Source of the DNA: Thermococcus sp. SY098
Lineage (GTDB): Archaea > Methanobacteriota_B > Thermococci > Thermococcales > Thermococcaceae
Length of the DNA stretch: 64,000 nucleotides
Direction: 5' to 3'
NCBI RefSeq assembly: GCF_035621495.1
Contig: NZ_CP141821.1
Span: 648,760 to 712,759 of the forward strand
Shown: piece by piece, positions 1 through 64,000 of the stretch
Numbering within the stretch: position 1 is the stretch's first letter
Layout of the letters: each line of letters starts with the position of its first letter
The notes under the pieces: generated by a model
Told to the model about the DNA's origin: nothing
What the model saw: only the letters and a program-made list of their open reading frames with translations
Databases searched by the model: none
Program-made: the position numbers and the translations under genes

Positions 1-96
1 GATTTCTACCACAACCTGAGGCTGCTCTTCAGCTTTGATAAAAGATGTCTGTGACATGAGCAAGAGAAAGCACAAAATTAATGAAGCCCTCTTCAC
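1..96 (-). CDS. Secreted protein of unknown function, N-terminal fragment (3' part outside window)
   Basis: An open frame runs off the left edge on the minus strand. From the GTG at 96 it begins MKRASLILCFLLLMSQ and continues TSFIKAEEQPQVVVEI, a classic short signal peptide with a cleavage site near IKA/EE, so the product is exported. I chose GTG-96 because GGTGGT lies just upstream at Thermococcales spacing. An in-frame ATG at 108 would add four residues (MVVN) but then the GGTGGT would be inside the gene. Too little is visible to name a family. It is divergent from the epimerase gene that begins at 196. Confidence 0.6.
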   Translation of the reverse strand, partial: MKRASLILCFLLLMSQTSFIKAEEQPQVVVEI

Positions 97-195
97 ATTT
101 ACCACCATATCAAGTTTAGAAAGTTAAAAATAAAAGTTTTATTGCAAAGGGTAAAGGATAAAACTCGAAAATACGAATGGTCTTAGGTGTTTAAA

Positions 196-1122
196 ATGAT
201 AAAAAACAAGCTCATTGTGGTAACTGGTGGAGCCGGCTTCATAGGCTCACATATCGCTGAAGAGCTTAGTAGAGATAATGACGTTATTGTTATTGACAAC
301 CTCTATTCGGGAAAAGTTGAGAATGTGCCAGAAAACGTAAAATTCATCCAAGCCGATATTAGGGACTATGAAAGCATAGCCGATATGATAAGCCAAGCGG
401 ATTACGTCTTTCATGAGGCAGCACTTGTGAGTGTTGTCGAAAGCGTGGAGAAGCCGATTTTAACCGAAGAAATCAATGTTCTGGGAACGCTGAACATCCT
501 AAGAGCCTTAAGCGAAGGACATGGCAAGCTTATCTTTGCATCCTCTGCCGCTGTATACGGCGACAATCAAAATCTGCCTCTGAAGGAGGAGGAGAAGCCC
601 AAGCCCCTGTCACCTTATGGAGTAACAAAAGTCTCTGGAGAGTACTACTGCAGAGTCTTTTACGAGCTCTATGGAGTTCCAGCAGTGACTTTGAGGTATT
701 TCAACGTCTTTGGTGAAAGACAAGGGTACAACCAGTATGCTGGAGTTATAAGCATCTTCATCAACCGTGCTTTGAAAAATGAGCCACTGATAATTTTTGG
801 AGACGGAAAACAGACGAGGGACTTCATTTATGTTAAAGATGTAGTTAAAGCGAACATTTTAGTTGCAGAAAAGGAGAGAGCAAACGGAGAAGTGTTTAAT
901 GTTGCCCGCGGTGAGAGAACGACAATCCTTGAGCTGGCTATGAAAATCATCGATGCGACAAATTCATCAAGCTCAATAATCTTTGATAAACCAAGACCTG
1001 GCGATATAAAACACAGTCAAGCCGATATAAGTAAAATCAAGAAGCTTGGGTTCAAACCGGAGTACTCTCTTGAGGAAGGGCTTTTGAGGACGATTGAGTG
1101 GTACAGGGGGCAAAAAGCATGA
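196..1122 (+). CDS. NAD-dependent epimerase/dehydratase (UDP-glucose 4-epimerase-like)
   Basis: A 308-residue extended short-chain dehydrogenase of the GalE type. It interconverts or dehydrates a nucleotide-activated sugar in the cytoplasm for glycan, lipid or S-layer glycosylation. The N-terminal Rossmann motif TGGAGFIGS lies at residues 11-19. An S-S-A-A-V-Y-G strand, the catalytic YGVTK (YxxxK) and the substrate-region motif RYFNVFGERQ follow in family order. Start: ATG-196 has AGGTG directly upstream; a GTG at 187 overlaps that ribosome-binding site and is rejected. Length is normal. The substrate (UDP-Glc, UDP-GlcNAc or other) cannot be told from sequence. The stop codon overlaps the start of the next gene (ATGA), so the two are translationally coupled. 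Confidence 0.85.
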   Translation: MIKNKLIVVTGGAGFIGSHIAEELSRDNDVIVIDNLYSGKVENVPENVKFIQADIRDYESIADMISQADYVFHEAALVSVVESVEKPILTEEINVLGTLNILRALSEGHGKLIFASSAAVYGDNQNLPLKEEEKPKPLSPYGVTKVSGEYYCRVFYELYGVPAVTLRYFNVFGERQGYNQYAGVISIFINRALKNEPLIIFGDGKQTRDFIYVKDVVKANILVAEKERANGEVFNVARGERTTILELAMKIIDATNSSSSIIFDKPRPGDIKHSQADISKIKKLGFKPEYSLEEGLLRTIEWYRGQKA

Positions 1123-1892
1123 AAGTCTTGAGCATAACCCTAAGCTCCAAACTGTCGTCCTTTCTGAGGAGAAAGCTTGTTAAAGCCGTTGAAGAGTTCT
1201 CAAACAAAATTGAGGCTGAAGAAAATTTAATTATTCTGCCAAAGAAAGAAAAAGCCGAATTTGGAACATTCCTATGCTCAAGCAGCATAATAGCGGGGAA
1301 GCATATAGGGAGAACGTACTATGAAGGACTCATATTCTCCACCTCACGGAGATTTGAAAAGGAAGCAGAGATTACAGCAAAGGAACTGCTCCTTGAACCA
1401 AAAGAATACAGAGTAGAGGTTGACGTAAACGGAGCTGGAACCCTAAAATTGCCTGGCTTCAGATTGGAAAATGGCATTTTAATCCTCTATATACTGCCCA
1501 AATACATTTTTGAATTCTCACAAGAGAATCTAACACTGGCAACTCAAGAAGATTATGTCCAGATAACATTTTCTCCATTAGAATATGGATTTAGAGGGGA
1601 AGTTTCTCTGAGCCTGAATAAGGCGAAAGAGGTTAGAGTTCTTCTCAAGGGAAACAAAGCCGAGGAATTTCTGTTCTGGGATAATGAAAGCGGCTCGTTT
1701 ACTTACAACTTTATAGATGAACCGCTGGTAATTATCTCACATGAGAAGCTCATAACACCAAAAGAATTTGCCAGAAGTCTTGGAAAAGTCTCAATAATTA
1801 GCGGACACGGAGAATTTGGGATTGTAGGAGAAATGGTGCTGCCTCTAAAGAAAGAGGTAATGGAAAGCATAAATCTGACGGTTACTTTTTAG
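1119..1892 (+). CDS. Conserved-looking hypothetical protein, 257 aa
   Basis: Starts at ATG-1119, overlapping the stop of the epimerase gene, so probably co-translated with it. The product is soluble, with no signal peptide or membrane segment. It has a helical N-terminus rich in Lys/Glu (roughly residues 10-40), then mostly beta-type sequence, including a repeated hydrophobic pattern around residues 100-190 and a Gly-rich turn ([11 protein letters not shown]) near the C-terminus. I recognise no family. The operon suggests a link with sugar-nucleotide metabolism, but that is context only. The 3' end overlaps the convergent prefoldin gene by 11 bases. Confidence 0.65.
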
Positions 1893-2328
1893 GAACCTTA
1901 AACCCCATTGCCTGTTCTTGCTGTATCTTTTGAGCTTTCTGTGCCAAATCTTGGAGTTTTTGCTCAATTTGCTGTAATGCCTCTTGAGTTCTCTTTATAG
2001 CGTCTTCATATTCCTTGATTCTTATGTCAAAATAGGTAACGGCGTCATCCAAGCTCTTTTCAACTGCATATCCAGCTCCAATGCTGACAATTGCATGCTC
2101 CTTGTCAACTATCATGCCCCTGAGAAATGATCCGGCACCAACTGGAACAAGTATCTCTGGCGTCTCGTCTTCAACCTTTTTAAGCTCTTCAAGGGTTTCC
2201 TTTACTGCTCTAAATTCATTCATTCCGAGAGTTAAGAGTTCTAAATTTTGGGCTAAAAGCTGAGCCTGAGCCTGTAAGAGCTGATATTCATAAGCTAACC
2301 TTTCAAGTTGTTCCTGATTCTGTGCCAT
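1882..2328 (-). CDS. pfdA: Prefoldin alpha subunit
   Basis: The 148-residue alpha subunit of the hexameric prefoldin chaperone (two alpha, four beta), which holds unfolded proteins in jellyfish-like tentacles and hands them to the thermosome. The sequence is two long coiled-coil halves (residues about 5-50 and 95-140) separated by a conserved beta-hairpin core with the signature [11 protein letters not shown] and [11 protein letters not shown]. Start: ATG-2328 ([11 protein letters not shown]) with GGTGGT immediately upstream; an upstream in-frame codon at 2376 has no such site. Length equals that of Pyrococcus PfdA as I recall it. Convergent with the hypothetical gene ending at 1892. Confidence 0.93.
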
Positions 2329-2414
2329 TTTCACCACCAAAGAAAAATTGGAGAGTTGCCTTTTAAGGGTTTGCATAATGCGAAATTTAAAAAGAAATAA
2401 AGGATCAAAGAAGA

Positions 2415-4442
2415 CTACGAACCTGCAGATGCCAAGAATTCTTTTAAGATTGTCTCAGCCACTTTAAGATACAGATACGCTTTCCTTAAGTGGATAAATG
2501 CTCTCACGTCTGAAGTTATCACAGGACTTCCCTTCTGCCATGCAAGTTGCCATTCCTCCTCTGCTAAATTCTTGAGGTTTATAACCTTAGACAAGGTCTC
2601 ATTGCCTATTCCAAGTTGGATAGCCTGCTCATAACTTTCGTTGAATACTTTGAGAAGCCTAATGTACCTTAGATAATAGAAGTATGTAAAGCCCAAGAAT
2701 TGGCTTTCTTCCGTTCTTTGCGGTATTTCCACAGTGAAATAAACTGTCTCCGTCGAATTAACGTTCCCAGCCACATCATAAGCATAAATTCTTACCCAGT
2801 GGTGTCCTTCCCCCATATTTACGGTGGTGTTTACATAGTACGTGCCGTCGAATATTAGCGTAACATTGTACTCACCATCAACTTCAGCAATTACCCTGGC
2901 TATTTGAGAATTATCTGTGACGTTGACTTTTATTGATGTGATGCCCTCTGGATAGGTGGTATTTTGCGGGTAAACAATTTCCACTTGTGGAGGGACTTTA
3001 TCCCCAGAGAGCGCAAGAGGCAGGTAGTCTATGTTAAGGCTATTGATGATAAACGGCTCATCACAAATCCCATCGCCATCTGCATCTGTACACGTCTCGC
3101 TGAATCCGGTTCTATCGGGCGTAAACCATGCATTCCCACCTATATATGAACCACCGATTATGTTTGTTCCGGAGGTTTTCGTTGTGTTCCACATGTTTGA
3201 GTATGATTCGTCAAAATACACATTAACGGTGTTATTGAAAAAGTTGTTGTAAATTAAATTGTTTGAAGCTCCAATGCGTATTCCTCCGTGATAGGCACTA
3301 TTAGCCAAGTTGTTGCTGTATATGTAGTTACCAGCTACGATGTTTCCGCTGGTTCTTAAAATAATCCCTGAGTATTTGCTGAAGGCGATTGTGTTGTTCG
3401 TTATCATGTTACTTCCACTTTGTATATCAATCCCAGACGCCCCGGAATTGGTTATGACATTGTTGATGAGAGTATTAAAGCCAGAATCATATAACTGGAT
3501 TCCATAATCCCCAGAGTTTGTTATAACATTCTTAATTAGAGTGTTTTCTTGACTGTTCCTGGATAATCTAACTCCTGTGTAAGACTGTATTTCGTTTCCA
3601 AATATGGTATTATAGCTCGAATCTTTAAGGTATATTGCAAGAATGGAACCGTGGACTGTATTGTTGGCTATTGTATTGTTGTTTGAATAGGAATACAGAT
3701 ACACACCCCACGTATTATCTAAAATTGTGTTATTAAATATACTATTTTTGGATGACGCACTCAGTAAAATGCCCCAGTCACTGTCTAAAACAATATTATT
3801 GACTACTGTATTATTGAGAGAGTTTGCTATACTAATTCCAGTACCATCGTTTGATCTTACTGTGTTTCCAATTAGGGTGTTACCATGGGACATAAATAAA
3901 CCAATGCCACTTGTTGCTCCATAGTTGTTTGAGGCAGTGTTATTAAGGAGAGTGTTGTAATTAGAGCAGTACAGCCAAAAACCCGATACCATGTTATAAT
4001 TACCAGTGTTGTTGACGAGTGTGCTATAATTGGAATATGCCAGCACAATGCCATTGTAAGTGTTGGAGTTTGCAGTGACGTTTATTATGTTTCCATTTTG
4101 GACATATTCATAGTAGATGCCATAGTGCCAGCCAGTAACTATAACATTCTTCACAGTGACATTCACTGCTGACTGAACGTAAATCCCATACTCAACTCCT
4201 TCTTCAGCTCCATCAATCGTGTGCCCTGCTCCATCCAGCACAACATTGCTTGCATTAATTTTTATTGCATAATTCACCCCATAAGCCATTGGATCAAAGT
4301 CGATGACGCTGACATTAAGAATGTAATAGCCAGGAGCTGTTATTTCGTAGGGGAGGGTGTTTATATACGTTGTATCCGCTTTTGTTATCCCAGCAATCCC
4401 TACAAACACTAAAATTCCCATTAGCAAAAGCAATTTTCTCAT
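2415..4442 (-). CDS. Secreted NosD-like right-handed beta-helix repeat protein
   Basis: A 675-residue exported protein. Residues 1-22 form a signal peptide ([15 protein letters not shown] then ITKADTT). Residues about 50-450 are a long run of Asn-rich repeats of about 22-24 residues (N-N-T, N-x-I, G-I-x-L patterns), characteristic of parallel beta-helix NosD/periplasmic copper-binding or carbohydrate-binding families. [15 protein letters not shown]-type Ca2+-binding-like loop follows near 455, as at the end of NosD repeats. An Ig-like/bacterial Ig domain ([13 protein letters not shown] onward) comes next, then an alpha-helical C-terminal domain of about 100 residues with no membrane anchor. 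Start ATG-4442 has AGGTG upstream; GTG-4451 is less likely. Probable role: extracellular polysaccharide or surface binding. Substrate unknown. An unusual leader lies upstream (see 4479-4590). Confidence 0.8.
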
Positions 4443-4478
4443 CCCAAACACCTTCTGTCATTATATTCCAAGATACCT

Positions 4479-4590
4479 CCAAGAACAGCGCATTGATAAA
4501 ATACTAAAGGGGGTAATCAAACATACTCAGCTTTGCTGTTCTTGGGGTACGAATTCATGGATCCTGATTTGATGAAGTATGTTTCATCAA
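4479..4590 (-). promoter_or_regulatory. Inverted-repeat-rich leader of the beta-helix gene, possible pseudoknotted RNA
   Basis: Three perfect complementary pairs sit within 112 bases. TTGATGAA (4569-4576) pairs with TTCATCAA (4583-4590) as an 8-bp hairpin with a 6-base loop. AAACATACT (4519-4527) pairs with AGTATGTTT (4576-4584), which is the loop of that hairpin. CCAAGAACAGC (4479-4489) pairs with GCTGTTCTTGG (4535-4545). In the minus-strand RNA the second and third pairings interleave, so they would form an H-type pseudoknot. The element lies between a candidate TATA box (4616-4627) and the ATG at 4442. A regulatory leader is inferred; a decayed mobile-element end is the alternative. Confidence 0.35.
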
Positions 4591-4615
4591 TTATGTAGAG
4601 GGTAGGTAAGTTGAA

Positions 4616-4627
4616 GTATTTAACTAT
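4616..4627 (-). promoter_or_regulatory. Candidate TATA box for the beta-helix gene
   Basis: Minus-strand ATAGTTAAATAC resembles a Thermococcales TATA box. Transcription beginning about 25 bases downstream would start near 4596, just before the first hairpin of the leader, giving an unusually long 5' untranslated region of about 150 bases. Confidence 0.35.
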
Positions 4628-4725
4628 TTTTCAGAATTTTGTAGAAACGCTATAGAAAGAATTTGAAAATAACCAAAAAATGATATCATAAGCTAAAAGG
4701 TAATAAAAAGAACATATTACAAAAG

Positions 4726-4962
4726 TCAAGCAAGCTCTAGGCTAAGTCTCCTAACTACGGGATCTTCAGCTTCCTCAGGGTTAATCTCTTCAATCTTCTC
4801 GATCCATATCTTTGTTCTCTTTACCCTGTGCTTGCTTCCAATTTCTGAATAGACAAGCTCAACAACGTCCTCCGGTTTCACTGCCCTGTACTCCTTTGTA
4901 AATTTCTGCTTCTTCCCTTCTCTTTCAAAAATGCCCTTGACGCGATAAACCTTAACCTCCAT
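4726..4962 (-). CDS. rpl18a: Large-subunit ribosomal protein L18Ae (LX, eL20)
   Basis: A 78-residue basic/acidic protein matching archaeal [18 protein letters not shown], then a [18 protein letters not shown] segment and [10 protein letters not shown]. It is a component of the 50S subunit. Start ATG-4962 has GGTGAGG upstream and lies one base after the stop codon of the aIF6 gene. The set L39e-L31e-aIF6-L18Ae is a well-known archaeal operon, and the spacing here (1 to about 32 bases) fits a single transcript on the minus strand. Confidence 0.93.
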
Positions 4963-4963
4963 C

Positions 4964-5656
4964 TTACCTCACCCCCAAAAAGCCCAGTGCTTCTTCAATC
5001 TTAACAATCTCAGGACCAGTTGTGAGATGTCCGACAACAACTCCAAAGGAATTGGCTAACATGCATGAACCAACAAACGGAACACCCTGATTTGCAGTGC
5101 CAAGGTAGATGTCAACTTTAAATAGGTCTCTCAGCCATTCAAGTTCTTCTTCAGTTGTCTCGGGATGAACCAAGCCTCCTTTGTTTGTAACGACACCGAC
5201 ACTTCCAACGGCATGGAATTCAGCTATAATACCTCGCTCCACTTCCACTCCTAAGATGTCTTCAAGTTGCTTCGCTTCCTCCCTTGTGAACTTCGCACTC
5301 ACAAGGGCAGCTTTGTCGTTGGCTAAAATTAAGTTACCTAAGGCGGTCAGCTTGCTCAGGAATGGTTCAATTCTAATATCAATGCCATATTCCCTTAGGG
5401 CGGCATTTATTCTCTCAAGCTCGGTGTCCCAGATGTAATAGGGGACAACAATTGCATTTGAGTTTCCAGCAGCAAAGATACCAACTATCCTGGATTTCAT
5501 AATGCTCGTTTCGATAATTGGGACTTTTAAAACTTCTCTCAGAACATTGAGCTTCTTTTCTTGAAGGCCCTCTCTAACCAAGAGAACTTTATCCGTAGCA
5601 ACACCAAACACGCCCAGATAGGGAGAATTTTCAAAATCAAGTCTTTCTATGTGCAT
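4964..5656 (-). CDS. eif6: Translation initiation factor aIF6
   Basis: A 230-residue archaeal homologue of eIF6, which binds the 50S subunit near L23/L14 and keeps ribosomal subunits apart; it also acts in 50S biogenesis. The product begins [17 protein letters not shown] and shows the five-fold quasi-repeated beta-alpha units of the pentein fold (repeating hydrophobic strands with A-N-D/T-N-K-G turns such as [21 protein letters not shown] and [11 protein letters not shown]). Full length for the family. Start ATG-5656 has GGTGA upstream. It sits between L31e and L18Ae in a ribosomal operon. Confidence 0.95.
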
Positions 5657-5688
5657 TTTTCACCACTCACGAAATAAAAATTGAGAGA

Positions 5689-6078
5689 TCAGCTCTCCGT
5701 TGCCTGTGCTTCGGGTTCCTTTTCTTCTTCCTTCTTTTCCTCAGTCTTCTTTTCTTCTTTTTCTGCTTCCTTTACTGCCCTCTTTGCCTCTGGTGGAAGC
5801 TCAACATAGGCGACCCTGACCTTACCTTTTCCTTCAACCTCTTCCTCGACCACCTTAACTTTAACCCTGAGCTTGCTTGGAGGCTTCTCAATGCCTCTCT
5901 CCCAAATCTTTTCGTTGACTTCTGGAGCTATGATGACCTCTTCAGCTTTTGCATGTCTTGCAATGAACTCCCTAACGAACTTAGCTGCTCTTGGTGCTCT
6001 CTTCCACCTTGGAACGATCTTTTTGATCTTCCTTATTGGGACAGTGAAAATAACCTCATCTCCGACCTTAATCGCCAT
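5689..6078 (-). CDS. rpl31e: Large-subunit ribosomal protein L31e with acidic C-terminal tail
   Basis: Residues 1 to about 95 are typical L31e, a 50S protein near the exit tunnel: [19 protein letters not shown], the [14 protein letters not shown] helix, then VKVKVVEEE and [11 protein letters not shown]. The final 30 or so residues are a run of Glu and Lys ([14 protein letters not shown]) ending in AQATES. Such low-complexity acidic tails vary between Thermococcus species, so length is not a sign of error. Start ATG-6078 has GGAGTGATG upstream, and that site overlaps the 3' end of the L39e gene at 6085. Confidence 0.93.
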
Positions 6079-6084
6079 TTTTCA

Positions 6085-6240
6085 TCACTCCTTAAGCTTT
6101 GTCCTTCTCCAGTATCTTCTCTTGGGGTGAGTTATAACTCTTCTATTTGTCTTCACGATAACCCACACAGGAACTCTCCTATTCTGCTTAGCAGCCTTTG
6201 CCAAGCGGAGCTTCTTTGCAAGAGGCTTGTACCTTGCCAT
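6085..6240 (-). CDS. rpl39e: Large-subunit ribosomal protein L39e
   Basis: A 51-residue gene, found by translating the gap before L31e on the minus strand. Product: [20 protein letters not shown], then [20 protein letters not shown] and [11 protein letters not shown]. This is the full, highly conserved L39e, a tiny basic protein lining the ribosomal exit tunnel. Start ATG-6240 has GGAGGGATAAG upstream. The stop codon lies inside the ribosome-binding site of the L31e gene, so the two are coupled. Upstream (about 6290-6300, minus strand) an AAGATTTAAATAAG stretch is a good TATA candidate for the whole operon. Confidence 0.95.
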
Positions 6241-6350
6241 TCTTATCCCTCCTAAAGTTATCGTAATAATTCCTAACCAAGCTTCAAGATTAAGCTTATT
6301 TAAATCTTCCCCTTAGGTTCCACATTCAGAGCTAACATTTCAGTTCCCTT

Positions 6351-6956
6351 TTATAAATCTTGCTTCTTCCATCCCAGAACTCTCGACTGATAGTGCCTCT
6401 TTGGGAATATTGTCAGCGGGTCTATTCCCTTAAGCCTTAAGAGATGTCTCAGCTCCACCTCATAATCGCTCTTTTCCAGCTTTTCACTCTCTTTAATTTC
6501 AACGATAAAGAGTTTTTCTGTAAGCTCTCTTATTGTTTTGTAGCCCAACCCAAGCAAAGGGCGTATATACTGAACGTTAAATCTATCTTCAAGGCTCCTT
6601 GTCCTTCTCAAATCTAAAAAAGGAACCCTATCATCTCTCCTTGTGCCGTCGCTTATTCTCTCAACCCCTTTATGACTTGCAATATCTTCAAGAGCCCTTT
6701 CATGGATAAACTGAATTGCATTGCTTGGATGTCCATCCCTAATGCACATCTCAACAGCTCTTTCTAAAATTTCCCTATCCAAAACCACGACCTCATGATT
6801 AAAGCCCAACCTATCGGCAGTTTCCTTTGCGTATTTCCAATTATCGAGAAGATCAAAGCTTATCGTGACTAACTTTACTTCATACCCCAATTTTTGCAGA
6901 ATCCAAGCCGCTAAAGATGAATCCTTGCCCCCACTGTAGAGGTGATAGACTTCCAT
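6351..6956 (-). CDS. PP-loop ATPase domain protein (N-type ATP pyrophosphatase family)
   Basis: 201 residues. The N-terminal SGGKDSS (residues about 7-13) is the PP-loop that binds ATP pyrophosphate in adenylating enzymes of the HUP superfamily (tRNA thiolases, GMP/Asn synthetases, ThiI). A conserved DGTRRDDRVP motif in the middle is typical of the archaeal branch often annotated as an asparagine synthase-like or tRNA-modification subunit. The exact substrate is not known to me; adenylation of a tRNA base or small molecule is inferred from family only. Start: ATG-6956 (MEVYHLYSGG) is preceded by GTGAGG; a GTG at 6965 is the alternative. Confidence 0.75.
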   Translation of the reverse strand: MEVYHLYSGGKDSSLAAWILQKLGYEVKLVTISFDLLDNWKYAKETADRLGFNHEVVVLDREILERAVEMCIRDGHPSNAIQFIHERALEDIASHKGVERISDGTRRDDRVPFLDLRRTRSLEDRFNVQYIRPLLGLGYKTIRELTEKLFIVEIKESEKLEKSDYEVELRHLLRLKGIDPLTIFPKRHYQSRVLGWKKQDL

Positions 6957-7039
6957 CTTCCTCACGGCAACCTTTAAAAGCCAAACCCTTATAAACTCTT
7001 TTGCCTCTTTGCGAGAGGTTGAGATTTGAGGTGAGAGAT

Positions 7040-7456
7040 ATGGAAAAACGCCTACCTGGAAAGGTGAGAAGGGCTATAAGGGCCAAATATTACGATATTC
7101 AACCTAAAGCGTGGATTGGAAAGAAAGGGTTAGGGGAGAGTGTGATTAACGAAATCAACACCCAGCTCAAGAAAGACGGTATTCTCAAGGTGGAAATAAG
7201 GAAGGGAGCGCTTATTGCAACGGGAATGGACAGAAAACAGATAGCTGAGAAGGTTGCCGAGCTAACTGACAGCGAGCTGATTGAAGTTAGAGGCAAAAGA
7301 TTTATATTATTCCGTCCGAGAGAGGGATGGGAAAAGTATTTAAGGAAGCTTAAGCTTAAGGAACTCTCAAAGGAGAAGCGGGAGGAGAAGCCCGTTAAAA
7401 AGGTCAGGCTCGATATCGCTCAATTCAGAAAGAAGTTCAAGAAAGGGAGGGATTAA
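7040..7456 (+). CDS. YhbY/CRM-domain RNA-binding protein
   Basis: 138 residues. Residues about 5-85 form a CRM (YhbY) domain: [20 protein letters not shown], then the signature-like G-K-K-G-L and [15 protein letters not shown]. In bacteria and plants this domain binds pre-50S ribosomes or intron RNA. The C-terminal 50 residues are very basic ([16 protein letters not shown]) and probably also contact RNA. Start ATG-7040 has GAGGTGAGA upstream; an earlier in-frame start at 7001 lacks this. Two bases separate it from the S19e gene, supporting a role in ribosome assembly (inference). Confidence 0.82.
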
Positions 7457-7458
7457 AG

Positions 7459-7911
7459 ATGGCGACAGTTTATGATGTTCCCGGTGATTTGCTCGTTGAG
7501 AGGGTTGCTCAAAAGTTAAAGGAGATACCTGAGATTAAACCACCAGAGTGGGCTCCATTCGTCAAAACAGGAAGACACAAGGAAAGACTTCCAGAGCAAG
7601 AGGACTGGTGGTATTATAGAGTTGCTTCAGTCTTTAGAAAGATATACATCGACGGCCCTGTCGGTATTGAGAGGCTTAGGACTTGGTATGGTGGAAGAAA
7701 GAACAGAGGACACGCTCCAGAGAAGTTTTACAAGGGAAGCGGAAGCATAATCAGAAAGGCTCTCCAGCAGTTAGAAGCAGCAGGATTCATTGAGAAGGTT
7801 CCAGGTAAGGGAAGAATCGTCACACCTAAGGGAAGAAGCTTCCTTGACAAAGCAGCAACCGAACTTAAAAAGGAGCTTGAGGAAGTTATTCCAGAGCTTA
7901 AGAAGTACTGA
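7459..7911 (+). CDS. rps19e: Small-subunit ribosomal protein S19e
   Basis: A 150-residue 30S protein present in archaea and eukaryotes and needed for 18S-type rRNA maturation. Matches the family: [60 protein letters not shown], then [13 protein letters not shown] and the winged-helix-like [19 protein letters not shown]. Full length. It follows the CRM-protein gene by two bases with the ribosome-binding site inside that gene (GGGAGGGATTAAAG). It converges on the minus-strand gene ending at 7958. Confidence 0.95.
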
Positions 7912-7957
7912 ACTTTTTGAATCTTTTTATGTCCATGAATTTTTCACCGCAAAATCC

Positions 7958-9646
7958 TCACTCCTTTTTCTTCCAAAACCTCCAGAGTGTTACAAAAATT
8001 ACAATTGTGGCAATTCCTGTAAGAAATGTGATGCCTTTTGTTGTTCCATCTGAAACCCCGGTTTCCTCTTCTAAACATTTTCCATCCATCTCGCGATACA
8101 ACTCTAGCATTCTGTTCACACTTACCGGCTTCATCCATGGAGGCAGAATGAATGCTTCATAGTATGTTATAAACAGGAAAGTACTATTTCCAACAACGAC
8201 ACTTTCAGTTTTCTTAGCTACAGTAAAGTTCACTGGGATTTTCTCCTTATCTGTTATGAGAAAAGCCGTTTTGTTTGGAATGTTAACTATAAGCGTTCCT
8301 GTTACGTTGTTCCATTTGCCCATGAGCACGCTTGAGGGAATTAGATTTTTACCCAATTCTTTCTTGTCAGTCGTGTTAATTATTACAAAGCCCCTTTCAG
8401 TAATCTCATAAGCAAGGTATCCTTTTTTCCCTTTCCAAGTCTGATTCTGCCATATTTCCCAAGGAAACACTATCACCGGGTGTCCATTCTTCTGATAAAG
8501 TTCCAGCGAAACATACCCTTTACGCCATGGATAATCCGTATTGTGCCCAAAATACATCCTCATTGGCGTTTTTACAGTGTAGTTTTTCCAGCTTAGCGTC
8601 CCATTGCCAAGGACAACATAATATCCCAGATAGCTGGCAAGGGGCAAATAATCAATCTCAAGAGGCACTGTGCAGTTTCCTTTGACTTCATAAGCCAGAG
8701 GAAGCCCGTAGAGATCATAGACAACAACCCATTCCTTCTCATCCTCATTCCAGAAGCCTATAAGTGAATACAGGGGCTCAACGCTTTCAGCAAGCTTCTT
8801 TATCTCATCTGTAACGTCCTTCCTTCTATCATTTTCTATAAGGATGTAGCGAGTCGGACCGTATACAGGAGGAAATTTTGGAAGATAATACATTAAGCCC
8901 CTCTGAATTTCAATTTTAAATGGTCCGTTCGGCGGCTCATATGGGTGAAGCTTTAGTGTTTCGTTGGTCATGACGAAATTTGTCCCATCGTAAAGATAGT
9001 AAACGGTTGTGTTTGGAAATATCATATCAACCTTTGCCCACAACTTTCCGTTATCATCCAATCCAAGATGGACCCAAGCATAGGGAGTATTACCAGCGTT
9101 CTCTGGAGCTATGGTATTTCTAGCGTTCCAGGCAAGACTCCACGTTTTCTCAACTTTGAGTGTTCTTGGGTTCAACTGAAAAACCGAATCGCTCGCATAA
9201 TGAGGTCCGCTGCCTGTTTCAGCCACAAAGAAAACACTGCCACTGTAGAATACAAAATCTCTTGGCTTCCAAGAATACCACCCTACAACAGGCTTCATCC
9301 TAATCTGAATACTGCCGTTATAAATTCCCATGTATATGGAATCGTGGTAATTGGAATAGACTAAAACCACATCCCCAACAGTAGTAACTCCTAAGTTTGA
9401 AATGAACTCCCGAATGTCCGAAGGATCCCTTATTCCAGCTTCCAAGTGCCACGTTAAATCTATAAAATCACTACCATTGTAAGCAAAGAGTCCTTCATTT
9501 GCAACGAGGACCTGATGGCAGTCTTCACACCATGCCGTTGAATGCGCACTCACTGGTGACAGCAATAACATGGAAAGCAAAATCACTATCATACATTCCT
9601 CTACTACTTTTCTATTTTCCATAATTACCTCTTTAAACTTCTTCAT
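7958..9646 (-). CDS. Secreted, C-terminally membrane-anchored protein of unknown function
   Basis: 562 residues. N-terminal signal or anchor segment at about residues 16-34 (CMIVILLSMLLLSPVSA) and a C-terminal transmembrane helix (TFLTGIATIVIFVTLWRF) followed by WKKKE. This leaves about 500 residues outside the cell. The ectodomain is rich in Trp, Tyr and NxT/S sites and in short beta strands with no long helices, suggesting a beta-propeller or beta-sandwich surface protein. WCEDCH occurs right after the signal peptide. I recognise no family. Start ATG-9646 is preceded by GGGGT. Thermococcales carry several such proteins; function unknown. Confidence 0.65.
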   Translation of the reverse strand: MKKFKEVIMENRKVVEECMIVILLSMLLLSPVSAHSTAWCEDCHQVLVANEGLFAYNGSDFIDLTWHLEAGIRDPSDIREFISNLGVTTVGDVVLVYSNYHDSIYMGIYNGSIQIRMKPVVGWYSWKPRDFVFYSGSVFFVAETGSGPHYASDSVFQLNPRTLKVEKTWSLAWNARNTIAPENAGNTPYAWVHLGLDDNGKLWAKVDMIFPNTTVYYLYDGTNFVMTNETLKLHPYEPPNGPFKIEIQRGLMYYLPKFPPVYGPTRYILIENDRRKDVTDEIKKLAESVEPLYSLIGFWNEDEKEWVVVYDLYGLPLAYEVKGNCTVPLEIDYLPLASYLGYYVVLGNGTLSWKNYTVKTPMRMYFGHNTDYPWRKGYVSLELYQKNGHPVIVFPWEIWQNQTWKGKKGYLAYEITERGFVIINTTDKKELGKNLIPSSVLMGKWNNVTGTLIVNIPNKTAFLITDKEKIPVNFTVAKKTESVVVGNSTFLFITYYEAFILPPWMKPVSVNRMLELYREMDGKCLEEETGVSDGTTKGITFLTGIATIVIFVTLWRFWKKKE

Positions 9647-9751
9647 TTTTTACCCCAACCTATAGTGTGCACCAACAGTTTAAATCTTTTGCAATCTCTG
9701 CAATAACTTTTTAACTATCTTATCATAAATCCTCTTGGCGAGGTGATAGAA

Positions 9752-10090
9752 ATGGCTGAAGACATTGAAGAGATTAGAAAGAGAAAGCTCATGGAACTAC
9801 AGAGAAGGCTTGCCGAGCAGCAAAAAGCTCAAGAAGAAGCTGCAAGACAGCAAGCTGAACTTGAAGCCCAAATACAGGCAATTTTAAGGAGAATTCTTAC
9901 TCCAGAAGCAAGAGAAAGGCTTTCAAGAGTTAAACTTGTCAGACCAGAACTTGCACAGCAGGTTGAGCTTATACTGGTTCAGCTTTATCAAGCTGGACAG
10001 ATCAGGGAGAAAATAGATGATGCAAAGCTCAAGAAAATTTTGGCTCAGATTGATGCGAGAACAAGGAGAGAATTTAGGATTAAGTGGTAG
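9752..10090 (+). CDS. PDCD5-like DNA-binding protein
   Basis: 112 residues of the archaeal/eukaryotic PDCD5 (TFAR19) family, small helical proteins that bind nucleic acid and, in eukaryotes, the CCT chaperonin. An N-terminal Gln/Glu/Ala-rich helix (LMELQRRLAEQQKAQEEA) is followed by the conserved core ILTPEARERLSRVKLVRPE, QVELILVQLYQAGQI and a basic end RTRREFRIKW. Start: ATG-9752 (MAEDIEEIRKRK) has GAGGTGATAG upstream; the GTG at 9743 falls inside that site. In many archaea this gene lies next to rps19e; here the 562-aa secreted-protein gene separates them on the other strand. Confidence 0.9.
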   Translation: MAEDIEEIRKRKLMELQRRLAEQQKAQEEAARQQAELEAQIQAILRRILTPEARERLSRVKLVRPELAQQVELILVQLYQAGQIREKIDDAKLKKILAQIDARTRREFRIKW

Positions 10091-10173
10091 TGAGAGACAT
10101 ACTTTCCCAATTTGACATCCTTAAAATTTATATACCTTTTGTGTGTAAATAAACAAAGGCGAGTGAGAAGAGT

Positions 10174-10452
10174 ATGGATATCAAGAGGGTCATAAAAGAG
10201 CTGAACGAAAAAGGTGAGATTAGCTTAGAGACCTGGAAGCCACTCTCCGCCAAGAAGAATGGTGATGGTACTGTTGATATTCTATACCGCAATCTACTGC
10301 TTGGAGATGAAAACGATCCCGTATTCCTCTGGGTTTATGTTAACATCATAGAGGAGGATGAAGAGGATACAGAAGTTAGAATTTTGGAAAGGATGACATT
10401 TAAAAAAGAGGACCTTGCATGGGTGGCAAAGTTCGTATCAAAGTTTGGTTAA
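10174..10452 (+). CDS. Small acidic hypothetical protein, 92 aa
   Basis: A soluble, strongly acidic small protein (an E-E-D-E-E-D-T-E run near residue 68) with alternating helix and strand and no Cys, signal peptide or membrane segment. I recognise no family. It has its own promoter: AAAATTTATATACC near 10124-10137, with a transcription start expected about 20 bases before the ATG. A GGCGAGTGAG ribosome-binding region precedes ATG-10174. It lies between the PDCD5 and TFB genes, all on the plus strand. Confidence 0.7.
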   Translation: MDIKRVIKELNEKGEISLETWKPLSAKKNGDGTVDILYRNLLLGDENDPVFLWVYVNIIEEDEEDTEVRILERMTFKKEDLAWVAKFVSKFG

Positions 10453-10503
10453 TTTTATATAGTATAAATTTATTAACCGTAACCCGCAGATGGGGGTGTC
10501 AAA

Positions 10504-11403
10504 GTGGAAAAGCGTAGGGTCTGCCCAGTTTGTGGTTCAACTGAATTCATTTATGATCCCGAGCATGGAGAAATTGTTTGTTCCAAATGTGGATTCGTCA
10601 TAGAAGAGAATATAGTTGATATGGGACCAGAATGGCGTGCTTTTGATGCTTCTCAGAGGGAAAAGCGTTCAAGGACTGGCGCACCTGAGAGCATTCTGCT
10701 CCACGATAAGGGTTTATCCACAGACATCGGGAGCGACAGGAATATTACCGGTCTGATGAGAGAAAAGATGTACCGTTTGAGGAAATGGCAGTCTCGCCTG
10801 AGGGTTAGCGACGCAGCAGAGAGAAATTTAGCCTTTGCTTTAAGCGAACTCGACAGAATTGCCTCACAGCTTAAACTCCCAAAGCACGTTGAGGAGGAAG
10901 CAGCAAGGCTTTACAGAGAAGCCGTGAGGAGGGGGCTTATCAGGGGGAGATCCATTGAGAGCGTTATTGCCGCCTGCGTTTACGCTGCATGCAGGCTTTT
11001 GAAGATTCCAAGAACTTTGGACGAGATTGCTGACATTGCAAGGGTTGACAAGAAAGAGATTGGAAGGAGCTTTAGATTCATTGCAAGGAATCTTAACTTA
11101 ACTCCAAAGAAGCTTTTTGTCAAGCCAACTGATTATGTGAACAAGTTTGCTGACGAGCTTGGCTTGAGCGAGAAGGTCAGGAGAAGAGCGATTGAGCTTT
11201 TAGAAGAGGCTTATAACAGGGGATTGACAAGCGGTAAAAGTCCAGCTGGATTAGTTGCGGCAGCATTGTACATTGCTTCCCTTCTTGAGGGTGAGAAGAG
11301 AACCCAGAGGGAAGTTGCTGAAGTTGCAAGGGTTACTGAAGTGACTGTCAGAAATAGGTACAAAGAATTAGTAGAAAAGCTTGGATTGAAAATAACACTC
11401 TGA
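10504..11403 (+). CDS. tfb: Transcription initiation factor TFB
   Basis: The 299-residue archaeal TFIIB homologue, which binds the TBP-TATA complex and the BRE and recruits RNA polymerase. The zinc ribbon uses Cys7, Cys10, Cys26 and Cys29 (VCPVCG...VCSKCG). The B-reader/linker MGPEWRAFDASQREKRSRTG follows, then two cyclin folds (about 110-200 and 205-299) with the repeated SVIAACVYAACRLLKIPRT and PAGLVAAALYIASLLEGEKR. Start is GTG-10504 after GGGGGTGTC, preceded by a TATA-like AAATTTATTAACC at about 10466. Thermococcales have two TFBs; I cannot say which this is. Confidence 0.96.
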   Translation: MEKRRVCPVCGSTEFIYDPEHGEIVCSKCGFVIEENIVDMGPEWRAFDASQREKRSRTGAPESILLHDKGLSTDIGSDRNITGLMREKMYRLRKWQSRLRVSDAAERNLAFALSELDRIASQLKLPKHVEEEAARLYREAVRRGLIRGRSIESVIAACVYAACRLLKIPRTLDEIADIARVDKKEIGRSFRFIARNLNLTPKKLFVKPTDYVNKFADELGLSEKVRRRAIELLEEAYNRGLTSGKSPAGLVAAALYIASLLEGEKRTQREVAEVARVTEVTVRNRYKELVEKLGLKITL

Positions 11404-11406
11404 GCA

Positions 11407-11420
11407 CTTTTACTTTTTTG
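11407..11420 (+). terminator. T-tract terminator after tfb
   Basis: CTTTTACTTTTTTG follows the TFB stop codon within four bases. Archaeal RNA polymerase terminates intrinsically at such oligo-T stretches without needing a hairpin. Confidence 0.45.
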
Positions 11421-11485
11421 AGCTTACAAGTCGATTAAATGCTCAAATACTAAACCGATGTCATGCTCAAAGGATAAAAGGGAAA

Positions 11486-12514
11486 TTATTTCTTTCTCAT
11501 AAACCAGCTCTCCAAAGTTGACTGTTTTCCAGCTCTTATTGCTTTCTTCAGCCTTTCAAGACCGTTCTTTACTCTTTCCTCGCTGAAATCATGCTCATCA
11601 CAGAGGAACTTTAAAATGCCTTCTTCATCTGGCATCTTCCAGACGAGCTTGTAATCATCTGTAACAGGCGGATTTAGGAAGAACTCCTTGATTGCATATA
11701 AATCAACGTCGCTCATCTTCTGATACTTTTTCAGTGGATCTTTTGAATATTTAACTATCTCCAGAGCTTTCTTTGGACCAACCCCCTTGATTCCTCCCGG
11801 ATTATAATCGGTTCCAACCAGGATAGCAAGTTCTATGAGCTTTTCCCTGTCAATCTTCAGTTCTTTTAGAACTTCTTCCAAAACAATTAGCTCTGGCTTT
11901 ACTTCAACATAAACATCTTTTCCGGGAAGCTTTCTTCTGCCTGTTATCGTCAAATTCCTAACAAGCCTTGGTGCTCCAAACAAAAGTGAGTCATAATCCT
12001 GAGAAGCTGAAGCCCAGACTTTACCCTTTGATGCCATATAAGCCGCTTGGGCTTCACCTTCACTCGGAGCCTGCACCCATGGAATGCCCATAAGATCTAA
12101 CAATTTTTTAGCATCCTCTATCAGCTGCTCATTCACCCTTGAAGCTCTCTGAGCATATTTCTTTGCCTCCTCCAGATCACCTCTCGCCAAAGCCTCCTGC
12201 CACTTTTCCTCAGCTTCTTCCCTTGCTTCCGCTCTTTTTTCAAGCTCTCTCCTCTTGAATTCTGGTGGCTTTCCATCAAAGACGTAAGCTGGCTTTATCC
12301 CTGCTTCCATGAGGTTTATCGTCCTGTAGAACAGCCCAGAAAGATGTGAAGTTATCCTCCCCTTAGAGTCCATAAGAGGAGTTCCATCTCTTTGTCTGAT
12401 AATGGAGAGGAACTGATAAATTGCATTCAGGGCATCGATGGCTATCTTCCTTCCGTTTAGATTTTCAATCTCAATTTCTTTTCTTGGAACAAGCTCACCT
12501 ATCTGAACTCCCAT
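11486..12514 (-). CDS. fen: Flap endonuclease 1 (FEN-1)
   Basis: The 342-residue structure-specific 5' nuclease of Okazaki-fragment maturation and repair. N region ([28 protein letters not shown]) and I region ([54 protein letters not shown]) carry the metal-binding acidic residues and the helix-two-turn-helix. The C-terminal KQSTLESWF is the PCNA-interacting PIP box. Start ATG-12514 overlaps the upstream gene's stop (TGATG), so translation is coupled to the PsiE-like gene. Full family length. Confidence 0.97.
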
Positions 12515-12939
12515 CACTCCTCACCTATCTTAATGTATAGATATCCTAACACAAATATAAGGCCTGCGATTGCAAAAAGCTTTATAGCATCCAGCTCCCT
12601 AAAATCGGAAGCAACAACAAGCTTTTGAATTAAGGCAACTATTCCAACTTCCAATATGTGGGTCAGGCTAACGCGGTGCTGTCTTAAGTAGATTATCAGA
12701 ATTCTGTAAGTCTCTATGAGGATTATCGTAACGAGGACATTTGCAATCAACAGCTTAGGCTCGACAACTTTGTATGTGAGCTTGAAGTTCAAATAAATGG
12801 AATACACGGTAAGGTAGAGTATAAAGAACAGGAATACCATAACCACCATATCAAAGCATATCTCAAGGGTCTTTCTGAAGGCTTTGTGAACCTGCGTATA
12901 TTGGGCGACTTTCTCTTCTTCCATCTTCGCCATTTTCAT
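12514..12939 (-). CDS. PsiE-like (phosphate-starvation-inducible E) membrane protein
   Basis: About 141 residues from ATG-12939 ([11 protein letters not shown]). It has an N-terminal amphipathic Lys/Glu region and four predicted membrane helices ([37 protein letters not shown], a weaker [16 protein letters not shown], and [18 protein letters not shown]). This pattern, with the [11 protein letters not shown] motif, is that of the PsiE family; role in archaea unknown. The frame stays open back to 13098, but that upstream part is unlike the family and overlaps a C/D box sRNA, so I favour starts at 12939 or 12933. It is translationally coupled to fen. Confidence 0.75.
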
Positions 12940-12996
12940 CAGCCTACCGGTGTGCTCATCACCCCTCAGATGAGGGGAAGGGTCATCATCACTTTT
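12936..12996 (-). ncRNA. C/D box sRNA (rRNA or tRNA 2'-O-methylation guide)
   Basis: On the minus strand all four boxes appear in order with standard spacing: C box GTGATGA (12992-12986), a 16-base guide, D' box CTGA (12969-12966), a 3-base spacer, C' box GTGATGA (12962-12956), a 13-base guide (GCACACCGGTAGG) and D box CTGA (12942-12939). C to D spans 54 bases, as usual in Thermococcales. A TATA-like TTTTAAAG at 13018-13011 lies about 25 bases upstream. The RNA would bind L7Ae, Nop5 and fibrillarin. The D-guide target would read CCTACCGGTGTGC with the fifth base (C) methylated; I could not place the target. The D box overlaps the psiE start region. Confidence 0.82.
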
Positions 12997-13010
12997 GTTT
13001 CGATGTTTGA

Positions 13011-13018
13011 CTTTAAAA
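13011..13018 (-). promoter_or_regulatory. TATA box for the C/D sRNA and probably the psiE-fen operon
   Basis: Minus-strand GAAGATTTTAAAGTC contains TTTTAAAG, centred about 23 bases before the C box. This matches the archaeal TATA-to-start distance if the sRNA 5' end lies at or just before 12992. Confidence 0.55.
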
Positions 13019-13161
13019 TCTTCTCCTCTTATTATCCAACAATCGTTCAAAACCATTAGTTCTTTTAACGAACGCCGATACTCAAGTCGGCAAATCAATA
13101 AGAGAAAAGTTATAACTGATTTTTCAGATTAACCTTTGTAAAGTTTATTGGGGTGAAGGAA

Positions 13162-14550
13162 ATGAGTATTGAGGCACTATTCAAGCCAAAAAGCGTTGCC
13201 GTCATTGGAGCTTCTGGAAAGCCAGGAAAGATAGGCTATGCAATCATGAAGAACCTCATCGAGTACGGTTACGAAGGGAAAATCTATGCAGTTAACATCA
13301 AGGGGGGAGAAATTGAGATAAGCGGGAGAAAATTCAAGGTTTACAAGAGTATTCTTGATGTTCCCGATGAGGTTGATATGGCTGTTATCGTTGTCCCAGC
13401 CAAGTTTGTTCCACAGGTTGTCGAGGAATGTGGAAAGAAAGGGGTTAAAGTATTACCTATCATAAGCTCAGGATTTGGTGAACTTGGGCCAGAGGGCAAG
13501 AAAGTCGAAGAACAGCTTGTAGAGACAGCTCACAAGTATGGAATGAGGATTCTCGGTCCAAACATTTTCGGTGTTGTTTACACACCAGCAAAGCTCAACG
13601 CAACCTTTGGACCAACAGACGTCATGCCCGGCAACTTAGCGTTAATCAGCCAGAGCGGTGCTCTCGGTATAGCCCTTATGGGATGGACAATTCTTGAGAA
13701 AGTTGGTCTCTCAGCAGTTGTCAGCATTGGAAACAAGAGCGATATTGACGATGCCGATCTCTTGGAGTACTTTAAGGATGATGAAAACACAAAGGCAATC
13801 CTCATCTACATGGAAGGTGTCAAAGATGGTAGGAAGTTCATGAAGGCAGCAAAAGAGGTCAGCATGAAAAAGCCAATCATAGTCATCAAGGCCGGAAGAA
13901 GTGAGAGGGGTGCAAAGGCGGCAGCATCACACACTGGTTCATTGGCAGGTGCTGACAGCATCTACACTGCAGCATTCAAGCAGAGTGGTGTTCTGAGAGC
14001 ATTAACAATTGGCGAAGCCTTTGACTGGGCAAGAACACTCAGCAACTTACCGGAGCCACCAGGGGAGAACGTTGTAATTATCACAAACGGCGGTGGAATT
14101 GGAGTCATGGCAACAGATGCAGCCGAAGAGGAAGGATTAAAGCTCTACGACAACCTTGAGGAGCTTAAAATCTTTGCAAACCATATGCCACCATTCGGAA
14201 GCTACAAGAACCCAGTTGACTTGACCGGTATGGCGGATGCAAAGGCTTATGAAGGTGCTGTTAGAGATGCTTTAGCTCATCCAGAGATGCATGCAATAGC
14301 TGTTCTCTACTGTCAGACCGCTGTTTTAGACCCAAGAGACCTTGCAAGAATAGTAATTGATGAGTACGAGAAGAGCGGAAAGAAGAAGCCAATAGTTGTT
14401 GCAATCGTCGGTGGAATTGAGGCAAAGGAAGCAATTGACATTCTCAACGAGAACGGAATCCCGGCATATCCAGAACCAGAGAGAGCCATCAAGTCATTAG
14501 CCGCTTTGTACAGATGGAGCAGATGGAAGGCAAGCAAGAGGAAAGAGTGA
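13162..14550 (+). CDS. acdA: Acetyl-CoA synthetase (ADP-forming) alpha subunit
   Basis: 462 residues, the alpha subunit of archaeal ADP-forming ACS, which turns acetyl-CoA + ADP + Pi into acetate + CoA + ATP. It is the main substrate-level phosphorylation step of peptide and sugar fermentation in Thermococcales. A CoA-binding Rossmann domain (SIEALFKPKSVAVIGASGKP) is followed by succinyl-CoA-ligase-like domains; the phosphorylated active-site His lies in AAASHTGSLAG near residue 257. It aligns almost throughout with Pyrococcus ACS I alpha as I recall it, including its length. Start ATG-13162 has GGGTGA upstream. The beta subunit is not in this window. A strong T-rich tract follows at 14551-14585. 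Confidence 0.93.
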   Translation: MSIEALFKPKSVAVIGASGKPGKIGYAIMKNLIEYGYEGKIYAVNIKGGEIEISGRKFKVYKSILDVPDEVDMAVIVVPAKFVPQVVEECGKKGVKVLPIISSGFGELGPEGKKVEEQLVETAHKYGMRILGPNIFGVVYTPAKLNATFGPTDVMPGNLALISQSGALGIALMGWTILEKVGLSAVVSIGNKSDIDDADLLEYFKDDENTKAILIYMEGVKDGRKFMKAAKEVSMKKPIIVIKAGRSERGAKAAASHTGSLAGADSIYTAAFKQSGVLRALTIGEAFDWARTLSNLPEPPGENVVIITNGGGIGVMATDAAEEEGLKLYDNLEELKIFANHMPPFGSYKNPVDLTGMADAKAYEGAVRDALAHPEMHAIAVLYCQTAVLDPRDLARIVIDEYEKSGKKKPIVVAIVGGIEAKEAIDILNENGIPAYPEPERAIKSLAALYRWSRWKASKRKE

Positions 14551-14696
14551 TCTTCTTTTTCTCACTTCCTGTTTTTTTCTTCTGTTCTTTAGATATCCGA
14601 CACTCTTTTGTCTATCCTTCGTTGGAGCCTCAGGATTTCTTGACAGAAAGTTTTAATATAATGACGAACATATGTTGTATGAGTGAGGGTCAGTAA

Positions 14697-15746
14697 ATGA
14701 AAGGGAAAGTACTCAAGATACTCTTTGTCTTAGCAGTCCTTATAACTATTTCATTCCTCTTCCTAAAGCCCAACAACATATATCTTGAGGTGTACTATCC
14801 CGGAAACTTAGAATACTTAGGATACAAACACGGATCTTTTGAATTCAAGTTAATAGAGGGAAGTGATGAAATTAATATAATAACAGTCAATGACAAAATA
14901 TGGACACTTATAGGGGAAGATTTGAAAAATAAGCAAATGTATGTGAAAGTTAATGGAGATGAATTCAGAGCTGTTCTTCGCTTCTGGCATGAGTTGCCAA
15001 TAAAGGGAGAAGATTTGATTTACATTGCCTCTCCATACAACCTCACAGAGCTTGCGGTTGTTCATCTTCCCGAAAATTATACTCTCAAAGGCTGGAAATT
15101 CGAGAGAGGAGCGTTAATCCTTGAGATTGAACCAGCAGATAGAAATGAAGGAAGAGTCATTATACACGATGAAAAACTCAAAGAAGTACAGACAAAAGTA
15201 AAGTACCAGCACGCTCCAGTATTCTACACATACAGGGGTAGAATAATCGCAAGGGGAGAAGTTCACGAAAGAGTTCCCGGGATTCCGCTTTACATTTACC
15301 CCGGAGAGATAACACAGGGTGTTTCTCCTAAAAATGAACTTTATGATTTAATAAACGTTAAAAACATCCTTCTGAGCCAGTATGAGGTCAGATTAAAGCA
15401 AAATGAAACGATAACAGTTGAAGGAAGAATTCTCCCCGCCCCGTGGGAGTTTAACCATACAAGAGGTGTAAATGCCGGCAAAGTAAGGCTTGAAGCTTAT
15501 TGTGGACCGGATAGAGAAGAGTGGGAGTGGTCATACTTGAGGAGAAGCCTTTATGAACCGGAAGGTCTGAAAATCCAGATTACACCAGAAACACTCGAAA
15601 TTCCAGTTAATGGAAGTGCAGAGTTTAAAGTTCAAATAACGGCAGAGAAAGATTCTTTGTTCTGCCCCCTTTTCATAATAGCTTTTGCTGATGAAGGATG
15701 GAAAAGCTGGGAAAGAGTCAGAGTTATAGTTGGGGAGGGCGAATAA
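14697..15746 (+). CDS. Membrane-anchored extracellular protein of unknown function
   Basis: 349 residues. One N-terminal membrane segment at about residues 7-25 (KILFVLAVLITISFLFL) acts as signal or anchor, and the rest faces outside. The ectodomain is beta-rich; the last 60 residues (GLKIQITPETLEIPVNGSAE onward) look like an immunoglobulin-type or COG1470-like adhesion module. I recognise no specific family. A TATA-like TTTTAATATAAT lies near 14653. The ATG follows GAGGGTCAGTAA. Its stop overlaps the next start (TAATG), so the two form an operon with the small membrane protein. Confidence 0.65.
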   Translation: MKGKVLKILFVLAVLITISFLFLKPNNIYLEVYYPGNLEYLGYKHGSFEFKLIEGSDEINIITVNDKIWTLIGEDLKNKQMYVKVNGDEFRAVLRFWHELPIKGEDLIYIASPYNLTELAVVHLPENYTLKGWKFERGALILEIEPADRNEGRVIIHDEKLKEVQTKVKYQHAPVFYTYRGRIIARGEVHERVPGIPLYIYPGEITQGVSPKNELYDLINVKNILLSQYEVRLKQNETITVEGRILPAPWEFNHTRGVNAGKVRLEAYCGPDREEWEWSYLRRSLYEPEGLKIQITPETLEIPVNGSAEFKVQITAEKDSLFCPLFIIAFADEGWKSWERVRVIVGEGE

Positions 15747-16186
15747 TGAACTGGGAAAGGACTTTAAGAGATCATGAAAAGGCAAATCGGAGAATAGGGC
15801 GGATTTTTATTTTACTGGGAATTGCAATTGTCATATTTGGAATTATAAACGTCTACCTAAATTTTGAGTACCTCTGCATTCAAGCGTTTGGGACGGTGTA
15901 TCCAAACACCAGCAGTGCTTTAGTTTTTACGGCATTTCTACTTCCCTACCTTTTCACAGGCACTGGGCTTGGATTGTTAGGAATAACAATTGAGAGAAAA
16001 CTAAACTTAAAAAATGCAGAAGTTCCTTTAGTTGTGTTGATACTTCTCCCCATAATGTATTCTACAACAAAATTTCTGCTGAGCTCTTTAATGGAAACAT
16101 ACTACTCCCCAATTAGTATGAGTGGAAGCGTTCTGATTAGTGTGTTTTTGATTGCGGGATACATGTTTATGAGTAGGAAAGAATAA
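15746..16186 (+). CDS. Small polytopic membrane protein of unknown function
   Basis: 146 residues with four predicted transmembrane helices (IFILLGIAIVIFGIINVYL, ALVFTAFLLPYLFTGTGLGL, VPLVVLILLPIMYSTTKFLL, GSVLISVFLIAGYMFM). The N-terminus is short and basic, with an E-R-T-L-R-D-H-E-K cytoplasmic stretch. No family recognised. The start is ATG-15746, which shares its A with the upstream TAA; GGGGAGGG lies just before. Coupling with the anchored exoprotein upstream suggests a shared envelope function. Confidence 0.65.
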   Translation: MNWERTLRDHEKANRRIGRIFILLGIAIVIFGIINVYLNFEYLCIQAFGTVYPNTSSALVFTAFLLPYLFTGTGLGLLGITIERKLNLKNAEVPLVVLILLPIMYSTTKFLLSSLMETYYSPISMSGSVLISVFLIAGYMFMSRKE

Positions 16187-16306
16187 ATGCAAAAGCTGAA
16201 GTATTTAATTCATGTTTACTCTAAATCCCCTCTGCCACTGTTTCAATAGTTGATGTGGTCCAAACTTTATAACATCTCATCACATAAAAAATTCTTGGTG
16301 AAGTAA

Positions 16307-17005
16307 ATGCTTATTGGCTTAATCTCAGACATCCACTCCAACTGGGAAGCTCTTCAAGCCGTATGGAGAGAAGTGAAGAAAGCAGATGTGATCTTCTGCA
16401 TGGGTGACTTAGTTGGCTATGGGGCAAACCCCAATGAAGTCGTTGAATTCTTCAAGGAGCAGCTGAAAAAGAGAGAAGTTCTCTGTGTGAGAGGGAATCA
16501 TGACAATGCTGTTGCTTTTGGCATGGATTGGGGATTTAATCCATATGCAAGAGGGGCTGTGAGATGGCATCAACAGGTTATGAGTATTGAGAACCTTGAA
16601 TTTTTAAGGAGATTGCCGATAAGACAGCTCTTTACTGATGACACTGGAAGGAGTTATCTCATAATCCACGGTTCGCCAAGAGCACCTTTAGATGAATACC
16701 TCTTTCCCTGGTTCCCAGACAGCGAGCTTAGAGACATTTTAAGCTATGTGAAGCAAGATGACTTGGTTGTAGGACACACTCATATGCCGATGTTGAGGGA
16801 AATTGACGGAAGGAGAATAATAAACCCGGGAGGAGTTGGACAGCCGAGAGATGGAGATTGGAGGACTGCTTATGCTCTCATTGATACAGAGACCCGAGAG
16901 GTTATTTTTGGGAGGGTTGAGTATGACATTGACAAAGCCGTTAGAAAAATAATTGAAGCTGGGCTACCCAAGTTTCTGGCTTACAGACTTTACGAAGGAT
17001 ATTAA
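16307..17005 (+). CDS. Calcineurin-like metallophosphoesterase
   Basis: A 232-residue cytoplasmic phosphoesterase of the YfcE/MJ0936 class. The di-metal site is complete: DIHSN (D-x-H) near residue 8, GDLVGYG, GNHD near 65, HGSPR, and VVGHTHMP (GHTH) near 155, followed by NPGGVGQPRDG. Family members cleave phosphodiesters such as cyclic nucleotides or 2',3'-cNMPs; the natural substrate here is unknown. Start ATG-16307 has GGTGA upstream, and a TATA-like AAACTTTATAAC lies at about 16263-16274. Confidence 0.88.
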   Translation: MLIGLISDIHSNWEALQAVWREVKKADVIFCMGDLVGYGANPNEVVEFFKEQLKKREVLCVRGNHDNAVAFGMDWGFNPYARGAVRWHQQVMSIENLEFLRRLPIRQLFTDDTGRSYLIIHGSPRAPLDEYLFPWFPDSELRDILSYVKQDDLVVGHTHMPMLREIDGRRIINPGGVGQPRDGDWRTAYALIDTETREVIFGRVEYDIDKAVRKIIEAGLPKFLAYRLYEGY

Positions 17006-17017
17006 ACAGGAGAAAGA

Positions 17018-17323
17018 TCAAGGAGACTGAACTTTTTCTTTCACAGTCCTCAATCTTCTGAGCTTAGATTTAACTGCCAATTTTGAGGAGTCAATTATTA
17101 TCACTTCTCCAATGCTCTTGACGGCACTTATTGGGATTAAAAGCAGACCCTCATGATCAGTGACAAACTCACTTGTATCTAAATCTTCATCCGGTTCAGC
17201 CACAATTACAAGCAGATCACCAGTTTCTTCATCAAAGCTCAAATCATAAACCCATCCGAGTCTTATTCCTGTGTCTGTAATGAGCTCAACATCCCTAAGC
17301 TTTGAAGCCTTTATCTTTACCAT
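17018..17323 (-). CDS. PRC-barrel domain protein
   Basis: 101 residues. The whole protein is one PRC-barrel: KIKASKLRDVELITDTGIRL, then GWVYDLSFDEETGDLLVIVA and LLIPISAVKSIGEVIIID. This small beta-barrel also occurs in RimM (ribosome maturation) and in photosynthetic reaction centre H subunits. Free-standing archaeal versions are small proteins of uncertain role. Start ATG-17323 (MVKIKASKL) has GAGGTGGC upstream. Convergent with the phosphoesterase gene. The upstream gap holds a small hairpin, TCTGC-ATGA-GCAGA near 17383, of unknown meaning. Confidence 0.8.
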   Translation of the reverse strand: MVKIKASKLRDVELITDTGIRLGWVYDLSFDEETGDLLVIVAEPDEDLDTSEFVTDHEGLLLIPISAVKSIGEVIIIDSSKLAVKSKLRRLRTVKEKVQSP

Positions 17324-17436
17324 CTTTGCCACCTCAGAATTTTAAACTATACTATTAGTCGGGTTTTTTGTATAAAAATCTTTTCTGCATGAGCAGAACT
17401 GAAAAGTGAGATGGAAAATAAAAGGCAAATCCCCAT

Positions 17437-19941
17437 TCAGCCTGTGATGTAATCCATCTCCTTTCTCTCTTTAGGTGCTTTTCTGCTCTCTTCAAACTGT
17501 TTATAGTACTCGATCATGTATTTTGTAACGCTTGGCCTTATCTTCTTCATGGCTTCTTCAAAGTCCTTCCGTGAAACTTTGAGTTTTTCAAGGAACTCTT
17601 CACTTTGCTCTTCAATGAGCTCTCTGGAAGTTTTTGCAACAGTTCTCCTTAAAGCGTTCATTGCTGCTTCTCTTACAAGAGCTGCTATGTCCGCTCCTGT
17701 ATAACCTTCAAGCCTCTTGGCAAGCTCTTTTAAGTTTACATCTTCCGCTAAGGGCACTCTTCTCGTGTGAACTTTTAGAATTTCATATCTTGCTTTTTCG
17801 TCTGGTGCTGGAACCAAGATCAACCTATCAAACCTTCCAGGTCTGAGCAAAGCTGGATCCAAGATATCCGGTCTGTTAGTTGCCGCAATAACAACAACCC
17901 CACTGTTCTCTTCCAGTCCATCCATCTCTGTCAATAGCTGGTTAATTATCCTATCAGTAACCCTGTTGACATCGCTTCCTCTCATCGGAGCAATTGCATC
18001 AATCTCATCGATAAACACCACTGTTGGTGCCGCCTGTCTTGCTTTCCTGAAGATTTCTCTTATTCTTTTTTCGCTTTCTCCTACCCATTTGCTTAAAACT
18101 TCTGGACCTCTGATTCCAATGAAGTTAGCCTCGCTCTCGGTTGCAACAGCTTTAGCGAGCATGGTTTTGCCTGTTCCCGGTGGTCCGTAGAGGAGGATTC
18201 CCTTTGGAGGATTAATTCCCAAACGCTGAAACGCCTTTGGATATTTGAGCGGCCACTCAACTGCTTCTCTGAGCGCCTGCTTCACATCTTCTAATCCTCC
18301 AATGTCCTCCCAGTGAACGTTTGGAACCTCAAGCATAACTTCTCTCAAAGCTGAAGGTTCAACCATTTTCAAAGCTTCGTAGAAGTCTTTCTTAGTAACC
18401 TTCAGCTCCTGAAGAACTTCTGGTGCAATCTTTTCCTCTTCTGGATTGATCTTACCTTCTTGGATCAGCCTCCTGAGAACGACCATTGCAGCTTCTCTCG
18501 CCAAAGCCGCCAAGTCTGCACCCACGAATCCATGCGTCTTTTCGGCTAACTCATCAAGCATCTTATCAATCAGCTTAGTCTTAACTTCGCGGTAAATTTC
18601 CCCATCGCTCTTGAGAATTTCCTTTATCTCTTCTTCATCTCTGGCTTTCTCAACTTTCTTGATGATCTCCTCAAGCTTCTTTTTATCGAAGCGCTCTTCT
18701 TTGAGGAATTCTTTAAGAACTTTCAAAACTGACGGTTTATCGTAGTCCGGCTCGAGAGGCATTCCTCTTGTGTGAATCTGGAGGATTTCCTTTCTTCCCT
18801 GCTTGTCTGGAACACCAACTTCAATTTCTCTATCAAATCTTCCAGGTCTTCTCAGAGCTGGATCAATTGCATCAGGTCTGTTTGTTGCGGCTATAACTAT
18901 GACCTTCCCCCTCTTCTTCAGCCCATCCATTAAAGTTAAGAGCTGACTAACAACTCTCTTTTCAACTTCTCCGGTAACCTCTTCTCTCTTTGGTGCAATC
19001 GCATCGATCTCGTCAATAAAGATTATGCTCGGAGCGTTTTCTTCAGCCTCCTTGAAGACTTCTCTCAAACGCTCTTCACTCTCACCGTAGAATTTGCTCA
19101 TAATTTCTGGACCGTTAATGGCTATAAAGTGAGCGTTGGTTTCATTTGCAACAGCCTTTGCGAGCAGGGTTTTGCCTGTTCCCGGCGGTCCGTAGAGCAA
19201 AACTCCCTTGGGCGGCTCAATTCCCAAGCGCTCAAAGAGCTCTGGGTGCTTCAACGGTAGTTCAACCATTTCCCTGATCTTCTGAATCGCATCCTTGAGA
19301 CCGCCAATGTCCTCATAAGTAACCTCTGGAACCTTCTCTTCTCTAACTTCAACCGCTTGAGGAAGAACCTCAATTTCGGTGTTGTATGTTATCTGAACTA
19401 TCCCCTTGGGATTTGTGTTCACGACAATGAACTTCAATTCACCAAAAGCTAATGGGAGTGCTTCAAAGAATCCTCTAAAGAATTCATCGAAAGGAGAACC
19501 CGTGTAGAATTCCTCCCTCCCACTTGCAACTATAATGTCGCCTTTCACAACTGGTCTGCCAAGAAGGTTCTGCTTGATCATATCACCGGGAATCTGAATT
19601 AGGACTCCTCTCTGGGCAGGTGCAAGAACAACCTTCTTTGCTTCTTTAACTTCGGCTCTTCTAACAGTCACATAATCCCCGATGCTGACCTTAGCATTCC
19701 TCCTGATGTAGCCGTCCATCCTGATTATATCCAGCCCTCTGTCATCTGGATGGGCATTTGCAACAATTGCTGCTGTACTCCTCTCTCCTATGAGTTCAAC
19801 TATGTCCCCGGGTTCAACACCCAACTCCCGCTGGTATTTTCTGTCAAATCTGACTATCCCTCTCCCAACGTCCCTTTTCAAAGCTTCAGCGACTCTGAGT
19901 TTAATCTCATCTTTAACCTCATCTCTTTTTCCTAAAATCAT
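17437..19941 (-). CDS. cdc48: CDC48/VAT-type AAA+ ATPase (p97)
   Basis: 834 residues. A homohexameric unfoldase that extracts and unfolds proteins, often delivering them to the proteasome. The N domain (residues 1 to about 190) is a double-psi barrel plus a second lobe, with [17 protein letters not shown]. The D1 and D2 AAA modules both have a complete GPPGTGKT Walker A, an [10 protein letters not shown] Walker B and arginine-finger RPGRFDR sequences, so both rings should hydrolyse ATP. D1 has a longer charged insert after [11 protein letters not shown] ([20 protein letters not shown] and on) than the D2 counterpart. Start ATG-19941 has GGAGGGATAAAG upstream and lies inside the end of the upstream gene. 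Confidence 0.95.
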
Positions 19942-20704
19942 CTTTATCCCTCCTTTGGTGAATCTCAATTGCTTCCTCCAACGTTAAATTACCTTTAGCA
20001 ACTTCACGTGCAAGCTCAGATGAAATTGTAATTCTACCTCCACTCATAATCCTACTTTTGCTTTTTATATGCTCAATCTCCCTTTTAGTCGGCTCGTTTG
20101 TGTAAATCAATTCTCCAATTTTAACTTCTCTCCCTTCCCTTAAAGCTATGTTGATTGATGCAACTATATCTTGAACCTGAGAGCCTTCAACTCCACCTAC
20201 TTTGGGTGTTGTTCCTCTCTCGTTTACAATGATCACTGGATAACTCTCACCCAAAATTCTTGCAAGCGCTTTAAGCATTAATATGCGGTGCCTTTTTGCT
20301 CCGTGCCCAATCTTAATCCTCGCTTTTGGATACTTCTCAAGGAGATCAAGAATCACATCCACGTCTTTGGGGCTCTTCAGATGGTAGACCTCAACCACCC
20401 TGTTATCTCCAACGACTGCAACTCCGGGCCTTTCTCCAGGATCTATTGCAATGAAGACCTTTTTGAATCTCTTCCTTCCCTCAAGTCTCGCCAAAAGTTC
20501 ATCTATGAAGTTTTCGTTCTTAACGATTATCTTAACTGGAAAGTTGATCTTATCGTAATCTTCCTCACTTGTCAGAACAACCTCAACGTCAAAAGGGATC
20601 TTTTCATCTAAGCGGAGGCTGTAAAAAGGGATTCTATATTCTTTAAGCACCTTTGAAGCGATATAGTAAACGCGAGCATTTCTTGTTACAATTGCAACTC
20701 TCAT
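19919..20704 (-). CDS. Hypothetical protein with RuvC/RNase H-like DPG motif
   Basis: 261 residues. The centre of the protein starts [18 protein letters not shown] at about residue 84. This resembles the first strand of RuvC, YqgF and archaeal DUF460 proteins (D-P-G-x-x-x-G), where the Asp binds catalytic metal. Later conserved-looking stretches are [10 protein letters not shown] and [20 protein letters not shown]. An N-terminal alpha/beta receiver-like domain ([19 protein letters not shown]) precedes it, and a basic/helical end ([20 protein letters not shown]) closes it. Nuclease activity is only a possibility. The gene overlaps the 5' end of cdc48 by 23 bases, so the pair is surely co-transcribed. 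Confidence 0.65.
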
Positions 20705-20819
20705 GGTTTGTGATACGCAGTTAGGTATTAAAAAGGTTGAGGCTTGGAATGAGGAGGTAAATTAAAGTGCTTACCTAAAGCTTTTTTATTAAAGTGATTG
20801 AGCTTTTTAAGGTGGTGAC

Positions 20820-22022
20820 ATGGCATTCCTGAAGGTTGTTCCACTCGAAGAGGCTTTGAAGGTTATTAATTCATTTTCCTTAAAGCCCAAAATTGAAGAG
20901 ATCAAGCTTGAAGAAGCCTTAGGAAGAGTCTTAGCTGAAGACATAACCAGTCCAATAGATGTTCCTCCGTTTGATAGGTCAACCGTTGATGGATACGCTG
21001 TGAAAAGCAAAGATACATGGGGTGCAAGTGAAACAAACCCTGTAAAATTAAAAGTTGTTGGGGAAATAAACGCTGGAGACATGCCAAAGATAGAGATAAA
21101 AGATGGAGAAAGCGCTTACATTTCGACAGGTGCACCTCTGCCAAAGGGAGCAGATGCCGTCATTCCTTTCGAGGAAGTTGACAGAGAAAATGAGTGGGTA
21201 GTCGTATATAAGCCAGTGTATCCCGATTATGGAGTTATGAAGGCGGGGATGGATATACCAAAAGGAAAGCTTCTGTTGAAGAAAGGAACAAAGCTGAGCT
21301 TCAAAGAAACCGCCCTGCTTTCTGCTGTCGGTTTTGAAAAAGTCAAGGTCTTTGCAAAGCCCAAAGTTGCCGTGATAAGCACGGGAAATGAGGTTATTTT
21401 GCCGGGCAGAGAGCTGAAATACGGTCAGATTTATGACATAAATGGCAGGGCGATAAGTGATGCCGTAAGAGAGCTTGGTGGGGAAGCATATTTCTTGGGA
21501 ATAGCAAGAGATGACAGAGAAAGCTTAAAAGAGAAAATACTTGGGGGACTAAAGTACGATATGATGATCCTTTCAGGGGGGGCAAGCGGAGGAATTAGGG
21601 ATTTAACGGCTTCAATAATTGAAGAACTCGGTGAGATAAAGGTTCATGGCATAGCTATTCAGCCGGGCAAGCCAACAATAATTGGACTCATAGATGGAAA
21701 ACCAATCTTTGGTCTGCCGGGTTATCCAACTTCATGCCTAACGAACTTCACTTTGCTGGTCGCTCCCCTAATTAGGAAGCTTCTTGGTCAGAGTCTGGAG
21801 TATAGAAAAGCTAAGAAAAAGCTTGCTCACAAAGTTTTCTCTGTAAAAGGAAGAAGACAGTTCTTGCCGGTGAGAATTGAAAATGATAAAGCCGTGCCAA
21901 TACTAAAAGGAAGCGGTGCTGTCACAAGCTTCATCGATGCTGATGGGTTCATAGAAGTGCCAGAGAACGTTGAGATACTCGACGAAGGAGAGGAAGTTGA
22001 GGTGATATTGTTTGGTGTTTGA
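20820..22022 (+). CDS. moeA: Molybdopterin molybdenumtransferase MoeA
   Basis: 400 residues. MoeA inserts molybdate or, in Thermococcales, tungstate into adenylated molybdopterin to give the cofactor of tungsten aldehyde:ferredoxin oxidoreductases. Family sequences are present in order: PPFDRSTVDGYAVKSKDTWG, ISTGAPLPKGADAVIPFEEV, the MoCF domain KVAVISTGNEVILPG, DINGRAISDAV, SGGASGGIRDLT and GLPGYPTSCLTNF, then a C-terminal beta-barrel (KGRRQFLPVRI, LKGSGAVTSFIDADGFIEVP). Start ATG-20820 has GGTGGTGAC upstream. Complete and of normal length. Confidence 0.93.
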   Translation: MAFLKVVPLEEALKVINSFSLKPKIEEIKLEEALGRVLAEDITSPIDVPPFDRSTVDGYAVKSKDTWGASETNPVKLKVVGEINAGDMPKIEIKDGESAYISTGAPLPKGADAVIPFEEVDRENEWVVVYKPVYPDYGVMKAGMDIPKGKLLLKKGTKLSFKETALLSAVGFEKVKVFAKPKVAVISTGNEVILPGRELKYGQIYDINGRAISDAVRELGGEAYFLGIARDDRESLKEKILGGLKYDMMILSGGASGGIRDLTASIIEELGEIKVHGIAIQPGKPTIIGLIDGKPIFGLPGYPTSCLTNFTLLVAPLIRKLLGQSLEYRKAKKKLAHKVFSVKGRRQFLPVRIENDKAVPILKGSGAVTSFIDADGFIEVPENVEILDEGEEVEVILFGV

Positions 22023-22029
22023 ATTTCTC

Positions 22030-22413
22030 TCATTTTCTTAATTCTTCCACAGCTCTCTTTACACGCTCTAAAAAGAGTTCTGCATTTTCAACGAGCTCCT
22101 CTGCAACTTCTTTACTGATAACAAATTCAACACCGTAATCCGCTTTCTGTCGCATATCGAAAGCATATTTGAAAGCTTTTGCGTACACTTCCTCTAAGTA
22201 TCCTTTGCTGACAAATTCCAACCCAAGTACTCTTACAATCCCAGAATGTTTTCTCGGGGAGAGATTTTTAGTCAACAGCAATGCCTTTGCAGAATGAAAC
22301 ATTGAGTAATAAGCTCTCGATACTGTACCTCGGTACAGACCCTTTTCCAATAGAATTTTAGCTTCATTTAGGCTTTCTTCTGCTGCTACCAAATGCTTTT
22401 CAATTTCATCCAA
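22030..22413 (-). CDS. HEPN-domain protein (toxin candidate of HEPN/MNT pair)
   Basis: 127 residues, all helical: a PF05168-type HEPN domain. The key stretch is SRAYYSMFHSAKALLL with Arg33 and His40 (R-x6-H), close to the R-x4-6-H motif of HEPN ribonucleases. The C-terminal half (KADYGVEFVISKEVAEEL) is typical of the group paired with minimal nucleotidyltransferases. Start is TTG-22413, overlapping the stop of the MNT gene. No in-frame ATG exists nearby, and GGAGGG sits upstream. In characterised pairs the HEPN protein is an RNase toxin held inactive by AMPylation. Whether this lineage is toxic is not known. Confidence 0.8.
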   Translation of the reverse strand: MDEIEKHLVAAEESLNEAKILLEKGLYRGTVSRAYYSMFHSAKALLLTKNLSPRKHSGIVRVLGLEFVSKGYLEEVYAKAFKYAFDMRQKADYGVEFVISKEVAEELVENAELFLERVKRAVEELRK

Positions 22414-22711
22414 TCCTAATTCCCTCCTTCAATATAATCCTGTGAAATGAGTAGTCCCTGTACTTTTCAAATTCACTCTCCTCCTCAACTATGGCAGATA
22501 TAACCTCACCGTATTTCATGAGAATCTCCCATGTAATCTCAGAAATTTCTTTCTGTGAAATGTTCTTTGCCACAATCAGAACATCAATATCGCTTTCCTC
22601 GTCATAATCTCCTCTGGCAAAAGAGCCAAATAGTATTATTTCCTTGATCCTCTTTCCATACCTCTCCTTTAGAATTTGCACAAATTCTTTAAGTGCCTTT
22701 TCTTTGCTCAT
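22406..22711 (-). CDS. Minimal nucleotidyltransferase (MNT, antitoxin candidate)
   Basis: 101 residues of the pol-beta superfamily. The motif LFGSFARGDYDEESDIDVLI gives the GSFARG glycine turn and the two metal-binding Asp of S-D-I-D, with a later V-E-E-E-S-E-F for the third position. MNT proteins adenylate the partner HEPN toxin. It is translated from a probably leaderless mRNA: a TATA-like ATTTATTTAACC at 22746-22733 places the expected start within a few bases of ATG-22711, and there is no ribosome-binding site. The downstream HEPN start overlaps this stop. Confidence 0.85.
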   Translation of the reverse strand: MSKEKALKEFVQILKERYGKRIKEIILFGSFARGDYDEESDIDVLIVAKNISQKEISEITWEILMKYGEVISAIVEEESEFEKYRDYSFHRIILKEGIRIG

Positions 22712-22732
22712 GATTTAATCATATGCTCATAA

Positions 22733-22746
22733 GGTTAAATAAATTT
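22733..22746 (-). promoter_or_regulatory. TATA box giving a leaderless HEPN/MNT transcript
   Basis: Minus-strand AAATTTATTTAACC is centred about 27 bases before ATG-22711. No GGTG or GAGG occurs between them, so the mRNA should begin at or next to the start codon. Confidence 0.5.
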
Positions 22747-22807
22747 CCATACCTAAAACAAATGATTTTTAAACTTCTTCTTCGCTTTAAATTCTTAGGT
22801 GAATGCT

Positions 22808-24175
22808 ATGCTTGACATAAAGCTCATTCGTGAAAACCCCGACATTGTTAAAGGTGACCTTATAAAGCGCGGTGAACTTGAAAAGCTCAAATGGATTGAT
22901 GAAATTCTTGAGCTTGACAAGAAATGGAGAGAAAACCTCAGAAAGATTAACCAGCTGAGAAGGGAGAGGAACAGAATAGCCGTCGAAATAGGCAAAAGAA
23001 AGAAAGCGGGAGAAAGCGTGGATGACCTACTTACAAAGAGCAAAGGGATAGTCAAGCAGATTGAAATACTGGAGGAGGAGAACGAAGAAATAAGGAAGAA
23101 AATTGACTTCTACCTCTGGAGATTGCCAAACATAACCCATGAAAGTGTCCCAATTGGAAAGGATGATACCGAAAATGTTCCGATAAAATTCTGGGGCAAG
23201 GCAAGAGTCTGGAAAGGTCATCTTGAGAGCTTTCTTGAGCAGAGTCAAGGAAAGATGGAGTATGAGATTTTAGAGTGGAAGCCAAAGCTTCACGTTGACC
23301 TGCTTGAGATTTTGAGAGGCGCAGATTTTGAAAGAGCTGCAAAGGTCAGTGGTTCAAGATTTTATTATCTCCTCAATGAGATTGTAATCCTTGACTTAGC
23401 ACTAATCCGCTTTGCTCTTGATAGGCTGATTGAGAAAGGATTCACACCGGTTATTCCTCCCTATATGGTCAGGAGATACGTTGAAGAGGGTGTTACAACT
23501 TTTGACGACTTTGAAAATGTTATTTATAAGGTCGAAGGCGAAGACTTGTATCTGATCCCGACAGCAGAGCACCCATTAGCTGGAATGCATGCCAACGAGA
23601 TCATTGATGGTAAAGATTTGCCACTCCTTTATGTTGGAGTCTCACCATGCTTCCGTAAAGAGGCGGGAACTGCTGGAAAGGACACAAAGGGAATTTTCAG
23701 GGTCCACCAGTTCCACAAGGTTGAACAGTTCGTCTATTCAAGACCAGAAGAGAGCTGGGAGTGGCATGAAAAGCTCCTCCAGAACGCTGAAGAGCTGTTC
23801 CAAGAACTTGAGATTCCGTATAGAGTGGTCAATATTTGTACTGGAGATTTGGGCTATGTTGCCGCCAAAAAGTACGACATTGAAGCATGGATGCCGGGCC
23901 AAGGAAAGTTCAGAGAGGTTGTCAGCTGTTCAAACTGCACCGACTGGCAGGCGAGAAGGTTGAACATTAGATTCCGAGACAAGACTCATGAGAAGCCGAA
24001 GTTCGTGCACACCTTAAATTCAACAGCGATAGCAACCTCAAGAGCGATAGTTGCCATTTTGGAGAACTTCCAGGAAGAGGATGGGACGGTTAAGATACCA
24101 AAGGCACTGTGGAAGTACACAGGATTCAAAGAAATTGTACCTGCGGATAGAAAAGAGAAGTGCTGTCAAAGTTGA
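22808..24175 (+). CDS. serS: Seryl-tRNA synthetase
   Basis: 455 residues, a class II synthetase that charges tRNA-Ser (and the tRNA for selenocysteine where present). The N-terminal long helical hairpin (residues about 27-110, EILELDKKWRENLRKINQLR onward) grips the tRNA long variable arm. Catalytic motif 2 is FRKEAGTAGKDTKGIFRVHQ; motif 3 is LNSTAIATSRAIVAILENFQ; the serine pocket TAEH is present. Length equals Pyrococcus SerRS as I recall it. Start: ATG-22808 has GGTGAATGC upstream; GTG-22799 overlaps this site. Its end overlaps the convergent rnp4 gene by ten bases. Confidence 0.96.
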   Translation: MLDIKLIRENPDIVKGDLIKRGELEKLKWIDEILELDKKWRENLRKINQLRRERNRIAVEIGKRKKAGESVDDLLTKSKGIVKQIEILEEENEEIRKKIDFYLWRLPNITHESVPIGKDDTENVPIKFWGKARVWKGHLESFLEQSQGKMEYEILEWKPKLHVDLLEILRGADFERAAKVSGSRFYYLLNEIVILDLALIRFALDRLIEKGFTPVIPPYMVRRYVEEGVTTFDDFENVIYKVEGEDLYLIPTAEHPLAGMHANEIIDGKDLPLLYVGVSPCFRKEAGTAGKDTKGIFRVHQFHKVEQFVYSRPEESWEWHEKLLQNAEELFQELEIPYRVVNICTGDLGYVAAKKYDIEAWMPGQGKFREVVSCSNCTDWQARRLNIRFRDKTHEKPKFVHTLNSTAIATSRAIVAILENFQEEDGTVKIPKALWKYTGFKEIVPADRKEKCCQS

Positions 24176-24555
24176 CTCTTATTTTTAACCCTCTCTTCAA
24201 GTCTTCTCCTACGCCTTTCTTTCTGCTCTCTTAGATATGGATACCTCATAATATGTCCGCATTCAAGACACTTGATAACAACATGCGGCATCCTCTTCTG
24301 CCTCAGCCTAACTTGAGCGTTAACCCCCGGCACTAAAAAGGAATGACATTTTTTGCAATACCGCCGCTTCCACTTTCTTGGCATCCTCACTTTAGCCTTC
24401 TGCTGCACAGCCAGGGCGATTTCAACATATCTATTAGCCAACTCCTTATCATAAGGAAAAACTCTCTCAGCTAATGTAAAGAGTATGTTAATTCTCTCCA
24501 GAGCAATTTTCCTCTTCTCTCTCTGCTCCTTCTTCCTCAAAAACTTCTTTGACAT
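24166..24555 (-). CDS. rnp4: RNase P protein component 4 (Rpp21)
   Basis: 129 residues. Rpp21 pairs with Rpp29 on the specificity domain of RNase P RNA to help mature tRNA 5' ends. Two Cys pairs bind one zinc: RRYCKKCHSFLVPG and IKCLECGHIMRYPY. Long basic helices at both ends (FLRKKEQREKRKIALERIN and EQKERRRRRLEERVKNK) suit RNA binding. Start ATG-24555 (MSKKFLRKKEQ) lies ten bases after the upstream gene's stop, with GTGGTTG before it. Co-directional with the MCM-like gene upstream. Confidence 0.93.
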   Translation of the reverse strand: MSKKFLRKKEQREKRKIALERINILFTLAERVFPYDKELANRYVEIALAVQQKAKVRMPRKWKRRYCKKCHSFLVPGVNAQVRLRQKRMPHVVIKCLECGHIMRYPYLREQKERRRRRLEERVKNKSQL

Positions 24556-24565
24556 TTCAACCACT

Positions 24566-26080
24566 TCACTCTGGCTTTATCATTTTAAGCTTTCCAAAGA
24601 AAGGTTCATAAAGGTGCCCTTCTGCAATTAAACGCTCTATGATCTCTTTGGCATATGCCTCTTTAAATCCATATTCAAGCAACGCTTTGTAGAACTCTTC
24701 TCTGGTAACCGTTCCATCAATAGAGGTTGCCTCCAAGTCCATAAAAATATTCAGTGCAGTGTTTGCCCTTTTATCCCCACTAATATATCTCTCGTAAGTT
24801 TCCACGGCCCTCAATATGACTTTCTCTGGCAGTTCATTCATCCACAGGTCGAGGATTTCCTGGTTTATGAGCAAGACATCATGGATAATGCCCGTATCAA
24901 TCTTCCCCTTAAATCTACCAATCGAACCCAAAATATGAGCGCTCAGCAGATATCTTGTATTTGTCTCAAATATCATGCCCTTGAGTATCAATGCGTCAAA
25001 TTTTTCACCATATTCATGACGGTTTTTCATTATCCAATGCTCAAATCTGTTTCTGAATTTCTGCATAACCTCATCCCCAGCACTAAGCGATGCTATTTTC
25101 TCCCTTTCTTTGAAGATTGTTATGATAACATTTGGAATCAGCTCTTCAAGTTCCTTATTCCTCTCATAGCCAATAGGTTCATTGAGAATATATGGAGTTT
25201 CAGAAGAGTAAGCCAGTGGATCGTCTGGTGATAACCGGCTGTATCTCTTTGGCGTCAAAAACACAGCATTTTTGTTCTCAAAATATTCAACAGCCCAATT
25301 TGGAGCTGGAATTTCTTTGCTGAGGATCTTCTTGTTGTATGGGACATAGTATTTCAGATTCGTATTATTAGGATTAAATAGAACGAAATCCAAATCAAGC
25401 TCTGGATCAACAAAAGAGTCCTTGTTGTCCTTTCTTAAGTGCAGTTCCATAGGGAAAAGTAAATAAAGATAGCGAACAGTTTCCCAGACTGACAGGATGA
25501 TTTTCTGCTCATTCTTGAATACGGAAAAAGTAATCCCTTCCCCCCAGTTCTTTTTTGTGCCCACAATTATTGGAGAGGCAAAGAGGGAGTAAATTACAGC
25601 TTTCTCAAGGTCGTAGTTGGCATATATTGTTTTCATAAATAGATCCTCAAATTCTTTCTTGCTTAATGCCATATCTTCGTATTCGAGCCAGTAATCAGAG
25701 TAATCCGCACTCTCAAGAGATACAACATGAACCATACGTAGGTTTCCATAAGGATAACCATCAACAATTCCCTTAACCCTTACATACTCTCCACTCTTAA
25801 ATTTAGCACTAATATTGCTTTTTTCAGTAATCCTGAGGACAAGATACGCTCTCAGCCCAGCTTTTTTAAGTTCGCTTGGAGAGAGGGGCGAAAGGATGTA
25901 GTAGAGGGCATCCTTTGGAGCATAAGGGGGCTGTCTGAGGAGTAAAAAGCCCTGGACTTCAACAAGCTCACCATTCTTTGAACTCTGGATCTTACTCTGG
26001 AAATCCCTAACCCTTTTAGCTGGTGTAAGCTTTTCTCGCCTTCCTGCAAGCCTCAGAAGTTTAAACACGTAATCCTCCAT
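24566..26080 (-). CDS. OB-fold / winged-helix protein resembling a degenerate MCM
   Basis: 504 residues from ATG-26080. Residues about 30-135 look like an OB-fold (VEVQGFLLLRQPPYAP, GEYVRVKGIVDGYPYGNLRM). The C-terminal 50 residues are a winged helix of the type found at the end of archaeal MCM helicases (TREEFYKALLEYGFKEAYAK, then EIIERLIAEGHLYEPFFGKL). The middle (about 155-400) starts ASPIIVGTKKNWGEGITFSV, loosely like MCM 'APSIYGHE', but has no Walker A or B. The name is therefore an inference from domain order. No ribosome-binding site precedes ATG-26080. The palindromic TATA at 26104-26111 puts transcription start at about this codon, so the mRNA may be leaderless; ATG-26092 is the alternative start. 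Confidence 0.6.
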   Translation of the reverse strand: MEDYVFKLLRLAGRREKLTPAKRVRDFQSKIQSSKNGELVEVQGFLLLRQPPYAPKDALYYILSPLSPSELKKAGLRAYLVLRITEKSNISAKFKSGEYVRVKGIVDGYPYGNLRMVHVVSLESADYSDYWLEYEDMALSKKEFEDLFMKTIYANYDLEKAVIYSLFASPIIVGTKKNWGEGITFSVFKNEQKIILSVWETVRYLYLLFPMELHLRKDNKDSFVDPELDLDFVLFNPNNTNLKYYVPYNKKILSKEIPAPNWAVEYFENKNAVFLTPKRYSRLSPDDPLAYSSETPYILNEPIGYERNKELEELIPNVIITIFKEREKIASLSAGDEVMQKFRNRFEHWIMKNRHEYGEKFDALILKGMIFETNTRYLLSAHILGSIGRFKGKIDTGIIHDVLLINQEILDLWMNELPEKVILRAVETYERYISGDKRANTALNIFMDLEATSIDGTVTREEFYKALLEYGFKEAYAKEIIERLIAEGHLYEPFFGKLKMIKPE

Positions 26081-26103
26081 CAAACATAGCATCTACCGAA
26101 ATG

Positions 26104-26111
26104 TTTATAAA
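26104..26111. promoter_or_regulatory. Palindromic TATA box, probably bidirectional (5S rRNA / MCM-like gene)
   Basis: TTTATAAA is its own reverse complement. On the plus strand it is centred 27 bases before the 5S 5' end, preceded by a purine-rich BRE-like CGAAATG. On the minus strand it is centred about 27 bases before ATG-26080 of the MCM-like gene. Confidence 0.6.
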
Positions 26112-26133
26112 TCCTCCTTTGAAGGTATGTATC

Positions 26134-26259
26134 GGTACGGCGGTCATAGCGGCGGGGCTACACCCGGTCTCGTTTCGATCCCGGAAGTTAAGCCCGCCAG
26201 CGATCCCGGTTGTACTGCCCTCCGAGAGGGGGCGGGAAACCGGGGACGCCGCCGGCCAC
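26134..26259 (+). rRNA. rrf: 5S ribosomal RNA
   Basis: About 126 bases of very high GC in an AT-rich surrounding. It begins GGTACGGCGGTCATAGCGGC and ends GACGCCGCCGGCCAC; the two ends pair as helix I. The conserved loop CCCGGAAGTTAAGCC, the loop-E/helix-IV region TACTGCCCTCCGAGAGGGGG and helix V are all present, nearly identical to Pyrococcus 5S as I recall it. It is not linked to 16S/23S rRNA, as is usual in Thermococcales. It has its own promoter (26104-26111), and a T-run at 26268-26272 follows. Confidence 0.97.
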
Positions 26260-26267
26260 TCAAACTG

Positions 26268-26272
26268 TTTTT
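26268..26272 (+). terminator. Oligo-T terminator after 5S rRNA
   Basis: TTTTT inside ACTGTTTTTCTG follows the mature 5S 3' end by about nine bases, enough for archaeal intrinsic termination. Confidence 0.45.
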
Positions 26273-26422
26273 CTGTTGAGATTTTAAGAAATCAGTACAC
26301 TTTAGTTGGTGAAGATTTTTAGTTTCGAGCAAACAGCGTCTGTTAGGGAAAGGTTTAAAAACTAAATTCTCCTTTGCTATCTTGACAGCTCGATGAACGA
26401 TGAAGTTTTGGAGGGATGTGAA

Positions 26423-26794
26423 ATGGCAAAGCCAAGTTACGTGAAGTTTGAGGTTCCAAAAGAGCTGGCTGAGAAAGCTCTTGAGGCTGTTGAGATTGCA
26501 AGAGACACCGGGAGAGTAAGGAAGGGTACAAACGAGACAACAAAGGCCGTTGAGAGAGGGCAGGCAAAGCTTGTCATAATCGCGGAAGATGTTGATCCAG
26601 AGGAAATCGTTGCACACTTACCACCACTCTGTGAGGAGAAGGAGATTCCATACATCTATGTTCCAAGCAAGAAGGAGCTCGGAGCTGCTGCTGGTATTGA
26701 GGTTTCAGCCGCAAGCGTTGCTATAATCGAGCCTGGTAAGGCTCGTGAGCTTGTTGAGGAAATCGCTATGAAGGTTAGGGAGCTTATGAAGTGA
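26423..26794 (+). CDS. rpl7ae: Ribosomal protein L7Ae (eL8), kink-turn binding protein
   Basis: 123 residues. L7Ae binds kink-turns in 23S rRNA, C/D and H/ACA guide RNAs and RNase P RNA, and nucleates the C/D methylation particle that would use the sRNAs found elsewhere in this window. RNA-binding residues are in [20 protein letters not shown], and the specificity loop is [15 protein letters not shown]. Start ATG-26423 ([16 protein letters not shown]) has GGAGGGATGTG upstream; an in-frame ATG at 26393 lacks a site. The TATA-like GGTTTAAAAAC near 26352-26362 leaves a leader of about 40 bases containing two GATGA motifs. In some archaea L7Ae represses its own mRNA through a kink-turn. Confidence 0.96.
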
Positions 26795-26885
26795 GCTCCC
26801 CCTCCTTCCCTTTACATTCACACTCATCGAAAGATTTAAAGGTCATTGGGTGAGGTTTTTTATAGCTATCATAGAGGTGTGAGGA

Positions 26886-27095
26886 ATGAGCGACGAAGGA
26901 TACGCTGCTGAGGTTATTGAAATCGTTGGAAGGACTGGAGTTACAGGTGGCGTTACTCAGGTTAAGGTTAGGGTTTTAGAGGGCAGAGATAAGGGAAGAG
27001 TCATCAGAAGGAACATTAAGGGCCCAGTGAGAGTTGGCGACATTGTCATTCTCAGAGAGACTGAGAGAGAAGCAAGAGAGATTAAGGCAAGGTGA
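26886..27095 (+). CDS. rps28e: Small-subunit ribosomal protein S28e
   Basis: 69 residues, a small OB-fold 30S protein. Family pattern is complete: [20 protein letters not shown] then [38 protein letters not shown]. Start ATG-26886 has GAGGTGTGAGG upstream. Its own TATA-like TTTTTTATAGC lies near 26856. It is five bases from the L24e gene; L7Ae-S28e-L24e is a standard archaeal cluster. Confidence 0.96.
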
Positions 27096-27100
27096 TGTAA

Positions 27101-27310
27101 ATGGCAAGGTGGAACGTCTGCTCATACTGTGGAAAGGAGTTCGAACCAGGAACAGGAAAGATGTTCGTCAGAAACGATGGCAGGGTTTTCTTCTTCTGCT
27201 CAAGCAAGTGCGAAAAGTACTTCCTCATGGGCAGAAATCCAAGAAAGCTTAAGTGGACAAAGGCATTCCAAGAGGCAAGGCTCCAGAGAGCAAGAAGCAG
27301 AAGAAGGTGA
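27101..27310 (+). CDS. rpl24e: Large-subunit ribosomal protein L24e
   Basis: 69 residues with a four-Cys zinc finger: [20 protein letters not shown] and [20 protein letters not shown]. The C-terminus is basic ([16 protein letters not shown]). A 50S component near L3/L14. Start ATG-27101 has GGTGATG upstream, which includes the S28e stop. In related genomes ndk follows directly; here two secreted-protein genes intervene. Confidence 0.96.
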
Positions 27311-27331
27311 GCTTTTTGTTCTTTATTTTTT
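27311..27331 (+). terminator. T-rich terminator after rpl24e
   Basis: Immediately after the L24e stop lie TTTTT, TTCTTT and TTTTTT runs in about 20 bases. This is a typical archaeal termination region and suggests that transcription of the ribosomal cluster ends before the two inserted genes. Confidence 0.45.
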
Positions 27332-27460
27332 AAATCGTTAGCAGAATTACTTTTACTGATAGTTTTAAAATTTTACAGTTATACTGTGGCTTTATTGTCT
27401 AATAACCAGCCGAAAATCTTAAATATTATTAGTGGTCTATGTTAAATTGAAATCCTCCTT

Positions 27461-27468
27461 GGGGGGGG
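27461..27468 (+). repeat. G8 homopolymer at a ribosome-binding position
   Basis: Eight consecutive G occupy the place of the ribosome-binding site, three bases before the ATG at 27472. Such a run is rare in this AT-rich sequence. Length change by slippage would shift Shine-Dalgarno spacing, so variable expression is conceivable. Confidence 0.6.
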
Positions 27469-27471
27469 CGA

Positions 27472-27891
27472 ATGCGAAGATGGGTAATTTTGTTTGTAAT
27501 TGGACTGTGGATACTAAGTATTTTTGAAAGTGTAGTAGCATACTCTTCTACATACGATGTTGTTCTATGGGACGATGGACCATCATTCTATGACACAAGG
27601 ACAGTGGGTTCTTGGCCAGCAAAATGTACATTTGTAATTAGGGGAGAGCTTGTAACCTACTCAACATCATGGTATCAGGGAGAAGGATGCACCGAACTGT
27701 TCATACCATTTTTAGGATACTTTATTTTCAGCCAAGCGATAGGGACTGTAGAGAACAGCGATGGATTTCGTGATGTCTCGTATTTCAGCAAAGTATCTTT
27801 TGTAAAAAGTTTCTACTATCCATATCCCAGAGATGGTCCAAGCTCTACACTAACAGTAGGATGGCACTACAAACACTATTACTACGGATGA
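27472..27891 (+). CDS. Small secreted aromatic-rich protein of unknown function
   Basis: 139 residues. Signal peptide at residues 1-23 (MRRWVILFVIGLWILSIFES, VVA) with a mature protein of about 116 residues. It is rich in Tyr, Trp, Ser and Phe, has two Cys (AKCTFV and EGCTEL) that could form a disulfide, and ends WHYKHYYYG. In size and composition it loosely recalls secreted bacteriocin-like proteins, but I cannot assign a family. It has its own promoter (CCGAAAATCTTAAATATT near 27410-27426) and a G8 tract in place of a normal ribosome-binding site. It precedes another secreted-protein gene by 22 bases. Confidence 0.65.
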   Translation: MRRWVILFVIGLWILSIFESVVAYSSTYDVVLWDDGPSFYDTRTVGSWPAKCTFVIRGELVTYSTSWYQGEGCTELFIPFLGYFIFSQAIGTVENSDGFRDVSYFSKVSFVKSFYYPYPRDGPSSTLTVGWHYKHYYYG

Positions 27892-27913
27892 AAAATCTGA
27901 GGAGGTGATGACA

Positions 27914-28627
27914 ATGAGAAAAAGTGTCCTTATATTGTTGCTTACTATTTTAGCAATCTCGGGAACTGTGGCAGTTACATTGGCGTACAATCCTATGCCT
28001 GCTTCCGAAAAAATAGCTGAACGAATCAATACAATAGAGAAATATTCATTCACAGAAATTATTCAAAGCAATCAGTATTTCGGCGAAATTAAAGAAGTAA
28101 ATGGCTCGAGGGAAGCGATCATGAAGTTTGCATATAAAAGTAGTGGAAAGAGATGGGGATGGATAGACCTAAAAACAATGTCAGCTGAAGTATTTGAAGA
28201 GTACTACATAAATGACACGCTTGTTATGAGAACATATGCAAAAGTAGAAAACGGCAAATTAAGCGGATATGTCGAGTTAAAAAATGGCAAAAAGTTGCCT
28301 TTAACTCAAGTACTTGAGGAAAACTATGGTATCCCACCAGAAAAAGCTGTTGAAATGTTTATGCACAACCATCCACTAGCTGCACTTAACTCTAAGCTTA
28401 AGCACAACATATTAATACCAGTAGAACCATCTCTTAAAGACAAGCTATTAATGACATTAGGATTAAAAGAAACAGTCTACATGTACAAGTTGCCTTCAGA
28501 GGGGAACAGAGAATGGAAAATCATTGTTAAAGGGGATGGTACCCCAGAAAAAATTGAACTGATATCCAATGATTCTACAGCTCCAGGTGTTGTAAAAGCA
28601 ATTATCGAAATTAATCCTGCAAATTAA
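27914..28627 (+). CDS. Secreted protein of unknown function, 237 aa
   Basis: Signal peptide at residues 1 to about 25 (MRKSVLILLLTILAISGTVA, VTLA), so exported; no lipobox Cys and no C-terminal anchor. The mature part alternates strands in a pattern (YFGEIKEVNGSREAIMKFAY, RWGWIDLKTMSAEVFEEYYI, VENGKLSGYVELKNGKKLPL) that could be a LolA/LppX-like beta sheet. This is a structural guess. No family is recognised. Start ATG-27914 with GGAGGTGAT upstream; the GTG-27905 and ATG-27908 alternatives overlap that site. Probably an operon with the small secreted protein before it. Codon use looks more AT-rich than the ribosomal neighbours. Confidence 0.65.
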   Translation: MRKSVLILLLTILAISGTVAVTLAYNPMPASEKIAERINTIEKYSFTEIIQSNQYFGEIKEVNGSREAIMKFAYKSSGKRWGWIDLKTMSAEVFEEYYINDTLVMRTYAKVENGKLSGYVELKNGKKLPLTQVLEENYGIPPEKAVEMFMHNHPLAALNSKLKHNILIPVEPSLKDKLLMTLGLKETVYMYKLPSEGNREWKIIVKGDGTPEKIELISNDSTAPGVVKAIIEINPAN

Positions 28628-28707
28628 TGAGTTTTTCTTAAGCTTTTTATTATTTTTAGACCAAAAAGCATTTTAACACTTTATGCTAAGCTTTTCTGGT
28701 GTTGCCA

Positions 28708-29214
28708 ATGGCTGACAATAAGGTTGAGAGAACTCTAGTTATAATAAAGCCAGATGCCGTTGTTAGAGGATTAATTGGAGAAATCATTTCAAGATTTGAA
28801 AAGAAAGGCCTTAAAATCGTTGGAATGAAGATGATTCATATTGATAGAGAGCTGGCAGAGATTCACTATGCTGAACACAAAGGGAAGCCATTCTTCAATG
28901 CTCTCATTGACTACATAACAAAGGCTCCCAGTATTGTTATGGTCGTTGAAGGCCGTTACGCTATCGGCGTTGTGAGAAAGATGGCTGGTGCAACTGATCC
29001 AAAAGACGCAGAGCCCGGAACAATTAGAGGTGATTTGGGCTTGGATGTTGGAGATGCAATTTACAATGTTGTCCATGCAAGTGACAGCCCAGAGAGTGCT
29101 GAGCGCGAGATAAACCTCTACTTTAAGCCTGAAGAAATTTTTGAATATTCAAAAGCCGTTGACTGGTTCTATAAGACACACTGGGATAAGGAGAAGGGCG
29201 AGTGGATTGAGTAG
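28708..29214 (+). CDS. ndk: Nucleoside diphosphate kinase
   Basis: 168 residues. Exchanges the gamma phosphate between NTPs and NDPs through a phospho-histidine. Family features: [20 protein letters not shown], the Kpn-loop region [20 protein letters not shown], and the active-site His in [20 protein letters not shown]. The C-terminal [20 protein letters not shown] is a little longer than in many archaea. Start ATG-28708 (MADNKVERT) follows GGTGTT; GTG-28699 is less likely. It lies in the classic ribosomal-NDK-IF2 order, though separated from L24e by two accessory genes. Confidence 0.95.
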
Positions 29215-29225
29215 TTTTTCTTTTC
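29215..29225 (+). terminator. T-rich terminator after ndk
   Basis: TTTTTCTTTTC begins at the base after the ndk stop codon. A further T-run lies near 29248. Confidence 0.4.
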
Positions 29226-29323
29226 TACCAAACTTTTAAAAGTCAATTTTTTAAATTAGCTTGGAGCTTGCATTAAGTTAGCACTCATTTAATAATTGAC
29301 AAAACGACAAGAAGGTGGGAAAA

Positions 29324-32300
29324 ATGAAAAGAATTAGACAACCAATTATAGCTGTTCTTGGTCATGTTGATCATGGGAAGTGCCTTTTGCCAGATGAAAG
29401 GATAGTGATCCCAGAGCTTGGTGAGATTACCCTAAAAGAGCTGTTTGAACTTGGAGGAGAGATTGTCGTTAAAGATGGGGAAAAAGAAATCAGAGAACTC
29501 AACATTGAGGTCCATGTTGTAAGTCAAGATGGAACTATTCGGAGAGCTAAAAGTCCCTATATCTGGCGGTTGAGGCACAGGGGTAAGGTTCTTAAGGTAA
29601 AACTCAAAAACTGGCACTCTGTTAGTGTAACCCCGGAGCATCCGTTTCTAACGAACAAAGGATGGAAACGTGCTGACCAGCTTAAGCCTGGAGATTATGT
29701 TGCAGTTCCAAAGAGAATCGATGGGAACGAGAGTCATGAGCGTTTTATGAGATACGTTTACTCAAAAATTCTAACTGAAGAGCTAATCGCAAAGCTAAAT
29801 GAGAATAAGCTCGAAGAAATCAGGAAGCACTTTAGAGGATATAAGATATACAAGATCCAAAAAAATGTCTTCAGAAAAGAGGACATTGAAAAATTAAATC
29901 TTAACGATAGCATTGAAAAAATAGCTTTTACTCCAAGGGGTCACCGTTCTGGAAAGCCTCTATACTATCTTAAAATGCCAAAAAGTATAGATGAGTGGAA
30001 GGCTGTGTTCTACTTTGCTGGAGTCATGTTCGGTGATGGAAGTCAAGAAAAAATAGCAAACAACGATGTGGAAGTTTTCGAAAGGCTCAAAGGCCTTAAA
30101 CCCCTTGGTGTAGAGCTTGTCAGAGTTAAGAGAAGAACTTCTTATGAAATAGAGCTTAGAAAAGCGAAAAATGCTCTGCTCAGATTTATCAAGCTACTGT
30201 TCGAATATCCAGAAGAGAGGAAAGCTCACAGCATTAGGGTTCCACAAGTCCTCTTCATTGCTCCAAAGGAGCTTGTGGCTGAATTCATTAGGGGCTACTT
30301 TGATGCAGATGCTTATGTCAGTTTAAAGGATGTAAGGATTGAAGTAACAAGTGCATCAGAAGAGTTCGTTGAAAAGCTAACTCTCGTGCTTCTCAGGTTT
30401 GGGATTCTGTCGAAGATTTATGATAACAAGGGATATCGGACACTGATAATTTCGGGAAGAAGGAACCTAATTGAATTCAAGCAACATATTGGATTCACGG
30501 TAAAAGTCAAGACGGAGAGACTCGATAAGATAATTAAAAAGAGTAAAAAGAGTGAGCTCTATCCAATTCAGGAAGAGCTCAAACGGTTAAGGCTTTTATT
30601 CGGCTTTACAAGGAGCGAGCTCAACAGTGAAGTTCCATACTACTCAAAATATGAAAGTTCAGAAATTCCAAGTTATGAAATTCTCAAGAAAATCCTCCAG
30701 ACAATCAGAAGAGGATCAAAGAACCTTGATGTAAAGCTCAGTGCGCTTGAAGGTTCACGAAGCGATCACAACTATATCAAAGCCTTTGAAGCTGATGGTT
30801 TAATGAAGAACGGAAAACCTACGGAACTTGGTAGGGAACTGATTGAGGTCTGGAGGAACAGAGAATTTGACTCAAAGGACGTTGACTACATTGAAAACCT
30901 CATTGAAAACCTGGCTTTTGTTCCAGTAGAAAGCATTGAGGAGCTTGAATATGACGGTTATGTTTATGACCTTACAACGGAGACACACAACTTCATAGCC
31001 AATGGGATTTTAGTCCACAACACCACTCTGCTTGACAAAATCCGTAAAACGAATGTTGCCGCTAAAGAAGCTGGTGGTATAACCCAGCACATAGGAGCAA
31101 CGGAAGTTCCTATCGATGTTGTTAAGCAAATTGCTGGACCTCTCTTAAAGCTCTGGAAAGGCGAGATAAAGCTTCCTGGCCTGCTGTTTATTGATACTCC
31201 CGGTCACGAGGCATTCACAAGTTTAAGAGCGAGAGGGGGCAGTTTGGCTGATTTAGCCATCCTCATTGTTGACATAAATGAAGGCTTTCAGCCCCAGACA
31301 ATTGAGAGCATTGAGATCCTGAGAAGATATAAAACACCGTTTATAGTTGCTGCAAACAAGATTGACCGTATAAAGGGCTGGAAAATTCAGGAATGGGAAC
31401 CGTTCCTGGTAAACATCAAAAAGCAAGACCAAAGAGCTGTGCAAGAGCTTGAGACAAAACTCTGGGAGCTTATTGGAAAGTTCTATGAGATGGGCTTCCA
31501 AGCGAACAGGTTTGACAGAGTTCAGGACTTTACACGTGAGCTGGCTATCGTTCCAATTTCAGCCAAATATGGAATAGGTGTTCCAGAGCTTTTAGTCCTC
31601 ATAGCTGGTTTATCTCAGAAGTATTTGGAGAAAAAGCTCAAGATTGAGGTTGAAGGTCCGGCAAGGGGTACGATCCTTGAAGTTAGAGAAGAGCCGGGAT
31701 TGGGGACAACTATTGACGTCATAATCTATGATGGAACACTCCACAAGGATGACATCATAGTCGTCGGTGGAAAGGACAAGGCAATAGTAACAAAGATCAG
31801 AGCTTTGCTCAAACCGAAGCCCTTGGATGAGATTAGAGATCCAAGATTCAGGTTTGACCAAGTTGATGAAGTCGTTGCAGCAGCGGGTGTTAAGATAGCC
31901 GCACCAGATTTGGAGGAAGCCTTAGCAGGTTCACCAGTGATAGCATGCAGAAGTGAAGAGGAAATCGAAAAAGCAAGGCAGGAGATTCTTAACCAGATTA
32001 AAAGCGTCGTCATAAGCACAGACAAGGTTGGGGTAATAGTTAAGGCTGACACTCTTGGAAGCCTTGAAGCGTTAAGCAAGGAGCTCCAGGAGAAGAACAT
32101 CCCAATCAGGAAAGCTGATGTCGGAAACATAAGCAAAACTGATGTCATGGAGGCTCTAAGCGTAAAAGAAGAAAAGCCTCTCTACGGTGTTGTTCTTGGA
32201 TTCAACGTCAAAGTCAATGAAGATGCAGAGGAGATTGCAAAAGCCAAGGGAGTGCCAATATTCGTTGGGAACATCATCTATAAGATAATTGAGGACTATG

Positions 32301-32758
32301 AAGCATGGGTAAAAGCGGAAGAAGAGAAAAAGAAAAAGGAGCTGTTAGCTAAGACAACTTTCCCAGGAGTTATAAGGCTGTTCCCAGATGAGCGTTACGT
32401 CTTCAGGAGAAGTCATCCAGCAATAGTCGGTGTTGAAGTCCTTGAGGGAAGAATTAAGCCTGGCTACACTCTAATAAAGCAAAACGGACAGAAAGTAGGA
32501 ACGATAAAGTCTATCAAGTCGAAGAACGACTTCCTCCAAGAGGCCAAAAAAGGTGAAGCCGTTGCCATTGCCATTGATGGTCCAATAGTTGGAAGACACA
32601 TTCATCCGGGAGAGATTCTCTACGTTGATTTGAGCAGAGACGATGCAATAAGGCTTGTGAAAGAGCTTAGAGACATGCTTGACGAGACCGATATAAAAGC
32701 TTTGAAGATGATTGCAAAAGTTAAGGCAAGAGAAGATCCGTTCTGGGCGGCGCTTTGA
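29324..32758 (+). CDS. infB: Translation initiation factor aIF5B/IF2, intein-containing precursor
   Basis: 1144 residues before splicing, about 597 after removal of the intein (residues 20-566). The product is the archaeal IF2/eIF5B GTPase that joins subunits and helps place initiator tRNA. The G domain is interrupted within G1 (GHVDHGK / TTLLDKIR); then ITQHIGATEV (G2), DTPGHEAF (G3), NKIDRIKGW (G4) and SAKYGIGV (G5). Domains II to IV follow, ending in the helical/beta C-domain with LVKELRDMLDETDIKALKMI. Start ATG-29324 has GGTGGGA upstream; the GTG at 29315 is rejected. The protein cannot bind GTP until the intein leaves, since it splits the P-loop. Confidence 0.95.
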   Translation: MKRIRQPIIAVLGHVDHGKCLLPDERIVIPELGEITLKELFELGGEIVVKDGEKEIRELNIEVHVVSQDGTIRRAKSPYIWRLRHRGKVLKVKLKNWHSVSVTPEHPFLTNKGWKRADQLKPGDYVAVPKRIDGNESHERFMRYVYSKILTEELIAKLNENKLEEIRKHFRGYKIYKIQKNVFRKEDIEKLNLNDSIEKIAFTPRGHRSGKPLYYLKMPKSIDEWKAVFYFAGVMFGDGSQEKIANNDVEVFERLKGLKPLGVELVRVKRRTSYEIELRKAKNALLRFIKLLFEYPEERKAHSIRVPQVLFIAPKELVAEFIRGYFDADAYVSLKDVRIEVTSASEEFVEKLTLVLLRFGILSKIYDNKGYRTLIISGRRNLIEFKQHIGFTVKVKTERLDKIIKKSKKSELYPIQEELKRLRLLFGFTRSELNSEVPYYSKYESSEIPSYEILKKILQTIRRGSKNLDVKLSALEGSRSDHNYIKAFEADGLMKNGKPTELGRELIEVWRNREFDSKDVDYIENLIENLAFVPVESIEELEYDGYVYDLTTETHNFIANGILVHNTTLLDKIRKTNVAAKEAGGITQHIGATEVPIDVVKQIAGPLLKLWKGEIKLPGLLFIDTPGHEAFTSLRARGGSLADLAILIVDINEGFQPQTIESIEILRRYKTPFIVAANKIDRIKGWKIQEWEPFLVNIKKQDQRAVQELETKLWELIGKFYEMGFQANRFDRVQDFTRELAIVPISAKYGIGVPELLVLIAGLSQKYLEKKLKIEVEGPARGTILEVREEPGLGTTIDVIIYDGTLHKDDIIVVGGKDKAIVTKIRALLKPKPLDEIRDPRFRFDQVDEVVAAAGVKIAAPDLEEALAGSPVIACRSEEEIEKARQEILNQIKSVVISTDKVGVIVKADTLGSLEALSKELQEKNIPIRKADVGNISKTDVMEALSVKEEKPLYGVVLGFNVKVNEDAEEIAKAKGVPIFVGNIIYKIIEDYEAWVKAEEEKKKKELLAKTTFPGVIRLFPDERYVFRRSHPAIVGVEVLEGRIKPGYTLIKQNGQKVGTIKSIKSKNDFLQEAKKGEAVAIAIDGPIVGRHIHPGEILYVDLSRDDAIRLVKELRDMLDETDIKALKMIAKVKAREDPFWAAL
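29381..31021 (+). other. IF2 intein with LAGLIDADG homing endonuclease domain
   Basis: 547 codons inserted between GHVDHGK and TTLLDK. First residue Cys (CLLPDERIVIPELGE, block A). Block B is VTPEHPFLT with the TxxH motif. Block F is VYDLTTETHNFIANG and block G is ILVHN, with Thr as the +1 extein residue. Two dodecapeptide motifs, FAGVMFGDGS (about residue 235 of the precursor) and FIRGYFDADA (about 325), mark a DOD-family homing endonuclease with both acidic catalytic residues kept, so both splicing and homing look functional. Inteins at this exact IF2 site are known in other Thermococcales. Confidence 0.95.
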
Positions 32759-32763
32759 TTATT

Positions 32764-34026
32764 TCATCTCTTTACTTTTAGATTTATAACAGCCTCAACA
32801 TGCGGTGTATGGGGGAACATATCAATTAAAAGGGCATCTTCAATCTGGTAAGCCTTTTTCAAGTGATTCTCATAGTCAAGCTTGAAAGCCTTTGGATTGC
32901 AGGAAACATAAATAATATTCTCAATGCTGCTCTTTGCCAAGAGTTCTGCCGTCTCTTTCAGCCCTCTCCTTGGAGGGTCAACTACAGCAGTATCGTAATC
33001 TCCGATTGCCGTTTCTTCTGCCTTCCCAATTCTAAAAACCGCATCAACACCGTTGAGTTCAGCGTTTTTGTTCGCCATCTCAACTGCAAAGGAATTAACT
33101 TCAACTCCCTCAACCTTAAAGCCCCTCTTAGCAAGCCAGATTCCAAAGGTTCCAACTCCCGAATATAAGTCTAGAACTTTCTCACCTTCCGTGAAGCCCT
33201 CAACAGCTTTCAACAACAGAGGCAGGGCATAAGAGTTTGCTTGGAAAAAAGTATTTGGGTGAATTAGATAAACCACATCCCCAATCTTTTCACTGATGTA
33301 AGGTTCCCCAGCTATAAGCTCAGCCTCTCCTCTTGGGTCGTCTCTTTCATCAGCTTTAAAGCTCCAGTAGAGGGAATCTGCAAAGTGGAAGTAGTCCCTA
33401 AAAGCTTCTGTAAACTTTTCATTCAGCTTAATGTGGGCTATAAGGCTTATCATAATCTCCCCAGTAAACTTGCCCTCTCTAACGCTCAAGTAGTGGACAT
33501 CCCCTCTCTTCCTTTTTAAATTCCAAGCTTTAAGATTCTCCTCCCTCATAAACTCCTTTAAAGTCCTCAAGTATTCCCAAGTTTTACTTGAAAATACAGG
33601 GCACTCTTTGACATCAACGATGCTTAAGGGTCTGGAATATTCCTTAAATCCAATCCCTTGAGTTGTCACAATGAAGTTGCTCGAATTCCTGAATCCAAAG
33701 AGCTTTGGTGAGCCTTTGATATCGGTTGCAATTCCTGTAATTTTCTTAAAATTTTCCTGCTTAAGCTTCAGCTGTTCCTTATATTTGATATGCTGCCACA
33801 AGCAGCCTCCACACTTTCCAAAATGCATGCATCTTGGAGTCTGTCTGAGTTGAGAAAACTCAACAACTTCAAATTTCTCAGCAATATATCTTCCAAATCT
33901 TCTTCTTGTTTTATGCACTCTCACAAAGTCTCCAACAGCAGTATAAGGGACATAAACTGGTTTTTCAGCCTTTAAAACACCTAAACCTTCATCGCTCATC
34001 TCTTCAATGTAGCCTTGAGCTTTCAT
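32764..34026 (-). CDS. RumA/TrmA-type RNA (uracil-5-)-methyltransferase with Fe-S cluster
   Basis: 420 residues. An N-terminal TRAM domain (residues 1-55) is followed by the iron-sulfur motif CMHFGKCGGCLWQHIKY, which gives three of four cluster Cys, and the fourth in VKECPVFSS. The SAM-binding Rossmann part has VLDLYSGVGTFGIWLAK. The catalytic region is VVDPPRRGLKETA and YVSCNPKAF, where the Cys attacks uracil C6. Pyrococcus has two such paralogues, one acting on tRNA U54 and one on 23S rRNA; sequence alone does not let me choose. Start ATG-34026 lacks a strong ribosome-binding site. Confidence 0.9.
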   Translation of the reverse strand: MKAQGYIEEMSDEGLGVLKAEKPVYVPYTAVGDFVRVHKTRRRFGRYIAEKFEVVEFSQLRQTPRCMHFGKCGGCLWQHIKYKEQLKLKQENFKKITGIATDIKGSPKLFGFRNSSNFIVTTQGIGFKEYSRPLSIVDVKECPVFSSKTWEYLRTLKEFMREENLKAWNLKRKRGDVHYLSVREGKFTGEIMISLIAHIKLNEKFTEAFRDYFHFADSLYWSFKADERDDPRGEAELIAGEPYISEKIGDVVYLIHPNTFFQANSYALPLLLKAVEGFTEGEKVLDLYSGVGTFGIWLAKRGFKVEGVEVNSFAVEMANKNAELNGVDAVFRIGKAEETAIGDYDTAVVDPPRRGLKETAELLAKSSIENIIYVSCNPKAFKLDYENHLKKAYQIEDALLIDMFPHTPHVEAVINLKVKR

Positions 34027-34068
34027 GAGGAAAAGTTGAAAAGAAAGCTTAAAAGAATATCGAAGACC

Positions 34069-35286
34069 TTAGAATCTCTCATTGTAAAGTTCTGCAAGTC
34101 TCTTTATGCCTTCTTCGATTTCTTCTTTGCTTGGTCTTGAGAAGTTGAGTCTTATTGTATTTCTTCCACTCTCATCTGTGTAAAACGGCTTTCCTGGAAC
34201 CACAACAACACCTTTTCTCTCCATCAGCTCATTCGCAAATGCCATTCCATCAGCATTTTCTGGAAGGAATAGCATAACGAACATTCCGGCTATCGGCTTC
34301 GTGAATTCTGCATTAGGCAGATATTCCTGGAGAGCATTTATCATGGAATCTCGCTTCTCTTTATAACCTGGGAGGGCTCTTTTTAGGTGGTACTCCTTGA
34401 AATATCCTCTCTTCAAATATTCCAGAGCAATATATTGAGAAATCGTTGGAGCACAGAAGTCTATTGGAGACTTCTCCATCAGGACTTTATTCCTGATTTC
34501 TCCTTTTGCTATTACCCACCCAATTCTAAAGCCTGTTCCAAGAACTTTGCTCAGTGTTCCAGCCACAATGACTCTTCCCTCCGTATCAAGCGCCTTCAAT
34601 GGTCTTATTTCCCTATCTTCGTATTTCATAAAATTATATGCTGTATCCTCAACTATCAAAAGGTCATGCTCACTTGCAATTTCAAGGAGTGCTTTTCTTC
34701 TCTCCTCACTCATTGTTACCCCCATGGGATTCTGACCTGTTGGAATTGTGTAGATGAACTTTATCTTCTGACCCTTTGACTTAAGCTCTCTGATCTTTTC
34801 TTGGAGAGCGTCTGGTTTCATTCCTTTGCTATCGACAGGAACCCCTTCTACTTTTGCTCCAAGCTGCTCAAATGCCAGTATTGTATTGATGTAGCTCGGA
34901 TTCTCAGTGATTACAACATCTCCAGGGTCGATAAGAACTCTTCCAAGCAAATCAAGAGCCCCAGTACCCCCTACAGTTATTACTATCTCCTCCGGAGAAA
35001 CTTCCACGTGCTCATACTTTTTGAGGAACTTAGCAACCTCTTCTCTGAGTTCAGGAATTCCATTTGCTGGTGTGTACATTACAGAGCTTGGAATATTGGC
35101 TAAAACGTCCTTTGCAAGCTCTCCTAAAACCTCTCCTGGAATTAAATTAGGATCTGGATCTCCAGCAGCTAAAGAGATAAGGTTTTTCCCTTTGCTCTGA
35201 AGCTCTGCAGCTTTTTTCATAACTTCTGCCAGTGCTGATCCTTTAATCCAGTTAGCCCTTCCAGCCAAAAATTTATTATAGTCCAT
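34069..35286 (-). CDS. PLP-dependent aminotransferase, class I (aromatic / 2-aminoadipate type)
   Basis: 405 residues of the fold-type I aminotransferase family, closest by memory to the Thermococcales enzymes acting on aromatic amino acids, kynurenine or 2-aminoadipate (LysN-like). Key parts: ISLAAGDPDPNLIPGEVL at the N-terminus, TVGGTGALDLLGRVLIDPGD, the PLP region YTIPTGQNPMGVTMS, VEDTAYNFMKYED, the Schiff-base Lys in AGTLSKVLGTGFRIGW, and the substrate-carboxylate Arg in IRLNFSRPSKEEI. Couples amino-acid breakdown to 2-oxoglutarate in peptide fermentation. Start ATG-35286 has GGAGGGATTT upstream. Divergent from the reductase gene at 35382. Confidence 0.88.
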   Translation of the reverse strand: MDYNKFLAGRANWIKGSALAEVMKKAAELQSKGKNLISLAAGDPDPNLIPGEVLGELAKDVLANIPSSVMYTPANGIPELREEVAKFLKKYEHVEVSPEEIVITVGGTGALDLLGRVLIDPGDVVITENPSYINTILAFEQLGAKVEGVPVDSKGMKPDALQEKIRELKSKGQKIKFIYTIPTGQNPMGVTMSEERRKALLEIASEHDLLIVEDTAYNFMKYEDREIRPLKALDTEGRVIVAGTLSKVLGTGFRIGWVIAKGEIRNKVLMEKSPIDFCAPTISQYIALEYLKRGYFKEYHLKRALPGYKEKRDSMINALQEYLPNAEFTKPIAGMFVMLFLPENADGMAFANELMERKGVVVVPGKPFYTDESGRNTIRLNFSRPSKEEIEEGIKRLAELYNERF

Positions 35287-35381
35287 GAAAATCCCTCCTC
35301 CAATGAGAATCTTAGCATTAAGATATATATCATCATGGATATTAATATTTTGTTCACACCAAGGTATAAGATGGTGATACT

Positions 35382-36392
35382 ATGAGGAAACCCAAAGTGT
35401 TCATTACAAGACAGATCCCGGAGACCGCGATCAACGTTATCAGAAAGTACTATGAGGTAGAAGTCTGGAGAGATGAAAAAGAGCCCCCGAGAGAAGTGCT
35501 ACTTGAGAAAGTTAGAGGCGTTGATGCCTTAGTAACTCTGCTGAGCGACAAAATTGATAGGGAAATCCTTGACAATGCCCCAAGACTTAGAATCATCGCT
35601 CAATATGCAGTCGGCTACGACAATATTGACATTGAAGAGGTTACGAGAAGAGGAATCTATGTAACCAACACGCCAGACGTTTTAACCGAAGCCACAGCAG
35701 ATTTCGCTTGGGCTCTGCTTTTAGCGACAGCGAGGCATTTAGTTGATGCTGATAAATTTGTGAGGAGTGGAGAATGGAAGAGAAAAGGCGTTGCGTGGCA
35801 TCCGCTTATGTACCTCGGCTATGATGTCTATGGAAAGACAATCGGAATAATAGGCTTTGGGAGAATAGGGCAGGCGATAGCAAGAAGGGCTAAAGGCTTT
35901 AACATGAGAATCCTTTATTATTCTCGCACAAGAAAGCCTGAAAAAGAGAGGGAACTTGGAGCTGAGTTTAGGCCGTTAGATGAGCTACTTAGGGAGAGCG
36001 ACTTCGTGGTTTTAGCAGTTCCATTGACAAAGGAAACCTACCATATGATAAACGAGAAGAGGCTTAAGCTCATGAAGCCAACGGCAATACTTATCAATAT
36101 TGCAAGAGGAAAGGTTGTTGATACAAAAGCCTTGATTAAAGCTCTCGAAGAGGGCTGGATTGCCGGAGCGGGCTTAGACGTCTTTGAAGAAGAACCCTAC
36201 CATAATGAGAAGCTTTTCAAGCTGAAGAACGTGACTTTGGCACCACATATAGGTAGCGCAACTTACGGTGCAAGATATGCAATGGCAGAGCTTGTTGCAA
36301 GGAATTTAATAGCCTTCGCTAAAGGTGAAGTTCCGCCGACACTTGTGAATAGAGAAGTGCTGAATGTTAGGAAGCCTGGATTTGGCCGATGA
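35382..36392 (+). CDS. gyaR: Glyoxylate/hydroxypyruvate reductase
   Basis: 336 residues of the D-isomer 2-hydroxyacid dehydrogenase family, very like GyaR of Thermococcus litoralis; reduces glyoxylate (and hydroxypyruvate) with NAD(P)H. NAD-binding [16 protein letters not shown] lies near 158. Catalytic Arg is in [10 protein letters not shown], Glu in [10 protein letters not shown] and His in [22 protein letters not shown] segment after the second beta strand of the fold sets cofactor choice. Start ATG-35382 has GGTGATAC upstream. The last codons overlap the first of two tandem C/D-type RNA candidates. Confidence 0.93.
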
Positions 36393-36437
36393 GGAGCTGG
36401 ATCCGACCTGAAGGGTGATGATCCAAAGATTCCGAGG
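36386..36437 (+). ncRNA. Possible degenerate C/D box sRNA (upstream of the tandem pair)
   Basis: Order of boxes: C-like CCGATGA (36386-36392, one mismatch from RTGATGA at U to C), a guide of about 15 bases, a perfect D' CTGA (36408-36411), a 3-base spacer, a perfect C' GTGATGA (36415-36421), a 10-base guide and a D-like CCGA (36432-36435). Spacing is right but the outer boxes are imperfect, so it may be a decayed copy or not a gene. It overlaps the final bases of gyaR and is followed at once by a perfect C/D sRNA. Confidence 0.4.
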
Positions 36438-36439
36438 CT

Positions 36440-36497
36440 TCAGATGATGACCCCACCCTTGGCTGATATGATGATGAAGCCTCGTGGTTCTGATTTT
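36440..36497 (+). ncRNA. C/D box sRNA (2'-O-methylation guide)
   Basis: All four boxes are consensus: C ATGATGA (36444-36450), 12-base guide CCCCACCCTTGG, D' CTGA (36463-36466), a 4-base spacer, C' ATGATGA (36471-36477), 12-base guide AGCCTCGTGGTT and D CTGA (36490-36493), then TTTT. C to D is 50 bases and the two halves are symmetric, as in Thermococcales sRNAs. By the N+5 rule the D' guide would methylate G in CCAAGGGTGGGG and the D guide A in AACCACGAGGCT; I could not place these in rRNA or tRNA. It occupies the gap between gyaR and the convergent DUF72 gene. Confidence 0.85.
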
Positions 36498-37216
36498 CAC
36501 TGCCCCGCTATCAGCCTCTTAAACCTTTTCGCATCGTCACACATATAGATGTTGTTAAAGTAAACGTAGCTTTCCTTTTTGTTCCACTCTTTTATCCGTT
36601 CTGCAATCTTTTCAAGCTCCTCATCATTATATCTGTGCTTGTAAATTATCCTCCCGTTCTCATATGCCCCATGAAGGCGATAGTAATTGATGTCTCCTCT
36701 GTGGAGCGGCTTTCTGAGGAGAGGGTCTGCTACATCAATGACATCAAATTCTCTTACGAATTTCTTTGTTCCCTTTTCGCTCCAGCCTCTAAGCTCAACA
36801 GCTATCTCGATGTCCCTGCTTATCTTTGAGAAGAACTTTTCAGCATTGGCAAAGCTTTCCTCGGTTTCCTTAAAACTCTTGGGAAGCTGGATTAAGATGA
36901 ACCTTGCGTTCAAAATTCTTGCTTCGTTAAGTGTTACCTCCCAGTACTTAAAGACCTCATTGGTAGGCTTTAAAAATCCAACATCTCTGCTTGGCTTAAC
37001 GTTGCTTCTCCTCCACGTGGGACTATTGGTTGGATGTGTTATTCCCTGAAAAGCTTTGATTGAAAATATAAAGTCCTCGGGTGCTTCGCTTCTCCACCTT
37101 TTAAGAGTCTTTTCTTCCAAAATTCGGTAAAAAGTTTGTTGAACTTCAACTGTCTTAAAATCTTGGAAATATCTTTTGCGAGCCTCACAAAAGCCACAGG
37201 TACCAACAAAAATCAT
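36497..37216 (-). CDS. DUF72 (YecE-like) TIM-barrel protein
   Basis: 239 residues of the DUF72 family. Typical sequence: MIFVGTCGFCEARKRYFQDF, VEVQQTFYRILEEKTLKRW, EDFIFSIKAFQGITHPTNSP, FILIQLPKSFK, IAVELRGWSEKGTKKFVREF, YYRLHGAYENGRIIYKHRYN and ESYVYFNNIYMCDDAKRFK. The fold is a TIM barrel with a strongly conserved polar pocket; biochemical function is not established. Start ATG-37216 follows GGTGAGACTCC. Separated from the next minus-strand gene by about 56 bases. Confidence 0.88.
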   Translation of the reverse strand: MIFVGTCGFCEARKRYFQDFKTVEVQQTFYRILEEKTLKRWRSEAPEDFIFSIKAFQGITHPTNSPTWRRSNVKPSRDVGFLKPTNEVFKYWEVTLNEARILNARFILIQLPKSFKETEESFANAEKFFSKISRDIEIAVELRGWSEKGTKKFVREFDVIDVADPLLRKPLHRGDINYYRLHGAYENGRIIYKHRYNDEELEKIAERIKEWNKKESYVYFNNIYMCDDAKRFKRLIAGQ

Positions 37217-37272
37217 GGAGTCTCACCAAATTAGAATCGAAATTTCAAAAAATAAAGTTATTGGCAGGCTCC

Positions 37273-37950
37273 TTATTTCCACTCCAAATGTGCTCTTTTA
37301 ACGACCAAAACTCCCGAATATGTGTATTCATTCCAAATTTTTTCAACTTCATCAAAAACTATTCTTGCTTTAAAAAACGGTGCATCCTTAACGAAGGTCT
37401 CAAATTCCCCGCCCTCTCCTCCAATGTGAATGCCATATTTTCTGTTCAGCTCTTTAAGCTCCTCAATGGCTTTTTCATCAACAATCCTTCCAAGCCACCT
37501 CTTATCCAGACCGTAAGCAGACACTCCAACCATCACAATCTCAAAGCCGGCATGCAGCATATCCCTCAAAAGCATCTCTGGGTTCTTGTGCCACAGTGGA
37601 GTGTAGCTTCTTAGCCCAAGCTCATGACAAACCTTCTCAATCCTAACTCTCTGGTATTCACTCTCCAAAGCTCCAGCAACAACTCCATCAATGTCCAATC
37701 CTTCAAGAACATTCTTCAAATCCTCAACTTCCTTTTCTTTTTCCCCGGTGGTATATCCTTTGATTAGGGGAATTCCTATCGCCTCAGCCTGCAAATCCGT
37801 CAGATGGATGTTTGGGACATGGTACATATAGCTCTCTTCACTTTTAGAGTGAATGCTAACCAGATATTTCACATCAAATCCCTGCTGCATTGCCCAGTAT
37901 AAGGCGTATGTTGAATCCTTCCCTCCCGAAAACAAAGCTGCTATTTTCAT
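37273..37950 (-). CDS. dph6: Diphthine-ammonia ligase-like ATP pyrophosphatase (DUF71)
   Basis: 225 residues. PP-loop [20 protein letters not shown] at residues 6-25, then [20 protein letters not shown], the [20 protein letters not shown] helix, [20 protein letters not shown], and [18 protein letters not shown] near the C-terminus. This is the family that amidates diphthine on elongation factor 2 to give diphthamide. In archaea the assignment rests on homology. Start ATG-37950 has GGTGGGAAC upstream; the frame is open further to 38049, but that part has no conserved sequence and overlaps the promoter of the divergent gene. Confidence 0.87.
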
Positions 37951-38048
37951 GTTCCCACCCGAAAGCTTTAAATTAACCTTTAGTAAATTTAATATTGGTC
38001 TCAAAATAGGATTCTCAATACATCTTAAAAAAGCTTGGGGGTGATTCA

Positions 38049-39335
38049 ATGCTCCCAGAGAAGGCAGTAATTCTTGCAGCTGGATTTGGAACGAGGCTAA
38101 GAAAGCTGACTGAAGAAACCCCCAAAGGTCTTCTAAAAGTTGCTGGTAGGGAAATCCTCTATAGAACCATGAAAGTTCTCCAAGAGCTTGGTGTTGAAGA
38201 GTTTATAATCGTTACAAATCCAAAATACGAGACTAAATTTAGAGAATTCGCTAAGAAAAACAGTTTTAAGGTTCAGATTGTGATAAACGAACATCCAGAG
38301 AAGGGCAATGGGTATTCTCTTTACTTAGCCAAGGATTTAGTTGGCGGAAAGTTTATCCTTGTCATGAGTGATCATATCTATGGAAAAGCTTTTCTTGAGA
38401 TAGCTGTGAAAGGGGAAGGGCTCATTGTTGATAAAGCCCCGAAGTATACCAGCATTGAGGAAGCAACAAAAGTTAGAATCAAAGATAGCCGCGTGGAGGA
38501 CATTGGAAAGCACCTTAAAGATTTTGACGCCATCGATACTGGATTCTTCGTCTTGACTCCCGAGATATTCGAGGTTGCTGATGAGATTCTGTCAGAAAAA
38601 GGAAAAGCTGAGCTGAGCGAGATCGTGAAAAGGGCAAAGCTTAAAGTAACTTCTGTGAGCGGATTTTTCTGGATGGACATCGACACTCCAGAGGACATCA
38701 AAAAAGCAAGAAAGCTTGTAATCCAGACCTCTGTAAAGGGAAGTGGAGATGGCTTCATATCAAGGCATTTAAACAGAAAAATCTCCACGAGAATAAGCAC
38801 TCTCCTCGTTGATTACGTTACTCCCAACCAGATGACAGTTGTAACTTTCTTGCTTGGCATTCTCTCAGCTTTACTGAATTTTATCAGCGTCCCCCTGGCT
38901 GGAATTCTGTATCAAATAAGCTCCATCCTTGATGGTGTTGATGGAGAGATTGCACGTGCGAGCATGAGGACGAGCAGATTTGGTGGCTATGTGGACTCAA
39001 TTCTTGACAGATACGTGGACTTTGCATTTTTGTTGATATTAGCTTACGTTACAATTAAAGAACCGCTCTGGTGGGCAACAGCTGTGACAGCAATCTTTGG
39101 CTCAGCGATGGTAAGCTATTCAACGGAGCGTTATAAGGCAGCGTATGGAAGCGACATTTATAAGGATATTCCAGTAATGCGATACCTTATCGGAAAGAGG
39201 GACGAAAGGATATTCCTAACAATGTTACTATGCTTAGCCGGGCAAATAAAAGCCCTCTTTGCTCTATTAGCAATCTTGACAAATCTTAGAATAGTGGCGA
39301 CAGTTTGGCTGGTATGGAAAAATAAGAAAGACTAA
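38049..39335 (+). CDS. Bifunctional inositol-1-phosphate cytidylyltransferase / DIPP synthase
   Basis: 428 residues. Residues 1 to about 230 form a sugar-nucleotidyltransferase domain ([20 protein letters not shown]) making CDP-inositol from inositol-1-phosphate. Residues about 240-428 form a membrane CDP-alcohol phosphotransferase with the DG-x2-G-x2-A-R-x8-G-x3-D-x3-D motif ([18 protein letters not shown], then [12 protein letters not shown]) and several hydrophobic helices. Together they give di-myo-inositol-1,1'-phosphate phosphate, the precursor of DIP, the heat-stress solute of hyperthermophiles. Start ATG-38049 has GGGGGTGATT upstream. The first enzyme of the route, inositol-phosphate synthase, lies at 44274, and an ABC transporter occupies the interval. 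Confidence 0.93.
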
Positions 39336-40414
39336 ACCAAAAACTCCAGAGCTTTTTCTGTCTTTTTATCAAACAGGACAATCCTATCTTCTCTGATCTT
39401 CACCGTCACCTTCTCTCCAAATGTGAAGTGCTCTCCTTCTGGTGCAAACACTTTAACAAATGCCTTATCAACGGAAACAGTGACTATCTGCTCCCTCCCA
39501 AGAGGTTCGAAAGAGTATACCTCTCCAACCAACCCTTCACTGATGCCCTTTACAACCTCTGCATCATGCGGTCTAAATCCAAGGAGCACTTCCTTTATGC
39601 CGAGCTTTTCAATCAGCCCCCTATACTGAGCAGGAACTGGTATCCTGCTTTCATAAATCCTTAAGTGGCCATTTTCAACCTCCGCTTCAACAAAATTCAT
39701 GGGTGGATTTCCAAGGAATCCTCCAACGAACTTGTATTTTGGCTTGTAGTAGACGTCATCTGGAGTCCCCACCTGGAGTATCTTCCCTTCCCTAATCACA
39801 GCTATTCTGTCAGCCATTGCTAACGCCTCAGCTTGATCATGGGTAACGTAAACTGCCGTAATGCCCAACTCCTTCTGCAGTCTCTTCAGCTCAGCTCTGA
39901 CCTCAATTCTAAGCAAAGCATCTAAGTTGCTCAGAGGCTCATCCAAAAGCAGGACATCGGGTTCTTTGACTAAAGCTCTCGCTATTGCAACTCTCTGCTG
40001 CTGACCACCGCTGAGCTGCCATGGATATCTGTCAAGCAGGTTTTCGATGTGAAGCATCTTTGCAACTTCTATAACCTTCTTCTCAATTTCCTGCTTGGGA
40101 GCTTTTCTCAGCTCAAGAGGAAACGCTATATTGTCAAAAACCTTCATGTGAGGATAAAGTGCCCAGTTCTGAAAAACCAATCCCACGTTTCTGTCCTTTG
40201 GAGGAACTTCTGTAACGTCTCTATCATCAAAATAAATTCTCCCACTTGTTGGTTTGTAAATCCCGGCTATTGTGTAGAGTAAAGTGGATTTTCCACTTCC
40301 TGAAGGACCTAACAATGCCATAAACTCTCTATCATCGATTTTTAGATTAATATTGTCCAGAGCTGTGAAGTCTCCAAATTTTTTGGTTATATTTTCAAGG
40401 GTAATCTTAACCAT
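39332..40414 (-). CDS. ABC transporter ATP-binding protein (MalK/UgpC family)
   Basis: 360 residues. Walker [11 protein letters not shown]-loop [11 protein letters not shown], signature [15 protein letters not shown], Walker [15 protein letters not shown] and switch His in [16 protein letters not shown]. Residues about 240-360 form the MalK-type OB/TOBE regulatory domain. It energises the two permeases encoded upstream. Start ATG-40414 has GAGGTGGTTG upstream. The stop overlaps that of the convergent IPCT/DIPPS gene by four bases. The transporter set is binding protein, two permeases and ATPase, in that order. Confidence 0.93.
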
Positions 40415-40424
40415 TTCAACCACC

Positions 40425-41294
40425 TCACCCTTTGATTCCACCTGAATAACCCTGCAGTAATATCTGCTGAGCCGTAAGGAAGAATATTATTGTTGGAAGC
40501 AGGTAAAGAGTTCCAGCCGCAGCTATCAGCGGCATGTGTGTGTATTCAGCTTCGATGTTTGCCTCAATAAATGTCGCTAAGGTCTGGTCAATGAGGAAAG
40601 TTCTCACGTAGATTATGTCCTGCCAGCCAGCCAAGAATGCAAAAAGTGCAACAGCCAAGATTCCCGGCTTAATTAAAGGCAGCATGATTTTCCACCAGAC
40701 TTTTATCCTTGATGCTCCGTCAATTATGCCCGACCACTCAAACTCCCAAGGTATCGTGTCAAAGAAGCCCTTCATCAACCAGACGGACATCGGAATCTCA
40801 AGAGCTGCCCTTGCCAGTATCACGTAGAAGAATGAGTAAAGCCTTATCAAATCTGGGCTCTGTGGAAATGTCAAACGGTAAAGCAAGTAAACACCAACAA
40901 TTAATGCAACTCCCGGGAAGGCGTGAAGGATTAAGAGCAGAATCATCATATGCTTTCTTCCTTTAAAGTCAATTCTTGAAAGTGAGTATCCAGCCAAGGC
41001 ACTTATAAATGTTACAACTCCTGAAACCCCAAGAGCAACCACAAGGGTATGGAATGTAACTTTCAGTATGTTTGTCTTGATCCCACCTGTCGTTGCCAGT
41101 TTTCCTTGAAACACATTAATCCAGTTCTCTAAAGTGAAGTGGAATGATTTTAGATCTAAGTTGGTGACCATCTCCTTGCTGAAGCTTGAAAGCACTAACA
41201 GAGAAAAGCCGAGGATCAAAGGCAAGCTCGCGAATAGGATTGCAAGAATAATTACCCACTCATATCTGCTCGGTCTTGTTTCTACGTCTTTCAT
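40425..41294 (-). CDS. ABC transporter permease (MalG-like)
   Basis: 289 residues, six predicted membrane helices. The EAA loop, ARAALEIPMSVWLMKGFFDT then IPWEFEWSGIIDGASRIKVW, is the docking site for the ATPase (E-x-x-x-I-D-G-A form). N-terminal WVIILAILFASLPLILGFSL and C-terminal GYSGGIKG are typical of carbohydrate-uptake CUT1 MalG proteins. Its ATG shares one base with the stop of the upstream permease (TGATGA). Confidence 0.92.
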   Translation of the reverse strand: MKDVETRPSRYEWVIILAILFASLPLILGFSLLVLSSFSKEMVTNLDLKSFHFTLENWINVFQGKLATTGGIKTNILKVTFHTLVVALGVSGVVTFISALAGYSLSRIDFKGRKHMMILLLILHAFPGVALIVGVYLLYRLTFPQSPDLIRLYSFFYVILARAALEIPMSVWLMKGFFDTIPWEFEWSGIIDGASRIKVWWKIMLPLIKPGILAVALFAFLAGWQDIIYVRTFLIDQTLATFIEANIEAEYTHMPLIAAAGTLYLLPTIIFFLTAQQILLQGYSGGIKG

Positions 41295-42241
41295 CAGAAG
41301 TCACCCCTTGGTCTTTTCATCATTTTCTCAAATTGTAGAACTTTCAAGGTTACAAATCCTCCAATTACGCCAATGATTGACAATATCACTGCTGCCGCTG
41401 CCGCTAATCCTTGATCTTGCTCTCCTCTACCAAAGGCTGTGTTGAACACATACAATGCAAGAGTTGTTCCGTAGTCCCTGTTTACCAAGTCCCACTGAAC
41501 AAGAAGGAATAGGTGGGGATACGTTGTAAGCAGGCTTAGGAACTGCCATGTTAAAACATAGAGGAAGTGCCACTTTGTAAGGGGAATTAGGATTTTTCTT
41601 GAAATTTCCCAGGCTGATGCACCATCAACCCTCGCGGCAATTACAAGCTCCCTTGGAATCTGATTCAAAGCTGATGTGAAGACTATCATACCAAAGCTCA
41701 CACCAACAAGACCATTCACAAAAATGATTATGCTCCATGCCCCCCAAGGTACAGTTTGACCCCATGGAATTGGCTGAGAAATCACTCCAAGCTTCATTAA
41801 AATTGAATTCAATGTCCCAATTTCACTTCCATGGAAGAAATAATACCAAACCAGACTGTAAACAGCTATTGGAGACATTCTCGGCAGAAGCCAGAGAAGC
41901 CTAAAACTTGAAGCTGGCTTTTCGCTTATGAAGAAAGTAGCTAAGGCTAACGCTAAACCTCCAAAAACGTTAATGATGAGCGTGATTCCAACAAAAACTA
42001 TCGTGGTTAGTAGCACGGCTTTAAAAGTTGGATCATGCTGGAACATATAAAACAATCGCTCATAATTGTAAAGCCCAACAAAGTCTTTAAGATACCTCTC
42101 AACATTCCAGTTCCGCATCTGGGTGAAGCTTATATAGACCGTCATAATGAGCGGAATTAGATAGAACAGCACAACCATCAGAAGCATTGGAGAAAGAAAA
42201 AAGGAAAGAGCTGTAAACTTCTCCTTATTAATTTTATTCAT
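41294..42241 (-). CDS. ABC transporter permease (MalF-like)
   Basis: 315 residues with six predicted membrane helices, including LSFFLSPMLLMVVLFYLIPL at the start. The EAA loop is ALNQIPRELVIAARVDGASA then WEISRKILIPLTKWHFLYVL. A CUT1 sugar permease that pairs with the MalG-like protein. Start ATG-42241 has GGTGGGAGC upstream, 12 bases after the binding-protein stop. Confidence 0.92.
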   Translation of the reverse strand: MNKINKEKFTALSFFLSPMLLMVVLFYLIPLIMTVYISFTQMRNWNVERYLKDFVGLYNYERLFYMFQHDPTFKAVLLTTIVFVGITLIINVFGGLALALATFFISEKPASSFRLLWLLPRMSPIAVYSLVWYYFFHGSEIGTLNSILMKLGVISQPIPWGQTVPWGAWSIIIFVNGLVGVSFGMIVFTSALNQIPRELVIAARVDGASAWEISRKILIPLTKWHFLYVLTWQFLSLLTTYPHLFLLVQWDLVNRDYGTTLALYVFNTAFGRGEQDQGLAAAAAVILSIIGVIGGFVTLKVLQFEKMMKRPRGDF

Positions 42242-42253
42242 GCTCCCACCTCT

Positions 42254-43879
42254 TCACTGTGGAAACTTCCAGTTCTTTGGAATCTCTCCCTGTATCTCAA
42301 CATTCTCCTTGAGCTCTGGATCAGCATTGACCTTCTGGATAATGTAATTAACGGCATCTTCTGGTGTCATTTCACCTCTGAGGACCTTATCAACCGCTTC
42401 CTTGAAGATATCTGCCAGTGCTGGATACTTTGGATGTGCCGGGGCTAAGTGCGTGTATTCAAGCATGTAGCTGACATCTGCCAAGAACTGTGCATTGATT
42501 GGATTGACAGTCGCTTGGACAATGTTCTTGATGTTATCCTTAACTGTCGGATCCAGGTCAAGGTTGAGGTTCTTCAAGTCATTGAGCCACTTCTCGTCTT
42601 TAATAAGCTTTGCTGCCTCTTTTCTAACTGGGAGGTGTGCTGAGATAACGCTGTGAATTGCATTGATGTCTGGATCGCTCGCCTTTATGATCATGAGGAA
42701 TGCAAGCATGTGGTAAACATCTTTAAGCTCGTCGTACTTCGGATTCTGGGCACCGGCTTTTGAGTTTATCATCCAAATGAAGGGCTGGCTGAGTGTCACT
42801 GGCTTGTCTCCCTTTTCTCCAGCTGGGAATAAAGTGTAAGCGAACCACTCTTTCACTTCCTCAGGTTTCAGACCCCTGCCGTGATAGTACTGCTTTGTCT
42901 GCCACTCTGTCCAGTACCATGTACCGCCTATGTCGAAGAGGGTTTTTCCTTCAACAATTGTTGGGTGAATCTGCTTGGCCCAGTCCCAGCTCATTATGTC
43001 TTTTGGAAGCAAGCCATCTTGGGCAAACTTCCACTCAACGTAGAGCCACTTATACACAGCTGGAACATCGACGACGAGCTTTCCGGTGTTTGGATCGTAA
43101 AGCTTTCCGCCAAAGGCGAAGATGAACTGTATCAGGTCTGGGTGAGCTGAACCCTTTCTGTGGATCAATCCCCATTCAGCAGCACCGCTCTCTTTTGCCT
43201 TCTTTGCCCAGTAGTAGACATCGCTCCATGTGAACTCCCCACTTTTCACCTTTTCGGGAAGGGTGTTTACGTCAAGTCCAATCTTTGCGGCAACGTCTTT
43301 TCTAACGTAGAGGGGTCTTGCTTCTGTATCCTGAGGCAAACCATAAAGCCTTCCCTTGTACTTTGAAGCCTCTATGAGTGATGGGTAAAAATCATCAATA
43401 ACGCTCTTGTAGGCGTTTGCATAGTCCGTTATGTCAAGAATGTAGCCTTCATCTGCCAGTGTTGGGAGGAATGCATAAGAGTTCACGAAGAAGTCTCCAG
43501 CCTGTCCAAGTGGCTGCTTGCTGAGGTATTCCTTATAGGCATCTTGGAAAGAGGCAACGTAATGAGTGTCTGTAATCACAATTTTCACTTTAATTCCATT
43601 GTCTGCCCAGATTTTGTTTATCCTTCTTGCTGCTTCAACAATACCATAGACTCTCATGACACTGTTTGGATCACCTGAACCCCATGCAGAGAACTTGACT
43701 TCACTAATCCCATTCTGCTCAAGAACCTTACCTATTGCCACTACATCTTTTGTAAAGTCTCCAGTAAGCTGAACTTTACCCGCTGTCTGAGTGCCTGTTT
43801 CCTTCTCACCACCGATACAACCGCTGGCAATCACTCCGAGAAGCAATATTGCAACCAACCATACGGCTTTTGCCTTCAT
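42254..43879 (-). CDS. ABC transporter substrate-binding lipoprotein (carbohydrate type)
   Basis: 541 residues. Signal peptide with lipobox ending at Cys21 (LLLGVIASGC), so anchored to the outside of the membrane by a lipid. The mature protein has a family 1-type solute-binding fold: VKFSAWGSGDPNSVMRVYGI, GDFFVNSYAFLPTLADEGYI, GRLYGLPQDTEARPLYVRKD and FDIGGTWYWTEWQTKQYYHG. It is larger than typical MalE. Ligand is not evident; neighbours for di-myo-inositol phosphate synthesis suggest inositol, a phospho-inositol or another polyol or sugar, which is inference. Start ATG-43879 has GGTGGGGACA upstream. TATA-like TTTCTTAAATAACC lies at 43948-43935. Confidence 0.88.
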   Translation of the reverse strand: MKAKAVWLVAILLLGVIASGCIGGEKETGTQTAGKVQLTGDFTKDVVAIGKVLEQNGISEVKFSAWGSGDPNSVMRVYGIVEAARRINKIWADNGIKVKIVITDTHYVASFQDAYKEYLSKQPLGQAGDFFVNSYAFLPTLADEGYILDITDYANAYKSVIDDFYPSLIEASKYKGRLYGLPQDTEARPLYVRKDVAAKIGLDVNTLPEKVKSGEFTWSDVYYWAKKAKESGAAEWGLIHRKGSAHPDLIQFIFAFGGKLYDPNTGKLVVDVPAVYKWLYVEWKFAQDGLLPKDIMSWDWAKQIHPTIVEGKTLFDIGGTWYWTEWQTKQYYHGRGLKPEEVKEWFAYTLFPAGEKGDKPVTLSQPFIWMINSKAGAQNPKYDELKDVYHMLAFLMIIKASDPDINAIHSVISAHLPVRKEAAKLIKDEKWLNDLKNLNLDLDPTVKDNIKNIVQATVNPINAQFLADVSYMLEYTHLAPAHPKYPALADIFKEAVDKVLRGEMTPEDAVNYIIQKVNADPELKENVEIQGEIPKNWKFPQ

Positions 43880-44273
43880 TGTCCCCACCTACTATCGGTT
43901 TTTAAAAGTCAGAGCCGAAGAGGCCCCAAAGAAGGTTATTTAAGAAAGCAGATCAGAGTCATATTTTAGTTAGCTTTTGTTATTTATAAAATTTGTGGAC
44001 TTCTAAAGGGTTAAAAAGGAGTTATGTCCACTTTTGTGAGTGGTATTGAGAGTAGAACGTTCGAAATCTTTAAAAATCAAACTAATATTAATAAATATTT
44101 GGAAGTTTTTCCTCGCTGTATTGCGGCCATACCCTGCGCAATTCCGAGTTTTAAGGCTCCCAGTATTTGCAGCTCTGCCAGACAAAGGCTTCCCATATTA
44201 TACCATTATAAAAATTTTTATAAGCAAAAAATATTTAACATATATAAAACATACAAAAACGGAGGTGGCGATG
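43880..44273. promoter_or_regulatory. Divergent promoter region between ABC importer and inositol-phosphate synthase
   Basis: 394 bases with no credible gene. It contains a TATA-like element for the importer (43935-43948, minus), inverted GTGGAC/GTCCAC copies (43995-44000 and 44026-44031), and for the synthase a perfect 18-base palindrome plus a second AT-rich ATATATAAAAC near 44240. The canonical Thermococcales sugar-regulator motif TATCAC-N5-GTGATA was not seen. Confidence 0.5.
44206..44223. promoter_or_regulatory. Perfect 18-bp palindrome overlapping a TATA box
   Basis: TTATAAAAATTTTTATAA reads the same on both strands. Its right half, TTTTTATAAG, is a good TATA box for the inositol-phosphate synthase gene: about 25 bases further puts the start near 44243, leaving a leader of about 30 bases with GGAGGTGG. 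A dimeric regulator bound here would block TBP. Confidence 0.45.
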
Positions 44274-45425
44274 ATGGCGAGGGTTGTCATACTCGGTCAG
44301 GGATATGTGGGAAGCATATTTGCAATAGGAGTTGAGCGAATCAAAAGAGGAGATCTCGGCTATTATGGAATTCCGCTGGCAAATGAGCTGCCAATAAAAG
44401 TGGAGGACATTGAGATTGTTGGTTCTTATGACGTCGACAAGAGCAAGATTGGGAGACCCCTTTACGAAGTTGTCAAGAGGTACTGGGAAGATGAAATCCC
44501 AGAGAGCCTCGAAAACGTTGTAGTGAGGAAAGGCATCCACTTAGGAAGCCTCCGCAACCTGCCAATTGAGGCGGAGGGCTTGGAGGACAAAATGACCCTC
44601 AAAGAAGCTGTAGAAAAGATTGTTGAAGAGTGGAAAGAGCTCAAGCCAGATGTCATTGTTAATGTCTGTACAACCGAGGCATTTAAGCCGTTTAACAGCA
44701 AGGAAGAGCTGATCAAAGCTATAGAAAACGACGACAGAGAAAGACTAACAGCAACACAAGTTTATGCTTATGCTGCTTCACTGTATGCAAAGGAAGTCGG
44801 TGGAGCGGCTTTCGTAAATGCAATCCCAACATTGATAGCAAACGACAATGCATTCCTTGAACTTGCAAAGGAGAGCAACTTAGTCATCTTTGGAGACGAC
44901 GGTGCAACTGGTGCAACACCATTGACAGCCGACATCTTGGCCCACTTAGCTCAGAGGAACAGACACGTTAAGGACGTTGCCCAGTTTAACATTGGTGGAA
45001 ATACAGACTTCTTAGCTTTGACAGACAAAGACAGAAACAAGAGCAAAGAATACACAAAGTCAAGTGTTGTAAAGGATATTTTAGGCTACGATGCACCACA
45101 CTACATCAAGCCAACTGGATTCCTTGAGCCTCTCGGCGACAAGAAATTCATCGCAATGCACATCGAGTATATCAGCTTCAACAATGCAAGAGATGAGCTT
45201 GTCATAACTGGAAGAATCAATGACAGCCCAGCTTTGGCTGGATTGTTGGTTGATCTCGCCAGGTTAGGCAAGATTGCCATTGAGAGGAAGGAGTGGGGAA
45301 CAGTTTATGAAGTCAACGCGTTCTACATGAAGAACCCAGGACCAGCAGAGAAGGGCAACATTCCAAGGATTATCGCCTATGAAAAGATGCGCCAGTGGGC
45401 AGGGCTTAAGCCGAGATGGCTGTGA
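44274..45425 (+). CDS. Inositol-1-phosphate (myo-inositol-3-phosphate) synthase
   Basis: 383 residues. Converts glucose-6-phosphate to inositol phosphate with NAD+, the first step toward di-myo-inositol phosphate and inositol lipids. NAD-binding VVILGQGYVGSIFAIGVERI at the start, VGSYDVDKSKIGRPL, then FVNAIPTLIANDNAFLELAK, FGDDGATGATPLTADILAHL, NIGGNTDFLALTDKDRNKSK, SKEYTKSSVV and the catalytic region YIKPTGFLEPLGDKKFIAMH. Start: ATG-44274 after GGAGGTGGCG (ATG-44271 is adjacent). The frame is open to 44040, but that stretch is non-coding promoter. Convergent with the helicase gene eight bases on. Confidence 0.93.
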   Translation: MARVVILGQGYVGSIFAIGVERIKRGDLGYYGIPLANELPIKVEDIEIVGSYDVDKSKIGRPLYEVVKRYWEDEIPESLENVVVRKGIHLGSLRNLPIEAEGLEDKMTLKEAVEKIVEEWKELKPDVIVNVCTTEAFKPFNSKEELIKAIENDDRERLTATQVYAYAASLYAKEVGGAAFVNAIPTLIANDNAFLELAKESNLVIFGDDGATGATPLTADILAHLAQRNRHVKDVAQFNIGGNTDFLALTDKDRNKSKEYTKSSVVKDILGYDAPHYIKPTGFLEPLGDKKFIAMHIEYISFNNARDELVITGRINDSPALAGLLVDLARLGKIAIERKEWGTVYEVNAFYMKNPGPAEKGNIPRIIAYEKMRQWAGLKPRWL

Positions 45426-45433
45426 TTCTCCTT

Positions 45434-47362
45434 TCAAGCCTTCTCTTCTTTCAAATTTCTGTAAAATCTCCGCAGATACAGCTTCATTCTTGGCAGATTA
45501 ACGGGTCTCATTGTTTCGTTCATCCAGTCGGGTAAATCTTTTCGTATCGAGCTCCAAAGAACGCGGTAGTCCAGAATAATTATTGCCCCTTTCTCTTCGG
45601 CACTTCTGTGAACCCTTCCAGCTGCCTGAACAAGCTTTCTATGAGCCGGCAGATAATAACCGTAGTATCTCCCCTTTCTTGGGAACTTCTTTTCAAAATA
45701 CCGTATTTGAGCCTGAACTCTTGGGGTAGGTCTTGCATATGGGATTCCAACCAGAACAACGCCGTTCATTTCATCTCCCGAATAGTCCTGCCCTTCGCTG
45801 TTCCTACCACCCATAACCCCCAGCAAAACTCCACCCTCTCTTTTTGCCTCCTCTTTAAATGCTCTAACCAAGATGTCATTCTCTTTAGAGCTTGCATTTT
45901 TCTTCTCAATGAAAACTTTTTTGCCAACTTCTTCTTCAATTCTCAAATGAACGTTGGCAGATAAGAGACCCTGAAGAACTTCATATGAAGCTGTAAAAAC
46001 GCCGACATTCTTGGGAATGAGCTTTGCCGCTTCAACAATATATTCGGCCATTTTTCTGTATAACTCCAGGTTTCTCTCCTCTCCCCTTGTTGAGACATCC
46101 TTAGCGACTAAGACAAGGGCATTTTCTTTCTTGACCATCCTCGGGAACTTTTTAAGCTTTGCATTCTCAATTCCCATAATGTCTTTAAAAGCTTCAAGAG
46201 GCGTCAGCGTTCCGGACATGAAAATAGCCGATTGAACATCGTTTATGAAATTCAAAGCTTTAGAAGGATCTAAAGCAACTAATTCAAGGGAAAATCCCTT
46301 ATCCTTGCTCATTATGAAGAGATAATCCTCCCTATCAATTAGAGAGAGCCAGTTCAACAAAAATTCCCCTACTCTTCCAACATAAGAACGCGGAGGCTTG
46401 TTCTTCTCAATTTTGTCTTCTCTAATTGCATCTCCTACTTCAACCATCTCTCTCAAGATTCTGACTAAAAGCCTCTCACTGATGTTAAGGATTTCAAAAA
46501 CATGAGTGAATATGCTTTCCGGAAGAATGGGAGCTTCTTCAACTTCCCTATCTTTTAAACGCTCATTGTAGAGATTCTCCAGTCCTTTTAGGAAGATACT
46601 CAAAAAGTTTGCAATCTCATGCTCGTTATACTCTTCGGCCTCTTTTATCGCCCTAGTTATGCTGTTAACAGTTATCTTATCGCTTAAAACGTCGATAGCT
46701 TGATTTGGTAAGTTGTGAGCTTCATCAAAAATTACTATCAAGTCCTCATAATCAACTCCCAAGCTTTCAATGAATGCATCTCTAATAGCTGGGTTGAGCA
46801 TATAGAGGTAGCTCGCAACAATCACATTCGCCTTTTCTCCCACTTTCCTTGTAACTTCATAAGGACACAGCTCCAAGAGGTTAGAATAGCTGAGAATCTC
46901 AATTGGCTGGGAAGGAGAGTTGAGGAAGTATTCAACAATCTCGTTAAATTCATCTTTCTTTTTCTTAACGTTCTCAAAATAATCACATTTGTGGAGCTTT
47001 TTGAGGTTTTTACACACAATCATGGCATTGTAAGCATCAGGAGCAAAGTTTTGAATGTAAGAGTGAAGGCAGAGCTCTTTTCTGCTTCTAAACTCCACAC
47101 CACTGATGGAATTTATCTTATTTATCTCCTTGAGCTCCTCTATAACCCTGTCCATCTGTTTGTGTGTTCTTGCTAAGTAAACAACCTTGAAACCCATGCT
47201 CAAGGCATAAGGTAAAACCCCAGCAAGAACGCTTATCGTTTTTCCAAAACCAGTTGGGGCTTCAATTATCAAATTCTCTCCTTTTCTAACCGCCTCATCG
47301 ACTAAGCTAATGAACTCCTCTTGATTTGGGCGCAGTGATTTATAGGGGAAGTAATCGCTCAT
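45434..47362 (-). CDS. XPD/DinG-like superfamily 2 DNA helicase
   Basis: 642 residues. Walker A APTGFGKTISVLAGVLPYAL near 45, motif Ia VVYLARTHKQMDRVIEEL and DEAH box VIFDEAHNLPNQAID. C-terminal motifs are FMSGTLTPLEAFKDIMG, VGVFTASYEVL, GVMGGRNSEGQDYSGDEMNG and the motif VI QAAGRVHRSAEEKGAIIILD. Between motifs Ia and II lie Cys residues (KELCLHSYI, VCKNLKKLHKCDYF, ELCPYEV) placed as the 4Fe-4S cluster ligands of XPD/DinG. A 5'-3' helicase of repair is likely. No clear ribosome-binding site before ATG-47362. Confidence 0.88.
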   Translation of the reverse strand: MSDYFPYKSLRPNQEEFISLVDEAVRKGENLIIEAPTGFGKTISVLAGVLPYALSMGFKVVYLARTHKQMDRVIEELKEINKINSISGVEFRSRKELCLHSYIQNFAPDAYNAMIVCKNLKKLHKCDYFENVKKKKDEFNEIVEYFLNSPSQPIEILSYSNLLELCPYEVTRKVGEKANVIVASYLYMLNPAIRDAFIESLGVDYEDLIVIFDEAHNLPNQAIDVLSDKITVNSITRAIKEAEEYNEHEIANFLSIFLKGLENLYNERLKDREVEEAPILPESIFTHVFEILNISERLLVRILREMVEVGDAIREDKIEKNKPPRSYVGRVGEFLLNWLSLIDREDYLFIMSKDKGFSLELVALDPSKALNFINDVQSAIFMSGTLTPLEAFKDIMGIENAKLKKFPRMVKKENALVLVAKDVSTRGEERNLELYRKMAEYIVEAAKLIPKNVGVFTASYEVLQGLLSANVHLRIEEEVGKKVFIEKKNASSKENDILVRAFKEEAKREGGVLLGVMGGRNSEGQDYSGDEMNGVVLVGIPYARPTPRVQAQIRYFEKKFPRKGRYYGYYLPAHRKLVQAAGRVHRSAEEKGAIIILDYRVLWSSIRKDLPDWMNETMRPVNLPRMKLYLRRFYRNLKEEKA

Positions 47363-47433
47363 CTTGACTCATCAAAAAAGTTATTAATGCTTCTTTTTAA
47401 CTTTTCTCACAGAGATTAAAAGAGGGAGCTAAA

Positions 47434-48769
<1,336 letters not shown>

Positions 48770-48878
48770 TTAGATGTCCATCTTAATGATCTCAGCAGGG
48801 ATATTTAAGGTTTTAGGTAACAAACATCTGGACTCTGGATTTTAATCATGCAACAAAACTTGAAGAAAAAGGATAAAA

Positions 48879-50441
48879 TCAGTGGAGAACTTTTGAGGCA
48901 AGGTTTAAAATTGCATTCACGTAGCTGTTGTAGTCCATTGTTTGAGTTGCTGCTGGGGTTATGAGCTTATCTGTGATGATCGGCGCCATCAGTCCAATGA
49001 CAATCACTGTTAAAGCTAACAATAGGCAGATTAGGCTCATACTTGTTGGTTCTTTGATTTCCAAGCCTTCTTTTGGTTTCCCCAGCCAGATAACATAAAA
49101 CACGCGCATGTAAGCAATTAAGGCAGTTGCTGAGCTGAGGACAAGAACTAACGCTAAGACCAAACTCCTATCAAGGAAAGCATTGAAGAGTAAGAGTTTG
49201 CTGAAAAATACGTTGAGTGGTGGGATTCCGACCAGGCTTAGCGTTGCAATTGCCAGTGAAAACGTGGCAATCGGCATTCTTCTTCCAAGTCCAGACAAAT
49301 CGTCAATATTCCTAGAACCAACAGCATGAATGAAGACTCCAGCTGCCAAGAATAATAACGCCTTTGCAATCGCGTGATTAACCAAATGGAATAATGCTGC
49401 CTGCAAGCCTAATTCTGTCCCCAATCCAACAGCCATAAAGAGGTAACCCATGTGCATTATCGTGGAGTATGCAATGAGCTTCTTAACATCCCTCTGAACA
49501 TTCATCATCAAAGCACCAAACAAAGCAGAGACGGCACCCAAGACAATTACAATCGTGCTTAACATACTGACTACATGAGCCAATCCTGGAGCTAAAGAAC
49601 CACCATAAACCGTGTACAAAAACCTAATCAAGGCATAAACACCAACATTAACGACCAAACCAGAAAGCACTGCTGAGATAGGACTTGGTGCCGCTGGGTG
49701 AGCTTCCGGAAGCCAGAAGTGGTTTGGCACTATGGCTGCCTTAATGAGGAAAGCCCATGTTGCCAAAGCCAAAGCAACACCCGAAGCAATTACAACATTA
49801 CCAACTGGAGTGCCAGTCACTGGAAAACTCAAACCATGAACTTTTGCCGATAAATCAGCAAAATTCACTGTACCAAACGCTCCATAAAACACTCCTAACG
49901 CTAAGAAGTACATTGTCGTTCCAACTGCTCCAATTAAAGCGTATTTAAGCCCAGCAGTGACTGAATCACCCCTATCCCTGTAAAACATTACCAAGGCATA
50001 AGCTGCAATACTCGTGACCTCAATCATGACGAAGAGGTTGAAAGCATCACCCGTCAAGAGAACGCCTAATAATCCAGCCTCCAAGCCCAAATAAAGCGTG
50101 TAATACCACTCCAAGCCCTCCTCATGCTCCAAGTAGTGGTAACTGTAAATCGCAATTAAGAACATTAACCCAGCAGTGACTAAGGCAATCAAAGCACTCA
50201 ACTTGTCCACTTCATACACAATTCCAATTGGGGCAACCCACTTGCCGAAAGTGTAAACTAAGGGAGTGCTTGAAGAGTAAGCCAACTCAAAGAGCTTGAA
50301 AACACTGATTAAAGTCAAACCAGTTCCAATTAACGCGTAAGCTTGAACAATTTTTCTGTCCCCCTTAATGAGGATTGAGAATAATGGCAGTGCAAAAGCG
50401 AATACAATTGGAATGATTGGAGTTAAACCAACAACGTCCAT
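48879..50441 (-). CDS. mnhD: Mrp-type Na+/H+ antiporter subunit MnhD
   Basis: 520 residues, about 14 membrane helices, of the NuoN/MrpD proton-translocating family (IPNHFWLPEAHPAAPSPISA, then VLSGLVVNVGVYALIRFLYT, and MGYLFMAVGLGTELG). A conserved Glu in FVMIEVTSIAAYALV and Lys in the central helices carry protons. It is last in a seven-gene Mrp module beside the hydrogenase, so the H+ gradient made by CO oxidation/H2 evolution can be converted to Na+ for the ATP synthase (inference supported by work on T. onnurineus). Start ATG-50441 has GGTGGTGAG upstream. Confidence 0.92.
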   Translation of the reverse strand: MDVVGLTPIIPIVFAFALPLFSILIKGDRKIVQAYALIGTGLTLISVFKLFELAYSSSTPLVYTFGKWVAPIGIVYEVDKLSALIALVTAGLMFLIAIYSYHYLEHEEGLEWYYTLYLGLEAGLLGVLLTGDAFNLFVMIEVTSIAAYALVMFYRDRGDSVTAGLKYALIGAVGTTMYFLALGVFYGAFGTVNFADLSAKVHGLSFPVTGTPVGNVVIASGVALALATWAFLIKAAIVPNHFWLPEAHPAAPSPISAVLSGLVVNVGVYALIRFLYTVYGGSLAPGLAHVVSMLSTIVIVLGAVSALFGALMMNVQRDVKKLIAYSTIMHMGYLFMAVGLGTELGLQAALFHLVNHAIAKALLFLAAGVFIHAVGSRNIDDLSGLGRRMPIATFSLAIATLSLVGIPPLNVFFSKLLLFNAFLDRSLVLALVLVLSSATALIAYMRVFYVIWLGKPKEGLEIKEPTSMSLICLLLALTVIVIGLMAPIITDKLITPAATQTMDYNSYVNAILNLASKVLH

Positions 50442-50452
50442 TTCTCACCACC

Positions 50453-50938
50453 TCAGTCGAAAATCTTCTTTGCGTACCTTTCAAAATCCTCACAGATTTC
50501 TTTCTTCGCTTTTTCAGGCTTTGTAGTAGTCACGTTAATCCAATTTACGTACATGTACTTATCATCCAAGTCCACAACCACCGTACCTGGCGTATTAGTT
50601 ATAGAGTTTGCAATGAGAGTCTTTGCATAATCTGTCTTCACCTCAATTGGCACTTTAACAATTCCAGGCTCGTACTTTCCACTGAGTATTCTAACCATCA
50701 CGTCCAAGTGCGCTTTCACTTCTGCCACAAGCATGTACCAGATGAAGTAAATTATACCCCAAAGCCACCTGGCTGGGTTCAAGGCTTTGGAATCACTCTG
50801 AACAAGATATTTACCCATAAGCAAGCCAACACCGATTGCTACAATTAATCCAGTAACTAAATCAAATGGCTTAGTTGAACCCGTGAAGAGAATGTAAGTG
50901 ATGAATGCTAATAATGCAGTTGGAATTATCCCCTTCAT
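50453..50938 (-). CDS. mnhE: Mrp-type antiporter subunit MnhE
   Basis: 161 residues: two or three N-terminal helices (GIIPTALLAFITYILFTG, LVTGLIVAIGVGLLM, WGIIYFIWYMLVAEV) and a soluble domain with IEVKTDYAKTLIANSITNTP then GTVVVDLDDKYMYVNWINVT, the MrpE signature. The start ATG overlaps the stop of mnhC (ATGA). Ends 12 bases before the mnhD start. Confidence 0.92.
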   Translation of the reverse strand: MKGIIPTALLAFITYILFTGSTKPFDLVTGLIVAIGVGLLMGKYLVQSDSKALNPARWLWGIIYFIWYMLVAEVKAHLDVMVRILSGKYEPGIVKVPIEVKTDYAKTLIANSITNTPGTVVVDLDDKYMYVNWINVTTTKPEKAKKEICEDFERYAKKIFD

Positions 50939-51348
50939 TGACTCTCACCCCTTAAAATTGCTGGAAGTTTCTTTCCTAATTCTCTAGTGTCCACAGTTCC
51001 GTACAAGCGGTAGATTTGGATTATTGCAAATGCAATAAGTACATTAACAGCCATTCCAATGACTACAGCCGTAATCACCAAAGCCTGGGGCAAAGGATCA
51101 ACTGCCGTTGAAATGAATTGCCTCAAAGCGTCCTTTGAGAGTGATGGCAAAATTGGTGGTGCTACTGGATAAATCAATCTATAGCCCAGCAAAACTACAA
51201 TCAAATTTGCTGTATCTCCAAAGATTGTTAATGCAATGAGTTTTTTAACTAAATTAGGCCTCCTCGCAATTCCATAGAGGCTTATTACGATTGTTGCGAT
51301 CAGGGATAATATAATGACTGCCCAGATGAATGTTACAACTTCACTCAT
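50935..51348 (-). CDS. mnhC: Mrp-type antiporter subunit MnhC (NuoK-like)
   Basis: 137 residues with three membrane helices: VTFIWAVIILSLIATIVISL, LIALTIFGDTANLIVVLLGY and PLPQALVITAVVIGMAVNVL. The last contains the MrpC/NuoK signature DPLPQALVITAVVI. Start ATG-51348 (MSEVVTFIW) overlaps the end of mnhB by eight bases (ATGAGTGA); GGAGGG lies upstream. Confidence 0.92.
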   Translation of the reverse strand: MSEVVTFIWAVIILSLIATIVISLYGIARRPNLVKKLIALTIFGDTANLIVVLLGYRLIYPVAPPILPSLSKDALRQFISTAVDPLPQALVITAVVIGMAVNVLIAFAIIQIYRLYGTVDTRELGKKLPAILRGESQ

Positions 51349-52111
51349 TCTCAACCCTCCTCAAGAACCTCTTGAACACACTTTCGGGAATTGCTAGCAG
51401 TAAAAACACTGCCGTGAATCCAGCTCCTACTGCTAAGAATTCGAAGAAGTTGTAGTAAATTAGTGAACCTCCAATTAATTGTCCTCCAAGTTCTGCTGGA
51501 AAGATTGGTTGATTCTGCATAATGAAACCACTGCTGAGCAAGGGGACTAATGCCACGAGAGCAATTCCTAAGAGACCAATAGAACGGAGGATTAATGCTC
51601 TTGTTTTGTCTAAACCACTTTCCTCCAAGGTATACTTGGAGTAAGCGGCAATGATTAACAATGGAGCAACAGCCAAAGCTGAACCACCCTGAAAACCACC
51701 ACCAGGTGTGAGGTGACCGTGCAAAGCAATCGAGGCCGAGACAGCAAGAATCATTGCAACAATAATCTTCGTCACTGATTTAATTACTAAGGTCAAACCG
51801 CCAGAGAATTCCTCCGTCTTCTGTTTAGCCTCTTTTTCTTGCTTCTTGTTTAATCTGAAGAGTGTTAAACTACCAATGATTGCGAGGAAGAAGACTGAAG
51901 TTTCAAAGAGGGTATCAACACCACGATAATCCCAGAGGATTGAAGTTACAACTTCAGGACTCTTTGCTGAATAATCACCAAAGTAGCTGTTCTCCAAGTA
52001 GAATTCGCCCAACGGTCTTAGCTCAGTTTGTGGAGTAAGCTTTGGCGCCATGAGGTAAGCACCGATGAAGATGATTGCCAAAATTAGTGCAAGTGGAAGT
52101 AGCTTCCTCAT
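51341..52111 (-). CDS. mnhB: Mrp-type antiporter subunit MnhB with MbhE-like N-terminal part
   Basis: 256 residues. Residues 1 to about 90 (LALILAIIFIGAYLMAPKLT, SILWDYRGVDTLFETSVFFL) are like the C-terminal MrpA / MbhE segment. Residues about 105-256 are the MrpB core (AVSASIALHGHLTPGGGFQG then GSALAVAPLLIIAAYS). In the classic Mbh operon these are separate genes (mbhE, mbhF), so this is a fused form. Four or more membrane helices. Start ATG-52111 has GGTGGTTTG upstream, right after the previous stop. Confidence 0.88.
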   Translation of the reverse strand: MRKLLPLALILAIIFIGAYLMAPKLTPQTELRPLGEFYLENSYFGDYSAKSPEVVTSILWDYRGVDTLFETSVFFLAIIGSLTLFRLNKKQEKEAKQKTEEFSGGLTLVIKSVTKIIVAMILAVSASIALHGHLTPGGGFQGGSALAVAPLLIIAAYSKYTLEESGLDKTRALILRSIGLLGIALVALVPLLSSGFIMQNQPIFPAELGGQLIGGSLIYYNFFEFLAVGAGFTAVFLLLAIPESVFKRFLRRVENE

Positions 52112-52366
52112 TCAAACCACCTCGTAGCGAGTTGTTTTACTAACTACGAAAACGAGCAATGCAGTGTAAATTCCAACTGCAATTGCTATGTATGCTAGGA
52201 CTATGTCTGGAGCCATGAGGATGTAAAAGGCAATGGCGTAAGCAATTGCTTGTACCGCTGAAAAACCGATGGCCTTGAGGAGGTCTTTTTCAATGATTGC
52301 GAGATAAGAAAATATTAGTCCAATGATTACTGTGATGAGGAGCATTAGCAAGTGGATTTCAATCAT
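52112..52366 (-). CDS. MbhD-like small antiporter subunit (MrpA/MrpB family)
   Basis: 84 residues, three helices (LLMLLITVIIGLIFSYLAII, AIGFSAVQAIAYAIAFYILM, PDIVLAYIAIAVGIYTALLV). Equivalent to MbhD or the C-terminal MrpA segment that forms part of the antiporter core. The start ATG overlaps the mnhG stop by eight bases. Abuts mnhB without gap. Confidence 0.88.
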   Translation of the reverse strand: MIEIHLLMLLITVIIGLIFSYLAIIEKDLLKAIGFSAVQAIAYAIAFYILMAPDIVLAYIAIAVGIYTALLVFVVSKTTRYEVV

Positions 52367-52718
52367 TCTCCCTCACCTCTGCCAAGTGATCCACCTTAGG
52401 CTCCCACGTGACAAGCTTAGCCTTGTGGGCAGCGTATGCTAAGGCATGTGCTCCTGCTGGAGCCGCTAGAAGAACTATAACTCCAGTAACAAAGCTTGCA
52501 CCAGCAATGGCATACTTGTTTGGCAGAAAATCAGAGCCTAACGCAAGAAAGCCAACGCCGAATAACGGCACTACTGCTCCTCCAATAGTTCCTACCGTAG
52601 CAGCGTGTAAGCGAATGTAAAAGTTCGGGAATTTAAGCAACCCTAACGCCCCAAACAAGTCGCAAATCCCACCAATGACTATCATGATTGCTCCAATGTA
52701 AAAGAGGATTTCGTTCAT
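52359..52718 (-). CDS. mnhG: Mrp-type antiporter subunit MnhG
   Basis: 119 residues, three helices. MrpG signature at GGICDLFGALGLLKFPNFYI, RLHAATVGTIGGAVVPLFGV and FVTGVIVLLAAPAGAHALAY. The start ATG overlaps the stop of mnhF (ATGA), giving tight translational coupling. Confidence 0.93.
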   Translation of the reverse strand: MNEILFYIGAIMIVIGGICDLFGALGLLKFPNFYIRLHAATVGTIGGAVVPLFGVGFLALGSDFLPNKYAIAGASFVTGVIVLLAAPAGAHALAYAAHKAKLVTWEPKVDHLAEVREND

Positions 52719-52999
52719 GCGCCCACCTCCTTGCTGACCAAATGTTTAGCAATGTAAATGTCCAACAAGTAAGCCCACAATGCCAGAGTTATTGCTGCAC
52801 TAATTAGGAATGCTGACTTGAAGTAAACTGCAAGAATTGCCATGAATGCTGCAATATCAAAAGACATACAGTCAACTGCTAGGATTATATCCACTATCGT
52901 TGGACCCTTAAATGCCCTGATAGCATAGATTATGAACGCCAACAGGTAAAGCGGAATGACAAATTTCATCAAAAGAAAAAACTGGCTCTCAAGGCTCAT
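52715..52999 (-). CDS. mnhF: Mrp-type antiporter subunit MnhF
   Basis: 94 residues, three helices. MrpF signature IRAFKGPTIVDIILAVDCMS and ISAAITLALWAYLLDIYIAK. Start ATG-52999 (MSLESQFFLL), with GGTGGTGCTG upstream, overlaps the end of the hydrogenase small-subunit gene. This joins the antiporter module to the hydrogenase in one operon. Confidence 0.93.
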   Translation of the reverse strand: MSLESQFFLLMKFVIPLYLLAFIIYAIRAFKGPTIVDIILAVDCMSFDIAAFMAILAVYFKSAFLISAAITLALWAYLLDIYIAKHLVSKEVGA

Positions 53000-53567
53000 C
53001 AGCACCACCATCCGTTTTAACAACTATGTTGGGAACAAAGTGCCTTGTCTCCTTTGCTTCTCCAAAGAGAATTTCAACTATGTCTCTTTCTGTCTTCTCG
53101 TCGAGTTCTTCGATGTAAATTTCTCTTTTCTGCTTCTGCTTTACCAAGCCCCTTGCCATCGCTACAGCGTAAATAATAGCTTCGGGCTTAGGAGGACAGC
53201 CCGGAATGTAAATTGTAGTCGGCGGTTCAATACCGTATTCCTCCTTGAGGATTTTGTAGAGCTCTTTCACGCCGCCAATCACTGCATAGGTATCATACCA
53301 TATCCCGCCACCACAGGCACATGAGCCGATAGCTAAGACTATCTTCGGCTCTGGAACTGCCTTCAATGCCTCAATGACCTTTGGCAAGCACTCTCTTGTG
53401 ACTGGACCCGTAAAAGCTATTGCATCAGCATGTCTTGGTGAACCAACGAGCTTAATTCCAAATCTTTCAACGTCTTGCTTGGGAGCAAATATATTGAGTA
53501 TTTCAATATCACACCCATTACAGCTTCCACTGTTTAAATGAAAAACCCATAAACTCTTCTCAAACAT
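52989..53567 (-). CDS. Membrane-bound [NiFe] hydrogenase small subunit (HycG/NuoB-like)
   Basis: 192 residues. Carries the proximal 4Fe-4S cluster: Cys in SGSCNGCDIEILNIFAP (two), in AIGSCACGGGIWYDTYAVIG and in YIPGCPPKPEAIIYAVAMAR. No Tat signal; as in all group 4 hydrogenases the subunit stays cytoplasmic. Start ATG-53567 (MFEKSLWVFH) has GGTGGGGGA upstream and overlaps the ferredoxin-like gene by eight bases. Confidence 0.94.
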   Translation of the reverse strand: MFEKSLWVFHLNSGSCNGCDIEILNIFAPKQDVERFGIKLVGSPRHADAIAFTGPVTRECLPKVIEALKAVPEPKIVLAIGSCACGGGIWYDTYAVIGGVKELYKILKEEYGIEPPTTIYIPGCPPKPEAIIYAVAMARGLVKQKQKREIYIEELDEKTERDIVEILFGEAKETRHFVPNIVVKTDGGADEP

Positions 53568-54078
53568 ATCCCCCACCACCTTTTGCAAAAATCAACTGCT
53601 CAGAAATTCTCCTAGCCCTGCATTCTGGGCACAAGAACATCATCTCCCTTTCCCAAGGTTGAAGTTCCTTTGCTGAGTAAAGCAAATGCCTAAAGGTGTC
53701 AAATGGCCTGCCACACTCCTCACAGCGAACCATCTTTAGCTCAACAAACTGGTGCAAATCCTCTTCAGAAAGAGTTGCCAGCTCAAATTCTTTTGTGAGC
53801 TTTATTGCTCCCGTTGGACACACATCCTGACAGCGGGCACAGAAGATGCATCTTCCTATGAAAAGATGAACTACCCTGACCCCCTTTTCTAAGTCATCAT
53901 AAACCTGCAGTGCTTGAGGAGGACAGGCATTTGAGCATGATGTGCACCCGATGCATTTCTCTGGATCAATTACAGGTTTTCCTCTGAAGCCCTCTGGAAC
54001 TTCAAGCGGGACAAAAGGGTACTTCTCCGTTACTCTTCCAATGCTTATAGCCTTGGCAATAAGCTTAAACCTCCCCAT
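53560..54078 (-). CDS. Polyferredoxin subunit of membrane hydrogenase (HycF/NuoI-like)
   Basis: 172 residues. Two 4Fe-4S motifs, CIGCTSCSNACPPQAL and CIFCARCQDVCPTGAI, carry electrons from CooF to the small subunit. The C-terminal half has a further C-x2-C pair (VRCEECGRPF and FLCPECRARR) that may bind zinc, as in HycF-like proteins of Thermococcales. Start ATG-54078, three bases after the large-subunit stop. Confidence 0.93.
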   Translation of the reverse strand: MGRFKLIAKAISIGRVTEKYPFVPLEVPEGFRGKPVIDPEKCIGCTSCSNACPPQALQVYDDLEKGVRVVHLFIGRCIFCARCQDVCPTGAIKLTKEFELATLSEEDLHQFVELKMVRCEECGRPFDTFRHLLYSAKELQPWEREMMFLCPECRARRISEQLIFAKGGGGYV

Positions 54079-54081
54079 CGC

Positions 54082-55695
54082 TCACAGCCTCCTGAGGTAA
54101 TCATCAAGAGAGCATCTGCAGACTTTTTCTCCATCAACAATGACCATATGGTCTGTACACGAAAAGCACGGATCTATTGAGGCTATGATTATTGGGGCAT
54201 CTGCCAATTTTTCTCCCATAAGCATTATAGGAACAGCGGGCAGGTTGTTGTAGGTTGGCGCTCTTGGACGCCACCTGTAAACTTTGTTGCCGCCCTCAGT
54301 AATCACAAAGTGCACATCTTCCCCTCTTGGGGCTTCAGTTGCTCCAATGCCGACTGCATATTCTGGAAGCTCATAATCCTCGCTTAAAATGTCTCCCGGT
54401 GGGAGCTGATCTAAAGCCTGTTCAATTATCCAGAAGCTTTCAAATGTCTCCTCATACCTCACCAAGAACCTTGCAAGGACATCTCCCTCCTTGTAGACAG
54501 GCACCTTAAACTCCAAATCCCCATAGGCTGCATATGGATGATCCCTCCTTACATCGGTGTCAATGCCAGATGCCCTCGCAACAGGTCCGACTACACCTAT
54601 TTCCCTGCCCTCTCTCTTTGGAAGAACACCAACCCCTTCCATTCTGCTTATGAGCTCCTTCATCTCAGCAGCGTTGTCAAGAACTTCTTTTGTCTCCTTT
54701 TTGGTTTTTTCAAAAATTTCAAGCACTTTTTTCTTCTTTTCTTCATCAATGTCTCTCCTGACGCCCCCTATGAGGTTCATCCCGTAGGTCTTTCTATTTC
54801 CGGTCAAAAGCTCTGCCAAATCCATAAACGCTTCTCTTATACGCCATGTGTGCATGAAGCCAGAATCAAAGCCAAGTAAATGGAAGGCAACACCAAACCA
54901 GAGCAAATGGGAGTGCAGTCTCTCAAGCTCAAGGAGTATGGTTCTTATATAAAGTGCCCTTTCTGGAACCTCAATTTTGGCGGCATCCTCAACGGCCTGA
55001 GCGTAGGCGCAGTTGTGAGTGTATCCGCAAATTCCACAGATTCTCTCAGCTAAGAATGGAATCTGATTTATTGTCATCCTTTCCTCTGCCAATTTTTCCA
55101 GACCTCTGTGGACGTGAAATCCCCTATAGACTGCCCCAACTATTTCCTCGCCTTTGACATGGAGCTCAAAAACTTCCGGCTCGTGAAGCGTTGGATGATA
55201 GGGCCCAACTGGAACCTCCATAACTCCAGGCTTTTTCTCCTTTTTTGAAGGCTTAAACTCAATCCTTGGTGGTCTTTCATTGTAGTGGAACTCCTTCCTC
55301 AATGGGTGAATTCCTTCAGGCCAGTCGTCAGGTAGAATAAGCCTCAGCGGCTCTGGATGTTCATCAAAGAAAATTCCAACCATATCCATTGCCTCTCTCT
55401 CAGCCCAGTTTGCACCGCTTATGACCGGTGTAATTGAAGGAATCCTTAAGTTGCTTGCAACTGCTTTGAGAACTACGTATCTCTTTTCAGACTCACAGTT
55501 GAAGATGTGATACATTGAAAAGCCTACTCCCAGTAAGCGCTCATCAACACCAACTCCCGTTGCATAATAACAGCCCGCTTTGAAAAGCAACTCTGCAGTA
55601 CTCCTGAGCTTATCATTTGGAACCAAAGCCAAGATTACTTTTTCATCATGCCTGAGGATTTTAGCATCATTTCCTTTTAGAATCTCAATTATCAC
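54082..55695 (-). CDS. Membrane-bound [NiFe] hydrogenase large subunit fused to 30-kDa domain (HycE-like)
   Basis: 537 residues. Residues 1 to about 165 form a NuoC-like domain (ANWAEREAMDMVGIFFDEHP, LPDDWPEGIHPLRKEF). The rest is the NuoD-like catalytic part. Nickel ligands: RICGICGYTHNCAYA (L1) and DPCFSCTDHM (L2) near the end. A 20-residue extension after the His of L2 (MVIVDGEKVCRCSLDDYLRR) should be cut off by a maturation peptidase not found here. The fused C-D form is that of E. coli HycE. Start is GTG-55695, three bases after the stop of the NuoH-like gene, with GGTGGTAG upstream. Confidence 0.93.
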   Translation of the reverse strand: MIIEILKGNDAKILRHDEKVILALVPNDKLRSTAELLFKAGCYYATGVGVDERLLGVGFSMYHIFNCESEKRYVVLKAVASNLRIPSITPVISGANWAEREAMDMVGIFFDEHPEPLRLILPDDWPEGIHPLRKEFHYNERPPRIEFKPSKKEKKPGVMEVPVGPYHPTLHEPEVFELHVKGEEIVGAVYRGFHVHRGLEKLAEERMTINQIPFLAERICGICGYTHNCAYAQAVEDAAKIEVPERALYIRTILLELERLHSHLLWFGVAFHLLGFDSGFMHTWRIREAFMDLAELLTGNRKTYGMNLIGGVRRDIDEEKKKKVLEIFEKTKKETKEVLDNAAEMKELISRMEGVGVLPKREGREIGVVGPVARASGIDTDVRRDHPYAAYGDLEFKVPVYKEGDVLARFLVRYEETFESFWIIEQALDQLPPGDILSEDYELPEYAVGIGATEAPRGEDVHFVITEGGNKVYRWRPRAPTYNNLPAVPIMLMGEKLADAPIIIASIDPCFSCTDHMVIVDGEKVCRCSLDDYLRRL

Positions 55696-55697
55696 GG

Positions 55698-56579
55698 CTA
55701 CCACCCCACCAAGGCTATAATCCACACAACCAAAGCTACAGCGGAAAGCTTCTTCATCAGCTTGACAGCTTGGTCAATCCTGAATCTTCCATAGTAAGCT
55801 TCGAATGTTGAATAAATCACTGAGAGAATCATTATGCCAAGGAGATAACCAATGAGTCTTGTTGGATTTTGAACTGGAAGGATGAAGTTCAAAAGCAAGC
55901 TGTAAAGGAGAAGGCGCTTCAGGAACATCGAGTATTCAAGTAAACCGAGATGTTTTCCGCTGTATTCGATTAGAGGGCCCTCAATTATTTCAGGCTCAGC
56001 TTCAGCAATATCAAAGGGCAATCTGGCACTTGCAACATATATCACAAGGAGAAGCAGGAGTAATGCAAGGACTGAGGAAATCCTCAAAGGTAGCGGGAAC
56101 AGCTGATCAAAACTCAGGCTTTTGCCTATTACAGCTATCGTACCTACTATGAAAGCCAAGAGTAGTTCTTCACTCATAAAAAGGGAAACCTCTCTGTTTG
56201 AACCTATCTGGGCATAAGCATTCCCTGAGGAAAACGCTCCGATGACAAAGCTCAAAGTTGCCAGGCCAAGGAGATAAACCACAACTATAAAGTCTCCAAT
56301 GAAGTTTATTGAGCTGGGCAAGAGAGTCGGAACTATTAAGTAAGCTGTCAGAACAGCTGTGAAGGTCACATACGGAGCGAGCTTGTAGAATGATTTAACA
56401 GAATCCTGAGGTTCAACTGTAGGTCTCTTGAAGAGCTTTATCAAGTCCCACCACGTCTGGAGTATTGATGGTCCCTGTCTGTTCTGCAGACGTGCTCTGA
56501 TTTTCATCTCAAAACTATCTACTACTGGAGCAATAAGCAGGGCAAATGCTAAGTTGATTGCCATGAAAATGATGTTCAT
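55698..56579 (-). CDS. Membrane hydrogenase anchor subunit (HycD/NuoH-like)
   Basis: 293 residues, about eight helices. NuoH signature KIRARLQNRQGPSILQTWWD then LIKLFKRPTVEPQD near residue 30, and LPFDIAEAEPEIIEGPLIEY in the middle. The subunit connects the hydrogenase arm to the proton-pumping part. Start ATG-56579 overlaps the stop of the HycC-like gene (ATGA). Confidence 0.93.
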   Translation of the reverse strand: MNIIFMAINLAFALLIAPVVDSFEMKIRARLQNRQGPSILQTWWDLIKLFKRPTVEPQDSVKSFYKLAPYVTFTAVLTAYLIVPTLLPSSINFIGDFIVVVYLLGLATLSFVIGAFSSGNAYAQIGSNREVSLFMSEELLLAFIVGTIAVIGKSLSFDQLFPLPLRISSVLALLLLLLVIYVASARLPFDIAEAEPEIIEGPLIEYSGKHLGLLEYSMFLKRLLLYSLLLNFILPVQNPTRLIGYLLGIMILSVIYSTFEAYYGRFRIDQAVKLMKKLSAVALVVWIIALVGW

Positions 56580-58483
56580 AGGCTTACACCTCCTAAAAGT
56601 GCCACTAAAATTACTATCAGAATCATTGCAAGGGAAAGCATAGAGTCCAAGTCATAGGACAGGACTTCAAACTTGGTTCCAAGCACTTTTCCAATCTTAG
56701 TGACTTTTTGCACAATGTCTTTACTGGCGTCACCTAAGAGATAAACCTCATTGAAAGCTTCTTTAAAGTCCCGATAATAAGCGTCAGCAGGCATACTTAC
56801 ATTGAGGTCTTCACTTCTCCCGGTCTTCCAAGTTGACACAACACTGCCCTTCGATGGGATAAGCAGAAAAGCTATTAGTGTTGAAACCAGCAAAAATGCA
56901 AAGACTATTATCGGTGAATAACCCCCTGTTTTTGGCACAACGAGGGAGGGATAAACTACAAGAGAAGCTAACGGAACGCCTATTGAACCCAAGGCTTGGG
57001 ATATCATTTTTAATGGAACGAAAGGATAAACTCCAAATGCTATACAAAGCAAAGCTAAGACAATCTGAGGAGCAGACATTAAAAGCGGAACTTCCTTTGC
57101 ATCGATTTCCTTAACTGCAGGTTTTGTAAAGATTGCCGTGAAGTATTTTACAAAAGCCCCAAGGGTTACAGCACTTATGAAAATGGCAATTATTCCAAAG
57201 AGTGAAGTTGCTGGAGATGAGAGGGTTGAGATGTAGATCATCCATTTGCTCACAAAGCCATTAAGGGGGGGCATGCCAGCTATTGCAAGTGAGCCTATTA
57301 GGGCGGCAAAAGCAGTCAGAGGCATCTTCTTTGCTAAACTTCCTAAATAATTCAAATCTCTTGTCCCCGTTTCATACATCACTGAACCAGCCGTAAGGAA
57401 TAGAAGTCCTTTGAAGAAGGCATGATTCATCGTGTGAAAAAGTGCAGCAGCTAAGGCTACACTCCCCAAGAGCTGATCTCCGTTCGCAAGGAAGTAAATC
57501 CCAGCCCCCATGGGTAAAAGGATGTATCCAATGTTGTCTATACTTGAAAAAGCCAATAAACGCTTTGAATCTTCTTGGAGTAAAGCGTACATCATACTGA
57601 AGAAAAGTGTCAGGACTCCAAATACAGCTATTATCAGCCCAATTTCGGGCTCCAATGGGAAGAAGCTTATGAAGAATCTGAGCAGCATATATATCGGCAG
57701 TTTAATCATGATACCACTCAGTAAAGCTGAAACATTGCTCGGGGCTTCTGGGTGAGCATCGGGAAGCCATGAATGGAATGGAATCATAGCCGCCTTAACC
57801 CCAAATCCTATGAGCAGTGCAAATGTCAGGGCATAAAGCATTCCCGGATGAGCTGAGAGATAAGCCGGTAGAATATTAGCAATTTCAGAATAGTCGGCGT
57901 TAAAGCTTGTTGCTTTAAGAATTATCAGCACAACTGCCAGTACAAGAAACTCTGCCCCAGCTTTTGTCATGCAGAAGTACTTGAATGCTGCCTTTACGGC
58001 TTTCTCTTCGCTCTGCTCAAATGCCACTAAGAATTGGGAAAACAGGCTCATCAGCTCCCAGAAGAGTATGAACCACAGTAAGTTCCAGCATATCAAGACG
58101 AGATACATCGTCAACAGGAAAATTGGATAGTTGAAGGTGTAAATCCGCATGTCTTCTTTGCCGAGGTACTTTTCCATGTATTTGATACCGTAAACTGATG
58201 CGCAGAGGCTTAAAATACCGAGCAGGAGCAGGAAAAATGCCGAAAGCGAGTCAACTCTAAAGACAAGCCAGTTGAGGGTTGCAAAAAGCGAAGATGAGTT
58301 GAACAAGCTGTATTTAAGCTCAAGGGTCGTTCTAAACCCTAAGACTCCAATGTATATCATCACTACCGATGCTATTGCTGATAGTGTACTTACTATCTTG
58401 AGAGCCATTTTTGCTTTTGACAACCCCACCACTGCCGCTATAATTAATATACCAACAGGTATTAACAACATCTGAGTCTCCAT
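56576..58483 (-). CDS. Membrane hydrogenase proton-pumping subunit (HycC/NuoL-like)
   Basis: 635 residues with about 16 helices. NuoL/MrpD-type core: LVICWNLLWFILFWELMSLF (conserved Glu), FALLIGFGVKAAMIPFHSWL (Lys), PDAHPEAPSNVSALLSGIM and LFHTMNHAFFKGLLFLTAG. The C-terminal 80 residues are a cytoplasmic/amphipathic extension (KTGRSEDLNVSMPADAYYRD, VTKIGKVLGTKFEVLSYDLD) ending in one more helix, as in HycC/HyfB. First gene of the hydrogenase module; 92 bases of leader are visible, and a TATA candidate lies further upstream (58626-58638). Confidence 0.93.
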   Translation of the reverse strand: METQMLLIPVGILIIAAVVGLSKAKMALKIVSTLSAIASVVMIYIGVLGFRTTLELKYSLFNSSSLFATLNWLVFRVDSLSAFFLLLLGILSLCASVYGIKYMEKYLGKEDMRIYTFNYPIFLLTMYLVLICWNLLWFILFWELMSLFSQFLVAFEQSEEKAVKAAFKYFCMTKAGAEFLVLAVVLIILKATSFNADYSEIANILPAYLSAHPGMLYALTFALLIGFGVKAAMIPFHSWLPDAHPEAPSNVSALLSGIMIKLPIYMLLRFFISFFPLEPEIGLIIAVFGVLTLFFSMMYALLQEDSKRLLAFSSIDNIGYILLPMGAGIYFLANGDQLLGSVALAAALFHTMNHAFFKGLLFLTAGSVMYETGTRDLNYLGSLAKKMPLTAFAALIGSLAIAGMPPLNGFVSKWMIYISTLSSPATSLFGIIAIFISAVTLGAFVKYFTAIFTKPAVKEIDAKEVPLLMSAPQIVLALLCIAFGVYPFVPLKMISQALGSIGVPLASLVVYPSLVVPKTGGYSPIIVFAFLLVSTLIAFLLIPSKGSVVSTWKTGRSEDLNVSMPADAYYRDFKEAFNEVYLLGDASKDIVQKVTKIGKVLGTKFEVLSYDLDSMLSLAMILIVILVALLGGVSL

Positions 58484-58625
58484 TGCTGTTCACCCAAATT
58501 TTTCTTAATTTGTCTTGATTTTAGCAAAGTATCTGTTTACACATCACATTGCCCGAAATATATTGAGTGAAATTTTTATTCATGAAATTAGACTCATACA
58601 TCTGTGAAATTTTCTGGCGAATTTT

Positions 58626-58638
58626 GTTTATATATTTT
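58626..58638 (-). promoter_or_regulatory. Candidate internal promoter before the hydrogenase genes
   Basis: The 215 bases between cooT and the HycC-like gene (58484-58698) hold no gene. Minus-strand AAAATATATAAAC fits a TATA box; transcription would start near 58607 with a leader of about 124 bases. The hydrogenase-antiporter part may thus be expressed apart from the CODH genes. Confidence 0.4.
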
Positions 58639-58698
58639 GCCTAATGTATCCATTCTAAACCTTTGGTTAAAACATACATTATGGAACAAAAATGAGCA

Positions 58699-58893
58699 TC
58701 AAAGGGAAAGTCTCAAATAAATTTTGTGGGAAATAAAATCGATATAATCGATCTCATATCCCTCAAGAATCAACTCTTTACCGAGTAGATTCTTTACAAT
58801 GATTTTTCCATCTTTAACTTCAAGCAGAGTTACATCTGTCATAACAACTTCTGCTTTTCCATCTTCAAAGACTATGACTTTTGACTGACACAT
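58699..58893 (-). CDS. cooT: CooT-like small nickel-binding protein
   Basis: 64 residues: MCQSKVIVFEDGKAEVVMTD, then VTLLEVKDGKIIVKNLLGKE and LILEGYEIDYIDFISHKIYL. Length, beta-rich pattern and Cys at position 2 agree with CooT (R. rubrum), a dimer that binds one Ni2+ through Cys2 and takes part in maturing the CODH C-cluster. Its ATG directly follows the cooC stop (TAAATG), with AAGGTG as ribosome-binding site, so it is co-translated. This supports a Ni-delivery role. CooJ is not seen. Confidence 0.82.
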   Translation of the reverse strand: MCQSKVIVFEDGKAEVVMTDVTLLEVKDGKIIVKNLLGKELILEGYEIDYIDFISHKIYLRLSL

Positions 58894-59700
58894 TTACAAC
58901 ACCTTAGAACGCTTTTTTACGTTCAATATCCTTCTTGCAAGTGCTTCGACATCTTCATATATCGGAGAATCCTTTGGAATAGAATCAACTCCCTTCCCTT
59001 TATTATCCACATTAATAACGCTTTCATCAAAGCTTACAAGATGGTAGGGCGTTGAATCCGAGAAGACTTTTGCATAAAGCTGGGAGGCTTTTAAGGAGTT
59101 GCGAACTTTGTTTATTACAAGGAATATATTTGATATGTTGAGCTGCTTCCCCATTTCTGTGAGCTTCCTCGCTATCAATAAAGATTTCAGCGTTGGTTCT
59201 GCCACACATATCATGGCATCAAATTTTTCTGCCAGTCCTCTTCCGAAAATCTCCGCTCCAGCTTCGCTGTCCACAATAACGATATCCTTTTCAGATAGCA
59301 GAACGTGCAGCAAAAATGCTCTTGCGAGAGCTAACGCTGGACACAGACAGCCTTCTTTACTCTGCTCTATGCTTCCAACTACTACAAGCTTCAAATTTGG
59401 CTTTATTGTTATGCCGTATCGCTCAGCCAAATCATCAACTTTTGGAGTCAGTGAGAACAGAACTCCCCAGCCTTCACCTGGTCTTGCTCCAGTTCTTTCC
59501 TCTGCAAGCTTTTCATTTCGTGAAAGTGGAACAATTTCTAAAGCTTCTTCAAATGGAATTCCCAGACTTTGAGCAAGATTGGGAACTGAATCTGTATCTA
59601 AAGCCAGTATATTATACCCTTTATCGGCTAAGATATGGGCTAACAAAGCTGAAATTGTAGTTTTTCCAACTCCCCCCTTTCCAGCGACAAGTATCTTCAT
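58894..59700 (-). CDS. cooC: CODH nickel-insertion ATPase CooC
   Basis: 268 residues, a MinD/ParA-type ATPase. The deviant Walker A GKGGVGKTTISALLAHIL is at residues 7-24. VDSEAGAEIFGRGLAEKFDA gives the Walker B/switch. A Cys-x-Cys in SKEGCLCPALALARAFL binds Zn or Ni at the dimer interface and is required for maturing the C-cluster of CODH. Start ATG-59700 has GGAGGTACT upstream. Lies between cooS and cooT. Confidence 0.94.
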   Translation of the reverse strand: MKILVAGKGGVGKTTISALLAHILADKGYNILALDTDSVPNLAQSLGIPFEEALEIVPLSRNEKLAEERTGARPGEGWGVLFSLTPKVDDLAERYGITIKPNLKLVVVGSIEQSKEGCLCPALALARAFLLHVLLSEKDIVIVDSEAGAEIFGRGLAEKFDAMICVAEPTLKSLLIARKLTEMGKQLNISNIFLVINKVRNSLKASQLYAKVFSDSTPYHLVSFDESVINVDNKGKGVDSIPKDSPIYEDVEALARRILNVKKRSKVL

Positions 59701-59775
59701 TTTAGTACCTCCAGTGATTAAATCACGCTTCTCCTATAATTGCTTTGTTTTTCAAATTAAAGATAAAAGGAGAGA

Positions 59776-61677
59776 TCAAACAGGCCATTTGAGCTTCTTC
59801 CTCTTCTCGATTATCACATTGTAAATTGTCTCTGCTGCCTTTACTGGATCCGGTTCGACGTAGAACTTTCCTCCGAGGAGGTCTTCAATGTCATCCGTAA
59901 GGAGCCTGGTAACCTTCTGGCTTCCGAGCACTGGTGGAACTACTCCCAAGTGGGTGAATACACCGCTTGCAACAAAGTAAGTTCCAATTGACACTGCTTT
60001 TTCACTCATCCATTCTGGAGCAGAGCCAGCTACTGGCAAATCGGGAATATCAACACCTAAAGCTTCAGCAAGTGCTCCAAGAACAATCAGGATTCTTGAG
60101 CAGTCAACACAGCTACCCATATGGAGGCATGGCGGAATTCCAAGTGTCTCACACACTGCTCTAAGTCCATCTCCTGCCATTTTTGCCGCTTCAGGTGTTA
60201 GTAAACCGCCCATTGCTGCTGCGATTCCCCAGCAACCAGTCCCAACTACCAAGATATCTCTCTTTATGAGCTCCTTAGTTAGTGTTACATGACTGTGGTT
60301 GTGCTTAACCTTTGGATTATTACATCCAACAACTCCAACGATTCCTTTAATTGTACCTTCTCTGAGTGCATTGATGAGAGGTTCAAGCGTTCCTCCAAGG
60401 GCTTCAAGGATTGCTTCAACGCTGAAGCCTGCAACAACTTCACTCTTGTGTTTTGGAATATAGACCCTTTCTTTTGGCCTGTTCTGGAAGTTTTCAATTG
60501 CAATCTTGACTATCTCCTTGGCAATTTCATCTGCTCTCTCCGGTTTGAACTCTATGTGCACTGCTCCGGGTATGTGTGCCTTGGGTTCGGTTGTAATTAT
60601 CTTGGTGTGATAACAGCCGGCTACATCAATCAACGATGGCATTAGACACTGGTAATCAACGACCATAGCTTCAACGGCACCTGTTATTATTGCTAACTCT
60701 TGCATCAGGAAGTTTCCAGCTGGAGAGATGCCGAGCCTCACTAAGACCTCATTTCCAGTACAGCACATTCCCGCAACATTCACCCCCTTGGCTCCATATT
60801 TCTTGGCCAATTTCTGCATCTCTTCACTTTGGGCAACTTCGGCTATCTTCATTGACAGTATTGGATTATGACCGTGGACAATTATATTCACGTAATCTTC
60901 CTTGAGAACACCCAGGTTTGCAGTAGTCTTAATTGGCTTTGGTGTTCCGAATAGGATGTCGCTCAAATAGGTAGCCATCATTGAGCCGCTCCATCCATCG
61001 GCAAGTGCTGTTCTAACACCGTGAAGGAGTAGCGAAGCTGGATCTGCATCAACACCCATATGGGTTCTGTGCATACACTCACAGATTTCCCTGTCAATTG
61101 CCCTTGGCATGACTCCAAGCCTCTCCCAGACTTTAATTCTCTTCTTGGGAGCTGTTGCCACGAGCAACTTCAACGGTTCATCGTCGGGTTTTCCAAACTC
61201 CAATTCCAAGATATGTGCAACTTCCGAGGCTATTTCACTTTCACTCTTCCCCTCGATATCAATGCCAAGAATTTGAGCCAATCCTTTAAGCTTCTCAACA
61301 TCTGTCAGCCTGTACCCTTTAAACTCTCCTGTTGCTACTCCTTTAAACACGTGGACGATGTCCCTCGCATGATCGCTGTGTGCTGCTGCTCCTGCAGCAA
61401 TCATTCTCAAAATGTTCCTTGCAACTATTGTATCAGCATCTGCTCCACAAACACCTTTTGTTGGCCCAGCGCCAAATGGGTCAATCCTACATGGACCCAT
61501 GTTACAGTTTCTACAACAGACTCCCAGAAGACCGAAGCCACATTGGGGCTGCTGCTCTAAAAAGCGGTGCCAAGCAGTCTTCACGCCCTCCTCCTCAGCC
61601 TTCTCAATTAGGTCACCAACGCCCTTAGTCTCAGAAACCTGCTTTGCAGGAACCTTAAACTTTATGTATTCCGCCAT
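59776..61677 (-). CDS. cooS: Anaerobic Ni-Fe carbon monoxide dehydrogenase, catalytic subunit CooS
   Basis: 633 residues. CO + H2O to CO2 + 2 H+ + 2 e-. All cluster ligands are present. The D-cluster uses Cys46 and Cys54; the B-cluster uses Cys55, Cys58, Cys63 and Cys77 (exactly +7 from C. hydrogenoformans CODH-II numbering as I remember it). C-cluster ligands are His in IIVHGHNPILS and Cys in AGMCCTGNEVLVRLG, VDYQCLMPSLIDVAG, GVVGCNNPKVKHNHS, VGTGCWGIAAAMGG and HMGSCVDCSRILIVLG. No acetyl-CoA-synthase genes lie nearby, so this is the respiratory, H2-linked type. Start ATG-61677 (MAEYIKFKV) has GAGGTGGTTGTG upstream; 10 bases from the cooF stop. Confidence 0.96.
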   Translation of the reverse strand: MAEYIKFKVPAKQVSETKGVGDLIEKAEEEGVKTAWHRFLEQQPQCGFGLLGVCCRNCNMGPCRIDPFGAGPTKGVCGADADTIVARNILRMIAAGAAAHSDHARDIVHVFKGVATGEFKGYRLTDVEKLKGLAQILGIDIEGKSESEIASEVAHILELEFGKPDDEPLKLLVATAPKKRIKVWERLGVMPRAIDREICECMHRTHMGVDADPASLLLHGVRTALADGWSGSMMATYLSDILFGTPKPIKTTANLGVLKEDYVNIIVHGHNPILSMKIAEVAQSEEMQKLAKKYGAKGVNVAGMCCTGNEVLVRLGISPAGNFLMQELAIITGAVEAMVVDYQCLMPSLIDVAGCYHTKIITTEPKAHIPGAVHIEFKPERADEIAKEIVKIAIENFQNRPKERVYIPKHKSEVVAGFSVEAILEALGGTLEPLINALREGTIKGIVGVVGCNNPKVKHNHSHVTLTKELIKRDILVVGTGCWGIAAAMGGLLTPEAAKMAGDGLRAVCETLGIPPCLHMGSCVDCSRILIVLGALAEALGVDIPDLPVAGSAPEWMSEKAVSIGTYFVASGVFTHLGVVPPVLGSQKVTRLLTDDIEDLLGGKFYVEPDPVKAAETIYNVIIEKRKKLKWPV

Positions 61678-61687
61678 CACAACCACC

Positions 61688-62323
61688 TCAATACCACTTA
61701 ACCTCTAAATAGGCTGTATAAACATCCATCGGGCTGATTCTCTCTTCCTTTTTCTTTTCCTCAACAACTGGCTTCATGTATACAATGCCTGGAACTTTCA
61801 AGCCCGAAATTAGTTCTCCCGCTCTTTCTTTTCTAATCTCGTCAAGAATTTCTTCAAGGGTTCCAAACTTCAATGCCTTGGTGGGGCAAGCTTCTACACA
61901 TGCCGGCTCTCTGCCCTCCCTAACTCTCTCAATGCATGAATCGCACTTCAGAACAACCTTGTACTCCGGCTCATATTTAGGATGTCCAAATGGACATGCC
62001 ATGACACACATCAAACAGCCGATACACTTGTTGGCGTTGAGCACTACAAAGCCTTCTTCGCTCTTCTTTATTGCTCCAGTTGGACAGACTTTCATACATG
62101 GAGCATCTTCACAGTGCTGACACCTCAGTGGAACATTGAAGAAATCTGCAACTACAACCTTTAGTCTCGGCTTGGGCGTTGGTTTTTCAAAGATTGCTCC
62201 GGATAATGTCTTGCTCATTGAATGCTCTACTGCACATGCTATTTCACAAGATCTGCATCCCATGCACTTCTTTGGATCAATGTAAATTGTTGGTCTCTCT
62301 AAACTTGTCTCAAGAAGCGACAT
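61688..62323 (-). CDS. cooF: CODH ferredoxin partner CooF (four 4Fe-4S clusters)
   Basis: 211 residues. Four clusters of the HycB/CooF type: CMGCRSCEIACAVEH, CQHCEDAPCMKVCPTGA, CIGCLMCVMACPFGH and CDSCIERVREGREP with ACVEACPTKA. It takes electrons from CooS and passes them to the membrane hydrogenase. Start ATG-62323 (MSLLETSLERPTIY) has GAGGTGATAACA upstream; a start at 62332 is less likely. First gene after the regulators, with a probable promoter and operator in the 103-base gap. Confidence 0.94.
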   Translation of the reverse strand: MSLLETSLERPTIYIDPKKCMGCRSCEIACAVEHSMSKTLSGAIFEKPTPKPRLKVVVADFFNVPLRCQHCEDAPCMKVCPTGAIKKSEEGFVVLNANKCIGCLMCVMACPFGHPKYEPEYKVVLKCDSCIERVREGREPACVEACPTKALKFGTLEEILDEIRKERAGELISGLKVPGIVYMKPVVEEKKKEERISPMDVYTAYLEVKWY

Positions 62324-62370
62324 TGTTATCACCTCAAAACTTAGGTAAACAAAGGAGATTAAAAGGAGAC

Positions 62371-62424
62371 CGTGTTCGGCAAATAACTCAAAAACTCCTT
62401 AATTTGTTCATGCACAAGAACACG
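62371..62424. promoter_or_regulatory. Candidate operator of the CODH operon (nested inverted repeats)
   Basis: TGTTC-N8-GAACA (62405-62422) is a compact inverted repeat. A wider pair CGTGTTC (62371-62377) / GAACACG (62418-62424) shares its right arm. They overlap or lie just before TATA candidates for cooF (minus CTTTTAAT at 62365-62358, or AAATTAAGG at 62406-62398). Such symmetry suits a dimeric HTH regulator, and CorR encoded next door is the natural candidate. The right part overlaps the last base positions before the corR stop. Confidence 0.45.
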
Positions 62425-62426
62425 TT

Positions 62427-63545
62427 TCAGTATTCATAAAGTGATACTATTGCTTTTTCTCTTATTTCCCTGTACTCTTTTAGAAGATCTTTAGCAAACT
62501 CTGTCAGAATCGTTATTCCTTTTTTCCTGCCCCCTCTGACGGATATAATTAAAGAAATGCCCAGTTTTTCTTCGAGACTTCTTACTTTTTCCCAATATGT
62601 CGAAGGAGAAACTCCGAGAGCCTTACATGCAGCTCTAAATGAATTAACCTGAGAAATTAGTTCCAAAAGTTCCAAGATCTCCCCAGGGATCTCAACACCC
62701 TCTTTTGTCACGAATGAGACCCGTATTTTAGGTGAAAGTCCAACAACGTTTCGATTTATTGTACAGGGTGAAAAGAGCATTTTTCTAAGGTCATCCTTAG
62801 TGATTCTCTTATAATTCACTTCAAATCTTGAAAGCGGACATTTTGAGAAGTTCCCATATGGATTCAAGTATAGAGTTTTACAGTTCTCAGCACTTGGAGA
62901 GGTCAGCAACGTTACTGGGTAATTGTCTATGAAGACCTTAATGGCATTGTAGAAATACTTCCTTCCATAATGAAGACCAATTTCAACGTTTTCTTTTTTC
63001 GCAATTTTTTCAAGAAATTTATCTGCATATGGAGATGCGTAAAGCTTTGGTCCTAACGTTATCTTTAACCCGTAACTTTTGCACAGTTCAATTGTTGACA
63101 GGATTTCGGCAAAGTCGGAGTTGGAATCCAGCAAAATATACGCCTCAAGATTGTCTATACCCTGAGAAAGGAGCATTTTTACTGTCTGAAGGTTTGACTT
63201 TATGTCCTTATAAGAGGGTATTATTAGAGAAATAAAATCAACGTTTTCAAGGGAAGTTTTGTTGAGAAAATTTCTCGAGACTGATACTGGAATGAAGAGG
63301 GTAAGCTTTCTACAGAGTTCCATAGTTTGCCGGATTATGATGTTAATCTTTGGATGGAGGAGAGGATTTGGGCATGTCAAAAGTCCTTCCTTAAATTTAA
63401 AATCCCCAAGATGAGAGCTGAGTATTTCCAATGCCTCAAGAGGAAGCATTATTCCAGCACAGCCAAATTTCTCTTTCCAAGGACATATCAGACAACTACT
63501 GTCACATTTGCTTGAAGGTTGAACTGCTAAAATGCTCATATCCAT
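62427..63545 (-). CDS. corR: CorR-type CO-responsive regulator: radical-SAM-like domain plus ModE/LysR-type HTH
   Basis: 372 residues. Residues 14-21 form C-x3-C-x2-C (CDSSCLIC), the radical SAM signature. A long alpha/beta region follows (PLLHPKINIIIRQTMELCRK, NVDFISLIIPSYKDI, NLEAYILLDSNSDF, GLKITLGPKLYASPYADK) that fits a partial TIM barrel, and a later Cys-containing YGNFSKCPLSRF. Residues about 295-372 are a LysR/ModE-like winged HTH (LLELISQVNSFRAACKALGV, SPSTYWEKVRSLEEKLGISL). In T. onnurineus the pair CorQ/CorR activates this cluster when CO is present. The radical-SAM reading of the N-terminus is mine. Start ATG-63545 overlaps the corQ stop (TGATG). Confidence 0.82.
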   Translation of the reverse strand: MDMSILAVQPSSKCDSSCLICPWKEKFGCAGIMLPLEALEILSSHLGDFKFKEGLLTCPNPLLHPKINIIIRQTMELCRKLTLFIPVSVSRNFLNKTSLENVDFISLIIPSYKDIKSNLQTVKMLLSQGIDNLEAYILLDSNSDFAEILSTIELCKSYGLKITLGPKLYASPYADKFLEKIAKKENVEIGLHYGRKYFYNAIKVFIDNYPVTLLTSPSAENCKTLYLNPYGNFSKCPLSRFEVNYKRITKDDLRKMLFSPCTINRNVVGLSPKIRVSFVTKEGVEIPGEILELLELISQVNSFRAACKALGVSPSTYWEKVRSLEEKLGISLIISVRGGRKKGITILTEFAKDLLKEYREIREKAIVSLYEY

Positions 63546-64000
63546 CACTCGAATATCACTTCAAATCCACAGAAAGAATTGCCAAGTCCCCAGCAGTAGA
63601 TTTCACGAGTTACGTTCTTTCCAACGAGTTCTTCCATGACCCCTTGAATAAGCCCTGCTTCAAAGTCACATAGGGTTCTGCCAATAGGAGGTGCTCGGTA
63701 ACAACTGATGCATTCATATATATTCACTTTCATCTTGCTAAATGACTCGTCCACAATGTCAAGAAGCCCTATTTTTTGATTTAGGAACACCTTCGGTAGG
63801 TCATCAATGCTCCTAATCTCTCCAGTTTCTATTAACCTGCGAGCCAAATTATACCCCGCACCTCTCAAAATTAGAGTCCTCAAAGATGGGCTGTATTCAA
63901 GCATGCCATAAGAAACCATTCTGAATGTCCTCACGTATTCCCTATCCTCTGGGGAGATTTTCACGAAAAACGGACGTACGACATTGAAGTAATTTTCCGG
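63545..64000 (-). CDS. corQ: CorQ-type V4R (4-vinyl reductase) domain sensor, 5' end outside window
   Basis: At least 151 residues; the frame stays open to the right edge (PENYFNVVRPFF precedes VKISPEDREYVRTF), so the true start lies beyond it. A GTG at 63964 is possible but has no ribosome-binding site. The C-terminal 140 residues are a V4R domain: LRTLILRGAGYNLARRLIET, then the Cys-rich end VNIYECISCYRAPPIGRTLC, DFEAGLIQG, YCWGLGNSFCGFEVIF. V4R domains bind small hydrophobic ligands or metals; in T. onnurineus CorQ is needed with CorR for CO-dependent expression of the CODH operon. Translationally coupled to corR. Confidence 0.85.
   Translation of the reverse strand, partial: PENYFNVVRPFFVKISPEDREYVRTFRMVSYGMLEYSPSLRTLILRGAGYNLARRLIETGEIRSIDDLPKVFLNQKIGLLDIVDESFSKMKVNIYECISCYRAPPIGRTLCDFEAGLIQGVMEELVGKNVTREIYCWGLGNSFCGFEVIFE

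Follow-up and report, generated by a model that had tools for sequence, protein, structure and literature searches.

The stretch of Thermococcus sp. SY098 DNA analysed here (64,000 nt, referred to below as the window) contains, on its minus strand, a true and conserved C/D box sRNA, which is followed by a psiE-like gene and by fen, the gene for FEN-1 (Table 1). The explanation we favour, with a probability of roughly 0.8, is that of an ordinary C/D box sRNA with two guides, which has its promoter in common with psiE and fen and is released by processing. The sRNA, its conservation, the position of the promoter, the gene order and the overlap are read directly from the DNA; the psiE-fen transcript, its processing, the 23S targets and their methylation are what we infer.

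Table 1. Features of the sRNA-psiE-fen region, with positions in the window
Feature	Position	Strand	Basis or remark
TATA box TTTTAAAG	13011..13018	-	22-29 nt upstream of C box, ending 21 nt before it; conserved in 19/19 genomes with this arrangement
C/D box sRNA body	12936..12992	-	RF00095 snoPyro_CD match; conserved among relatives
C box ATGATGA	12983..12989	-	Box reading of sequence
D' guide CCCTTCCCCTCAT	12970..12982	-	11 Watson-Crick pairs to 23S; predicted target local G2738
D' box CTGA	12966..12969	-	Box reading of sequence
C' box GTGATGA	12956..12962	-	Box reading of sequence
D guide GCACACCGGTAGG	12943..12955	-	8 Watson-Crick and 1 G-U pairs to 23S; predicted target local C2790
D box CTGA	12939..12942	-	Box reading of sequence
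psiE-like gene	12514..12933	-	Pfam PF06146, E value 7.8e-11; start is the ATG 5 nt past the D box
fen (FEN-1)	11486..12514	-	XPG_N and XPG_I domain matches

Read from 12992 to 12936, the minus strand sequence GTGATGATGACCCTTCCCCTCATCTGAGGGGTGATGAGCACACCGGTAGGCTGATGA has the full set of C/D box sRNA parts. The boxes are in the order C, D', C', D, the D'-C' gap is 3 nt, and the D' and D guides, at 13 nt each, fall within the range of archaeal C/D box sRNAs (about 12-13 nt). Two overlapping matches to RTGATGA were present at the C box, and the second was taken, as it is the only one kept at loci L008 and L009. By a hand estimate, this arrangement of boxes would be expected by chance about 1e-5 times per 64 kb. 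The Rfam model RF00095 (snoPyro_CD) matches the whole sRNA body with a score of 47.0 bits, compared with a gathering cut-off of 45 (E value 1.1e-6 for the 64 kb window), and has 23 matches in the 2.03 Mb genome, 6 of them above the cut-off. Hence, the C/D box sRNA with a complete set of boxes proposed in the initial annotation is borne out. The window also includes a second C/D box sRNA at 36438-36495 (+), which matches Rfam sR48 (RF01132; 47.3 bits, cut-off 40), and a 5S rRNA gene at 26136-26257 (+; 89.1 bits).

A TTTAAA-like box is found at about the same distance upstream of the sRNA in all 19 genomes that share the order sRNA, psiE, fen. In Thermococcus kodakarensis, the distance from the TATA box to the transcription start is typically about 23 nt (PMC4247193), and the start of sRNA-psiE-fen transcription is therefore expected no more than a few bases from the C box. 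On the other side, an ATG at 12933-12931, 5 nt past the D box (6 nt in one genome), is kept in the same 19 genomes. The sRNA thus has a promoter directly upstream and an ORF start directly downstream in 19/19 genomes, which is the arrangement of an mRNA 5'-leader. As the D box abuts the psiE start, and the psiE stop overlaps the fen ATG by 1 nt (TGATG), a single promoter could serve the sRNA, psiE and fen. These findings agree with the upstream TATA box and the position at the head of a psiE-fen unit that had been proposed for the sRNA. The further proposal, that the D box overlaps the psiE start, holds in part: the D box adjoins the start, but the conserved ATG lies 5 nt downstream and conservation does not extend to the ATG in the D box (12939-12937). 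The latter was rejected as the psiE start, being lost in most genomes of group g5 (TAAAG or TAGAA) and out of frame at loci L013 and L005. A coding function for the sRNA itself was also rejected; a frame is open through it in SY098, but indels of 1 nt break this frame in relatives.

In the favoured scheme, its own TATA promoter would drive transcription of the sRNA, and RNA polymerase could run on into psiE and fen, so that the sRNA would form the first 60 nt or so of the psiE-fen mRNA. On the C/D and C'/D' motifs, L7Ae, Nop5 and fibrillarin would form a complex that shields the sRNA body while nucleases trim the remainder; little or no trimming should be needed at the 5' end because it lies near the transcription start. 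A transcript spent on the sRNA could no longer be translated for psiE, a loss that would be a by-product of promoter sharing. Processing of the sRNA from the 5' end of the mRNA, one of two roles suggested for the leader in the initial annotation, agrees with published data for T. kodakarensis (PMC4247193, PMC9014305). Alternatively, the sRNA made from this promoter may end, or be cleaved, before psiE, with psiE and fen expressed mainly from another start, in which case the two would overlap only on the map. Multiple start sites were reported for many T. kodakarensis genes (PMC4247193) and, in the reporter tests of Tripp 2017 as reviewed in PMC7994747, overlaps at the 5' end lowered transcription of the downstream gene. 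However, the psiE ATG follows the sRNA after 5 nt, a gap too short to hold another promoter, and the 1 nt overlap of psiE and fen also argues against a separate start, which we consider very unlikely.

A sequence-only model (R1) built from seven orthologues was searched against 94 genomes of the family. It finds the sRNA in 53 of them, though one (G013) probably has a different sRNA, and the boxes and guide cores are kept across the relatives. Reading the sequence upstream of fen in 91 genomes revealed three arrangements. In arrangement A, found in 19 genomes and in G029 with a weak match, the order is sRNA, psiE of type I, fen, as in SY098. In arrangement B, found in nine Pyrococcus-like genomes (group g3), the order is psiE of type II, sRNA, fen; about 10-12 nt separate the end of the D box from the fen ATG, with GGTGA directly after the D box, and a TATA-like stretch lies upstream of the sRNA in most of the nine. 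In arrangement C, found in 22 genomes (21 by script and G072 by eye), psiE of type II and the sRNA are followed by a separate fen promoter (CAAA..CTAAA), and the psiE stop may fall inside the C box, as in CGA TGA TGA at locus L092 (read by eye). In about 40 genomes, no recognizable copy of the sRNA is present beside fen among the 91 regions read, so that the predicted methylation would be either dispensable there or guided in another way. Weak R1 matches (E values 1e-4 to 0.5) in genomes lacking a fen-linked copy were rejected, as the ones inspected by eye are other C/D sRNAs with different guides. T. kodakarensis (which we take G024 to be) is among the genomes with no copy of this sRNA, its best R1 match having an E value of 0.07.

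The guide RNA is, on these comparisons, the conserved element, and the neighbouring gene that it leads or follows varies. Its persistence as a psiE-fen leader, a fen leader or a psiE 3' tail fits a guide RNA that makes use of any available transcript, a view of C/D guide RNAs reviewed in PMC7994747. In G028, the sRNA sits with psiE of type II, far from fen, and appears to have remained with psiE after separation from fen. Directly upstream of fen, GGCAGGCTGAGGCAAAGCCTAAATAC is kept at L054 (G024) and L057 (G028); it resembles the terminal part of the sRNA, with the D guide and D box, fused to the fen promoter, which would fit a rearrangement with a breakpoint inside the sRNA. Depending on the genus, the locus also carries one of two unlike psiE lineages, with type I lying between the sRNA and fen and type II upstream of the sRNA. 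The two types share only about 25-40 % identity, and no locus read carries both.

The same comparisons bear on whether the leader is a regulator. L7Ae, or the whole C/D RNP, bound to the k-turns of the leader could block initiation at psiE or, in Pyrococcus-like genomes, cover the ribosome site of fen, and this would link the supply of RNP to the synthesis of PsiE and FEN-1. In 28 genomes, the distance from the end of the D box to the psiE or fen start codon is 5-12 nt, and in the Pyrococcus-like genomes GGTGA comes directly past the D box, so that a bound RNP should block initiation. Sulfolobus L7Ae represses its own mRNA through a k-turn in the leader (PMC5539422), and elements of this kind were proposed to exist among predicted snoRNAs (PMC4247193). 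Regulation in arrangements A and B is therefore possible on geometry. An L7Ae-regulated mRNA should, however, keep its arrangement with the regulated gene, and here the gene that is led differs between lineages while the guide cores are constant, and an element with a regulatory role alone should have no need of conserved guides. Moreover, in the 22 genomes of arrangement C the fen promoter comes after the D box, leaving the sRNA outside the fen mRNA and unable to regulate fen as a leader, and the sRNA is absent beside fen in the roughly 40 genomes noted above. We therefore judge regulation to be an unlikely reason for the leader, and the other role initially suggested, L7Ae control of a replication gene, is unsupported. 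In a more specific version, a nascent leader on which the guide RNP assembles could not serve for translation of psiE (fen in Pyrococcus-like species), and the reverse, so that the supply of C/D RNP proteins would tune FEN-1 synthesis. This strikes us as improbable, but if true it would couple the maturation of ribosomes to DNA replication in those lineages where the leader arrangement has been kept.

As an ordinary guide RNA, the sRNA in its RNP is predicted to direct 2'-O-methylation at two 23S rRNA sites near the sarcin-ricin loop. The D' guide can form 11 bp with 23S and the D guide 9 bp, though some relatives keep 7; for an archaeal C/D box sRNA, the targets would lie at the fifth nucleotide from the D' and D boxes. 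The two predicted sites are 52 nt apart, flank the sarcin-ricin loop sequence AGTACGAGAGGA and, by hand count, correspond to about G2640 and C2691 in E. coli. The initial annotation had called for a search for complements of both guides, and the matches found are often equalled by shuffled guides, in 145/1500 cases (10 %) for the D' guide and 393/1500 (26 %) for the D guide. An equally good D match within 60 nt of the D' site was obtained in only 32/1500 shuffles (2 %). Taken alone, the 23S complementarity is weak, and it is raised only by the nearness of the sites and the pattern of conservation. The D' guide core CCTTCCCCTC is kept in nearly all copies, and the D guide core CGGTAG, with rare exceptions, in the copies tallied, whereas the adjoining guide bases vary. 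The bases kept are those predicted to pair with 23S, and the limits of conservation coincide with the limits of pairing, which is a stronger argument for the targets than complementarity. A 16S target (10 bp, local 1228) was dropped, as it leaves guide positions 1-3 unpaired. Among the 30 of 44 tRNA loci checked, no sense match better than those to 23S was found; the best scored below 23S and the leading ones apparently involve the antisense strand. Archaeal C/D sRNAs whose two guides are directed at neighbouring rRNA positions have been described (PMC4644070); the main text of that paper lists no methylation sites in domain VI. RiboMeth-seq has been performed for Pyrococcus furiosus, with the methylation data deferred to another report (PMC7758197).

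The location of an sRNA within an mRNA leader is of an already known kind. In T. kodakarensis, 23 snoRNAs were assigned to the starts of genes, 11 in 5'-UTRs and 12 in 5' coding regions (Jager 2014, PMC4247193), and at TK0058 and TK2034 the end of a circular sRNA coincides with a mapped start site (PMC9014305). In the SY098 genome, at least four other RF00095-type sRNAs (L120, L130, L133 and L136) are preceded by a TATA-like box at a distance of 29-34 nt and followed within 40 nt by the start of a gene supported by Pfam, the downstream genes being those for a nitroreductase, a phosphodiesterase, a YabA-like protein and a HAD hydrolase. At L127 (G000), two divergent C/D sRNAs at 1879686-1879742 (-) and 1879777-1879832 (+) are 34 nt apart and apparently have overlapping promoters. 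Within the literature compared, the finding of one sRNA orthologue as leader or trailer at a single locus is a modest new point. How leader overlap affects the host gene is a general question for C/D sRNAs, and the psiE-fen leader, the fen leader, the psiE 3' tail and absence in close relatives form a natural comparison for effects on expression of a replication gene.

Comparable known systems include the 5' snoRNAs of T. kodakarensis, such as Tko-sR01 at TK0058 (PMC4247193), where an sRNA likewise opens a protein-coding transcript and release by processing was proposed, though both the sRNA and the host gene are different. RF00095 shares with the psiE-fen sRNA its box grammar, size and a score above the cut-off (49-56 bits for the orthologues in Pyrococcus-like genomes); however, this family takes in many C/D sRNAs with other guides, and the psiE-fen sRNA is one orthologous group within it. 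Of the classes of C/D sRNA genes overlapping ORF ends in Tripp 2017, as presented in PMC7994747, the 5' overlap class (7 % of genes) fits SY098 and the 3' overlap class fits the relatives with the psiE stop inside the C box, but here one orthologous sRNA falls into both at the same locus. The leader of the Sulfolobus acidocaldarius l7ae mRNA (PMC5539422) also has k-turn-forming boxes near the translation start, but it is a simple k-turn without guides, whereas the psiE-fen leader combines predicted k-turn boxes with guides.
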